This document shows, piece by piece, positions 1-52,026 of a stretch of 52,026 nt of DNA. This DNA is from Minisyncoccota bacterium. GTDB taxonomy: Bacteria; Patescibacteriota; Minisyncoccia; JAHIHE01; JAGLIN01. Location: positions 84,452-136,477 of the forward strand of contig JAQVBZ010000001.1 in assembly GCA_028690055.1 (NCBI GenBank), given 5' to 3'. The stretch's first letter is position 1. Every line of letters begins with the position of its first letter. The notes below the pieces were generated by a model, which had not been told where the DNA came from, did not search any database, and was given only the letters and a program-made list of their open reading frames with translations. Position numbers and translations under genes: made by a program.

Positions 1-66
1 TTTGAAAAATTCGTGCGCGCGCGGGATTTAGCATTCTTAAAGAAAGCTAAAGAAATTTTGGGATAA
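1..66 (+). CDS. C-terminal end of a CDS truncated by the window start (…FEKFVRARDLAFLKKAKEILG*)
   Basis: Open frame from base 1 to TAA at 64-66; followed by an AT-rich intergenic region. Confidence 0.5.
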   Translation, partial: FEKFVRARDLAFLKKAKEILG

Positions 67-215
67 TAATTTTTAGTTTAAAAATATAAAAACAAATAAC
101 TCCTGTTAGAAAAATGTTATAGAGAGGCCATATGCTTCTCTTTTTAAACTCTTTATGTGGATTGCCTTGATTCTTTTTCAATGCTAGACTTTCCTTAAGA
201 TACTAATCTATATCT

Positions 216-869
216 ATGTCTCTTGAAGCCACACATCTCCGGTTCTCGTTCGCCATCAAGAATGACTTGGGTGTGTTTGACTTGGAGAAATATGTAGCAG
301 GCGTAATTTATCCCGATTCCAGATATTTGAGCGGCATCGACCGCCACTTGACGCATAGCCTCGACTATTTTGTCGGTAGGAAAAACCTCACTGATTTCGA
401 GAAGGGCTGGTTCACTCATATTATCGGAGATAAGATTTTCGGGGAAGTGATAGAAGACAAATTCGCTGACTGGGTCCTGTTCGAAGAGGTCGGGTCGCGC
501 TGGCCTATCGTTACGGCTATCAAGATAATCCAGGACTTGGAAGATTTCCGTTCTTTCAATATCCAGGGTGTGCTCGATTATTTGGATTATTATGAGATCC
601 ATTTTCATGAAGACGAACGCAAAGTGATCGGGTATAGCGAGGTTATAAAAAATATGTACAAAAGCAAAGATAAAATTACTGTCGAAGATGGTCTCTTGAT
701 GTCGGAGCGTCTGGGAATGAATCGCAAGGAAATCGCACTGTTGCGCAAGAAGGTCGTTGAACTCTACGAGGACGAGAAATTGATCGAAATCATAAACGAT
801 AATTTTGCGGATGGGATGGATTTGTATCAGGAGAAATATAAACAGCTTATCAAAAATTATGCTCAGTAA
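216..869 (+). CDS. Hypothetical protein, possibly zinc-dependent phospholipase C-like (THLRF..YVAGVIYPDSRYLSGIDRHLTH)
   Basis: 217 aa ORF; H/D-containing N-terminal motifs. Confidence 0.7.
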   Translation: MSLEATHLRFSFAIKNDLGVFDLEKYVAGVIYPDSRYLSGIDRHLTHSLDYFVGRKNLTDFEKGWFTHIIGDKIFGEVIEDKFADWVLFEEVGSRWPIVTAIKIIQDLEDFRSFNIQGVLDYLDYYEIHFHEDERKVIGYSEVIKNMYKSKDKITVEDGLLMSERLGMNRKEIALLRKKVVELYEDEKLIEIINDNFADGMDLYQEKYKQLIKNYAQ

Positions 870-1037
870 GATTAAAGAGTTTGTAGTGGAAAGTTATGGC
901 GAGGGGGAACCTACTTTATTAAAAAACGACTAGGCTTTTGGAATGTAATGAGGGAGATAGTGTTTGAGATGTGCAGAAAACAAAAACTCTGCTAATATAT
1001 AATAAAGTGTTTATATTTAAATCCTAACTTTAAAACA

Positions 1038-1730
1038 ATGAATAAGAACTTGTTTGTAGGGGTTTCAGTCGCAGCGGTTTTGATCGTATTGTTATTGATT
1101 CTCAGCGGCAATAAACCTCACATCGGAGACGGTAATAACGAAATTACCGGAAGCGAAAATCAAGGAAATGCACGGTCTCAGGAGACGGGCATTGTTACTG
1201 AAGGCAAGACACTCAAGGACCTTATGAGCGGTGATTTGGGTGAAAATGTCAGATGTGAATTTTCGCATGTAGTTTCCGATGATAATCGTTTGGATGGTGT
1301 GACTTATATCTCCGGCAAAAAGGTGCGCGTGGATTACAAGCTGGCGGTGCCTGAGCAAGGACAGAAGGATCTGCATATGATAAGCGACGGGGAGTATGGA
1401 TATGTTTGGGGCGATAGTTTTCTGGGCGACGTTATGCAAGGGAGTAAATTCAAGCTTGATGATACAGCTGCTACCGATTCCGCGGAGGCTGACGAGACCA
1501 CCCCGAGCGGCGACTATCTCGATTATGAGACCCCGGTTACAAAGTGCGAAGTGTGGAATCCTGATATGGCATTGTTTGAGATTCCGGGAGATATTACTTT
1601 TATGACCGCGGAGGAATTGCAGGATTCCGTCATGCAGAGTGTCGGCACCCAGAACTGTGCCATGTGTGATTCGCTTCCAGTTGAGCAGAAGGCGAGCTGT
1701 CGCCAGAGCCTCAATTGTGATGAGGAATAA
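1038..1730 (+). CDS. Membrane-anchored/secreted hypothetical protein with Cys-rich C-terminus
   Basis: 230 aa ORF with N-terminal TM segment (LFVGVSVAAVLIVLLLIL) and C-terminal CAMC..C..C. Confidence 0.7.
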   Translation: MNKNLFVGVSVAAVLIVLLLILSGNKPHIGDGNNEITGSENQGNARSQETGIVTEGKTLKDLMSGDLGENVRCEFSHVVSDDNRLDGVTYISGKKVRVDYKLAVPEQGQKDLHMISDGEYGYVWGDSFLGDVMQGSKFKLDDTAATDSAEADETTPSGDYLDYETPVTKCEVWNPDMALFEIPGDITFMTAEELQDSVMQSVGTQNCAMCDSLPVEQKASCRQSLNCDEE

Positions 1731-1746
1731 TTTTTCAAAAAAAATG

Positions 1747-1774
1747 AAGGTGAAGATATTACTTCACCTTTGTT
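1747..1774. terminator. Hairpin terminator
   Basis: aaggtgaag-atatta-cttcacctt followed by tgttt. Confidence 0.6.
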
Positions 1775-1955
1775 TTAAATTTTCTGAGACCAAGTTGATC
1801 CGCCAGTCAGGAATGTCGATTTTTTCGCATGCTTCGCGGATGTGCGGGCAGCGTCGGTGGCGGGAAAGCTTGTCGAGCAATTCTCGTTTATCTTTTTTTA
1901 AACCGATCTTGGCTAGAGGAAGATGTAGCCTTCGTGGGATGTATTTTTGCGATAT
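1764..1955 (-). CDS. Possible small protein or gene remnant (…ISQKYIPRRLHLPLAKIGLKKDKRELLDKLSRHRRCPHIREACEKIDIPDWRINLVSENLKQR*)
   Basis: Protein-like open frame on minus strand preceded by GGAGGGG; no ATG/GTG/TTG start, so absent from the ORF track. Confidence 0.3.
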   Translation of the reverse strand: MSQKYIPRRLHLPLAKIGLKKDKRELLDKLSRHRRCPHIREACEKIDIPDWRINLVSENLKQR

Positions 1956-2092
1956 AACCCCTCCGCTTGCAAATTAATCCTTTGTAGCATAGAATGGAAT
2001 TTACCGCAATATGACTTCATATTTAGGGGGAGAGTGGTAAAGGGATCCTTCGGGGTACCTCAGGATGACGGTAATATCAGCGAATATAGATA

Positions 2093-3043
2093 ATGATTAC
2101 ATTTTACGAGAAAATCGAAAAACCCATCCTAGCGCTGGCACCGATGGCGGGTTATACCAACCAGCCTTTTCGTCGTATCTGTAAATTTTATGGCGCGGAC
2201 GTTCTATATTCGGAGATGGCGAGCGCGACGGCGCTTTCTTACGGTGGCAAGAAGACCTTGGAGCTTTTGAAATTTTCTAAAGATGAGCGGCCGTATGTGG
2301 TTCAGCTCTTCGGTAATGACCCGAAATATTTCCAAAATGCGGCACGGATCGTGACAGAGAAAATCCGCCCCGACGGCATCGATATCAACATGGGATGTCC
2401 GGCTCCGAAAGTATATAAGACCGGCGCGGGAGCGGCTCTTTTTTGCGATCAGGGAAAAGCGATTGCGATTATAGAAGAAACTTTGAAAGGCACGGATCTG
2501 CCGGTATCGATAAAAATCAGGTCGCGCGTGAGTAAGTATACGGCGTATAAATTTATGAAAAAAATCAAAGACTATCCGCTTGCGGCAGTGATGGTGCACG
2601 GGCGGAGCTATGAGAAAGCTTTTAGCGGGTCGATCGATTACATAACTATAAAACGTATAAAAGAAATGGTCAGCTATCCTGTGATTGCCAACGGAGGTAT
2701 CAATACCCCCGAGGAGGCGAAGATGATGCTGGAAAGAACCGGTGCGGACGGCGTAGGTATCGCGCGCGGAGCGCTCAAAAATCCGTGGCTCTTTTTGCAG
2801 ATAAAAGAATATCTGGAGACGGGAGAATATCACGAATTTGATCTGAAAGAAATCAAGACGGCCGCGCTCCGTCACACTGAGATGGCACAAGACGATATGG
2901 GTGCTCATGGCGTCTTGGAAATGCGCAAATACCTTCTTTGGTATTTCCGCGGCTTTGAGAACGCGAAAGAATTCCGCCGTAAATTGGTGGAGGTGGAGAG
3001 TCTGGAAGATGTGAAGAGGACGCTGGAGATGTTGGAAGGGTAA
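2093..3043 (+). CDS. dus: tRNA-dihydrouridine synthase (Dus family)
   Basis: LALAPMAGYTNQPFRRIC, DINMGCPAPKV, VMVHGRS, VIANGGI, GADGVGIARGALKNPWLF motifs. Confidence 0.95.
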   Translation: MITFYEKIEKPILALAPMAGYTNQPFRRICKFYGADVLYSEMASATALSYGGKKTLELLKFSKDERPYVVQLFGNDPKYFQNAARIVTEKIRPDGIDINMGCPAPKVYKTGAGAALFCDQGKAIAIIEETLKGTDLPVSIKIRSRVSKYTAYKFMKKIKDYPLAAVMVHGRSYEKAFSGSIDYITIKRIKEMVSYPVIANGGINTPEEAKMMLERTGADGVGIARGALKNPWLFLQIKEYLETGEYHEFDLKEIKTAALRHTEMAQDDMGAHGVLEMRKYLLWYFRGFENAKEFRRKLVEVESLEDVKRTLEMLEG

Positions 3044-3075
3044 AAGGGGTTATATCAGCGTACGTTTTTCTAGTT

Positions 3076-3201
3076 GTCATTGCGAGGAGGAGGCATTTGC
3101 GACGACGCAGCAATCCCGTTGCCATAACTCACCTGACGTTGTATAACGTTTATTCCACATAGGTTCGGGATTGCCACGTCGGAGTACCTCCTTGCAATGA
3201 C
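3076..3201. repeat. Intergenic palindromic (REP/MITE-like) element
   Basis: gtcattgcgaggagg … cctccttgcaatgac terminal inverted repeat, 14/15 match. Confidence 0.7.
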
Positions 3202-3258
3202 AGATAAAATAAAAAAACAAGACTTTTACGGTCTTGTCTTTATTTATAATAAAAAATA

Positions 3259-4875
3259 TTAATATCCCTTCATCATATCCGCATAGCGGTCGTAATTTCC
3301 CAAGATGCGATTCAGCTTCTGGTATTTTATTTCCCATATTTGGTTGCAGACTTCGTTGAGGACGAAACGGTCGTGAGAGATGAGCATAATCGGTCCGTCG
3401 AAAGTTTTGAGAAAATTGACCATCGCCTGGCGGCTCTCGATGTCGAGGTGGTTGGTCGGTTCGTCGAGGATGAGAAAATTGGATTCCCCCAAGATCAGCT
3501 TGGCAATCGAGACTTTCGCTTTTTCGCCTCCGCTCAAGTCCGCAACCTTTTTATATACATCATCGCCGGTAAAGAGCAGGCATCCCAGTGCATTGCGGAT
3601 TTTCTCGTCGCTGAGATCGCAGACTTCACGGATATTTTCTAAAATATCTTTTTTGTAATCCAGATTTTCGTGCGATTGGGCGTAGTAGCCGATTCTGATC
3701 TTATGCGCGAATTCGACGCCGTTTCTTTCTTCGGCTTTTTGCATCATAGTCTTGATGAAACTGGTTTTGCCGGCACCGTTGCTGCCGATGATACCGATTT
3801 TGGCATCGTTGTAGATTTCGATTTTGCCTCCGATCTCCACTAGGAGTTTGTCTCCGTGCGATACGATGATGTCTTCCATATCCATCACTCTGGACGGTAA
3901 TCGGTTTTTGATATTATAATTTATTCTCATCTGCTTGGTGTCGTCCTCCGGTTTTTCTACTTTCTCAATCTTGTCCAACATTTTGATACGGCTTTGCACC
4001 GCGCTGGACTTGGTAGGTTTATAGCGGAATTTCTCGATGAATTTCTCCTGCTTGCCAAGATATTTCTGCTGGCGGCTGTACTGTTCTTCTTCGATTTCCA
4101 TTATCTTGTCGCGCTCCTCCAGATATCCGCTGTAATTGGTGTGGAATTTTCTGATCTTGCCGTTATAGATTTCGAAGGTTTTATCACAGACCTTGTCCAA
4201 AAAATAACGGTCATGGGAAACGAGCACGATGGCTTTGCTCCATTCAAAGAGGAAATTCTCCAGCCAGACGATAGTTTCCAGGTCCAAGTGGTTGGTCGGT
4301 TCGTCGAGGATGAGGAGGTCGGGGTCCTGCAGTGCCAGCTTGGCCAGTCCTAGCCGAGTCTTCTCGCCCCCGCTTAAAGATTTTACTTTGCGCGCAAAAT
4401 CCTTGTCCTTAAAACGGAAGTCGCGCAGCGTTTTCTCCGTTCCTGCCTCATACTCGTAGCCATTTCGCGTTTCATATTTTTCCACTATGTCTTCGTAGTC
4501 CTTGAGGATTTGTTCGAGCTTTTCTCCCTCGGCAGATTCCAAGAGATTTTCTATCTCTGTTTTTCGCTTGATGATTTCGTACATTGAGTCATCGGCGCTG
4601 AGAATCTCTTCTTCCAAGGTGTTCTCCAGATCGGCGAAATCGCTGTTTTGAGAAAGATAGCCGATACGAAGACTCTTGCTCTTGTCGATCTCTCCCTCGT
4701 CGAATTCTACTGCCCCCAGTATGATCTTGAGTAATGTCGTTTTTCCCTTGCCGTTCTGTCCCACGATGGCAATTTTGTCGCGCTCGTGCACATTGAAACT
4801 GGCATCCGAGAAGAGCTCCCGCAGGCCGATGTATTTCTTAATATTCTTAAGACTCAGTATATTTTGATTTTCCAT
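3259..4875 (-). CDS. ABC-F family ATPase (duplicated ABC domains, no TM)
   Basis: Two Walker A motifs (GQNGKGKTT, GSNGAGKTS), two LSGGEK signatures, two LILDEPTNHLD. Confidence 0.95.
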   Translation of the reverse strand: MENQNILSLKNIKKYIGLRELFSDASFNVHERDKIAIVGQNGKGKTTLLKIILGAVEFDEGEIDKSKSLRIGYLSQNSDFADLENTLEEEILSADDSMYEIIKRKTEIENLLESAEGEKLEQILKDYEDIVEKYETRNGYEYEAGTEKTLRDFRFKDKDFARKVKSLSGGEKTRLGLAKLALQDPDLLILDEPTNHLDLETIVWLENFLFEWSKAIVLVSHDRYFLDKVCDKTFEIYNGKIRKFHTNYSGYLEERDKIMEIEEEQYSRQQKYLGKQEKFIEKFRYKPTKSSAVQSRIKMLDKIEKVEKPEDDTKQMRINYNIKNRLPSRVMDMEDIIVSHGDKLLVEIGGKIEIYNDAKIGIIGSNGAGKTSFIKTMMQKAEERNGVEFAHKIRIGYYAQSHENLDYKKDILENIREVCDLSDEKIRNALGCLLFTGDDVYKKVADLSGGEKAKVSIAKLILGESNFLILDEPTNHLDIESRQAMVNFLKTFDGPIMLISHDRFVLNEVCNQIWEIKYQKLNRILGNYDRYADMMKGY

Positions 4876-4933
4876 ATTTTTCGATTATTTCCATATAAAA
4901 AGAGGCCCTGATCAGGTTGCGTCTTGTCTCCAT
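4847..4933 (-). CDS. Candidate uORF2, METRRNLIRASFYMEIIEKYGKSKYTES*, overlapping the ABC-F start
   Basis: 28-codon ORF starting in the attenuator loop, out of frame with ABC-F. Confidence 0.3.
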   Translation of the reverse strand: METRRNLIRASFYMEIIEKYGKSKYTES

Positions 4934-4979
4934 TATTTCTGTAAATAGATACAATGCACCTAAAAGCCAGCCTCTTTTT
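4897..4979 (-). promoter_or_regulatory. Candidate transcription attenuator in the leader of the ABC-F gene
   Basis: Perfect 10-bp arms aaaaagaggc (4979-4970, minus) and gcctcttttt (4906-4897, minus) ending in a U-tract just upstream of the ABC-F ATG. Confidence 0.6.
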
Positions 4980-5001
4980 CGTAGCTTACCAATTTATCCA
5001 T
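4960..5001 (-). CDS. Candidate leader peptide uORF1, MDKLVSYEKEAGF*
   Basis: 13-codon ORF whose 3' half covers the 5' arm of the attenuator stem. Confidence 0.5.
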   Translation of the reverse strand: MDKLVSYEKEAGF

Positions 5002-5072
5002 GATTTGACTCTGGAAAATAGAATTGTTAGTAATTTCTGTTTGCATATATTTATGACATTTCACTGATGAAG

Positions 5073-5101
5073 ATTGTAACAAAAAAATATCTTTTTGTCA
5101 A
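5073..5101 (-). promoter_or_regulatory. Sigma70-type promoter for the ABC-F leader
   Basis: TTGACA-17 bp-TACAAT on the minus strand. Confidence 0.75.
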
Positions 5102-5120
5102 AAAAGGGCTAGAGTGAAAT

Positions 5121-5456
5121 TCATTCTAGCCCCGTCAATTCCAAAACTTTTCTGATACTACCTTCCGAAATCAGCGTCTGTTTACTTATGAATTCCGGAA
5201 TGTCTTTTTTGTCACGTCCCATGATAGAAAGTTGGATGAAAAGGTTTATTATCCTTATAATGCTTTCCGCGCTTTTTATATTTTCTCCTTCGGAAGAGAA
5301 AAATATTTCCTTGAGGCGGTTGAAAGGCTCTGCTATCTCATCAATGCCCCTCATTACTTCTTTAATGTTTTTCTTTATCTCGTCTGTTAGTTCCTGTGGG
5401 AGTTTGTCTAGATAGACTGCTTTATCCGGCGTTTCAGTTACATTCTCATTTGGCAT
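5121..5456 (-). CDS. Hypothetical protein
   Basis: ORF starting at MPNENVTETPDKAVYLDKLPQ; the track start at 5507 is probably too long. Confidence 0.65.
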   Translation of the reverse strand: MPNENVTETPDKAVYLDKLPQELTDEIKKNIKEVMRGIDEIAEPFNRLKEIFFSSEGENIKSAESIIRIINLFIQLSIMGRDKKDIPEFISKQTLISEGSIRKVLELTGLE

Positions 5457-5524
5457 AATATACCACTCCTGGACGTCTTTGTTCCGATAGCAATCTACTA
5501 TATACAAAAAAGTTTGTCAATATA

Positions 5525-5553
5525 AAAACGCCTCTTATGCGGAAGCGTTTTTA
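5525..5553. terminator. Rho-independent terminator
   Basis: aaaacgcctcttatgcggaagcgttttt. Confidence 0.65.
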
Positions 5554-5574
5554 AAATATCTTGCGGGCGGATAT

Positions 5575-6408
5575 CTATTTTTTTGCATCTGTAGTTTTTG
5601 CAAAGCTGAATTGTACGCTCTTTGCGAAGGCATCCCACTGTGCAATTTTCTCCTGGTTTTTCTTCTCTTGCAGAAGCTCGTCCAGATATCCTTTGCCGGA
5701 TAAATGGTTGATCTTTGCTTGATCAGTCTCGTCACGATTTAATGGTTCGCCCAGATTTCCGAAAAGGAACAAATTGATGCTGTTGAATTTTTTCATATAA
5801 AGTTTGTACCACCCGTACGAAATCTCTCCGCCGGTAGCAAAACCGTTTCCGTTAGCGGCACTGAATTCATATTGGGACAGATAGTTCGAGCGGTTCGTTT
5901 CACAGTATTCCCATTTTTCCTCCAAATTTTCATTGCTCTGGACCAGCGGACCGCTACATTTGTAACTTATCGTATCTTTACTGTGGCATATTTTGTAGGG
6001 GCAAGCGATATAGGTAGATATTTCCAGGTCGTTGTAATAGAAGCTTGTTGCTCCTTCGAACGAAGGGGGAGCTATTTCCCCGGGATTTCCTGCAAATGAT
6101 ATATACCCGTCGCCTAATCTTATATTTACACCCTTGCTATCGATGTACCCCTTCTCTTTGCCGTAGAAATAAATAACACCACTTTCTACTTTGACGCCCT
6201 CCTGTAAATCTCGCGGGTCGATAGTTATCGATTGAGTCTCTTCTACCGACGAAGTGTTGACGTTTTGCTTCGTGGTTGTGTCTGTTTGGCTGTTGTCACT
6301 CGGAGTCTTCTTTTTAAGCGAAGCGGAGCGGTCAAAAGATAAAAAACCGAAAAATACGATCGCAAGGATTATTATCAATATCACTGCTACATTGTTTTTG
6401 TCTATCAT
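5575..6408 (-). CDS. Membrane-anchored hypothetical protein
   Basis: 277 aa, N-terminal TM (VAVILIIILAIVFFGFLSF), Ser/Thr-rich linker. Confidence 0.75.
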   Translation of the reverse strand: MIDKNNVAVILIIILAIVFFGFLSFDRSASLKKKTPSDNSQTDTTTKQNVNTSSVEETQSITIDPRDLQEGVKVESGVIYFYGKEKGYIDSKGVNIRLGDGYISFAGNPGEIAPPSFEGATSFYYNDLEISTYIACPYKICHSKDTISYKCSGPLVQSNENLEEKWEYCETNRSNYLSQYEFSAANGNGFATGGEISYGWYKLYMKKFNSINLFLFGNLGEPLNRDETDQAKINHLSGKGYLDELLQEKKNQEKIAQWDAFAKSVQFSFAKTTDAKK

Positions 6409-6535
6409 TTTTTGTTTTTCGTTATGTATCTAAAATAATCATATAGCAACTCGACAAAAAGTCCAGAGGGTAAAATGCAAAAGCATCTGCGCGATGTGGC
6501 AGATGCCCCGGTAAAAGGGTTATGATTTTTTTACT

Positions 6536-7102
6536 TTATGATTCTCTTCTGTCGAATTGTCCGCTTTTGGTTTTTACAAAAACCATATCATTTTCTTTTA
6601 CAAAAAGAGGAGTTGAGATTTTCATCCCAGTTTCGAGGGTTACGACTTTGCTTCCACCTTGCGCGGTGTCACCTTTGACTCCCGGCGGACAGTCCACGAC
6701 TTTGAGGCTGACTTCCGAAGGAAGGACGACATCAATCGGGGTTTCTTCGAACATGACGATGCGCACTTCCAGCTCTTCTTTCATATAATTAGCGGCGTCT
6801 TTCAATTGTTCGCGGGTGAGAGTAAATTGGTCATAGGTTTCTTGATCCATAAAAGAGTATTCGTTGCCGTCACGATAGAGGAATTGCGCTCGTTTTTCAT
6901 TTAATTGTGCCAAGTCCACAATCGCGGAAGACTGAAAATTCTTCTCCAAGACCTTGCCACTTAAAAGATTTCTCATACTGACTGTCGCCATTGCTTCTCT
7001 TTGTTGTTTGGCGCGGAAAGATCTATCTAAAACTTCGTAAGGCTCGCCTTCAAGCATAATAACGTTACCTTTTTTGATTTCTCTGAAACTGATACTTGCC
7101 AT
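6536..7102 (-). CDS. efp: Elongation factor P
   Basis: GNVIMLEGEPYEVLDRSF … VKGDTAQGGSKVVTLETGMKISTPLFVKENDMVFVKTKSGQF. Confidence 0.95.
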   Translation of the reverse strand: MASISFREIKKGNVIMLEGEPYEVLDRSFRAKQQREAMATVSMRNLLSGKVLEKNFQSSAIVDLAQLNEKRAQFLYRDGNEYSFMDQETYDQFTLTREQLKDAANYMKEELEVRIVMFEETPIDVVLPSEVSLKVVDCPPGVKGDTAQGGSKVVTLETGMKISTPLFVKENDMVFVKTKSGQFDRRES

Positions 7103-7219
7103 ATCTTCGTATTAAAAAAATTAAAATACAATTTTTAAAGCTAACTAATACTTTGTCATTGTATGCCGAAAAAGACCGTTTGTAAAGGAAAGGCGGACTT
7201 ATTTCCCAACCATCGACCT

Positions 7220-7389
7220 GTCATTGCGAGCTGTAGGGGCACAATATCTTGTGCCCTTTCCGACGCGGCAATCTCGTGAGAAAAATCACAAGACTTTATT
7301 ATCACACATTTTATCCGCATAGCGACGGGATTTCCATCCCCGTCTCCGCGAGGACAGACTATATTACAGCGCCTCCTCCTTACAATGAC
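7220..7389. repeat. Intergenic palindromic element
   Basis: gtcattgcgag … cttacaatgac termini. Confidence 0.5.
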
Positions 7390-7585
7390 AAGCAATTAAC
7401 CGACTTTTGTCATTGTCCCAGATCCAAGACGCTACGTCTCTACGGCCTATTTTTGTTTGCCATCCGATGGATTTGGGATTAGAATGTATATATATTAAGC
7501 ATCTTGAAAAATAGCCAAACGTGCTTTCGGATGGTTCCGGAAGAGGACGGTTTAAAGATATTTTTATTCATAAAATATAAAAGGT

Positions 7586-8740
7586 ATGAAAAATAATATC
7601 CAAATCCAAACGTTGACTAAAGATGTTATAGAAAAGCTGACAAAAGAGAAGAAGACCAAGGATTGGGCGGTGAGTTTTTATCTGGGTATAAAAGGGGATG
7701 AGAATTTTCTTGCTACAGCAAACTCTGCTCTTTCGGAAGGTGAGAAGAAAATCGAGGAAGGGGGAATTTTTAGCGAGTCGGAACGCAAGCAGATTCGGCA
7801 GGCCTTTGTAGAGATTGAGAAGATTATCCGTTACTACCGACTAACCGATCGTACGCAGACACTGGTGATATTTTTCGCCGATGGTGGACAGAAAGAAATT
7901 TATAAAATGCCGGTCTATATCCCGACCAAGATGATTGTGGAACGGGATTTTTATGTGCATCCTTTCTTCAAGATGCTTGGGAAATATCCGCGCTATTGCG
8001 TCTCTTTTTTGGAGCGTGACCGAGCGCGGATTTTTGATCTTTTCTGGGGGGAGATAGAGCATAAGGAGAAAGAGATCCAAAGTGAAGTGCCACAGAGAAT
8101 GAATGCGGCGCGCGCAACTTGGAAGGGGTTGGAGGAGCGCAAAATCCAGAATCACATCGAGATCCATATCGATCGTCACTTACAAAAAGTAGCACGTTCT
8201 GTCGAAGATTATATGGACGAGAACCGAATTCCTTATCTTGTTATCGGGTCGCGCAAGGAGCTGATCGAGCGCTTCAAAGAATTCCTTCCTAAGCGGTTAC
8301 AGAGAAAAATAGTCGGGTCGTATCTTATACGCAGTGATCAAGACATACAACGGATAAAGAAGAGAAGTCTGAAGGTGATAGCGGATTTTGAATTTGAGAA
8401 AGAAAGAGAAATCATTTTGCAAATCTTTGACGGTAAAGATAAGAAGATAAAGGAATCTGTGGCGGGAGTGGAAGATGTTCTTATCGCTCTTTATAATTAT
8501 AAGATACGTACCTTGGTAATCGGTAAAAATTATCAATCGGCGGGTTTTGTCTGTCCGAATGATCACCGTATTTTATTGGGAGAAGAGGCGTGCCCTTTGT
8601 GTTCTGCCATCGGCGAAGAAGTGAGCGATATCACAGATGAGATTATCGAAGAAGCGATAATGCAGAAGATGAAAATCGTCCATTTCCAGTCCGCTCATGA
8701 AGACTTCGATCACTTCGGTATCGGAGCTATCTTGAAATAG
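7586..8740 (+). CDS. baeRF/VLRF1-like (eRF1-superfamily) protein with C-terminal eRF1 domain 3-like region
   Basis: …RIFDLFWGEIEH…; VEDVLIALYNYKIRTLVIGKNYQSAGFVCPNDHRILLGEEACPLC…DITDEIIEEAI. Confidence 0.75.
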   Translation: MKNNIQIQTLTKDVIEKLTKEKKTKDWAVSFYLGIKGDENFLATANSALSEGEKKIEEGGIFSESERKQIRQAFVEIEKIIRYYRLTDRTQTLVIFFADGGQKEIYKMPVYIPTKMIVERDFYVHPFFKMLGKYPRYCVSFLERDRARIFDLFWGEIEHKEKEIQSEVPQRMNAARATWKGLEERKIQNHIEIHIDRHLQKVARSVEDYMDENRIPYLVIGSRKELIERFKEFLPKRLQRKIVGSYLIRSDQDIQRIKKRSLKVIADFEFEKEREIILQIFDGKDKKIKESVAGVEDVLIALYNYKIRTLVIGKNYQSAGFVCPNDHRILLGEEACPLCSAIGEEVSDITDEIIEEAIMQKMKIVHFQSAHEDFDHFGIGAILK

Positions 8741-9024
8741 TCGCAGAGAAGATGATTTGAGACCACGCCAGAAATGGCGTGAACCAGGCGGACAGAACGT
8801 TTTATTATGTTAATATTACTTTGCCCCTCTATTTCAACCCCTTTCGCGTATTTTTACCACACATCTGTCCCAGCTCAGTGGGGCAAACGTTTCTTTTCCT
8901 GCCAAAATTTTGGATATTGCATAAAAACTCCTAAAATAAGCCAAAATATAACTACTCGGTTTACAAAGGGTTATTAATTTGCTATATTGAAAGTATTGAT
9001 TTTATAAAAAATAAAAATAAAACT

Positions 9025-9789
9025 ATGCAAGAAGGGAAACAAAACAAACTGGCACTTTTGCAGCAGATGATCGACAACGCTGACAGGAATATCGTCGCTG
9101 CCAAGCAAATCATGAAGGAGCTCAATAGCGATAATCACCGAGCGCCCAGAGAATCGGAAGCCAGTCAAATTGTTGAAGGAACTTTTGATGGAGAGAAAAT
9201 GGTTAGTATGGAGGGGAAAGTATACCCGGTGCCTGCCAATTATGCCAGCAAATCCAAGCTGGTTGAGGGCGACATCTTGAAACTCACAATCACCGAGGAC
9301 GGGTCTTTTGTCTACAAGAAGATCAGTTCGGTGGATACGCGCAAGATTATCGGAACTGTAATGAAAGACGGCAAGGACAAATATTATGTTAATGCTGAGG
9401 GCAGGAAATATAATGTGCTTCTGGCATCTCTTACTTATTTCAAAGCCAGAGAAGGGGACGAAGTCATTCTGGTTCTGCCGAAAGAGAAAGTGAGTTCTTG
9501 GGGCGCAGTGGAATCAATCATCAGTGACGACGACCGCAGGGAGATGCTTGCTCAAGAGGAAGAATTCGAAGATGAGCAGATTCCGGGACAAGGAAGTATC
9601 TTCGAGCAGGGAGAAGAGCCGATCACCGATGAAGCTCCGGCAGAAAACCCCGTCGCCTTCGAGGAAGAGCGCAGGAATGCCTCTATCGAAGAGGAATGGA
9701 CTCCTGATGTGGAAGCAATCAAGAAGGAAGGCACTATGGGGCAGGCTCCGGCAGCCGAAGGGGACATTTCGGATGATTTTTCTAACTAG
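9025..9789 (+). CDS. Conserved-looking hypothetical protein upstream of dnaX, acidic C-terminus
   Basis: 254 aa; 17 nt from the dnaX start. Confidence 0.8.
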   Translation: MQEGKQNKLALLQQMIDNADRNIVAAKQIMKELNSDNHRAPRESEASQIVEGTFDGEKMVSMEGKVYPVPANYASKSKLVEGDILKLTITEDGSFVYKKISSVDTRKIIGTVMKDGKDKYYVNAEGRKYNVLLASLTYFKAREGDEVILVLPKEKVSSWGAVESIISDDDRREMLAQEEEFEDEQIPGQGSIFEQGEEPITDEAPAENPVAFEEERRNASIEEEWTPDVEAIKKEGTMGQAPAAEGDISDDFSN

Positions 9790-9806
9790 TTTTATATACC
9801 AAAAGC

Positions 9807-11528
9807 ATGAGTCTAGCTCTTTATCGAAAATACAGGCCATCGGGATTTGCTGATGTCGTAGGTCAGGAACATGTTGTAAAGACTCTGAAGAACGCCATCA
9901 AAAACGATAAAGTTTCTCATGCTTATCTTTTTTCCGGACCACGCGGCACCGGCAAGACTTCCATCGCACGCATCTTGGCCAAGGCGGTCAACTGCGAGAA
10001 CTTGAAAAATGGCGAGCCGTGTGAAGAGTGTGCGAATTGTAAGGGCATCTCCACCGGACAATTCTTGGATCTGGTGGAAATCGATGCGGCCACCAACACA
10101 CAGGTGGACAAGATGCGTGACATCATCGAGCGCGTCAATTTCTCACCTTCCAGTGGCAAGAAAAAAGTCTACATCATCGACGAAGTCCATATGTTGAGTA
10201 AGGGCGCTTTTAATGCGCTTTTAAAAACTTTGGAAGAGCCGCCAGCGCATGTGCTTTTCATCTTGGCAACCACTGAGATTCACAAGATTCCAGCCACCAT
10301 CATTTCTCGTTGCCAGCGCTTCGATTTCCGTCACCTGCGGGTCGAGGAGATAAAAAAGCGCTTAGCGCTCATCGCCGAAAAGGAACAGGTGGAAGTGGAA
10401 GATGGCGTTTTGGAATACGTCGCAATCACTTCCGGCGGAGGAATGCGTGACAGTGAGAGTCTTTTCGGACAAATCATTTCGCTTCAAGATGACAAAATGA
10501 TTACGCTGAAGGAAGTGCAGGACATACTGTCTCTCCCGGGCGCGATGCTTTCCGTCGATATAGTAAAAGCCATTTTGGACAAGCAATACGGCGATGCAGT
10601 TTTGCAAATCGGCAGGATTGCCGAGGACGGTTATGACTTGGCGGAGCTCAACAAGAGCATCGTGGAATATTTGCGTAAGCTACTCTTAGTAAAAATGAGT
10701 CCGAGCGCCAAGAATAATTTTACCTCACAGATGACGCAGGAGCAGCTGGATGAATTGGTAAAAATCGCCGCCACCGCGCAGCTGGGTAGGATTTTCAAAA
10801 TCATCGGCGCTTTTATGAAAAGCCAGAACGCCATCAAGGGGGCGGTACTGCCTCAACTTCCTCTGGAACTGGCCATCGCGGAAATAGAGATTGCCGAAGA
10901 GGGCAATTTGACAACGGGTGCAAAAGCAGATTATAATGGCAAAGTCAGTGCAGAACCGGTGAAAGCCACACCGGCAAAGAAGGAAATTCTTCAAGCTCCC
11001 GCGGCCAAACCTTTGGATACGCAAGCCGAGGAAGAAATCAAAGCTGAAATCAGGGAAGCCGAGGCAAACGTAGTGGAAGAAAAAGCGGCGGAACCGGAGG
11101 CGGAAACAGCCGAAGTGGAAGAAACCCACAAGGAGAAAGCCGAGACAACGAACTCGTCGAATGAAGCGGTACCTTTCGAGCAAGTGAAAAGCGACTGGAC
11201 TGAGATTGCAATGGATATGCGTAAAACTAACGGTTCACTGGTGGCATGCCTCAAAACCTGCCAGCCCATCGTCGTGGAAGGCGGAGAAATCTTGGTAGCG
11301 TGCCAATATTCTTTCTATAAGACCAAATTACAGAAACCGGAAAATCGCATGGCGGTAGAACAGATAGCTTCAGAGACAGTGAAAGCGCAAGTGCGTTTGA
11401 AATTCATCACCAAAGAAGAAGCCCAGCAACGAGGTTTCGAGATGGAAGAAATCCACGCCGAAGAAAAGCAAGCAGAAGACCTAGTCAACAGCGCACTGGA
11501 TATGTTTGGAGGAGAAGTAGTAGCGTAA
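9807..11528 (+). CDS. dnaX: DNA polymerase III subunit gamma/tau
   Basis: YRPSGFADVVGQEHVVKTLKNA, GPRGTGKTSIARILAKAVNC, C-x8-C-x2-C zinc module, VYIIDEVHMLS, RCQRFDF. Confidence 0.97.
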   Translation: MSLALYRKYRPSGFADVVGQEHVVKTLKNAIKNDKVSHAYLFSGPRGTGKTSIARILAKAVNCENLKNGEPCEECANCKGISTGQFLDLVEIDAATNTQVDKMRDIIERVNFSPSSGKKKVYIIDEVHMLSKGAFNALLKTLEEPPAHVLFILATTEIHKIPATIISRCQRFDFRHLRVEEIKKRLALIAEKEQVEVEDGVLEYVAITSGGGMRDSESLFGQIISLQDDKMITLKEVQDILSLPGAMLSVDIVKAILDKQYGDAVLQIGRIAEDGYDLAELNKSIVEYLRKLLLVKMSPSAKNNFTSQMTQEQLDELVKIAATAQLGRIFKIIGAFMKSQNAIKGAVLPQLPLELAIAEIEIAEEGNLTTGAKADYNGKVSAEPVKATPAKKEILQAPAAKPLDTQAEEEIKAEIREAEANVVEEKAAEPEAETAEVEETHKEKAETTNSSNEAVPFEQVKSDWTEIAMDMRKTNGSLVACLKTCQPIVVEGGEILVACQYSFYKTKLQKPENRMAVEQIASETVKAQVRLKFITKEEAQQRGFEMEEIHAEEKQAEDLVNSALDMFGGEVVA

Positions 11529-11614
11529 TGTTGCGATATGATACGTGGAGTAGCAGACTTTAGTCTGCGCGGCTATCCCATTCGGAATAGCTAACTTTAT
11601 AAAAATTATTTATT

Positions 11615-11662
11615 GGCATAGGATAGCAGCGCGGGTTAAAACCCGCTATTCCATGAAAAATA
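11615..11662. repeat. Dispersed repeat family copy 1 (gatagcNgcgcgggttaaaacccgctattcca)
   Basis: Similar to 39685-39732 and 47995-48042. Confidence 0.6.
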
Positions 11663-11828
11663 ATGTTATCTAATCTTTTTTGCCTTTACAGTATTTCAAA
11701 TACGATCATCATCACAGACTCGTTCAGGAATCTATCAGGAATGTTAAAAAATTATATAACGCCTTAGATTCCCAAACGAGTCCGGGATGAAACACAGAAA
11801 GAGGAGAAAATAAATCTACCATACTTAT

Positions 11829-11899
11829 TCGGGGATCGTCTAATGGTAGGACGACAGGTTTTGATCCTGTTAATCGGGGTTCGAATCCCTGTCCCCGAA
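11829..11899 (+). tRNA. tRNA-Gln (anticodon TTG)
   Basis: Cloverleaf: acceptor TCGGGGA/TCCCCGA, anticodon stem ACAGG/CCTGT with loop TTTTGAT, T-loop TTCGAAT; no encoded CCA. Confidence 0.95.
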
Positions 11900-11946
11900 C
11901 AAACACATAAAAACAGTCTTTTTTTAAGACTGTTTTTATGTGTTTG
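11900..11946. terminator. Perfect 21-bp inverted repeat, probable bidirectional terminator
   Basis: caaacacataaaaacagtctt-ttttt-aagactgtttttatgtgtttg. Confidence 0.8.
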
Positions 11947-11998
11947 CTTGAAGATTGAGACTCGAAGTTTATGCCCAGTAGCGCAGCGGATGGGTAAG

Positions 11999-12011
11999 TC
12001 CCTGTCCCCGA
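11999..12011 (+). repeat. 13-bp duplication of the tRNA-Gln 3' end (tccctgtccccga)
   Basis: Identical to 11886-11898. Confidence 0.7.
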
Positions 12012-12250
12012 GCAGTCAATTCTTGTGAAAGCGACCCGTATGCGTCGCTTAAACAAGCTGAAAAATATCGAGTGAAAGCTCGGTATTTTTTTGATGGGAA
12101 AGGGGCTCAAACCATTTATTCATTAATCGTACACAAGTTGCGGTATGTCTATGTGAATATGATAGATTCACGTATTAAATAAAATTGCTTTTTTGCCTAA
12201 ATTAGAGGTATAATATACTATAATCATTGAAATAGTGGTGAGTTTTAATT

Positions 12251-13738
12251 ATGGATACTAAAGTAAATATTTCGCAACTTGAACAGCATTTAGCTAAAGC
12301 CGCTTGGATTTTAAAAGGTCCTGTAGATGCGGCTGATTTTAAAGTGTATATTTTCCCACTTCTTTTCTTTAAACGCATATCTGATGTATATGACGAGGAG
12401 TATAAGATAGCGTTTGAGGAATCAAAAGGTGATGAAAGCTATGCTCAATTAGATGAATTCCATCGATTTATCATTCCAGAAGGGTGCCATTTTAGAGATG
12501 TGCGTGCGACTACGACGAATGTCGGACAGGCTTTGCAATATGCATTCAGAGAAATTGAAAAGGCAAATCAGAAATATTTGTATGGTATCTTCGGTGATGC
12601 GCAGTGGACGAATAAAGAAAAACTTTCTGACAGACTGCTTATTGATCTTATCGAGCATTTTTCGAATATCGAACTTTGCGATTCTTGCGTGGAATCTGAT
12701 GTGCTGGGACAGGCATATGAATATCTCATAAAGCAGTTTGCCGACCTTACAAATAAAAAGGCTGGAGAATTCTATACTCCACGCTCAGTCGTTCATTTGA
12801 TGGGAAAGATAATCGATCCGAAAGAAGGTGAATCAATTTATGATCCGGCTTGCGGAACAGGGGGAATGCTTTTGGAGTGTACGCAGCATCTTCAAAAAGA
12901 AGACAAAGACTATCGCACGCTTAAAATTTATGGGCAGGAAAAAAATCTGACAACTTCATCTATTGCCCGGATGAATATGTTTTTGCACGGCATAGAAGAT
13001 TTTCAAATTGTCCGGGGTGATACGCTTCGCAACCCTGCTTTTTATGAGGGCGATGAGCTCGCAACCTTTGACTGTGTGATCGCCAATCCTCCTTTTTCGC
13101 TAAAAAAATGGGGAGATGATTTATGGATTAAAGATCCGTACGGAAGAAATTTTGCAGGCGTACCGCCAACAGGAAACGGTGATCTTGCCTGGGTGCAGCA
13201 CATGGTAAAATCAATGGCATATCCGAATGGGCGTATTGCTGTTGTGCTTCCGCATGGAGCTCTTTTTCGCAAAGGGCGTGAGGGGCAAATCCGCAAGAAA
13301 TTGCTTGAAATGGATATTCTTGAGACTGTCATTGGACTTGGTTCAAATATTTTTTATGGCGCAACTCTTGCGGCCTGCATTCTTGTATTTAGAGCTAATA
13401 AACCAGATGAAAAACAGAAGAAAGTTCTATTTATTGATGCTGCAGATCAGGTGCGTATAGGACGAGCTCAAAATTATCTGGAGACGGAACATATTGATAG
13501 AATTTTCAAATGGTACACGGATTTTGAGAACGTAGAAAATTATGTAAGAGTTGCAACTTTGAAAGATATTGAAAAAAATGATTTTAATCTCAATATTCCG
13601 CTATATGTAGAGAAGAAGGTCGAAGATAATTTGCCGTCAGTGGAAGAAGCGACACGGGGCCTCAAAGAAGCCCTTGCGGAGACGTGGGAGGCCGAAGAAA
13701 AGCTCAAAAAATTACTCAAAGAATTTTCATTATTATAA
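12251..13738 (+). CDS. hsdM: Type I restriction-modification methyltransferase subunit (copy 1)
   Basis: AGEFYTPRSVVHLM, DPACGTGGML, GQEKN, IANPPFSLKKW. Confidence 0.95.
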   Translation: MDTKVNISQLEQHLAKAAWILKGPVDAADFKVYIFPLLFFKRISDVYDEEYKIAFEESKGDESYAQLDEFHRFIIPEGCHFRDVRATTTNVGQALQYAFREIEKANQKYLYGIFGDAQWTNKEKLSDRLLIDLIEHFSNIELCDSCVESDVLGQAYEYLIKQFADLTNKKAGEFYTPRSVVHLMGKIIDPKEGESIYDPACGTGGMLLECTQHLQKEDKDYRTLKIYGQEKNLTTSSIARMNMFLHGIEDFQIVRGDTLRNPAFYEGDELATFDCVIANPPFSLKKWGDDLWIKDPYGRNFAGVPPTGNGDLAWVQHMVKSMAYPNGRIAVVLPHGALFRKGREGQIRKKLLEMDILETVIGLGSNIFYGATLAACILVFRANKPDEKQKKVLFIDAADQVRIGRAQNYLETEHIDRIFKWYTDFENVENYVRVATLKDIEKNDFNLNIPLYVEKKVEDNLPSVEEATRGLKEALAETWEAEEKLKKLLKEFSLL

Positions 13739-13740
13739 AT

Positions 13741-15201
13741 ATGGCCATTAAAACACAAGATCTAGAAAAATATCTTTGGGGCGCTGCCACTTTACTTCGC
13801 GGTGTGATTGATGCCGGGGATTACAAGCAGTATATTTTTCCGATTCTTTTCTATAAACGCATCTGCGACGTATATGATGAAGAAAGCGAGCGAGCTATCA
13901 AAGAAGTTGGTGGCGATTTTGCTGAAAACCATCGTTTTCAGGTTCCCGAAGGAGCACATTGGAACGACGTGCGCCAGGTGACGGTGAATGTCGGTCAGGC
14001 CCTTCAAAACGCACTTCGTGAAATCGAAAAAGCTAATCAGGATACGCTTTATGGTATTTTCGGTGACGCTTCATGGACGAACAAAGACCGTCTTTCGGAT
14101 GGAATACTAACCAATCTTCTCGAGCATTTTTCAGAGCAAAGTTTGAGCATCGCCAACGTTCCCAATGATGAACTGGGCGTTGCTTATGAATATCTTATCA
14201 AAAAATTTGCCGATGATAGTGGCCACACTGCCGCAGAATTTTATACTAATCGCACCGTGGTGCATTTGATGACACTCATTATGGATCCGCAGCCAGGAGA
14301 AAGCATCTATGACCCGACTTGCGGTTCCGGAGGATTGCTTTTAAATTGCGTCAATCATCTCAAAGAGAGGCACAAAGAATATCGCACTCTCAAACTCTAC
14401 GGACAAGAACTTAATCTGATGACTTCTTCCATCGCTCGTATGAATATGTTTTTGCACGGCATAGAAGATTTTCATATTGTCCGGGGCGATACTTTGGCGC
14501 AGCCAAAATTTCTGGAAAATGACAGATTGAAAACTTTTGATGTGATTCTTGCTAATCCTCCTTATTCAATCAAGCGTTGGAATAGAGATGCTTGGACAAA
14601 TGATCCGTATGGACGGAATATGTATGGCACGCCGTCACAGGGATGTGCTGATTATGCATTTGAACAGCATATTATAAAAAGCCTTGATCCGAAGCGGGGG
14701 AGGAGCATTGTGCTTTGGCCACACGGAGTATTGTTTCGAGATGCTGAAAAGATATTTCGAGAAAAAATGCTTCAGGACGATGTGGTTGAAGCAGTGATAG
14801 GGCTCGGACCGAATCTTTTTTATAATTCTCCGATGGAGGCGTGTCTTTTGGTGACCAATCTTAATAAACCAAAAGAGCGCAAAGGAAAAGTGATTTTTAT
14901 AAACGCAGTAAAAGAAGTTACTCGACAGAATGCCAATTCTGTTCTTGAAGAAAAACACATTAAAAAAATTTACGAAGCATATAAAGAATTTAAAGATATA
15001 GAAGGTTTTGCATGCGTGCTTTCCAATGAAGATATTATAAAGAACAATGCTAACCTCAATATTTCACTTTATGTCTCAAATAACGACGACAATAAAGAAA
15101 CAAAGAAACTTCCGGTTATTGTTGCGGAGTGGATTGAGAGTAGTGAAAAGCTGAAGAAAAGCACAAGTGAATTATTTGATATTTTAGAAAACAAATCATG
15201 A
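13741..15201 (+). CDS. hsdM: Type I restriction-modification methyltransferase subunit (copy 2, paralog)
   Basis: AAEFYTNRTVVHLM, DPTCGSGGLL, GQELN, LANPPYSIKRW; start ATG 13741 (track start 13684 is upstream, overlapping copy 1). Confidence 0.93.
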   Translation: MAIKTQDLEKYLWGAATLLRGVIDAGDYKQYIFPILFYKRICDVYDEESERAIKEVGGDFAENHRFQVPEGAHWNDVRQVTVNVGQALQNALREIEKANQDTLYGIFGDASWTNKDRLSDGILTNLLEHFSEQSLSIANVPNDELGVAYEYLIKKFADDSGHTAAEFYTNRTVVHLMTLIMDPQPGESIYDPTCGSGGLLLNCVNHLKERHKEYRTLKLYGQELNLMTSSIARMNMFLHGIEDFHIVRGDTLAQPKFLENDRLKTFDVILANPPYSIKRWNRDAWTNDPYGRNMYGTPSQGCADYAFEQHIIKSLDPKRGRSIVLWPHGVLFRDAEKIFREKMLQDDVVEAVIGLGPNLFYNSPMEACLLVTNLNKPKERKGKVIFINAVKEVTRQNANSVLEEKHIKKIYEAYKEFKDIEGFACVLSNEDIIKNNANLNISLYVSNNDDNKETKKLPVIVAEWIESSEKLKKSTSELFDILENKS

Positions 15202-15866
15202 TAACACCGTCTGTCTCATTGAATGAGTTTTTAATTTCTATCTTGCCCGGAGGAACAATCCTTTCTGTTGTCCTTGCAACTTTGATTTTTCGTGATCCTA
15301 ATATTTTCAAACCGTTTGAAAGTCTAGATGTTTTATCTATATTTTTGTTTTTGTCTGGTTCGTTTATTATTGCTGAAATGCTTCAGACGATAGCTCATAT
15401 GTGTGAGAAGATAATCGATTTGCTATTTTTTAAAGGCTATAGGCCTTCGGATATTTTTTTACTGCCGAATAATCCAATTGTTAACAATGAACTTGTCAGG
15501 AGAGATTTGTTAGAAAAATTAAATATAACCAAGGACCAAGAGAACAGTTTTGTAAACTATAAAGAAATCCCTTTTAGAATTTATAGAAATAAGAAGATCA
15601 GTTATATCGACATAAATAAAAAATGTTTTTGGAAGATGTATACACAATGCAGAAATGAGGCGCATATTAAAGATTCGAATGCTAGGTATTTATTTACAAG
15701 AGTGATGTTTGTTGTCTTTGTATTTCTGTCTATCTGGTTTCTAAAGTACAGCGCCAGCTGGCTGTTATTTTGCAGTATAGCTTTTGCTTTACTGTTTATG
15801 TGGCGCGTCCGGGGATGTGCTCGAGGCTTAGTATTTGCTGTTGCTAATAAATATTTAGATATTTGA
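15198..15866 (+). CDS. Membrane protein within the type I RM operon
   Basis: 222 aa with about four hydrophobic segments; ATGA overlap with hsdM copy 2. Confidence 0.8.
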   Translation: MITPSVSLNEFLISILPGGTILSVVLATLIFRDPNIFKPFESLDVLSIFLFLSGSFIIAEMLQTIAHMCEKIIDLLFFKGYRPSDIFLLPNNPIVNNELVRRDLLEKLNITKDQENSFVNYKEIPFRIYRNKKISYIDINKKCFWKMYTQCRNEAHIKDSNARYLFTRVMFVVFVFLSIWFLKYSASWLLFCSIAFALLFMWRVRGCARGLVFAVANKYLDI

Positions 15867-15867
15867 T

Positions 15868-16752
15868 ATGAAAATTATTATTTTTGATGTTTCTAACGGA
15901 GACTGTATGTTGGCGGTTTGCGCTAACGGAAATGCGATGATGATTGACTGTGGTAATAATGGAGAAAAGGAATGTCCTGTAGATTTAATAGAAAGGAATG
16001 AATACGATCTTCTTAATTGGTCTGGACTTAAACCCTGCGAAAATGGCGGTAAATTAGCATTGCTGCACATTACACATCCGGACGACGATCATACAAAAAA
16101 TGTGGTAAAAGTTAGAGACGTATTGAGACCTAGGTTTATGTGTAAAAGAGATTACGACACTCAATTTCCTGAAGATGTACAGAATAAAATTGATGATGAA
16201 TATAAAAGTGTATGCAAACAATACAGGGATAGAAACCATGGAATAGAGCTGAATTGGGGTTTTGATGAGAATAGGACTTTTGAAATACCCATGGAAGTTG
16301 TCCTCCAGAATGAGGGAATGTTTGCTAAAGTAAAGAATAACTCTAGCATTTTAAGATTGGTAAGCTATAAGGGGGTAAGAGTTTTGTTTGGTGGAGATAT
16401 GGAAACAGCTGGATGGGAGTGGCTACTACAGAACAACCATCAAAATTTTAAGGATGAAATTTCGAGAGGGATTCATATATTTATGGCTTCTCATCATGGT
16501 CATAACTCTGGGTTTTCTAGCGAGTTATTTAAAACAATGGGCAAGCCACATATAATTTTATCAAAGGGCAGCGAAGCAGAGAAAGAAGAAACCGATGTTT
16601 CTAGTCAATATTCAGCACTGTCTTTACCAATGGCTTATTCTACTTTGGGAAGGAATTCGGCTATTGCGAATATTCTAACAACGAGGCAAAACGGCCATAT
16701 ATTTATAGAGGTAGATAATGGAGGTAATATTCAATTCACGACAGAAAAATAG
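15868..16752 (+). CDS. MBL-fold (ComEC/Rec2-like) hydrolase within the RM operon
   Basis: MMIDCGNNG, LLHITHPDDDHTKN, VLFGGDM, MASHHGHNSG. Confidence 0.85.
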   Translation: MKIIIFDVSNGDCMLAVCANGNAMMIDCGNNGEKECPVDLIERNEYDLLNWSGLKPCENGGKLALLHITHPDDDHTKNVVKVRDVLRPRFMCKRDYDTQFPEDVQNKIDDEYKSVCKQYRDRNHGIELNWGFDENRTFEIPMEVVLQNEGMFAKVKNNSSILRLVSYKGVRVLFGGDMETAGWEWLLQNNHQNFKDEISRGIHIFMASHHGHNSGFSSELFKTMGKPHIILSKGSEAEKEETDVSSQYSALSLPMAYSTLGRNSAIANILTTRQNGHIFIEVDNGGNIQFTTEK

Positions 16753-16769
16753 TTTAACATTTCAATATA

Positions 16770-17984
16770 ATGCAAAGTTTCACTTCTAAAAATTTAGCAA
16801 AATTAGATAGATCCACTTGGGAAGTGGTGCGTTTTGGTGATGTTGTAAAAGAAGTTAGAGAAACATCACAAGATCATATCGCGGATGGAATTGATCATGT
16901 TGTTGGACTTGAACATCTTTCTCCGCTTGATATACATATTCGCTCTTGGGGGAATATTGCTAACAGTACGACTTTTTCGCGTAGATTCAGAAAAGGACAA
17001 GTGCTTTTTGGTCGTAGGCGTGCTTATCAGAGAAAAGCTGCAATTGCTAATTTTGATGGTATTTGCTCGGGAGATATCATAGTTATGGAGGCAATCGAGG
17101 ATAAACTTGATCCGAATTTGCTATCTTTTTTGGTGCATAGCGAAGGATTTTATAATTGGGCAGTAAGTACTTCTGCGGGATCTCTTTCCCCAAGAACAAA
17201 ATTTAAAAGTTTAGCTGAGTATGAATTTCGTCTTCCGCCAAGAGATGTGCAGAAAAAACTTGCTGAGTTACTTTGGGTAGTGGATGAAGTAAGAGAGTCG
17301 TTGGTATTATCGATGAAAAGGATAACAAAATATAAGAAAATTTCAATTAAAAATTTATATTCTTGTGGAATAGGTCATGTCAAATTTAAGGATACTGAAA
17401 TAGGAATAATTCCAGAGGAGTGGAATGTTGTTAAATTATCTGAAGTTGCAGATGTTAGTACTGGAAATTCTGCTCCTCAAAGTCCAGATTATTTTAAAAA
17501 TGGTGCGTATCCATTTTGCAGAACATCTGATGTTGGAAGAGTCCATATTTCTGAAAATTTAACTGATATTGCTGATTACCTTAATGAGCAAGGAATAAAA
17601 GGTTTGAATCTTTTTAAAAAAGGAACTATCTTGATTCCCAAAAGCGGTGCATCCACTTTTTTGAATCATAGAGTCGTTCTTGGCATAGATAGTTATGTTT
17701 CTAGTCATTTGGCTACAGTTTTAGCAGATGATAAAAAAATTATTACTAAATATTTGTTTAATATTGTATGTTTTATTGATGCTCGAAACCTAACAAATAA
17801 CCCAGATTATCCATCTCTGAGAACGGAAAATATAAAAGAAATTAAAGTAGCATTGCCAAAAATAAACGAACAAAAAGCTATTGTTGAAATAATAGATAAA
17901 ATTGATAATTCATTAGAAGCGATTAAAAATAATATAAAAAGTATCGAAAATTTAAGAAATGTAATAATCAATTCAATATTTTAA
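16770..17984 (+). CDS. hsdS: Type I restriction-modification specificity subunit
   Basis: Two target-recognition-like repeats (ExW.VvrfgdV…, EEWNVVKLSEVADVSTGNSAPQSPDYFKNGAYPFCRTSDV…). Confidence 0.92.
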   Translation: MQSFTSKNLAKLDRSTWEVVRFGDVVKEVRETSQDHIADGIDHVVGLEHLSPLDIHIRSWGNIANSTTFSRRFRKGQVLFGRRRAYQRKAAIANFDGICSGDIIVMEAIEDKLDPNLLSFLVHSEGFYNWAVSTSAGSLSPRTKFKSLAEYEFRLPPRDVQKKLAELLWVVDEVRESLVLSMKRITKYKKISIKNLYSCGIGHVKFKDTEIGIIPEEWNVVKLSEVADVSTGNSAPQSPDYFKNGAYPFCRTSDVGRVHISENLTDIADYLNEQGIKGLNLFKKGTILIPKSGASTFLNHRVVLGIDSYVSSHLATVLADDKKIITKYLFNIVCFIDARNLTNNPDYPSLRTENIKEIKVALPKINEQKAIVEIIDKIDNSLEAIKNNIKSIENLRNVIINSIF

Positions 17985-17988
17985 ATAT

Positions 17989-20961
17989 ATGCCATTCAAT
18001 GAGCAAAATACAATCGAACATCTTGTCTTACACGAGCTTACGGGTGTAAGCTTGGAGGATCTCAAAAACCAGAATTATCACGCGCCGGAATCGGCGTTGC
18101 AGGCCGGGTCGGGGAAGTGGCAATATGTGCCGACTGTGCAGCTTAAGCGCGAGGTAACAGATGTGATTGTGGAATCGCTTCTCAAGGATGCCCTGGTACG
18201 ACTCAATCCAGAAATTGCCGCTGATCCAAGCAAAGCTGACGAAGTTTTATATAAGCTTCGGGCTATTTTACTTTCTGTGCAACACTCCGGTTTAGTTCGT
18301 GCCAATGAAGAATTTTCCGCTTGGATCAAGGGTGAAAAGACTATGCCCTTTGGCGAAAACAATCAGCACACTGATGTGAAGCTGATCGATTTTGAACATC
18401 CGGAAAATAACAGCCTTATTATCACTAATCAATACACTCTGCGAACTTCGGTAGAAAAACGTCCCGATATGGTTATGCTGGTAAATGGCATTCCTTTGGT
18501 GGTGGGGGAATTCAAGACTCCGGTGCGGCCGGCTATCTCTTGGCTAGATGGGGCAATAGATATTCACGATGATTATGAAAAAACTATTGCGCCGCTTTTT
18601 GTTCCGAATGTATTTAGTTTTTCAACCGAAGGAAAAACCTTTCGTTATGGATCTGTCAGGATGCCTCTTGAACTCTGGGGCCCATGGAGAGAAACTGGAA
18701 GCGGCACAAATGGGCTTTCGGAAATCAAGCAGGCGCTCTCCGGAATGTTGAAACCTGAAGTCATTTTGGATATGCTACAAAATTATACGCTTTTTGCGAC
18801 TGATAAAAGCAAACAGCGCATAAAAATTATTGCCCGCTATCAGCAATATGAAGGCGCGAATCTCATTGTTCGGCGTGTGAAAGAAGGACATATTAAAAAG
18901 GGTCTTATCTGGCATTTTCAGGGTTCCGGTAAATCGCTTTTGATGGTGTTCGCAGCACAGAAGTTACGCCGCGATCAAGAGCTGAAAAGTCCAACCGTGC
19001 TTATTGTCGTGGATCGAGTTGATCTGGATACACAGATTACTGGGACTTTTAATGCGACTGATATTCCAAATGTGGTTTCAGCTAATGATCAATCAGAATT
19101 GCAAGGGCTACTTGGCAATGATACACGAAAGATTATTATTACAACCATTTTCAAATTTGCGGAGGCTGACGGAGTCTTGAATGATCGTGAAAATATCATT
19201 GCTTTAGTTGATGAGGCGCACCGTACTCAGGAAGGTGATCTTGGGAGAAAGATGCGCGCTGCGCTTCCCAATGCTTTTTTGTTTGGGTTAACTGGAACGC
19301 CAATTAACAGAGCTGATCGAAATACTTTTTGGGCATTTGGTGCTGAGGAGGACGAAGGCGGATATATGACTCGTTATACTTTTCAAGATTCAATCAGAGA
19401 TAAGGCAACGCTTCCGCTTCATTTTGAACCTAGACTGTTGGATGTGCATGTGGCAAAAGAGCTTATCGATGCGGAATTTGATTTGATGACCAAAGAACTT
19501 TCTGAAAAGGATAAAACGAGTTTAATCCAAAAAGCGGCAAAGATGTCAGCATTTTTGAAAACACCAGCCAGGGTGGAAATGATTGTGAAAGATATTGTGA
19601 AGCATTTTAATGATAAAGTTGATCCGTATGCGTTCAAGGCGATGATTGTGACGCCGGATCGCTATGCGTGTGACCAGTACAAGCAAGAGCTGGATAAAAT
19701 TATGCCCTCGGAAGCAAGCGCTGTTGTAATTTCAACTGGCGGTAAGGGAGAAGAAGATACCAAGCTCAAGGAAAAATATAAGATAACGAAAGAAGAACAG
19801 GAGAGGCTGCTTGATAACTTCCGCGATCCGCAACACCCACTCAAATTTCTAATTGTGACAGCAAAACTTTTGACCGGATTTGATGCGCCGATACTGCAAT
19901 GTATGTATCTCGATAAGTCGATGAAAGATCATAATTTATTACAGGCAATTTGTAGAACGAATCGTGTTTACAAAGACAAAATGCACGGACTCATCGTTGA
20001 TTATTATGGAGTATTTGATGATGTCGCTAAAGCTCTTGAATTTGACGATGCGAGTGTTCGTTATGTCATTACTAATATTAATGAACTCAAAGGTAAGCTG
20101 AAGCTTGCGATAGATCAGTGTTTGACTCACTTTTATGGCATTGATAGGACAATAGTTGGCTACGAAGGACTGCTCCTGGCACAGGAATGTTTGAATACCA
20201 ATGAGAAGAGAGACGCGTTCGCCGCTGATTATGATTTGGTTGCTGATATATGGGAAGCTGTTTCGCCAGATCCAATATTGGATACTTTTCAAAAAGAATA
20301 CTCATGGCTTTCGCAGGTGTATGAGTCGGTAAAACCTGCGTCGGGAGATACTGGAAGATTACTCTGGCATGCACTGGGCGTGCAGACAATGAAATTGATT
20401 CATGAGTATATTCAGGTTGATAAAGTGAATGACAATCTTGAAAAAATAGTCCTTGATGCCGAGGTTATTGAGGATCTTATGCAAAAAACTGACAAGAAAA
20501 AAATAAAGTTAATCGAAGTAGAAATTGGAAAAAGATTGGCCGGACACAGGAGTGATCCTCGGTTTATTGAGCTAGGTGCAAAACTTGAAGAATTACGTGA
20601 TAAAGCAGAGAGGGGACTGATTAATAGTATCGAATTTTTGAAAGAGTTAATTCAGATTGCAAAAGAAACTGTCGAGATTGAAAAAGAAGTTGATTCCGAA
20701 GAACATCGTGATAATGTAAAATCTGCACTTACCGAATTATTCTTGGAAATGAAAACAGACCAAACTCCGGCTATCGTGGAGCGCATAGTAAATGACATCG
20801 ATGAGATTGTAAAAATAGTAAGGTTTCCGGGATGGCAAAATACTGCGGCGGGAGAAAGAGAGATTAAACAGTCTTTGAGGAAGACACTGTTTAAATATGC
20901 TTTACATAAAGAAAATGCGCTTTTTGATAAGGCGTATGAGTATATTAGGCAATATTATTAA
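17989..20961 (+). CDS. hsdR: Type I restriction endonuclease subunit
   Basis: VVGEFKTPVRP nuclease motif, HFQGSGKSLLM Walker A, LVDEAHRTQEGDLG, LTGTPI, LLTGFDAPILQCMYLDKSMKDHNLLQAICRTNR. Confidence 0.97.
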   Translation: MPFNEQNTIEHLVLHELTGVSLEDLKNQNYHAPESALQAGSGKWQYVPTVQLKREVTDVIVESLLKDALVRLNPEIAADPSKADEVLYKLRAILLSVQHSGLVRANEEFSAWIKGEKTMPFGENNQHTDVKLIDFEHPENNSLIITNQYTLRTSVEKRPDMVMLVNGIPLVVGEFKTPVRPAISWLDGAIDIHDDYEKTIAPLFVPNVFSFSTEGKTFRYGSVRMPLELWGPWRETGSGTNGLSEIKQALSGMLKPEVILDMLQNYTLFATDKSKQRIKIIARYQQYEGANLIVRRVKEGHIKKGLIWHFQGSGKSLLMVFAAQKLRRDQELKSPTVLIVVDRVDLDTQITGTFNATDIPNVVSANDQSELQGLLGNDTRKIIITTIFKFAEADGVLNDRENIIALVDEAHRTQEGDLGRKMRAALPNAFLFGLTGTPINRADRNTFWAFGAEEDEGGYMTRYTFQDSIRDKATLPLHFEPRLLDVHVAKELIDAEFDLMTKELSEKDKTSLIQKAAKMSAFLKTPARVEMIVKDIVKHFNDKVDPYAFKAMIVTPDRYACDQYKQELDKIMPSEASAVVISTGGKGEEDTKLKEKYKITKEEQERLLDNFRDPQHPLKFLIVTAKLLTGFDAPILQCMYLDKSMKDHNLLQAICRTNRVYKDKMHGLIVDYYGVFDDVAKALEFDDASVRYVITNINELKGKLKLAIDQCLTHFYGIDRTIVGYEGLLLAQECLNTNEKRDAFAADYDLVADIWEAVSPDPILDTFQKEYSWLSQVYESVKPASGDTGRLLWHALGVQTMKLIHEYIQVDKVNDNLEKIVLDAEVIEDLMQKTDKKKIKLIEVEIGKRLAGHRSDPRFIELGAKLEELRDKAERGLINSIEFLKELIQIAKETVEIEKEVDSEEHRDNVKSALTELFLEMKTDQTPAIVERIVNDIDEIVKIVRFPGWQNTAAGEREIKQSLRKTLFKYALHKENALFDKAYEYIRQYY

Positions 20962-20976
20962 ATCTTCGAAAAAAAA

Positions 20977-21007
20977 TAAACAGACGTTTAAGTAGCGTCT
21001 GTTTTTA
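20977..21007. terminator. Terminator after hsdR
   Basis: aaacagacg…cgtctgttttt. Confidence 0.7.
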
Positions 21008-21148
21008 TATTAAATATATAGTCTTGTCCTTCAAATAGATTTTGCTTTTCAGGCATTCCAGTAAATCTCTTTTTTCCTGCTTCGTCCCTTCTAATAAAAT
21101 ATATTTTGCATAGCTTCGTATGTCTATCTCTTTCAGTTTTCTGTCCAT
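21005..21148 (-). pseudogene. Possible C-terminal remnant of a CPR-type serine recombinase (MDRKLKEIDIRSYAKYILLEGTKQEKRDLLECLKSKIYLKDKTIYLI)
   Basis: EEKRxLL…LKDKxIYL-like tail; no catalytic domain upstream. Confidence 0.4.
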
Positions 21149-21300
21149 ATTTCCACTTTCGCAAAGATAGAAAATTGTAGCTAAAATATCACAACGATTG
21201 AGGCCGTGTACGTGCACACCACTCAACCCGCATTTTGTGAATGTCAGCATCCGGCTGATTGTGGTATAATAAAAATATAAGCACAATAAAATATCAACAC

Positions 21301-23430
21301 ATGAAGAAGACGGAGGGGGAAAATGAGGAGGGTCTTTCGAAGAAAGAATTTTTGAGACAGGTCCATAGTGTATTTATTCATTCGTATCTTATTGTTTTAA
21401 CTTTTGTTCTGATTTTTGTTGTTTTTGTGGTGGCTAACATCTATCGGGGGCGTCAAATGTGTGGTCCCGAAATGAATAAATCGATCAATGACGCCAGTCA
21501 GGCTAGGGGTCCGGCGATGGATAATATTGAATTCAAAATGGTAAAAGAAGAAGATGCCAAAGTGGCTCTTTTGAACGGAGAGATTGATATTTATGCCGGG
21601 TCGCTTCTTGGCGAGGACATCAAGGAGTTGAAAGATAATTCCGAAGTCACGCTTTTTCCGTCTGCTTCTACTATGCTTGGTTTTTATGTCAATCCATATC
21701 CGGATTCTGCGGACAAATTGAATCCTTTTTCTATCAAGCAGGTGCGTTACGCCATGCAATTTTTGGTAGACAGGGAAGAGATGGCCAATGAATTATTTTT
21801 CGGCTTCGCGCAGCCGACTTTAACTGTGCCATGGAGCAAGCACCCTGATTATCAAAACATCAAAAGTTCCGTAGATGAATCGGGGATCAGCTATGACAAA
21901 GGAAAGGCTACGTCCTTGATCAAGACCGGTATGGAGGACGCCGGTGCCACTTTGGAATCTGGTAAATGGATGTACGGAAATAAACAGGTTGATATAATTA
22001 TTTCATTTTCTGATTCCAAACAACTTAAGTTTACGGAGATGGCGGATATGCTAAAGGCCTCGTTGGAAGAGGAGGGCTTTGCTGTTACTCTGTTATCCAC
22101 TGATTATAGCGATTCTTACGCTAGACCTCCCGAGAACTATACGGATGCGGCTGAACTCAAATGGAATATAGCTATAAGCGGGTGGACTTATTACGGTCAA
22201 ACGCCGATCAGTAATGTGGCTATTCTTGATCCGTATGTAGGTGACGGTTGGTGGGAATATTCCGATAAGGAAATAGATGAGTTGGAAGAAAAGCAGAAAA
22301 ATTATAAGACCGAGGAAGAGAGACGGGATATAAATAATAAGTTGTCCGGAAAATATCTTGAGGATTCGACGGGTGTTTGGTTATTGGCTACCGATAGTGT
22401 TTCGGCTGCTCGTAAAGAGGTCGAGGGGCTGATTCAAGATGAATTTATCGGAATCAAGAATTATACTAATCTTCGAGAATCGTATATTCCCGGTAAGGAT
22501 AAATTGATAGTTGGTTTGCCAAAATTTTACGATTCTAGCAGCAACTGGAATCCTTGGGTCGTTGATGGTATAAACGCTATGTATCTGTTAAATACGGTCC
22601 ATGACCCGTTGGTATGGAATGATACGGATACGCTGGAAGAGAGGAGTTTCAGCTGGCCGTTCACTATCGAAAACAGGGGTGCTGAGGCAACGATAGATAT
22701 TCCTGATGATACTTTTTTTTGGAATGTTAAAGATAAGCAGTGGCAAGAGGTGACTAAAGATGCCAAGGCTGTTACTAAAGTGACTTATGACCTTTCTGAC
22801 TATATCGGCAGAAAGTGGCACAATGGACAGGAGATAACATCAGCCGATATCGTGTATAATGCCGCTCGCGCTTGGGATGTGGCTTTCGATGAGGAAAAAC
22901 AGAAAATCGATGATGAATGGCGCCAGAGCTACTACGAACCGATTATAGGATTAAGGCTTGATGGTACGACGTTGGAGGTCTATTTAGATAAATGGAGTTC
23001 TGATGAGGACGACCTCTTACTCATAGCCAAGTCGTTTCAGCGTATGGCTCCATGGGAATTATATGCCGCAACTGATGAATTGGTTTTTGACGAAAGATTG
23101 TATGATTATCAGATTGTAGAAAATTCGGAAAATGAAAAATTAAATTTAGCTGACCCGAAACACATCGAGGCGATATTCGAAACTCTTGATACCTTTGATT
23201 TTTCGAAAGTATCACCTATGCTGACTCTGGGGAATAAACTTTACGCGCAAAAAAGTGATTTGGATTCACGGATCTCTTCACTCAAACATTGGTATGCCTA
23301 TCATAATCATTTGTTTGTAAGTGATGGGGCCTTCTATGTAGATTCGATTGATACTTCGGACGGGTCGGTTGAGATGAAGGCTTTCCGTGATGATAGTTAT
23401 CCCTTTGGCAAAGGTTATTGGCGTAACTAA
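21301..23430 (+). CDS. Membrane-anchored ABC-type peptide substrate-binding protein (SBP family 5-like, archaeal-style architecture)
   Basis: KQVRYAMQFLVDREEMANELFFGFAQPT; NWNPWVVDGINAMYLLNTVHDPLVW; RKWHNGQEITSADIVYN; N-terminal TM helix. Upstream extended -10 TGGTATAAT. Confidence 0.85.
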   Translation: MKKTEGENEEGLSKKEFLRQVHSVFIHSYLIVLTFVLIFVVFVVANIYRGRQMCGPEMNKSINDASQARGPAMDNIEFKMVKEEDAKVALLNGEIDIYAGSLLGEDIKELKDNSEVTLFPSASTMLGFYVNPYPDSADKLNPFSIKQVRYAMQFLVDREEMANELFFGFAQPTLTVPWSKHPDYQNIKSSVDESGISYDKGKATSLIKTGMEDAGATLESGKWMYGNKQVDIIISFSDSKQLKFTEMADMLKASLEEEGFAVTLLSTDYSDSYARPPENYTDAAELKWNIAISGWTYYGQTPISNVAILDPYVGDGWWEYSDKEIDELEEKQKNYKTEEERRDINNKLSGKYLEDSTGVWLLATDSVSAARKEVEGLIQDEFIGIKNYTNLRESYIPGKDKLIVGLPKFYDSSSNWNPWVVDGINAMYLLNTVHDPLVWNDTDTLEERSFSWPFTIENRGAEATIDIPDDTFFWNVKDKQWQEVTKDAKAVTKVTYDLSDYIGRKWHNGQEITSADIVYNAARAWDVAFDEEKQKIDDEWRQSYYEPIIGLRLDGTTLEVYLDKWSSDEDDLLLIAKSFQRMAPWELYAATDELVFDERLYDYQIVENSENEKLNLADPKHIEAIFETLDTFDFSKVSPMLTLGNKLYAQKSDLDSRISSLKHWYAYHNHLFVSDGAFYVDSIDTSDGSVEMKAFRDDSYPFGKGYWRN

Positions 23431-23658
23431 GCAAAGAGATATTTTACAAAAGTCATCCTTATGGATGATTTTTGTTACAAGTAAACGACCACCGGCGTCA
23501 GCCGGTGAGTGCATTTAGAGCGATAGCTCTCTCATAAGGATAATACTATGATTATCTGATCATCATTTCCTTACATCAACATAATCCCGAGACTGTGTTA
23601 TCCTGAACTTGTTTCAGGACCTTCTAAGCTTGTAAACTATTTGTAGGCTTAGAAAAGA

Positions 23659-23688
23659 AAACAACGGATTACGGTCCGTTGTTTTTTT
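23659..23688. terminator. Terminator hairpin in hairpin-rich intergenic region
   Basis: aacaacggattacggtccgttgttttttt. Confidence 0.7.
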
Positions 23689-24189
23689 ATGATGATAATA
23701 TGGTCGATTGCACTCCCCTAGCTGTGGTTCTAATATTATTTCATACCTGCAATCGCTAGGCAAAAGCGCACTCGAAAGGGCGTTTTTTATTGCTTTAAGA
23801 AAACCACCGGCGAAGTCGGTCGTCCACGGTTTCCGATTGCGGACGAAGTCAGTTTGTATTTTAAAATAATGGCACAGATAGATATATTTCAAGATGCAAG
23901 CGATAATGTTGCATTTTGTATCTTTTTACAGATAGGACCAGACAGCAAAGATATAAATAAATAGTCGGATAAGCGTACTGGCGGAAAGGACAAAGTCCGT
24001 TAGCCCAGAATTCCACCGACAAGGTCGGTGGTAGTTTAATATTTTATTTGAGACCGCGGTTTGAGCTTCTGTTTATCCTGCAAAAATGTCGCTATTTACG
24101 CGGTTTATGGATAAAAGATGAAAATTTATATTGCCCTTCCGGGTCATTTGTTCTACAATTTAATCAAATATAATAATTTAAATTAAATT

Positions 24190-24351
24190 ATGGAAGGAAC
24201 TGATGAAAAAAAATCATATTCAAGAGTTATTAACGAAGATGCATCTAAAAATGCCAATATTCAGAAGTATCTGAAAGAAGCCATCGAAAAGGCGGAAAAG
24301 GATATCGATAAAATAGATGATGATATCCAGTCTATTATGAATAATGATTAA
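24190..24351 (+). CDS. Small protein MEGTDEKKSYSRVINEDASKNANIQKYLKEAIEKAEKDIDKIDDDIQSIMNND
   Basis: 53-codon ATG-TAA ORF, 12 nt upstream of the MoxR locus. Confidence 0.5.
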   Translation: MEGTDEKKSYSRVINEDASKNANIQKYLKEAIEKAEKDIDKIDDDIQSIMNND

Positions 24352-24363
24352 TAATATAAATTT

Positions 24364-26354
24364 ATGTCAGAAATGTTTAATTTTGAAGGAGCCGGTGGAC
24401 CAAAGCCTGAGCAAGTAGAGCCCGAACAGGTAGTACCTGATAAAACAGATTCCGAGCAAGTAGAGCCAGAAAAAACAGTGCTAGAACAAACGAATACCGA
24501 TAAAACTGATTCCTGACTAGTAGAGTCAGAACAAGAGGGTATTGATGAAACAGATTCTGGACGATTAGAGCCCGAACAAATAAATCCTGAGAAAATAAGG
24601 TCCGAACAGATAGACCCCGATCAGATTATGGAGAGCTTTGAGAGTATCAAGGATCCGGAGGTTATTCGGCAATTATTAGAAGCTTTGACAAAAAGAGCTG
24701 ATGCTATTTCAGGTAAGATTGACGGACATTTAGAGGATATGGCGAAAGGTGATGCGGGAGGAATAGAAGGAAAAAATATTAAGAAAGATATAATAGAAAA
24801 AAAGCGCGAGCGTTTGGATGAAATCAGGCATGGTATTCAGGGGCTCACCGAGAGGATGCAAAGGCCGTATGTGGTTTCAGCAGAATTGGGAGCCGTTAAA
24901 GAGGTTTTGGATACCTTGGCACTTCATGGGGATTGTAACTCTATTATTTTGGAAGGTGAGCCCGGTACGGGAAAACTCAATGGGCTTATGCTGAGGTTGG
25001 ACAGGAAATACAAGAGGGAGGGGATCCCGTTCTTATCCATATCAGGGTCAAAGAAACTATGACGGCTCAAGACATGCTTTATTCGGTCGATGATATAAGG
25101 AGGCTGAGCGATGCTCAGACAAAAGCCCTGATTCCTGCCGAGATGAAGGAGGAAGCCTTGGAATGGAGAAATAAGATATTAAAAGGAGAGGCCGAGACTA
25201 CCGATGAAGAGTATATAAAATTTAACGGAAGGATGAAGGCTATAGTCGAATTGAGCGAGGTTGCCAAAGATCTGGATTATTCAAATTATATAGATTTGGG
25301 ACAATTGGGAGAGGCAATCTATCAGTCGGGGAAGGGCAGAAAAGTGTACCTTCTTATCGATGAAATAGAAAAGGGAAGGGAAGAACTTATGAATGGGATT
25401 TTAGATGAAATTGAAAACCTGGTTTTCACTATCAATGAAACCGGGGAAGTCATCAAGGGGAATAAGAGAAATTTGCGGATCATCATTACTACGAATCCTG
25501 AAGATTCCGATAAGATTCCAGCATCTTTCCGAAGAAGAAGCCTTTATCATTTTATGAGTTCACCTGAACGCGCCGATTTGGCAAAGATTGTGGAGCTTAA
25601 TTTTCCTGAAATACGAGGAGAGCTTCTAGGCTATGCCTTGGATGTTTTCTATAGATACAAAAGCCACCCAGATATCGAGAAAAGTCCTTCTACTCCGGAA
25701 CTTTTAGCATGGATCAGAGTCCTTTCCGAGAATGGGGGTGACATACCGGAAGGTATTCCCTATAAAGAAGTTTTGCTTAAATATAAGGAAGATAGGGATT
25801 TGGATATCGGCATAGAACGTGCCAAGGATAACAACAAAGAGACTCCGCATGAAATGCCGATAGCATTTTATAAAGCTCTTCAGGGTCACCAAGTTTTCAA
25901 AATGGATGGCCTGATAAATGATCCTAATAAAGACCCGACTCAGTTCGGAGAGCTTTATGCGGAATTGGAAGGGGCTGGTGTTAATTTTAATACACCCGTT
26001 TTTAAGGAAGAAGTGCATGAAAACAGATACAATGATGATGACGATATCGAGACTGTTTTGGAGAGACCCTTCGTGCTGATAGGACCCGGAATACAATCTT
26101 TGGGTAACGGATGTTTCGCGATAGAGAAGGGGGCATTAGCGGGGATAGACAAAAAAGATATCTTCAGCCATGAGATTAAGGTGATCCCTGAATCTGTAGA
26201 TTTCGAACGGATTCAATCGAAGAACCAGGAATTTACCACAGGTACGATTTCTTATGAAGGGGAAGATGTTCTGGCCTACAAGAGAAATTCGGATGGGAGA
26301 ACGGCGTTTTATAGTAAAATTGGTGAATCTCGCGAAAGCAGAATGTTTAATTGA
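24364..26354 (+). pseudogene. MoxR-like AAA+ ATPase, disrupted (in-frame TGA 24514-24516; -1 frame change about 25050)
   Basis: Same frame 24364 to 25062 except the TGA; Walker A EGEPGTGK in ORF 24628-25062; Walker B VYLLIDEIEKG, ITTNPEDSDKIPASFRRRS in ORF 25059-26354. Confidence 0.75.
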
Positions 26355-26392
26355 TAATTTGTTTATAACGGATAGTCCCATCAGAGAAAAAA

Positions 26393-26560
26393 GGTGCGGA
26401 TATCTTTTGCCGTGAGATTAAGGTAATTTCTGAATCCGTATAGCTTGAACGGTTCGGTTCGAGGAATTGGGAATTTACCAGTGGCATGATTTTTTATGAA
26501 GGAGAGGAAGTTTAGGCGTGCAAAAGAAATGCGGAGGGGAGGAGCATTTTTCCACGAGCC
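26393..26560 (+). pseudogene. Degenerate tandem duplicate of the MoxR C-terminal coding sequence
   Basis: ADIFCREIKVISESV*LERFGSRNWEFTSGMIFYEGEEV*ACKRNAEGRSIF resembles KDIFSHEIKVIPESVDFERIQSKNQEFTTGTISYEGEDVLAYKRNSDGRTAF of the preceding ORF. Confidence 0.8.
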
Positions 26561-26586
26561 CTAGTGATAAATAATTTATTGAATAT

Positions 26587-28284
26587 ATGGAGAAGGTGCC
26601 AAGCCCCGAATCTTTTGGAACGGAAAAGGAAAAAAATGAGACAAAGAGTCCTGAAAAAAATTCTGACGTTTTGAAGGTGCCTGGTATTACTGTAAAAGGG
26701 GGCGGGGAATGGGCGCGAAGGATTGTGGAAGGTGAAATCAAGAGAAGATAGAGGGAGCAAAGAGAAAAATACCCAGACCCTTATGAGAAAATAAAAGAAG
26801 ATTCCAGTGTGCTGGACGGTTTTTTGGAGTTGCTCCGAGAAAAGGGTGTCCGGGTTTCTACTCCGGAATGGCTTCAGTTTATCGCAGTCGTTAAAGAAAA
26901 AACGAAACCGGAAAGTTTACAGGATAATGATCAGTTCTTCAATTCTATGAGGCTTTCTGCCAAGATCATCCTCGTAAAATATAAAAACGATGAAGCTGCT
27001 TTTGACGAAGCATTCGGTGAGTATTTCGGTATGATTAAAAAGGTTTTTGAGGAAGAATTGTCACAAAAAGAAAGCAAGGAGAAAAAAGAGGAAGAGAAGC
27101 CCGATAAGCAAAATAGGGAGAATATAGGGGACAAGGAGGAGGTAGAAGATGGCCAGAAAGAGGAAAGAGATAGCGAGACGGAACCGAAGATGGAAGAGCA
27201 GCTAGACATTGAAGAGGTCAATGAAAATTTGGATTTACCTAAGGATGCTGAGCATGAGGGTGAGGAGACGCATGGGGGGACGGAAGACCAGCATAATGAT
27301 ATTTTAAAGCAAGAGGATCATTCGAAAAAAGGCGGGGGAGATGAAAAAAATAGTGAGGTTGAAGAAGACACTGCTTCTAAGAAAGAGTTAGATCCCGTAA
27401 ATGAAAACTCCAAAAAGCCGGAGTTTAAGGAGTCTGGAATCTTGGTGGGCGGAGGAAAAGGGAACTCGTATTCGGCAGAGAGGCCCGCTGCACCTATCAC
27501 ATATGAAGGGAAGGCGATTGATGACAAGATGATAGAAGAGAGAATAGAAGCCATGAAGCAGAAAGACAAGAATCTCCGTTATGAGAGGAGACCTGATAAA
27601 AAGAGCATGAAAGAAATTATAAAAAATCTCAGGAAAATTATTACGGAGATATCTGAAGTAAAGAGCAGAAAGATTAATGTAAAAGGGTCGGCAAAAAATT
27701 TTGCAAAATTAAGATTGCGCCCCGTGTATGAGAAAGAGGCTGAAGAACAACCGGAGATTGTCTTATTCATAGACGTGGGCGGACCGGTAGATGAATGGAG
27801 CCCATTGATGAAGGAGGTGGCGGATTCCATGACTGAAGGTCTGGCAAAAATGGAAGTTTATCTGTTCCATAATAATCTTTACGGTTATGTCTGGAAACCC
27901 GATTCTAAAGACGTCACTTCTTCTAATTACGCGAAACCGGATTCACTCATTGATATCAAGAAAATCATTAAGGGTAGAAAAAAGGTGATAATATATGGGG
28001 ACGGGGAGATGTTCTATTCCGAATTTGAGGATGACCGTTGGCCTCCTGAAGATAACGAAAGAAGGGTCGAAAAATTTGAGATGAACGGAGGGGATTGTTT
28101 AAAGTATATAAAGGACAATTCAGATTCTGCTGTCTGGATTAACCCAATATTTGAAAAAGAATGGGAAGACAGGGATGACTCCGGGACTATAGCCTCCGTA
28201 AAAGGTATAATACCCATGCATGATCTGACTGTGGGCGGTGTTGAAGATGCCATTAGGGAATTAATGGGAAAAAAGCTTAAATAA
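26587..28284 (+). pseudogene. CoxE-like VWA-domain protein with in-frame TAG (26749-26751)
   Basis: MEKVPSPESFG…GEIKRR*REQREKYPDPYEKIKEDSS… is the same frame as ORF 26809-28284; VWA core EIVLFIDVGGPVDEWSPLM. Confidence 0.7.
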
Positions 28285-28380
28285 AAGATATTTTGTAAAA
28301 TTGTCGGTTTCATTTTACACCTAGACAACGCATCCTTAGCGTGGCAAATCAAGATATTCCTTCTAACCTCATATCAAAAG

Positions 28381-28411
28381 CAAGAAAACTCAGTTTGGAC
28401 TGAGTTTTCTT
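28381..28411. terminator. Terminator hairpin
   Basis: caagaaaactcag…ctgagttttcttg. Confidence 0.65.
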
Positions 28412-28848
28412 GTTATAAGCAAAATATTCGTTATTGCCACATCTTCGTTTTGTTTTATCTGTGTCACCCCGAACTAGTTTCGGGATGCTAGTTATGTTTC
28501 GTAAGGATATTATTGTAATATTTAGATGTTGCATAGCGAAGATTCTGGATATTTTGGCTGAACAAATTTCTCGAATGACAAGTTTATGGAGGGGTAATCA
28601 CATCAAGGATCAAGATGCACATCAAGTAGGTCCAAATTGATAGATTATTATTTTAACTCTTCCTTAGAGAAAGGTTTATCTCTCGTTCAACAAACTTTTA
28701 CGGATACCTATTCGGTTGTGGCAAAAAAGGGCTTCATTGCAAGTAGGTTGTTTTTGGCGAGACTTGTGTATTTTCTTTACTTATAATTTCAAGTATGCAA
28801 AAATTAGATATATGAATGAGAAAAACAAGCGAATAATCTATAAAATTT

Positions 28849-30018
28849 ATGAGTTTTGAAATACCTGACTTGGTCATAGAAAATACGAAGGAGGACGAGA
28901 CCCCTCCTTTGAGCTGCGTCGACCTTTTGCGGGAATTCAAAGAAATTCGCGCAGAACTTCTCTCCGGTAAAGAGAAAGCGGAGTCGGGGGGTTTGAATAA
29001 TGAGTTTGAGCTTTCTGACGAAGAGACGTCAAAATCGGAGGATATGGATAATAAGTCTGAGCTTTTTGTCGGAGAGAAGCTGAAATTCGCAGGTGTTGAG
29101 GATGAGAATGGCAGGGAAAGGGACGTCTATAATATCTCAGCGCCTTTCTCAATCGATGTCGATGGCGAACTTAAGACTGTGATTACCGGTCGGGTGGAGT
29201 TGCGCGAAACCTGTAAAGGTTCGCAAGTTTATTTTTTTGAACAAAATAAGGATGGCGTTTGGATACCGGTTGAAGGGGTGTTGCCTCTGCCATTGGAAGA
29301 TGGTTTCTTTACGCAGATTGGAAAGGAAACGGTTATCGGTGGGGTGGAGACATCCTGTCCTGATCCAGAGGAACCTAAGCGGGTTGATTATAGAACATTA
29401 TTTTATCATGATAACGGACGCGGTTTGAAAGGGCTGGAACAATTTGCATCTGGGCCGGAACGGGGGAAGGATATTCGTTTGACGCTTCTTTCGAACGGTC
29501 GGGTTGCGGTTTTTACGCGGCCTCAGGGAGGAGAATATGGTCTGGGTAAAATAGCTTATGTAGAATTGGACAGTCTGGAAGAGTTGAATGCTGCTAATCT
29601 TCAAAGAGCGAAAGTTATTGAAAATCAATTTGCGCAGGAAGAATGGGGAGGCGCCAATGAGCTGCACCTCTTGCCCGATGGGCGTATCGGTGTAATCGGG
29701 CACATCGCTTATAAGGATGAAGAGAATAACAGGCACTATTATGTGATGTCGTTTCTATATAACCCTAAGGATCATTCGTCTACGCCGATAAAGATTCTCG
29801 CGACAAGAGAAGACTTTCCCCCTGGTGCGGCGAAAGCTACTGATCTTGGAGATGTTGTTTTTTCTGGAGGCATGGTGCGGCACGGCAACGGCAAGGCGAC
29901 GCTTTATGTGGGGCTGAGTGATGTGGAAGCCGGCAGCATCAAGATAGACGACCCCTTCTGGGAAGTAGAGCAAAAAATTCTTGCCGGACCGACGCAACGG
30001 GCAGAGGCGACGGCATAA
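28849..30018 (+). CDS. DUF1861-like (beta-propeller, GH-like) protein with acidic N-terminal extension
   Basis: DVYNISAPF, FTRPQGGEYGLGKIAYVEL, WGGANELHLLPDGRIGVIGHIAY. Confidence 0.7.
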   Translation: MSFEIPDLVIENTKEDETPPLSCVDLLREFKEIRAELLSGKEKAESGGLNNEFELSDEETSKSEDMDNKSELFVGEKLKFAGVEDENGRERDVYNISAPFSIDVDGELKTVITGRVELRETCKGSQVYFFEQNKDGVWIPVEGVLPLPLEDGFFTQIGKETVIGGVETSCPDPEEPKRVDYRTLFYHDNGRGLKGLEQFASGPERGKDIRLTLLSNGRVAVFTRPQGGEYGLGKIAYVELDSLEELNAANLQRAKVIENQFAQEEWGGANELHLLPDGRIGVIGHIAYKDEENNRHYYVMSFLYNPKDHSSTPIKILATREDFPPGAAKATDLGDVVFSGGMVRHGNGKATLYVGLSDVEAGSIKIDDPFWEVEQKILAGPTQRAEATA

Positions 30019-30449
30019 AAACGGATTGTAGGCCGGGGGGAGGTGCGAGGTCTTCTGATCCATCTGTGCTTTAGACCTTTTAATCTACTAAATATTTTAA
30101 AGTAAGGTGTTTTATTTCCCTCTCGGGAGAGCACGAATGGCTTATTCTATTTGTCATTCCGAAATGAGCTACTGCGACTGAGGAATCTGGGAAAACCACA
30201 ATGCAGCTGAAGGGTTTATTTTAAAGAGAATATTATAGTTGTGTCGTGCATTTCCCGGATACCTCAGGCGAGTACGACTTTCGGGATGACAACCAGAAGA
30301 TGGCAATGAAAAATAATGTCGTAAGATCTATAGGGGATTTTGATCTTGATGCGGCAAAACGCAGTTCGATAGTTTGCGTCAAAAAATAATTAAGGATCGA
30401 AAATATTATTTCGATCCTTGTTATTTTGGAAAAATTTTAAAAAATTCGA

Positions 30450-31646
30450 TCAACCCGCAGAAAAATTACCACAATTACCACACACTTCTTTTCCGACATG
30501 AAAATAATTTTGTTCTGTTAGAGACCTTCCTTTATTAGACCACCGCGCATTGCTGCGTTTATCTTCACTTTCCTCGACTTCGTCGGGAACCCACGAAACT
30601 TCACAAAGACTGGAATTGCCATACTTAGAACACCACGCATCGTCGCGTTCATCATCACTTTTCCTGACGGTGCCAGAAACCCACCAAACTCCACAAAATT
30701 CAGGTACATTATTGTAATAAATCAGAAAATCTCCTTTCCCACAATCTCTCTCTTTCCCACTCTCGTTAACATTTTGTCCTTCTTCTATCTCGGGCGATTC
30801 CGGCCGGATGCTCTCCTCATACGCATCCACATGGATTTCTTTTGTTATTATTATCTCTCGACCCCTATTGTCCTTTACTTCGAGAACAATAGTGTAATTT
30901 CCATTCGGTAGATAAACGGTTATATTATTACCTCTACCAATCCAAAAGTACTTACCATTTTCTGAGAAAATCTTCCATAGTGTTTCCAACTTTAGAATTT
31001 TCTCCTGTTCTGATGTGAGATCATATTTAGCCGTTAGGTTTATTGTATTCTGAAAGACCTCTGTCTCGGGACTTTCTATAAATACAATCTCGTCTATCCG
31101 GGGAAGAATCGTAACGTTTTCGCCGTAGCTTTTGCTTCGGCCATGGGAAACGATTGTTTTAGGTGTTTTTCCTCCCGCTTCTTCTTCGCCGTCGCCAGGC
31201 CCGACATCGTCTCCTCCACCTTCCGGCTCTTCTGTCGGAGTAACCTCAGGCTCTTCCGGCTCTTCTGTCGGACAGACCTCCTCTTCTGTCGGAACATCCT
31301 CACATTCATCCGATTCGTCTTTTTCTGGACAGACTTCCTCTTCTGTCGGAACATCCTCACATTCATCTAATTCTTTTTTGCACTCTTCGCACTTTTTCTT
31401 ATCTGGCGTTTTTTCATCACAGACATCCTTGCTCTTAATATCTTTATTGCAGGTTTCTTCGGTATCGGCGACACCTTCCTCGTTCGCAGATCCTTTATCG
31501 AAGCATCCATCTAGATGGAGATTGTCCGCTCCGGTTTCTATTTCTTCTTCGCAGGCCGATGAAACCGTTAGCATCGCGGTAAGGAAGCACAGCATGACGA
31601 AAATGGTCATTATTGTTTTTGCCATAGCTCTTTTTGTTCTTGTCAT
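30450..31646 (-). CDS. Secreted Cys/acidic-repeat protein with PKD-like domain
   Basis: N-terminal signal-like segment, repeats DECEDVPTEEEVCP, domain ending NGNYTIVLEVKDNRGRE. Confidence 0.75.
   Translation of the reverse strand: MTRTKRAMAKTIMTIFVMLCFLTAMLTVSSACEEEIETGADNLHLDGCFDKGSANEEGVADTEETCNKDIKSKDVCDEKTPDKKKCEECKKELDECEDVPTEEEVCPEKDESDECEDVPTEEEVCPTEEPEEPEVTPTEEPEGGGDDVGPGDGEEEAGGKTPKTIVSHGRSKSYGENVTILPRIDEIVFIESPETEVFQNTINLTAKYDLTSEQEKILKLETLWKIFSENGKYFWIGRGNNITVYLPNGNYTIVLEVKDNRGREIIITKEIHVDAYEESIRPESPEIEEGQNVNESGKERDCGKGDFLIYYNNVPEFCGVWWVSGTVRKSDDERDDAWCSKYGNSSLCEVSWVPDEVEESEDKRSNARWSNKGRSLTEQNYFHVGKEVCGNCGNFSAG
31273..31367 (-). repeat. 57-bp-period tandem repeat within the secreted protein gene
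   Basis: caga[c/t][c/t]tcctcttctgtcggaacatcctcacattcatc at 31273 and 31330. Confidence 0.8.
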
Positions 31647-31962
31647 TTTTACCCCTCTTTTTGTTCTTTTTGTTTTTGTATATGGATAGTTGTAAATCTT
31701 ATATTATCGCAAAAGGGATAAAAAAGCAATATGAGGTCGTTTTTGGGGCAATTGTGTTTATTTCTTTATATTTTGTAGGAACATTGTCTTAATATTCAGA
31801 AAATATGTATCGGAGATTTTCAGTATATGGTTGAGACAAGATTCCAGAATAAAAAACAGATATTCCAAAAAGTAAATTCGAAATTCTGCGCAATTTGTGT
31901 TATTATATATTAAACAAACAAAAGTTCTTATCCTGTCAATATTTAATCAGTTATTCAAAACT

Positions 31963-34050
31963 ATGCCATAAGAGAATGATCCGATAAATGATCGACTTGA
32001 TGTAATAATAAAGTCGATTTCTTTGTTGTCGGACAAAGTTTATTCCTTGGATCGGCGGATGAGCGAGGTGGGCCGGACGCGGATGGGTGCGGTAGAGCCG
32101 ATGAATGAGGTAGGCCGAATAAATATGGTAGACCGAACGGATGAAGTTGGGCGAATGAATAGGATAGAACGAATGGACGAAGAACCGGAAGCAAAAAAAG
32201 AAAAAACCTTACTTCCGACAGTTATCCTTTTCGTAACGGATTGGAAAATGAAGCGCCTGCTGCTTTGGAGCAGGAAATTACGGATGAAGAAGTCTATGCC
32301 GCTATGCAAGATGCCTCGGATTCTGATGTTGAAAATGAGCCGGAATCGGCGAAGTCGGAAGGGGGAAGCTTTGAGACTGAAATCGGTCTGAAGTGGTTGG
32401 GCAAGGTCGGTATCTTGGCCCTAGTCCTCGGTGTGGCTTTCTTTTTGAAATATGCTTTTGAGAATAATTGGATCGGTGAGGCGGGTCGGGTTGCAATTGG
32501 TATATTATCCGGCGCGGCTTTGATTTTTCTTGGTGATTATCTGCGTTCAAAATATAATGAATATGCCGCCACTCTGACGGGCGGAGGTATTGCCGTGCTC
32601 TATCTGTCGATTTATTCCAGTTTCGCATATTACGAATTGATCGGACAGACATACGCTTTTGTCGCGATGGCGATCGTTACGGCCCTTGGCGCTTTTTTGG
32701 CGATTCACTACGATCAGATCAATCTGGTGGTACTGTCTATCGTGGGCGGTTTTTTGACTCCGATATTGCTGTCTTCTGTTACTAATAATCAAGTCGGGCT
32801 TTTCGGTTATATTACTATTTTGAATTTCGGTATTTTGGGAATTTCACATTATCGCGATTGGAGGAAAGTCAACTTGCTCGGTTTTATTTCCACTTTGTTT
32901 ATCTTTTTAGTTTGGAGCACCGGGCATTACGATGCGAGCCAATTTTTCATAACCGAAGCTTTCCTGACTAGTTGGTTCATAATATATGCGGCGGCAACGG
33001 TTTCGCACAACGTGTTGCATAAAAAGGAAGCGGAGGAATCGGATCTGCTTCTTGCCGTTTTTAACGCCATGGTTTATTTCGGTATCAGCTACTATCTTTT
33101 GTCGGCGGCTTACAGCGATTATCTGGGTTTCTTCGCTGTGTTTATGGCCGCAATATATTTTTTTCTTGCCTATTTTTGTTATCGGATCAATCCCAAAGAT
33201 ACCAATTTGGCGTTGTTTCTTCCCGGGATTTCGATATTTTTCTTGACCATCGCTGCGCCGATCCAATTTGATGGCGCCTGGGTCAGCATGGCCTGGGCAT
33301 TGGAAGCGATGGCCCTCGTCGGGATGGGGTTCTACCTGAAAAGCCGTTCCATGCGGTCTTTCGCTTTGGGTGCTTCTATCCATAGTGATAGGGAGATTGT
33401 TCTTCATGGATGATTATGGAAAAATCTCAGCGGCAGATTTTGTCCCGATCTTCAATACGGGATTCCTGACTTTTATCGTCGGGGTTATTGTCTGTGGGGC
33501 GATTTATTCCATGTACTCCAGGTATGAGGGCATGACGGAAGACGGGAGGTCTAACGCTAAACCGGTAGCACTGTTCCTGCTGAATTTTCTGCTCTTGTGG
33601 AATCTGAGTACAGAAGTTTCGTTCTACTATGATTATCAAGTCGAGGCCCGTCTTGTGGAAGCGCCCAAGCTTGTCTGTTCTTGGGAAAAGGATGCGCGCG
33701 GCATAGATAAACAGGTCTGTAAACAGGATTCGACTGAATTCAGTCGTGTAATGACGACTAATCGCGAACTGACCCAAAAAACCGAGGAGAGGAAAAGCGC
33801 GACACTGACAGTACTTTGGGCATTGTACGCGATCATCACCCTGGCCTTCGGCATCGGGAACAAGAATCGTTTGCTGCGGCAGATGGGAATCGGACTGCTA
33901 GTCGTAGCGATTACGAAATTTTTCTTGTCCGACTTATGGAGCCTGGGCGGCATCTACAGAATCGTTTCTTCTATCTCTCTCGGAGTGATCCTGCTCTCGG
34001 CCTCTTTCGCATATAATAAATACAAGGAGAGGATAAAAGAAATAATTTAA
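31963..34050 (+). pseudogene. DUF2339-type multi-TM protein, disrupted (TAA at codon 3; frameshifts near 32190-32206 and near 33369)
   Basis: ATG CCA TAA GAG AAT GAT CCG…; frame chain 31963/32023, 32241-33413, 33370-34050 reads as one multi-TM protein. Confidence 0.75.
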
Positions 34051-34054
34051 TTTT

Positions 34055-35380
34055 TTGTTTAATGAAATGCTAAAAAGAATATCGGGAATCGTCGGTTTTT
34101 TCGCTATCTTGGCAATCATCGCGCCGTCCATATCTGTGGCTGACGCGCCCGCTGTTGATCAAAAGTCACAGTGGCAGTATTATAAAGACATCAGCGTTGT
34201 CGGCAGTCCCGAAGAGGGGGAGCTGGCAAAAGTGACGCTTGATCAAGAAGTGTTCGGATCGTCCAAAAAAGATTTGCGGGATTTGCGGGTGGTGGATAGG
34301 GAAGGATATGACGTGCCTTATAAACTGATTGTGGATCACGGCACCTTCAGTAAAGAAAATATTTATTCGGTCCGTGTCGTGAATAATACGTATGATGCGG
34401 CAGGCGGCTGCAACAGCTTTATTGTCGATTTCGGACAGGGCGGATCATTGAACAGTTCTCTCAACGTCATTACCGAATCGGAGAATTTCAAACGCACGGT
34501 GGAGATTTCGGGGAGTGACGATATGTCATCGTGGAGCGTACTGAAAGCGGACGGCTACATTTATGACTATACCGAGCGCGCCGGTGACTTCAAGGCTCAG
34601 GACACCTCCGTGGATTATCCATAGAACTCTTTCCGCTACGTCAGGGTAAAGATATTTACCGGTGGGGAAACGCCTCTCGTAATCAGTGGTACACAGGTTT
34701 CCACGATCACTACCAAGGAGAAACAGGAAATTGTTTTGGATCTGTCTTACGAAGTGAAAGAAAATATCGAAAAAAAGACGACTGAAGTCATCGTCGATCT
34801 GGCAAAGAATGGCTGGCCGACCAGCGGCATATCTCTATCTGCCACGGACAAAAATTTCAATCGGAAATTTACAGTTTACGAAAGTGGCGACAAGTCCTCT
34901 TGGCAAAGCGTCGGGCAGGATTATATATACAATTATGATACTCCGAAATATGTCGGAGCCAATCTGAACATCAATTACAGAGAAACAAGCAAACGATATT
35001 TGAAAATAGAGATCGTGAATTTTGACGACAAGCCGATTTCGATTACCGGGCTGTCCACTAAGACCATTTTGCGCAGCATCGTTTTTCAGTACGGTTCGAA
35101 TCCCGCAGAGAAAGTGTACAGATTATTCTACGGTAATCCCAAGGCGAATTTTCCGCAATATGATTTGGAAAAGTTTTTCTCTTATCTGGATACCGGCAAA
35201 TATTACGGCTCCGCACTTTCCGCTCAGCAAGCTAACCCCTATTACTCGCAAGAAGCTTCGCCTGTAGCGCCGCTAAGTGAAAGGATTCCTTATCTGGTAC
35301 CCGGCGCTTTGGTTTTGGCGATTATCCTGATGGGTTTGGTAGTGGTCAGGTTTATGAAGAAAGTCGGTGCGGAGAAATAG
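34055..35380 (+). pseudogene. DUF3999-like exported/membrane protein, disrupted by in-frame TAG (34622-34624)
   Basis: …TSVDYP*NSFRYVRVKIFTGG… same frame on both sides; N-terminal signal and C-terminal TM. Confidence 0.75.
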
Positions 35381-35493
35381 GACCTTCATGTCGGGACTTA
35401 TGATTCCTTAGTATCTAGCTCCGGTTACTGGGATGGTAATCAAATGAGTCGCACCCGATATCGACAACTATTTTTTTATTAATAAAAACAAAT

Positions 35494-36858
35494 ATGAAAA
35501 AGTTGTTACTCGCTCTTGCATTTTTATTCGCCTGCCCTGCTTCCGCTTCCACGATTGCGGAAGGTGCAATCGTTAAAACTGCGGATAATACGGATGTCTA
35601 TATTATCAAATATAACGCCGGCAATCAGTATAAAAGGTTGGTCCTGAATCCTCAGGTTTTTCAAAGCTACGGACATTTGAAATGGGAAAATCTTTTAACA
35701 GTTTCCCAATCTGAACTGGACTCTTTCGTGAACTCGGATTTAGTGAGAGTCGATGGTTATGCCGATATCTATCAATTGGTCTCGGAGGGGGATGTTGGAG
35801 GAAAATATCAGATCACGTCCACTGTCGGTTACGATTTGAACTCCGTCTATACAATCAATTCGGTTGATTTTGGAAACTATGAAGAAAAGGGTGTTCGGGG
35901 TGCTAAAGAAAATAGCGTTGCCGATGTTTATACCGGGAGTTATGACCAAGGCAACTATATTTATGGAGCTGCTATGAATCTTGCCTGGAATGAGATGGCA
36001 GAGAATATCGTGCACGAAACGCCCAAATTTTATACGCAAGACCCCGCTGCGTTGGATTTCATATCAAAATTCAATTTTGCTCCCTTTACCAAAAAGGATC
36101 TCGACGAGGAAAGCTATTATATAAAAAGTGGCTTCGGCCAAGAGACTATAACAACTATCAACCAGGAAAGCAAACAGAAATTTCCAACCAAAAGTTTCCC
36201 GGATCTCGACTTTGCGCTTGCTCCGGAAGATTTTATCTCCTATGCCTATTTTCTGAAGGAAGTGGAATATCTCGAACCGTTCACAACGGATGATATAATA
36301 TTCAATGGCGAACAAGTGAAGGGATTTTTCGCAGAAACAACGGCACAAAAAGATAACATCCAAATATTAAACTATACAGACCGAGACCATTTTTTAGTGA
36401 AAATCAAGTTGAAGGATAACAGCGATGAGATATTTCTGGCGAAAGGCATGGATATGGACAACCCCGCATATGCCGTGGGCCAGATTAACGAAGATAATAA
36501 AGAAGGCTTGACATCTTTAGGCAGAGATGACGTTTTCAGTATGCCGGAGGTTCATTTAGACTATTCAAGAACTTACGATGAACTTGTCGGCCTCTCTTTC
36601 CAGAATGGAGATGTTGCGGGGTATTCCATCGGCGCAATGTTTGAAAACATCAAGTTCGACATAGACAACAAAGGCGCCAGGGTTGAAAATGAGGCGGGAA
36701 TCATAGGAACCACATCAATGCCCGTAGAGCCCGTAGAAAGAAAGTTTATCGTCTTGGACAAACCCTTTTGGGTTGTGATGAAAAGAACAGACAGTCAAAA
36801 TCCGTATTTTATCCTAGGGGTTAACAACTCTTCTTTGTTGGAGGAAGCTACTGAATAG
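35494..36858 (+). CDS. Secreted CPR-style surface protein
   Basis: Signal peptide; TADNTDVYIIKYNAGNQYKRLVLNPQVFQSYGHLKWENLLTVSQSELDSF repeat-domain signature. Confidence 0.75.
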   Translation: MKKLLLALAFLFACPASASTIAEGAIVKTADNTDVYIIKYNAGNQYKRLVLNPQVFQSYGHLKWENLLTVSQSELDSFVNSDLVRVDGYADIYQLVSEGDVGGKYQITSTVGYDLNSVYTINSVDFGNYEEKGVRGAKENSVADVYTGSYDQGNYIYGAAMNLAWNEMAENIVHETPKFYTQDPAALDFISKFNFAPFTKKDLDEESYYIKSGFGQETITTINQESKQKFPTKSFPDLDFALAPEDFISYAYFLKEVEYLEPFTTDDIIFNGEQVKGFFAETTAQKDNIQILNYTDRDHFLVKIKLKDNSDEIFLAKGMDMDNPAYAVGQINEDNKEGLTSLGRDDVFSMPEVHLDYSRTYDELVGLSFQNGDVAGYSIGAMFENIKFDIDNKGARVENEAGIIGTTSMPVEPVERKFIVLDKPFWVVMKRTDSQNPYFILGVNNSSLLEEATE

Positions 36859-36978
36859 GCTGGCACTTTGCATTAAAGCCATGACGTGGCTTGTTTTAGC
36901 CTCTATCCTATTATGGGTCCTTGTCTGACCCATCTGCGCTTACCGTAGCATATTTAATCCCCATGGGTTTGGTTTTAA

Positions 36979-37188
36979 GATTCCCCTCTCGAGAGGGGAA
37001 GAGCCGTTATAGCGATAGCTATAACGTTGCGAGGGGTGTGTTGAATCGGCAAATTACTAATGATTCACGTCTTATAAACGCAATCTCCTATGGGATGTAG
37101 AAGTTATGAGTCACAGACCGTCCCCACACACCCCGCGCGAAAACAACGCTACTCTTATGTTGGCATCACCCCCCTCGAGAGGAGAATC
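36979..37188. repeat. About 210-bp MITE-like element
   Basis: Terminal inverted repeats gattcccctctcgagagggg / ccccccctcgagaggagaatc-type (18/20) plus internal gcgaggggtgtgttg / ccacacaccccgcgcg. Confidence 0.65.
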
Positions 37189-37198
37189 GAAATACACG

Positions 37199-37245
37199 AA
37201 AAACAACCCTCTTGTTGGGGTTGTTTTTGTTTTTGTGGTATGATT
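37199..37245 (+). promoter_or_regulatory. Fused terminator-promoter module A
   Basis: aaaaacaaccctcttgttggggttgtttttgtttttgTGGTATGATT. Confidence 0.7.
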
Positions 37246-37365
37246 GGGGTAATTGGACGGGGCGGTGGTATAAGATATAAAAACGGAGAAACTGATACAA
37301 ACTTAAAAAAAAGGGGGGGGTGAAAAGATTTTGTATCATCTGATATTTTTTAGCGAACTTAAACT

Positions 37366-38631
37366 ATGAACAATATGCCTAGCGATGAACAGAAGATAAA
37401 ATGTCCGGGGTGCGGGGAGTTGATTTCTATCGATTCTGTCATTACCGGTCAGGTCGAAGAGAAAATCCGCAAAGAGATGGCGGTCGAGCAGAAGGCTCAG
37501 GCGGAAAAACTGGAGAAGCAGAAAGAAGAATTGCGGACCAAGGAACTCCAATTGTCGGAAAAAATCAAAGCGGCGGATATCGAGGTTAATAAAAAAGTGG
37601 CCGATAGACTTGCCGAAGAAAAAGTTCTCCTGTGGAAGAAGGCTTTGGCCGAAGCGGAAAAGAACAAGTCCGCCGAGATGCAGATGTTGGAAGGACAGCT
37701 CAAAGACAAGGACGAAAAATTGCGACTCGCCAACGAGAAAGAATTATCGATTCGAAAAGAGAAGAATCTTCTGGAAGAAGACAAGAAGAATTTCGAGCTG
37801 GAGAAACAAAGACAGCTGGACGAAGAGAGGGTGAAGATAGTCGAAGAGGCGAGCAAGAAAGCGGCCGAAGAGCAGCGATGGCAGATCGCACAACTGAAAA
37901 AGCAAATCAATGATGCCAATATCGCCAACGAAACTCTGAAGAGAAAGCTGGAGCAAGGTTCCCAACAGACTCAAGGTGAAGTGATGGAATTGGCGCTGGA
38001 AGAAATATTGAAAGCGGAATTTCCTATGGACGAAATCGTGCCCGTACCGAAAGGCGTGAACGGAGCCGACATCATCCAAAAAGTACGCGACAGGTCCGGG
38101 TGTCTGTGCGGGCAGATCGTGTGGGAATCGAAGAAGACCAAAAATTGGACCGAGGGCTGGATCCCGAAACTGAAAGACGACCAGCGCGCCATCAAGGCCG
38201 AGCTGGCAGTGATCGTGTCCGCCGTTTTGCCGGACGATATCAAGAGCTTTAAATATCGCGACGGTGTCTGGGTGTGCGACATCAAACTTACCGTCTCTCT
38301 GGCCACGGCACTCCGGGCCACTTTGGAAGCAGTGAATCGTGAAAAGATGATGGCAGTCGGCAAGAACGAAAAGATGGACGTCATCTACACTTATCTGACC
38401 GGTGTGGAATTCCGGCAAAGAGTGGAAGCGATCGTCGAAGCTTTTTCCAATATGAAAAACGGACTGGAAAAAGAAAAAATGGCCTACCAAAAAATCTGGG
38501 CGGAAAGGGACAAGCAAATCCAGAAAGTGATCAATAACACCGTCGGCTTATACGGAGACCTGAGCGGACTTGCACCACTGCAGGAAATCAAGACTTTGGA
38601 GCTGGGGGATGGGGAAGATGAAGAGGAATAA
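37366..38631 (+). CDS. DUF2130 domain-containing protein
   Basis: N-terminal CPGCGELI zinc ribbon, long coiled coil, MELALEEILKAEFPMDEIVPVPKGVNGADIIQKV, WESKKTKNW. Confidence 0.9.
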   Translation: MNNMPSDEQKIKCPGCGELISIDSVITGQVEEKIRKEMAVEQKAQAEKLEKQKEELRTKELQLSEKIKAADIEVNKKVADRLAEEKVLLWKKALAEAEKNKSAEMQMLEGQLKDKDEKLRLANEKELSIRKEKNLLEEDKKNFELEKQRQLDEERVKIVEEASKKAAEEQRWQIAQLKKQINDANIANETLKRKLEQGSQQTQGEVMELALEEILKAEFPMDEIVPVPKGVNGADIIQKVRDRSGCLCGQIVWESKKTKNWTEGWIPKLKDDQRAIKAELAVIVSAVLPDDIKSFKYRDGVWVCDIKLTVSLATALRATLEAVNREKMMAVGKNEKMDVIYTYLTGVEFRQRVEAIVEAFSNMKNGLEKEKMAYQKIWAERDKQIQKVINNTVGLYGDLSGLAPLQEIKTLELGDGEDEEE

Positions 38632-38964
38632 TAATTTCTCTTTGTCATTCCCGTGCAGACGGGAATCCAGGATAGGTCGCATAAAAGAAGCATTGAAGAT
38701 ATAGTACAATATAAAAAAATAAATTCAAACGATTGAGTCATTTGGTGTTGAAATAATAGATTTCCGCCAGAGTTTATGCTCGTTCCCAGAGAAGAGAGTG
38801 ACAAACCATTATTCCTCTTGTTTTTTCTTTATCAGAAAACTATTGCCCTTTACAAAAGCTGTAAAAAGGTCTACAATTAAAGGTTATTTTTATCAATTGC
38901 ATAAATAGCGATATTTGGTAGAATTCTTTTTGATAAAAGTAGCGATATTAAGGTAGGAGGGAAT

Positions 38965-39240
38965 ATCATAACAATAGATCAACGCAGAATAGAGGAAGCG
39001 GTAGAAGAGTATAGAAGAGGTGAAAGAGCCTTGATTCTAGTCGAGCATACCGATGGCTTCAGGCTGTTTCCAGAGAGGAATAGACTGGTAGATCTTCAGA
39101 TTGAGGGTAGTGATATAAGCCGCAAGGTTCCCCTTGAAGAGACAAAGGAGCTAAAGGGAAGCCCCTCTTGTCTAAACAAAAAGGCTATAACAGCTTTTTT
39201 GGATCTGCTAGAATTAAAAACGACGAATGAGGAAGGTTAA
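38965..39240 (+). CDS. Small hypothetical protein; start uncertain
   Basis: Frame open with TTG 39031 in the track; AGGAGG at 38955-38960 suggests an upstream, possibly non-canonical (ATC/ATA) start. Confidence 0.45.
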   Translation: MITIDQRRIEEAVEEYRRGERALILVEHTDGFRLFPERNRLVDLQIEGSDISRKVPLEETKELKGSPSCLNKKAITAFLDLLELKTTNEEG

Positions 39241-39296
39241 TCATCATCTTCCTCTTAAATTTTCTAAGTTTATAAATCATCTTGTAGGTTTAGAAG

Positions 39297-39345
39297 AAAA
39301 AATAACCCTCTGAATTGGGGTTGTTTTTGTTTTTGTGGTATGATT
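39297..39345 (+). promoter_or_regulatory. Fused terminator-promoter module B
   Basis: aaaaaataaccctctgaattggggttgtttttgtttttgTGGTATGATT. Confidence 0.7.
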
Positions 39346-39373
39346 ATTCCAATAAAACATTACCATCATATTT

Positions 39374-39676
39374 ATGCAATCATATATCATCAGAAAATCT
39401 CCCGGACTCCATCAGGAGCATCGAGAAGTCGCAAGGCTAACAGTCGACGACGAGGGCAAAGTCTTGTATGACCTGATAATCCTCGATAACGACGTGGAGC
39501 GAGTACTCTCGCAAGCGCAAATCGCAGGAGGCCTTTACTGTCTTGTTCCTTTCCGGGAAGAAAAAAACGGGGCTGTTATTCTGGGACAGAAGGAAATCTT
39601 CGTAAAGACGACGGATGCGGATTTTATGGAGGCTATCGAGTTCAATCTCAAGTCAGGGCTTGTTGATAGGGATTAG
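39374..39676 (+). CDS. Hypothetical protein
   Basis: 100 aa ORF downstream of module B. Confidence 0.65.
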   Translation: MQSYIIRKSPGLHQEHREVARLTVDDEGKVLYDLIILDNDVERVLSQAQIAGGLYCLVPFREEKNGAVILGQKEIFVKTTDADFMEAIEFNLKSGLVDRD

Positions 39677-39684
39677 GGGAGGCT

Positions 39685-39732
39685 TCTGCATCGGACAGCG
39701 GCGCGGGTTAAAACTCGCTACTCCAAAATACT
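39685..39732. repeat. Dispersed repeat family copy 2
   Basis: tctgcatcggacagcggcgcgggttaaaactcgctactccaaaat. Confidence 0.65.
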
Positions 39733-39756
39733 ATGGTTTTTGTCCTCTAGCTCGCC

Positions 39757-39802
39757 AAAAACAACCTTTAATTGGGGTTGTTTTTGTTTTTATGCTATGA
39801 TT
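39757..39802 (+). promoter_or_regulatory. Fused terminator-promoter module C
   Basis: aaaaacaacctttaattggggttgtttttgtttttatgctatgatta. Confidence 0.65.
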
Positions 39803-39828
39803 ATTTTAATAAATCATCAATTAAAAAA

Positions 39829-40302
39829 ATGGATAACGTAGATTTTGCTAAAAGCTTGATTAAGGGTAGAATTGCGGAAACAATATTTGCTCAGATGCTC
39901 AGGGGAACGAAAGAGTTCACAGTCTTGGAGTTTGGTTATGAAAAGATTATTCCCGAACTTGTGCAACAAGGGTATATCGAGAATAGAGATACTATTAATA
40001 TCTTGAGAACTGCTCCGGACTTTGCGGTAATAAATCGAAAAACAAAAACAGTTAGGCTAATCGAGGTAAAATATGAGCGAACCATAAGTCCTAAGTTCGT
40101 TTTGGGACATGCAAAAAAGATGAGCCAATCCTGGAATCCTTCCTATCTGTTTGTCGCCACTTTGGATGGTTTTTATTTCGATGAGATTAGTGAAATAATA
40201 AAAAACAACGGTGATATTTCCCCGTTAAGACATCCTCAGATAAGTGATGAAATACAGGGTAAATATATAGAGATACTGAGAGATTTTGAGAGAAATAATT
40301 AA
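39829..40302 (+). CDS. PD-(D/E)XK nuclease-like protein
   Basis: GRIAETIFAQML…TAPDFAVINRKTKTVRLIEVKYERT (D…ExK pattern). Confidence 0.6.
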   Translation: MDNVDFAKSLIKGRIAETIFAQMLRGTKEFTVLEFGYEKIIPELVQQGYIENRDTINILRTAPDFAVINRKTKTVRLIEVKYERTISPKFVLGHAKKMSQSWNPSYLFVATLDGFYFDEISEIIKNNGDISPLRHPQISDEIQGKYIEILRDFERNN

Positions 40303-40323
40303 TGGTGCAATTATTAAGTATCT

Positions 40324-41094
40324 ATGAATATTAAATTCAACACTAAGCTTGCAGAAAAATATCATAGTCCGTCTCAAATTGCTAGAGTTCTGACTGAGGA
40401 TTGGGCAAAAAGAGAAGCTTATTGTCCTCAATGCGGGGAGAAGATTTGGGAATATGAAAATAATAGACCTGTCGCTGATTTTTATTGCGCAAAATGCAAA
40501 GAAGATTATGAACTTAAATCAAAGAATGGAAACTCTGGAAAGAAAATTAATGATGGAACTTATTCGACCATGATAGAAAGGTTGAATGCCAAAAATAATC
40601 CTAATTTCTTTTTCTTAAATTATAGTTCTAGCGATTGGGAAGTTAAGAATCTAATCGTCATCCCAAAACATTTTTTTGTGCCAAGTATTATTGAGAAGAG
40701 GAAACCTCTTCTTCCGCCTGCGAGAAGATCCGGTTGGATCGGTTGTAATATTCTTATGGGAGGTATACCTGAGAGGGGTAAAATCTTTTATATTAAAGAT
40801 GGGAAGGCGGTATCTCAAAATAAAGTTTTGGACCAGTGGCAAAAAACACTTTTTCTGCGTGAGATTGGAGAGAACGATTCGAAAGGATGGATATTGGATA
40901 TAATGCAATGCATCGATAAATTGGGCGCGCAAGAATTTACACTTTCCGAAATATATGCGTTTGAAGATACTCTAGCTAGAAAGTATCCTCGGAATAACTT
41001 TATCAAGGATAAAATTCGTCAGCAATTGCAAATCTTGAGGGACAGGGGGTACCTGGAATTTTCAGGAAGGGGAAAATACAAATTAGTTACGTAG
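40324..41094 (+). CDS. DpnI-family restriction endonuclease (methyl-directed, type IIM)
   Basis: ARVLTEDWAKREAYCPQCGEKIWEYENNRPVADFYCAKCKEDYELKSKNG…INDGTYSTMIERLNAKNNPNFFFLNY…RKPLLPPARRSGWIGCNI…KIRQQLQILRDRGYLEFSGRGKYKL, very close to remembered DpnI. Confidence 0.95.
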   Translation: MNIKFNTKLAEKYHSPSQIARVLTEDWAKREAYCPQCGEKIWEYENNRPVADFYCAKCKEDYELKSKNGNSGKKINDGTYSTMIERLNAKNNPNFFFLNYSSSDWEVKNLIVIPKHFFVPSIIEKRKPLLPPARRSGWIGCNILMGGIPERGKIFYIKDGKAVSQNKVLDQWQKTLFLREIGENDSKGWILDIMQCIDKLGAQEFTLSEIYAFEDTLARKYPRNNFIKDKIRQQLQILRDRGYLEFSGRGKYKLVT

Positions 41095-41394
41095 TCTTAG
41101 AAATTACTTTATAAAACATTGCATATTTATTTTCCGTTACAGAGCCGACCTTTTTGTCATTCCGCAGCGAAGCGGAGGAATCCCTTCATTACAACTAAAC
41201 TTTAAATAGGAATTATTATTCTAATTATATTGTTAAAGGGGTCCTTACGAGGATGACAAATTGTGCGTATTATTGCAGGACTGGGTGTTTTTAGGAATGA
41301 TTTAGTCCGGTGTTTTTTATCTAGGAAATTAGTTGACAATAGTTTTAAATCGATCAAGAATTGATCAAGGTAACAAATTAATCCTTGATAAATT

Positions 41395-41866
41395 TATGAA
41401 AATAAATAGAGATTTAGCTATTCGGATTCTGAAATATCGAGATCAGCATAAAGATTTTTATTTTCCGTTTTTGGTTATGAGCAAAGAGTATTCTGACGAA
41501 GACGAAGATTTTGTAGAAGTGGAACCAAACGAATGGGGGATGATTGAGGATGATGCTATATATCAGACTTTTGAACTGTGGGAAAATCTGCAGGATTTAA
41601 GAGAAGGGACAGATGAATTTCTTGCAAGAGGTTTTATTGAAGAGATTGTTGGGCATTCTCTTGAAAGGCACATTTATGCTCTTGCAAAAAATTATCGTAA
41701 GGAATGGCAAGAGGAACTATGGAAAAGTGATAGAATCGAAGAATACGGATTGAATGAATTCATCGGCGGAAAGGTAGACGCGTATGAGGATTGTTTATAT
41801 TTGATTAGAAAATACCGCGGTGTTTCTGACGATAAGAATTCAATATTCATAAATTATGAAAAATAA
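41395..41866 (+). CDS. Hypothetical protein
   Basis: ATG MKINRDLAIRILKYRDQHKDFYFPF; track start is TTG 41333. Confidence 0.65.
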
Positions 41867-42071
41867 CACTAAACAGCCCAAAGTATATATCTGTAAATTT
41901 TGTAAAGAGGCAAGTGACAGTGTTGGTATCGCTCGAAAGGAGGTGCGTTATTATCGTGTGGATTTAGATACGAAGCAATGGGAGGATTATTTTGGAAGTG
42001 AAGACGTTGGGTCAGAAGAGTTCTTCTGTGTAAATTGTAATAAGAAAATTGATGATTTTGAATTGGAGTAG
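41856..42071 (+). CDS. Small zinc-ribbon-like protein
   Basis: CKFC…CVNC, overlaps the previous gene end. Confidence 0.6.
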   Translation: MKNNTKQPKVYICKFCKEASDSVGIARKEVRYYRVDLDTKQWEDYFGSEDVGSEEFFCVNCNKKIDDFELE

Positions 42072-42132
42072 CTCGGTATAATCCAATCTGCCAGTTCTAT
42101 TATTGTTCGCTATAATCATTTAAGCTAATTTT

Positions 42133-42348
42133 ATGCGCAAAATTAAACCCACAATTTTCTGTATAAGCAAAGAGGAGATTACCGAAACAGTTAATGAAAT
42201 GATTGAGGAAAGTGTGTTAGAGGTTAATTTAAAATTAAATAAAAAGCAAATTCTTGAAGTTTTAGCGTGTGTAGAAGGTGATAGTTGGTTGGCAAAGGAT
42301 ATTCGTATGTCAATAAGAGGTTCTATCCTTGAGGTTTTGAACTGCTAA
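42133..42348 (+). CDS. Small hypothetical protein
   Basis: 71 aa ORF. Confidence 0.4.
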   Translation: MRKIKPTIFCISKEEITETVNEMIEESVLEVNLKLNKKQILEVLACVEGDSWLAKDIRMSIRGSILEVLNC

Positions 42349-42897
42349 AAACAGGCAATCGAAGCAAAAATATTAAATCGCCATATCACCTGCGTCGACG
42401 TGAATGAAGAGGCTTTGGAAAGGACGAAAAAGTCTTTGGAATTTGTCGTCGACAATAATGCCAAGCAGAGAATCTTGAAATGCGATGCTCGTGATATGGC
42501 TTTTATCAGAGATGAAGAAATAGATTTTGTGCTTACTCATCCACCCTATGTTGATATTATAAAATATAGCGATGGCAAAGATGATAAGGATTTGTCCGGC
42601 ATCCATGATATCAATGAGTTTTGTGATGAGATAGAAAAAGTCGCAAAAGAGCTATATCGGGTTTTAAAAAAGGGTAAATACTGCGCGATATTAATGGGCG
42701 ACACGAGGAGGAAAAAAATGTATCAGCCTTTGGCATATAAAGTTATGGAAAGATTTTTAAATCAAGGGTTTGAGCTGAAGGAAGACATCATCAAGAAACA
42801 GCATAATTGTAAAGCGACAGGATTTTGGGTTAATAAATCTAAAGACTATAATTTCCTTTTGATTATGCACGAGCATTTGTTTATTTTTCAGAAATAG
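42349..42897 (+). pseudogene. N-terminally truncated DNA (N4/N6) methyltransferase
   Basis: KQAIEAKILNRHITCVDVNEEALERTKKSL then FVLTHPPYVDIIKYS (motif IV) and ILMGDTRR; residues before the SAM-motif tail missing. Confidence 0.75.
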
Positions 42898-43388
42898 GCA
42901 GTTTTATTTTGGTCAGATTAATAGAAGCATAATAATAAATTAAACTTAGCCAAAAAATAACAATTACTCTTGCGGCGGTAACTCGTCAGTATTTTGAGAG
43001 GTAAGACCTCTGTAATTCAGTTTACTATAAATATCACATTTTTCGACTCCGATATATCTCCCAGATCCCTCAGGCGAGTACGCCTTTCGGGATGACAAAG
43101 AGAGGGTTGGCTTTTGCGGTTATTAATTTGTGGTAACAATTGTTTCTTCCCACACAAACATCTTAAGAGCAGTCCTTTCAAGTTTAGAACCAAATGATAG
43201 TTTTGCCGCGTGGGATGGCTGATTACAAAATATTTTTGCTGAGTACAGAAAGTACTGCCTCCAGTTAAAATCTCATATTCTTTACCAACTATTTTTTGAC
43301 AAAATATTAACAATGCCATACAATTTTGGCATTGATTGTTAAAAAACGAACATAAAAAAGAAAGAGAACTAAAAGGAGATGAGAGATA

Positions 43389-44072
43389 ATGGGACAACTT
43401 GTTCCTAAGACATGTGAGAAGCGGAAGAAACGTGTGTATAAAACTGAGATGTTTTGCGCATGGTTTGACAGAGAAAGGGACTGTTTCCAGTTTGTAGGTC
43501 AGCATGATGGGCTGAAATGGATAATCCCCGATAGGGTAACCGGACGCAACATTAAAGAATCTGGAACGTTTCTATATGAAACTCCCGATAGGAAACCGTT
43601 ATTTTTCAAAACGACTACGACAAAATTTATCCAGCAGAACGGAGGTTCCGTGGAAAAAAGAACTTCTACGAAATTTTTTAAAGCAAGGATAATAGGAATG
43701 ACAAAGGAAAACCGGTATGATAATAAGTTTGTGCGGACCATAGAAGCGAATCGAGACATTCCGCTTGCGATATTGCGGGAAGGCTCGGACATGTCTATCG
43801 CGTACATCAAAGAACCGGAGAATCGTTTCACTTTAATTTACGTCAGGAGTAAAGAGGAGAAAAAAGCAATTATTGAGGCCCTTGAGAATCAGGGTATATC
43901 TTGCATAAAAAAGAAATCTCGCGGGCTGATAAAAGTTTTAACAAAAGACAGCGAGGAAGAAAGAGAGGTAAAGGCAACGGCCCTTGATGTTTTTCTGGCT
44001 TCATCGTTTTTGTCTGAAAAAAATAAAATTGGAGGAAACGCGATAGAAGTCGAAATCGGAAAAGAAGACTGA
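43389..44072 (+). CDS. Hypothetical protein
   Basis: 227 aa, good SD (aaaaggagatg). Confidence 0.7.
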   Translation: MGQLVPKTCEKRKKRVYKTEMFCAWFDRERDCFQFVGQHDGLKWIIPDRVTGRNIKESGTFLYETPDRKPLFFKTTTTKFIQQNGGSVEKRTSTKFFKARIIGMTKENRYDNKFVRTIEANRDIPLAILREGSDMSIAYIKEPENRFTLIYVRSKEEKKAIIEALENQGISCIKKKSRGLIKVLTKDSEEEREVKATALDVFLASSFLSEKNKIGGNAIEVEIGKED

Positions 44073-44352
44073 AAAACATACGCTCTTCTTTTTTTATTGT
44101 CCGGGTGATGGAAATGTTTATTATTTTGACATTCTCTACGGGTCGTATTGATAGGAAAGATTATGTTTTTATACTTATTTGACTCTGATTACGATCGGCG
44201 TTATAAAGTATATATAGATAAAATATGATTTGTATGAAAAATAGCCTTATCCAGAACAATCTCAGAGATAGAAGAAACCGACTTTTGTATGGGGCGTTTT
44301 TCTTTTTACCTGAAAAGATTTGATTTTTTTTGAATATTGGGATAAAAAAATG

Positions 44353-44381
44353 AACGGCTCATATAGAGTCGTTCTTTTTTT
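44353..44381. terminator. Terminator immediately upstream of GNAT gene
   Basis: aacggctcatatagagtcgttcttttttt. Confidence 0.65.
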
Positions 44382-44414
44382 GTGGAAAGAAAATAATACA
44401 ATAAGAATTGAAAA

Positions 44415-44912
44415 ATGAAAACAGAATTAAAATTTTTTATAGCCAATGCTTCGTTCGGTCACTATGCTGAAGAAATAGAGAAAATGATCCGTGTCGAAGC
44501 GGAGGAGGGCAAGATGTTTGCTTGGAGTGAGGCGGACCTTAAGGAAGCCATTGATGACGGTAATGCGGTTCTGTTTCTGATTGGTGAAGAGATTGTCGGT
44601 TTTGTCTCTTTGGTTATTTATCAAAATTTTGCGGAAGTCTGCTCATTGATAGTGGCTACTGAGCACAGGGGAAAGGGAATAGGAATGTCTCTGGTGGAGA
44701 AAGCGATAAACCTGGCAAGGGAAAAATATCCGGACAGGGATATAATATTATTCTCGAATAAGATTTCTTTCCACTTGGGAGAAAAAAACGGTTTTGTCGC
44801 TGTCGATAAAAACATTCTTACTGACGATAAGATCTGGGAAACGTGTCCGTTGTGTTCGGAGTATAAAGAATTTCCCGATTGTCATTGTCGTCCTATGATG
44901 TTGATGCGATAA
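44415..44912 (+). CDS. GNAT family N-acetyltransferase
   Basis: EVCSLIVATEHRGKGIGMSLVEKAI. Confidence 0.9.
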   Translation: MKTELKFFIANASFGHYAEEIEKMIRVEAEEGKMFAWSEADLKEAIDDGNAVLFLIGEEIVGFVSLVIYQNFAEVCSLIVATEHRGKGIGMSLVEKAINLAREKYPDRDIILFSNKISFHLGEKNGFVAVDKNILTDDKIWETCPLCSEYKEFPDCHCRPMMLMR

Positions 44913-44996
44913 TGGACATAGTAAGAATCATTAAAAATAGAAAGAAGTCATCCTAACTGATTTCTTTACTGAAATATTAAGCTGATAAAAACAATT

Positions 44997-46091
44997 ATGA
45001 TGAAAGCTGAAGAGATTTTGAAAAAGTTGGTTTCGTTCGATACCGTGGGAGATAAGGAAAACGGTAAAATAATGGATTGGATCGGTGAGTTCTGCGTGGA
45101 GGCGGGTTTCGAGACGGAGAAGATCGGGAACAAGAAAGACGGCAGAGTGTGTCTGATAGCCCGCGCCGGGAAGTCGGGCAAGAACGGGCTAATATTCATA
45201 GGGCACACTGACACGGTGGCGGTCGGGGGCAAATGGAATACGAACCCTTTCGAGCTTACGCAAAAGGAAAATGATTTTTTCGGATTAGGCGCTGCCGATA
45301 TGAAAGGAGGAATAGCAGCTATGCTTGCGGCTGTGGGCGGGCTGGATTCAAGCGAGTTGAGCAAAGGGTTGGAACTTGTATTCACTTATGATGAGGAAAA
45401 GAATTTTGATGGCATAAAAAGTGTGGTTGAAAAGCACGATTTGTCTGCAGATTGCATCTTGATCGGTGAGCCCACGAGTTTGGAGCCGGTCGTAGCTACA
45501 AAAGGGGTGATGGTTTTCAGGATAGATTTTGTCGGCAAAGATGCTCACGGCATTCATCCGGAGGTAGGCGTAAACGCGATAGAAATGGCAACGGATTTTA
45601 TCATCGAGCTGAAGGAATATTTCAAGATGGTAGAAAAAAATCGTAATCCTATTTTCGATGTTCCATCTGCGACTTTGAATATTGCGAAAATAAATGGCGG
45701 GGACGTCATCAATAAAGTTCCATCTGCTTGCTCGCTGGAATTTGAATCCCGTATCATCGACAACAAGCAGGGCGATAAATTCAAGGAAGATATCACGGCC
45801 TTAATCGAGAAGAATGGATACGAGGCGAAAGTTAAGGCGGACTTTTTGTTGCCGGTCTCTATGTGTAGAAATAAAGAGTTTATTCTCACTGTGGAAGAGG
45901 TCGCGAAAAAGAAAGCCATCGGTGTCAGCTACGCAACCGAAGCATCTTTTCTGCCGGGCTCAAAAAACTTTGTCATACTCGGTCCCGGATCGATAAAGGT
46001 CGCTCATAGGGCCGATGAATATACAAGCGGGGATTCTCTTTCCGGGGCGGTGGGGGTTTATAAAGGATTGATCAATACCTTCTGTGCTTGA
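44997..46091 (+). CDS. M20 family metallopeptidase (ArgE/DapE/CPG2-like)
   Basis: LIFIGHTDTVAVGG, GLGAADMKGGIAAML, LIGEPTSLEPV. Confidence 0.93.
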   Translation: MMKAEEILKKLVSFDTVGDKENGKIMDWIGEFCVEAGFETEKIGNKKDGRVCLIARAGKSGKNGLIFIGHTDTVAVGGKWNTNPFELTQKENDFFGLGAADMKGGIAAMLAAVGGLDSSELSKGLELVFTYDEEKNFDGIKSVVEKHDLSADCILIGEPTSLEPVVATKGVMVFRIDFVGKDAHGIHPEVGVNAIEMATDFIIELKEYFKMVEKNRNPIFDVPSATLNIAKINGGDVINKVPSACSLEFESRIIDNKQGDKFKEDITALIEKNGYEAKVKADFLLPVSMCRNKEFILTVEEVAKKKAIGVSYATEASFLPGSKNFVILGPGSIKVAHRADEYTSGDSLSGAVGVYKGLINTFCA

Positions 46092-46193
46092 TTTCCGGTT
46101 TTTCTTGATTGACTAATGGAGCAGGTATCGTATGATTAGGTTAAATGAAGCGCAAGCAATATAACACAGGGTCAATTTATTAATATTATAAAA

Positions 46194-46643
46194 ATGGAAT
46201 CAGCACGCAAGTTGATTGCAAGAAAATGCACCGATACGGATCTTGTTTTCGTGCACGATCTTTCTTTTTCTAATATGAAAGAATATGTGGACAGATGTTG
46301 GGGAGGATGGAAAGAGGAACTTTTCTGGAAGGACATAAATAAGGACAGTATTACGATAATTGAAAATGGTGAAAAACCCGTCGGTTTTTTTGATGTGGTA
46401 GCAGAAGGCGATGCGATGCGACTCCGCAATATCCAGGTAGCGCAGGGTCTGCAAGGACAGGGAATCGGGAAATATATGATGAATAAAGTTTTCGAAGTGG
46501 CGCAAGGGTTGAAGGTGGTAAAGATAATTTTGCGGGTATTTGTCGATAATCCGGCTGTTAGTTTTTATAAGCGTCTCGGGTTTTGTACAATTGAAAAAGA
46601 TGGCGACTCTTTGATTATGGGGAAAGTTTTGATTTATAAATAA
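46194..46643 (+). CDS. GNAT family N-acetyltransferase
   Basis: IQVAQGLQGQGIGKYMM, VFVDNPAVSFYKRLGF. Confidence 0.9.
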   Translation: MESARKLIARKCTDTDLVFVHDLSFSNMKEYVDRCWGGWKEELFWKDINKDSITIIENGEKPVGFFDVVAEGDAMRLRNIQVAQGLQGQGIGKYMMNKVFEVAQGLKVVKIILRVFVDNPAVSFYKRLGFCTIEKDGDSLIMGKVLIYK

Positions 46644-46651
46644 TCGATAAA

Positions 46652-46954
46652 ATGATAGATTTAAAAAAGATTCAAAAAGATGTGTTTCAGAACAAGACAG
46701 AGAAAGGTTTCAATACGACAGATGTTAATAGAGAATTCTGTTTTGCTTATGGCGAGTTGAGTGAGGCTTACGATGCTTATCGAAAAAAGAAGGATGATCT
46801 GGGGGAAGAGCTTGCTGATGTGGCGATATGCCTATTGGGGCTTTCTGAAATGTTGGGCTTGGATTTGGAGGAAGAAATTGCTAAGAAAGTTGCGAAGAAT
46901 GAAAAGCGTAAATATGAGAATGTTGACGGGGTTAATATTAGGATTGAGGAATAA
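46652..46954 (+). CDS. MazG-like nucleotide pyrophosphohydrolase
   Basis: CFAYGELSEAYDAYRKKKDDLGEELADVAICLLGL. Confidence 0.85.
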   Translation: MIDLKKIQKDVFQNKTEKGFNTTDVNREFCFAYGELSEAYDAYRKKKDDLGEELADVAICLLGLSEMLGLDLEEEIAKKVAKNEKRKYENVDGVNIRIEE

Positions 46955-47032
46955 CTCCGGATTAAATAAATTACGATAGGTTGATTATCTCCCTCTGTCC
47001 TCTCTCTACAACTATCCCAGTAATTTCAGATT

Positions 47033-47203
47033 TGTCATTCCGGGCTTGACCCGGAATCCGCAGTATATTTCCTTGTGCTTTGTACATTGCGTCGCACAAT
47101 CACATACTTTTTAAAATGCCGTGGAATCATTTTATCTGTTTCGGGATATACAGTTGAGATATTTCATAAAGAAGATTCCGGCTCGGAGGCCGGAATGACA
47201 GAC
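47033..47203. repeat. Intergenic palindromic element
   Basis: tgtcattccgggcttgacccggaatcc … gattccggctcggaggccggaatgaca. Confidence 0.7.
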
Positions 47204-47231
47204 GCGTATAAAATATAATAAAAATCTTAAT

Positions 47232-47813
47232 ATGGATTTCACATCAATAATTTTCGAAAAGCGGAATATCCGCAATCTTGCTTGTGTCGGGCAGGATCTT
47301 TCGCATAAGGAATTCTCCGAGTGTACATTTACGAAATGCGATCTTAGCGGATGCGACTTTTCCCATTCATCCTTCTTGGATTGCGTTTTTGAGGACTGCA
47401 ATCTTTCGAATATAAAAGTCTATAATTCCAGCTTTCAGGGCGTTCGTTTCGAAAGCTGCAAGTTGCTCGGCGTGATTATGTCGGAAGTGAATACTCTTTT
47501 GGTGGACTGGGCTTTTGATAAGTGCAATATCACGCTATGTGATTTTAGCCGCCTGGAAATGAAGCGCAGCGTATTTACCGAGTGCGAAATCAGGGAGACC
47601 GATTTTGCGAATGTTAATCTGGCAGAATCTGATTTCTCCGGTTCTGATCTTGCGGGGAGCAAATTCCAAGAGGCTAATCTGGAGAAAACTAATTTTGTCG
47701 GTGCGAGTAATTACTATATAGACCCCATCCAAAACAAATTGAAAGGCGCACGTTTTTCCTCTCCCGAGGTTTTAGCCCTTTTAGCTATTTTCGGAATTAA
47801 GGTGGAATATTAG
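47232..47813 (+). CDS. Pentapeptide repeat protein
   Basis: CDLSGCDFSHSSFLDCVFEDCNLSNIKVYNSSFQGVRFESC…. Confidence 0.92.
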   Translation: MDFTSIIFEKRNIRNLACVGQDLSHKEFSECTFTKCDLSGCDFSHSSFLDCVFEDCNLSNIKVYNSSFQGVRFESCKLLGVIMSEVNTLLVDWAFDKCNITLCDFSRLEMKRSVFTECEIRETDFANVNLAESDFSGSDLAGSKFQEANLEKTNFVGASNYYIDPIQNKLKGARFSSPEVLALLAIFGIKVEY

Positions 47814-47994
47814 GATTATGCATATTACGGAAAAGTGTCTCGGTGCTCTATGTCTTTCGTATCTCTTTGAGGCGCAAGATTCTGTGTTTTTTTCGGATTC
47901 TTTGGACTATGCCTTTTAAAGTGCTATCATTAATTTAATGACATTTTGAGGAGGAATAATGATTCTGGCCCGTGTTGACTTGGTCGCGTTTGAA

Positions 47995-48042
47995 TCTGCA
48001 TCTGATAGCTGCGCGAGATAAATCTCGCTACTCCATAATACA
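47995..48042. repeat. Dispersed repeat family copy 3
   Basis: tctgcatctgatagctgcgcgagataaatctcgctactccataat. Confidence 0.65.
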
Positions 48043-48063
48043 TATAATTTTTAAAATAAAATT

Positions 48064-48700
48064 TATGTCTAGAACCAGAAATCTCGCGCTTTTTCTTATC
48101 TCGCTCTTTTTTGTTGTCGCCTTTTACGTTTATCCGCAGATGCCGGAGCAGATGGCGTCGCATTGGAATTATGACGGTGAAGTGGACGGTTACATGTCCA
48201 AATTCTGGGGACTTTTTCTGCTGCCGATTATGTCTTTGATTTTGTTCGTCTTTTTCCTTATCATTCCCAAGATTGATCCTCTCAAAGCCAACGTCGCCAA
48301 ATTCCAAAAATATTTTAATGGCTTCATTCTGGTCTTTGAGATTTTCTTCTTTTACATCTATCTCCTTATAATTTCCTGGAATTTGGGTTCGCGCTTCGAT
48401 ATGACTGCGGCGATGATGCCGGCATTGGCGATTCTTTTCTATTATATGGGTGTATTGATCGGACAAGCCGAGCGCAATTTCTTCATCGGCATCCGTACCC
48501 CCTGGACGCTTTCGAGCGATACCGTTTGGAAAAAGACCCACCGACTCGGCGGCAAACTTTTCAAAGCCGTCGCTGTCCTTACCGCGTTGGGATTTTTCTT
48601 TCCCGTCTATGCAATCTATCTGATACTTGTGCCGGTCATCGGCGTGTCTATCTATCTGACAGTTTATTCTTATGCGGAGTTTAAGAAGGAAAAGGAATAA
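48064..48700 (+). CDS. SdpI family membrane protein (DUF1648 + SdpI)
   Basis: YPQMPEQMASHWNYDGEVDGYMSKFWGLFLLP; NFFIGIRTPWTLSSDTVWKKTHRLGGKLF. Confidence 0.92.
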
Positions 48701-48723
48701 TATATAAATTATTGAAATTTTCT

Positions 48724-49956
48724 ATGGATAAAAAAGGCGCCCTTAATCTTTATTTGGGATTACGTTTTTTTTCGGCTCTATTTTTTGGCACCATCGTTAC
48801 CGTTAATCTGGTATATCAGGCCGTTGTGGTCGGACTTAATCCTCTGCAGCTGGTCTTGGTAGGAACGTTACTTGAGTCGGTCTGTTTCTTTTTTGAGGTT
48901 CCTACGGGAATAGTGGCTGACTTGTATAGTAGGAAAATATCTGTGGTGATCGGTCTTTTTCTGACCGGGATAGGTTTTGTTTTTGAGGGAACTTTTCCGA
49001 CTTTTGAGGGAGTACTTATTGCTCAAGTGATATGGGGTATCGGGGCTACATTCGTGAGTGGCGCTCGAGAAGCTTGGATTGCTGATGAAGTGGGAGAGGC
49101 TGCGGCGGGTAAAGCTTTTATGAGAGGACAGAAATTTAATCAAGTCGGGATGTTTTTGGGGATCATCCTCAGTATGCTTTTGGCGAACATAGATATCAGG
49201 TTGCCAATCGTACTTGGCGGAATACTATATGCCTTGCAGTCGGTATATCTGCTGATTTTTATGCCGGAAGATAATTTTAAGCCTGTACCTCCGAAGAAAA
49301 GGGACACTTTTGCGGCCATGAAGAGGACTTTTCTGAATGGATTTTACAATGTTAAAAAAGATAAAAAACTCCTGTCTATCGTTACGATAGTGATGATTTT
49401 CGGTATGTTCAGTGAAGGTCTTGATAGACTCTGGACACCTTTTTTGATTAGCGACTTCTCTTTTCCCGAGATAGGAGGTTTGCAACCGGTTGTTTGGTTC
49501 GGTATTATCAGTTTGATAGCTACGCTTATGGCAGCCTTTATGATTGAAATCATAGGTAGGAGGATTAATACTGATAGTCAGAATTCCATAACACAAACCC
49601 TTTGTGCGGTGAATCTGTCTCTGGCGCTGATGGTTTTTATCTTTGGCGTTTCAGTCGGTTTTTTCTCTGCGGCTGCTGCCTATTGTTTCGTCTTTATGTT
49701 GAAGGAAAGTTTTGGACCGCTCACTGAAATGCTTATAAATAAAGGGGTGAAGAAAGATGTCCGTGCTACGATTTTTTCTTTTTCCAGCCAGATGAATTCT
49801 CTCGGGCAGGTGACTTTCGGTCCGATTCTGGGTTTGATAGCAAGTTTGATCTCTATAAAAATAGGAATCATAGCTGCCGGTGCGATTCTTCTTCTGTCTC
49901 TACCTCTATATAGTTATTTGTTTAAGGCGTATAGGATTAAGAGGATAAATATTTAA
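48724..49956 (+). CDS. MFS transporter
   Basis: FFEVPTGIVADLYSRKISVVIG; multiple TM segments. Confidence 0.92.
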   Translation: MDKKGALNLYLGLRFFSALFFGTIVTVNLVYQAVVVGLNPLQLVLVGTLLESVCFFFEVPTGIVADLYSRKISVVIGLFLTGIGFVFEGTFPTFEGVLIAQVIWGIGATFVSGAREAWIADEVGEAAAGKAFMRGQKFNQVGMFLGIILSMLLANIDIRLPIVLGGILYALQSVYLLIFMPEDNFKPVPPKKRDTFAAMKRTFLNGFYNVKKDKKLLSIVTIVMIFGMFSEGLDRLWTPFLISDFSFPEIGGLQPVVWFGIISLIATLMAAFMIEIIGRRINTDSQNSITQTLCAVNLSLALMVFIFGVSVGFFSAAAAYCFVFMLKESFGPLTEMLINKGVKKDVRATIFSFSSQMNSLGQVTFGPILGLIASLISIKIGIIAAGAILLLSLPLYSYLFKAYRIKRINI

Positions 49957-49979
49957 AATATTCTGTTCATTCTTTTATT

Positions 49980-50125
49980 TGTCATTACGGAATTTCGTTA
50001 CTGCGAAATATCCGGAATCCCGAAACTATGCAAGACAAAATACTATACTTCAATCGTATAATTGCGCGTTACTGTCTTAGCAACGGGATCCCGGATATTT
50101 GCTTTGCAAATTCCGGGATGGCAGC
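49980..50125. repeat. Intergenic palindromic element
   Basis: tgtcattacggaatttcg…ccggaatcccg … ggatcccggatatttgctttgcaaattccgggatggca. Confidence 0.6.
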
Positions 50126-50360
50126 TTGAGAGAGAATGAAAGTGTAATAAATTTAAGCTAAAGACAAGCTGCAGAAGTGCGGTGGGTTAAGGAATTTATG
50201 GCATTGACTTTCTGAGATATTGATGTATGATGTCTAGTTGTTTGTATCATAGTCGAATAACTTTCTGTGAAGAAAATTTGGGTAGTTGGAATCGTTTGTA
50301 AGCTATTTTATTATGCGCGATTCTAGCCACCTAATGAAGGTGGTGAAGGAGAATATAAAA

Positions 50361-50918
50361 ATGCAAACATTCACAGAAAAGCAAAAAAGGACTATTCCCT
50401 TTATTGCGAGCGCTCAGTCTGGAAACAGATTCGAAGACAGATATTACGAAATCCTCTTTATAGGAGGACTTAGGAGTCTTGAGAATATTTGTTGGTTAAT
50501 AACAGAAAAAAGTTTTGTCCAAAATTCCTCAATATCGACTGAAGGGGGCGATTATCATTATGCGACCGAGATATGTCTTTCGGGCAAGGGGAAAGTTGAA
50601 TATACTGACGAAGCTGGCGATCTTTGGACACTTCATCGTGCGAGGGAATTTTCTTCCTTTGAGGTAATGTTGGGATTCGGTAGATTCTTGCTTGAACCAA
50701 TCAAATTCGGTTGGACTATGACGAGAAAAACTGTAAGTAGGACAGTAAGAAGTAGTCCGACCGAGGATTTTCTGACATCTTCGAACTTCTCTGTGGAGAG
50801 TATGCATAATAAGGGGATGATGGAATTTGAAGATGTCTGCCTTAAAGGAAATAACGTAGTATTTAAAGAACGTGGTGGACAGTCTTATGGCCCCCTAGAG
50901 ATACTTGGTGTAGTTTAA
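50361..50918 (+). CDS. Hypothetical protein
   Basis: ATG after aaggag SD; track start 50286 likely too long. Confidence 0.65.
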   Translation: MQTFTEKQKRTIPFIASAQSGNRFEDRYYEILFIGGLRSLENICWLITEKSFVQNSSISTEGGDYHYATEICLSGKGKVEYTDEAGDLWTLHRAREFSSFEVMLGFGRFLLEPIKFGWTMTRKTVSRTVRSSPTEDFLTSSNFSVESMHNKGMMEFEDVCLKGNNVVFKERGGQSYGPLEILGVV

Positions 50919-50937
50919 GCTCATAGGGATGATCTAA

Positions 50938-51366
50938 ATGGCATATATACAAGCTGGCAAAAATTATTATTGTGTGAAATTCTCGTCCGAGGACAACAGG
51001 CCTATTGTTAAAAAAATGTTTTTGACAGAAAGCATGAAGCTTGAGCCTATCGGTAACGGTAAGGAATATGAGGGGATAGTCCTTTCTTCGAAAGAATATG
51101 TGTCTTCTGAGGTAGACGATTCGTTCTTTTCTCTTCTGGGCGTACAGAAAGTTACGAATTTCAGCATCGAGACGATCCTTGCATTACACTCCTTTGTTTA
51201 TATAGGTGATGCATGGAGGATAGAATCGAAATGGTCTAACGGCTGTTTCCGTCATGATCCATCGCGTACCTGTGAAGGAGGACAGACCTTCGTTCTAAAT
51301 CGGGCAAATGGATGGATGGAGGTTCTGGATAAAAGTGACGAAATCATTTTTTATCAACCGATCTAA
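50938..51366 (+). CDS. Hypothetical protein
   Basis: 142 aa ORF, 19 nt after the previous gene. Confidence 0.65.
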   Translation: MAYIQAGKNYYCVKFSSEDNRPIVKKMFLTESMKLEPIGNGKEYEGIVLSSKEYVSSEVDDSFFSLLGVQKVTNFSIETILALHSFVYIGDAWRIESKWSNGCFRHDPSRTCEGGQTFVLNRANGWMEVLDKSDEIIFYQPI

Positions 51367-51709
51367 AACATTTGGAGGATTGGAACAAAAAAGTTGAAAA
51401 TTACTATGATAAAATTTGCTCAAACCCTTTTTGTGTCTGAGGCCGCCCTAAGTTGAATTGTTCGAGAAAGAGGGCAGTCCCATATGCTTGTTCGGAATGA
51501 GTCGTTTCTTTTAAATACAAAGGTGGGATAAAAAACGCAAAAACGCAAAAAACGAAGACGGTAAAGGCTTGTGTCTGAGCCGTCTTATTCTCTTTTCGGC
51601 GCAATGTCACAATGCTTAAACGGCTGATACTTCTCCCATTTGTGCCTGTCCCCTTGCTTTTTTCCTGATAACACGCTAAGATAGGGTATATTTATTACAA
51701 ATTATTTAT

Positions 51710-51841
51710 ATGGCAAAAAGACGAACCGGAGTAGGGAAACCAGTGAAGTCCCACTCAAAGAAAACCGTAAAGCGCTTGGAAGCAAAGAAAGTCATGCTTG
51801 AAGAGTTGGCAAAGAAGCGACCGAAAGCCAGATGCAAATAA
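51710..51841 (+). CDS. Very basic 43-aa protein MAKRRTGVGKPVKSHSKKTVKRLEAKKVMLEELAKKRPKARCK
   Basis: ATG-TAA ORF followed directly by a terminator hairpin. Confidence 0.5.
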   Translation: MAKRRTGVGKPVKSHSKKTVKRLEAKKVMLEELAKKRPKARCK

Positions 51842-51857
51842 ATCGGCATTGGGATTG

Positions 51858-51890
51858 AAAACAATCCGCTCTCGGGGCGGGTTGTTTTTT
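51858..51890. terminator. Terminator
   Basis: aaaacaatccgctctcggggcgggttgtttttt. Confidence 0.7.
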
Positions 51891-51908
51891 GCTCTTTGAT
51901 CGTAGATT

Positions 51909-52026
51909 CTACCTTGAACTGCAATTTTTCCCTTCAACAAAAACCTCGTAAGGGGTTAAATAGCCAAGTCTTTTTCTGGGACGATTGTTGATAAGCAGAA
52001 CGGCTTTATCAACGTCCATTTGTGTC
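51909..52026 (-). mobile_element. 3' end of an IS30-family-like transposase, truncated by window end
   Basis: …TQMDVDKAVLLINNRPRKRLGYLTPYEVFVEGKNCSSR*. Confidence 0.75.

Follow-up and report, generated by a model that had tools for sequence, protein, structure and literature searches.

A putative membrane-protein and MBL-hydrolase defence cassette embedded in a PacII-type restriction operon

The window, a 52,026-nucleotide stretch of Patescibacteria DNA, carries a PacII-type type I restriction-modification (RM) operon that appears to hold a defence cassette, consisting of a four-TM membrane protein and an MBL-fold hydrolase and resembling the database candidate PDC-M48, between its modification and specificity genes. 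We give this reading as a whole a probability of roughly 0.7. Relatives of the cassette also lie in restriction operons of unrelated kinds, so that it may be a second, portable layer of antiviral defence.

Operon layout and methylation class

Six intact open reading frames are closely packed on the plus strand between positions 12251 and 20961 in the order M1-M2-TM-MBL-S-R, so that the gene order, shared strand and tight junctions described in the initial annotation are borne out. The gene for the m6A-type modification subunit, hsdM1 (12251..13738), is followed after 2 nt by the ATG of hsdM2 (13741..15201), which encodes the m4C-type subunit. The TM gene (15198..15866) starts within the end of hsdM2, at the 4-nt ATGA overlap already reported at 15198, and is separated by 1 nt from the gene of its MBL partner (15868..16752). 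Gaps of 17 nt and 4 nt then lead to hsdS (16770..17984), for a specificity subunit with two target-recognition domains (TRDs), and to hsdR (17989..20961), for the type I restriction/translocase subunit. A hairpin at 20978..21004 on the same strand, which begins 16 nt beyond the stop codon of hsdR and has an 11-bp stem and a T-rich tail, probably closes the operon as an intrinsic terminator, and a tRNA-Gln gene lies upstream (11829-11900). The intact reading frames, the recurrence of homologous pairs at other loci and the terminator after hsdR show that the six-gene arrangement is not a product of chance.

Both modification subunits are HsdM proteins by Pfam, NCBIfam and PADLOC (N6_Mtase, 2.9e-104 for M1 and 6.9e-88 for M2), and their best PDB matches by phmmer are the corresponding PacII chains, 7vru_A for M1 (6.8e-164) and 7vru_B for M2 (4.2e-188). 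PacII belongs to a non-canonical type I class, known from many bacterial species, in which M1 makes m6A and M2 makes m4C, and whose features are AGEF/NPPF in M1, AAEF/NPPY in M2 and an M2 arginine, R29 of PacII (PMC9613975). The window's M1 has AGEF at 171, DPACGTGG at 198 and NPPF at 279, and its M2 has AAEF at 166, NPPY at 274 (residues counted from a translation start at 13735) and DPTCGSGG; the SAM and catalytic motifs quoted earlier are thus present as given. In the alignment, the position of R29 is occupied by the Arg within LLRG of M2 and by Lys in M1. With the distinct M1 (AGEF+NPPF) and M2 (AAEF+NPPY) that mark the PacII type, and with the one S and one R gene per operon that the type requires, the sequence makes it close to certain that this is an m6A/m4C (M1M2S-R) system.

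M1 and M2 are 53% identical to each other, and their sequences fall on opposite sides of the tree (support 99/99 for M2 and 84/14 for M1). M2 was used to retrieve 80 genome loci, and every one of them also holds M1; they come from Bacteroidota, Pseudomonadota, Omnitrophota, Patescibacteria and others. The proposal of a heterodimeric methylase formed by the two HsdM proteins is therefore supported, as a case of a known class (PMC9613975), while the paired hsdM genes are rejected as a novelty, since this m6A/m4C class is established and both genes occur in every fetched locus. The operon does place m6A/m4C type I systems in Patescibacteria too. It shares with PacII (PDB 7vru/7vs4) two different HsdM proteins with these motifs, the R29 equivalent, S and R, but differs in the TM+MBL cassette embedded between M2 and S. 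M1 would methylate A on one strand and M2 C on the other, and S and R would restrict unmodified DNA. The expectation of a bipartite m6A mark accordingly stands in part: the class leads one to expect m6A in one strand paired with m4C in the opposite strand, rather than m6A alone.

The S subunit matches the PADLOC profile Specificity_I (1.3e-98) and Methylase_S in two stretches. Its N-terminal TRD is similar to TRD1 of PacII S (7vru_C, 2.8e-39) and retains the PacII RR, Y, Q and K contact residues. Because Asp replaces PacII H94, the window's target cannot be read off PacII, and it probably differs. HsdR matches TIGR00348 (2.3e-163) and is 78-87% identical to its Patescibacteria relatives L009-L012.

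The MBL hydrolase and its membrane partner

The MBL matches the PADLOC profile PDC-M48B (3e-21), and a second profile at 1.7e-20 over residues 2-282; PDC-M48B is matched by all 14 aligned family MBLs. The motifs that had been read from the translation were found as HPDDDH at residues 70-75 (16075..16092, plus strand), GGDM at 175-178 and SHHGH at 208-212 (16489..16503, plus strand), the first and last including family-conserved residues. D74 and H75 are invariant in one family alignment (A2), with D72 additionally invariant in another (A3), and H209, H210 and G211 are invariant in both. The AlphaFold (AF2) model (pLDDT 70.8, pTM 0.77) finds the ComEC MBL domain as its best Foldseek match (9ic4, 1.1e-12), and this domain is also the closest in the comparison of family profiles. 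Since the metal-site residues are conserved and both model and profile resemble the ComEC MBL, the likeliest activity is that of a metal-dependent nuclease or phosphodiesterase.

A simple hydropathy scan places four hydrophobic segments in the TM protein, at residues 12-30, 43-61, 164-182 and 186-204. The protein has no significant match in Pfam, NCBIfam or PDB and none in PADLOC, where neither the Csx27 nor the PDC-M48A profile finds it, and its predicted structure (pLDDT 52.8) is too poor for a structure search. The partner in locus L118 is 36% identical to it. A family profile ties the protein to the membrane proteins paired with PDC-M48B MBLs elsewhere. Of these partner TMs, 5/21 match Csx27, the accessory membrane protein of type VI-B1 CRISPR systems (best 7.1e-7), and one of the five also matches PDC-M48A, at 1.5e-4. 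The Csx27 link of the window protein thus runs through its relatives only, and the window locus differs from a Csx27 setting in having neither Cas13b nor CRISPR and in pairing the TM protein with an MBL.

PDC-M48 itself is a candidate system only, with components A and B in PADLOC; we take the PDC names to be linked to a preprint on candidate systems. The window pair is like PDC-M48 in its PDC-M48B-type MBL and adjacent small membrane partner, with the PDC-M48A match of one relative's partner mentioned above as a further resemblance, and unlike it in that the window TM protein itself has no PDC-M48A match. PMC13092281 cites the preprint behind such database candidates.

Distant full-length relatives of the MBL occur on plasmids, in Patescibacteria genomes and on IMG/VR contigs. 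A profile built from 14 of these relatives scores true family members at 192-326 bits and ComEC or split-ComEC MBLs at no more than 102 bits. The family is rare in the genome samples searched, with members in 4/380 Patescibacteria, 2/396 Bacteroidota and 1/399 Pseudomonadota. IMG/VR yielded 12 loci with the family profile and no relatives with a single MBL sequence; matches to the MBL in phage records were weak and partial only, and no plasmid carrying the TM protein was found.

A small multi-TM partner lies nearby in 21 of the 24 true-family loci inspected, a count in which the near-identical loci L131 and L133 both figure. These partners are encoded on the same strand, are about 200-300 aa long, are predicted to have two to four TM segments, and are usually adjacent, although one gene intervenes in L131, L133 and L137; the order of the two genes varies among loci. 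The exceptions are L122, which reaches a contig end, L217, with its partner two genes away, and L218, whose protein has two TM segments and a length of 472 aa. A profile built from 13 partners picks up six more outside its training set, at 2e-9 to 1e-6 (L137, L217, L144, L142, L138 and L141). These observations make it very likely that TM and MBL together form a genuine two-gene mobile module.

Genomic setting of the module

Seven Patescibacteria members of the MBL family, each in a different genome, were found by MBL search alone, without selection for RM genes. The window pair sits inside an m6A/m4C type I operon between M2 and S. In L121 the pair is again inside a type I operon, in the order M-S-[MBL-TM]-R, and two further pairs are inside type III operons: L120 reads Mod (N6_N4_Mtase)-MBL2-[MBL-TM]-Res (ResIII), and L119 reads Mod-318aa-[MBL-TM] followed by the start of a Res-like helicase, read at the contig end. 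In L118 the pair comes directly after a type I operon (M-RelA-like-2TM-S-346aa-R-S24). The remaining two, L122 and L227, lie beside serine recombinases, the partner of L122 not being seen at its contig end. The initial annotation had called for a neighbour search and would have dropped the association if other type I loci lacked the pair or its MBLs always stood alone; in the event the pair recurs within RM operons of both type I and type III.

Elsewhere the family occurs outside RM operons, on plasmids, in prophages and in 6A-type loci, and defence or mobile genes accompany the module in L129 and L130. In L219 a 4TM+MBL pair follows the genes of a 6A-MBL enzyme and cap2_3, and related 6A-type ubiquitin-like arrangements are seen in L132, L134, L135, L217 and L218. 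The window MBL shares a related fold with the 6A-MBL ubiquitin-like anti-phage system, whose genes the L219 pair adjoins, but its 6A-MBL score is 42.7 bits against a curated cut-off of 220, and its operon lacks E1/E2/JAB genes and cap2_3.

The slot between M2 and S has other occupants in sister operons. In the closest operon, from Moraniibacteriota (L010), M1, M2 and R are 82-87% identical to those of the window and the slot holds an OLD-family nuclease gene, while in L009, L011 and L012 the gap is empty. In Bacteroidales sister operons the slot is taken by RhuM, Schlafen, DUF6577+AbiEii or Fic genes, and relatives of GmrSD, PtuA, TmtA and PD-Lambda-4 occupy other gaps of sister operons. At least one extra gene is present in some slot of 63/80 m6A/m4C operons, and the TM+MBL pair is absent from all 80 of these sisters. 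The pair thus swaps with other defence genes at one slot, and m6A/m4C type I operons serve as hubs for interchangeable defence cargo. Base composition agrees: GC is 0.33 in TM, 0.37 in MBL and 0.33 in S versus 0.40-0.41 in the M genes and 0.42 in R, a contrast that would follow from exchange of cargo and S against a background of conserved M and R genes, and the same contrast is seen in L121 and L010.

Possible roles of the cassette

The view that the TM and MBL genes are a coupled cassette and the locus a composite one for defence is supported, given the recurrence of the pair, its embedding in RM operons and a slot shared with known defence genes. A defence role is likely. Co-transcribed with the operon, the cassette would form a second layer of defence, in which the 4-TM protein may position a ComEC-like, metal-dependent MBL nuclease or phosphodiesterase at the membrane or, alternatively, may itself be the effector under MBL control; entering or replicating foreign DNA would be destroyed, or the cell arrested, when restriction fails. 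The suggested "nuclease/abortive module" is plausible, and the specific membrane-nuclease mechanism is tentative and less likely than not. Embedding in immune operons is a productive pointer to new defences.

The pair could instead be functionally coupled to restriction rather than stand-alone, sensing or processing RM products such as translocation stalls, cut ends or Ocr/ArdA-type inhibition. The compact gene arrangement speaks for this, as do the position of the pair between M and R genes, reached independently in type I and in type III operons, the 4-nt overlaps within L120 and L121 and the presence of 5/7 Patescibacteria members in or next to RM genes (binomial p 6e-6 at an assumed ceiling of 5% of genes lying in such places, for genomes that are not fully independent). 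However, many family members have no adjacent RM genes, and RM operons gather unrelated defence genes at identical sites. Two of the seven Patescibacteria members (L122 and L227) lie outside RM operons, as do the loci on plasmids, in prophages and of 6A type, so that the module need not be functionally linked to restriction, and we consider coupling rather unlikely. The broader idea that a Csx27-like 4TM+MBL pair is a general membrane effector of type I and type III RM systems, firing when restriction is engaged or blocked, is more doubtful again. If true, these systems would act in two stages, cutting and then membrane-linked nuclease action or arrest; the occurrence of one small module inside two unrelated RM types makes such coupling directly testable.

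Slightly less probable still is a toxin-antitoxin-like pair that stabilises the RM operon, with the 4-TM protein as a pore-forming membrane toxin and the MBL as its enzymatic control. Translational coupling of a small membrane protein to its partner, the AbiEii/DUF6577 and Fic-type genes in the corresponding slot of sister operons and the pore formed by Csx28, a fellow type VI-B accessory (PMC12669027), are consistent with it, whereas the strong conservation of the MBL metal site suggests that catalysis matters, and a variable gene order is unusual for such pairs.

Returning to the defence reading, the description "ComEC-like" fits the fold of the MBL and not the pair. A split ComEC DNA-uptake module for competence, channel plus MBL nuclease, would match the nearest profile and fold and the small ComEC-like MBLs that many Patescibacteria genomes encode, but it is rejected as very improbable: a separate MBL, next to a 10-TM ComEC-like gene, is encoded elsewhere in the genome (L126), the window MBL falls in another family (293 bits versus at most 102), and its partner has four TM segments and no ComEC channel.

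Settings of the MBL and membrane-protein genes

Locus L219 (genome G839) carries 6A-type ubiquitin-like genes; within its stretch 3262-8467, the 6A-MBL enzyme and cap2_3 genes lead straight into a gene pair encoding a 4TM protein and an MBL of the PDC-M48B type. Because the pair directly adjoins these genes, it may belong to the 6A operon. In the type III operon of the Patescibacteria locus L120 (G018), an additional, more distant MBL gene (7248-8165) lies immediately upstream of the family MBL.

Gene content of other type I operons

In the type I operon of a further Patescibacteria genome (G006; L118 and L223 1-1914), M and S are separated by two genes, one RelA/SpoT-like and the other 2-TM, and the operon is followed by S24 peptidase, TM, MBL and phage integrase genes. 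Ten Bacteroidota m6A/m4C operons (L017, L028, L029, L035, L040, L046, L048, L051, L056 and L064) share a duo of small genes, of about 170-187 and 228-233 aa, in the S/R gap immediately upstream of hsdR. The stretch 7153-12665 of locus L125 (G000:C9) holds a second type I hsdM, with an hsdS-like gene 2.9 kb beyond it, separated by three ORFs of 481, 203 and 195 aa.

A tRNA gene upstream of the window operon

A tRNA-Gln gene (anticodon ttg) occupies window positions 11829-11900, and hsdM1 begins ~350 bases downstream; this tRNA gene is a possible integration site for the RM operon.
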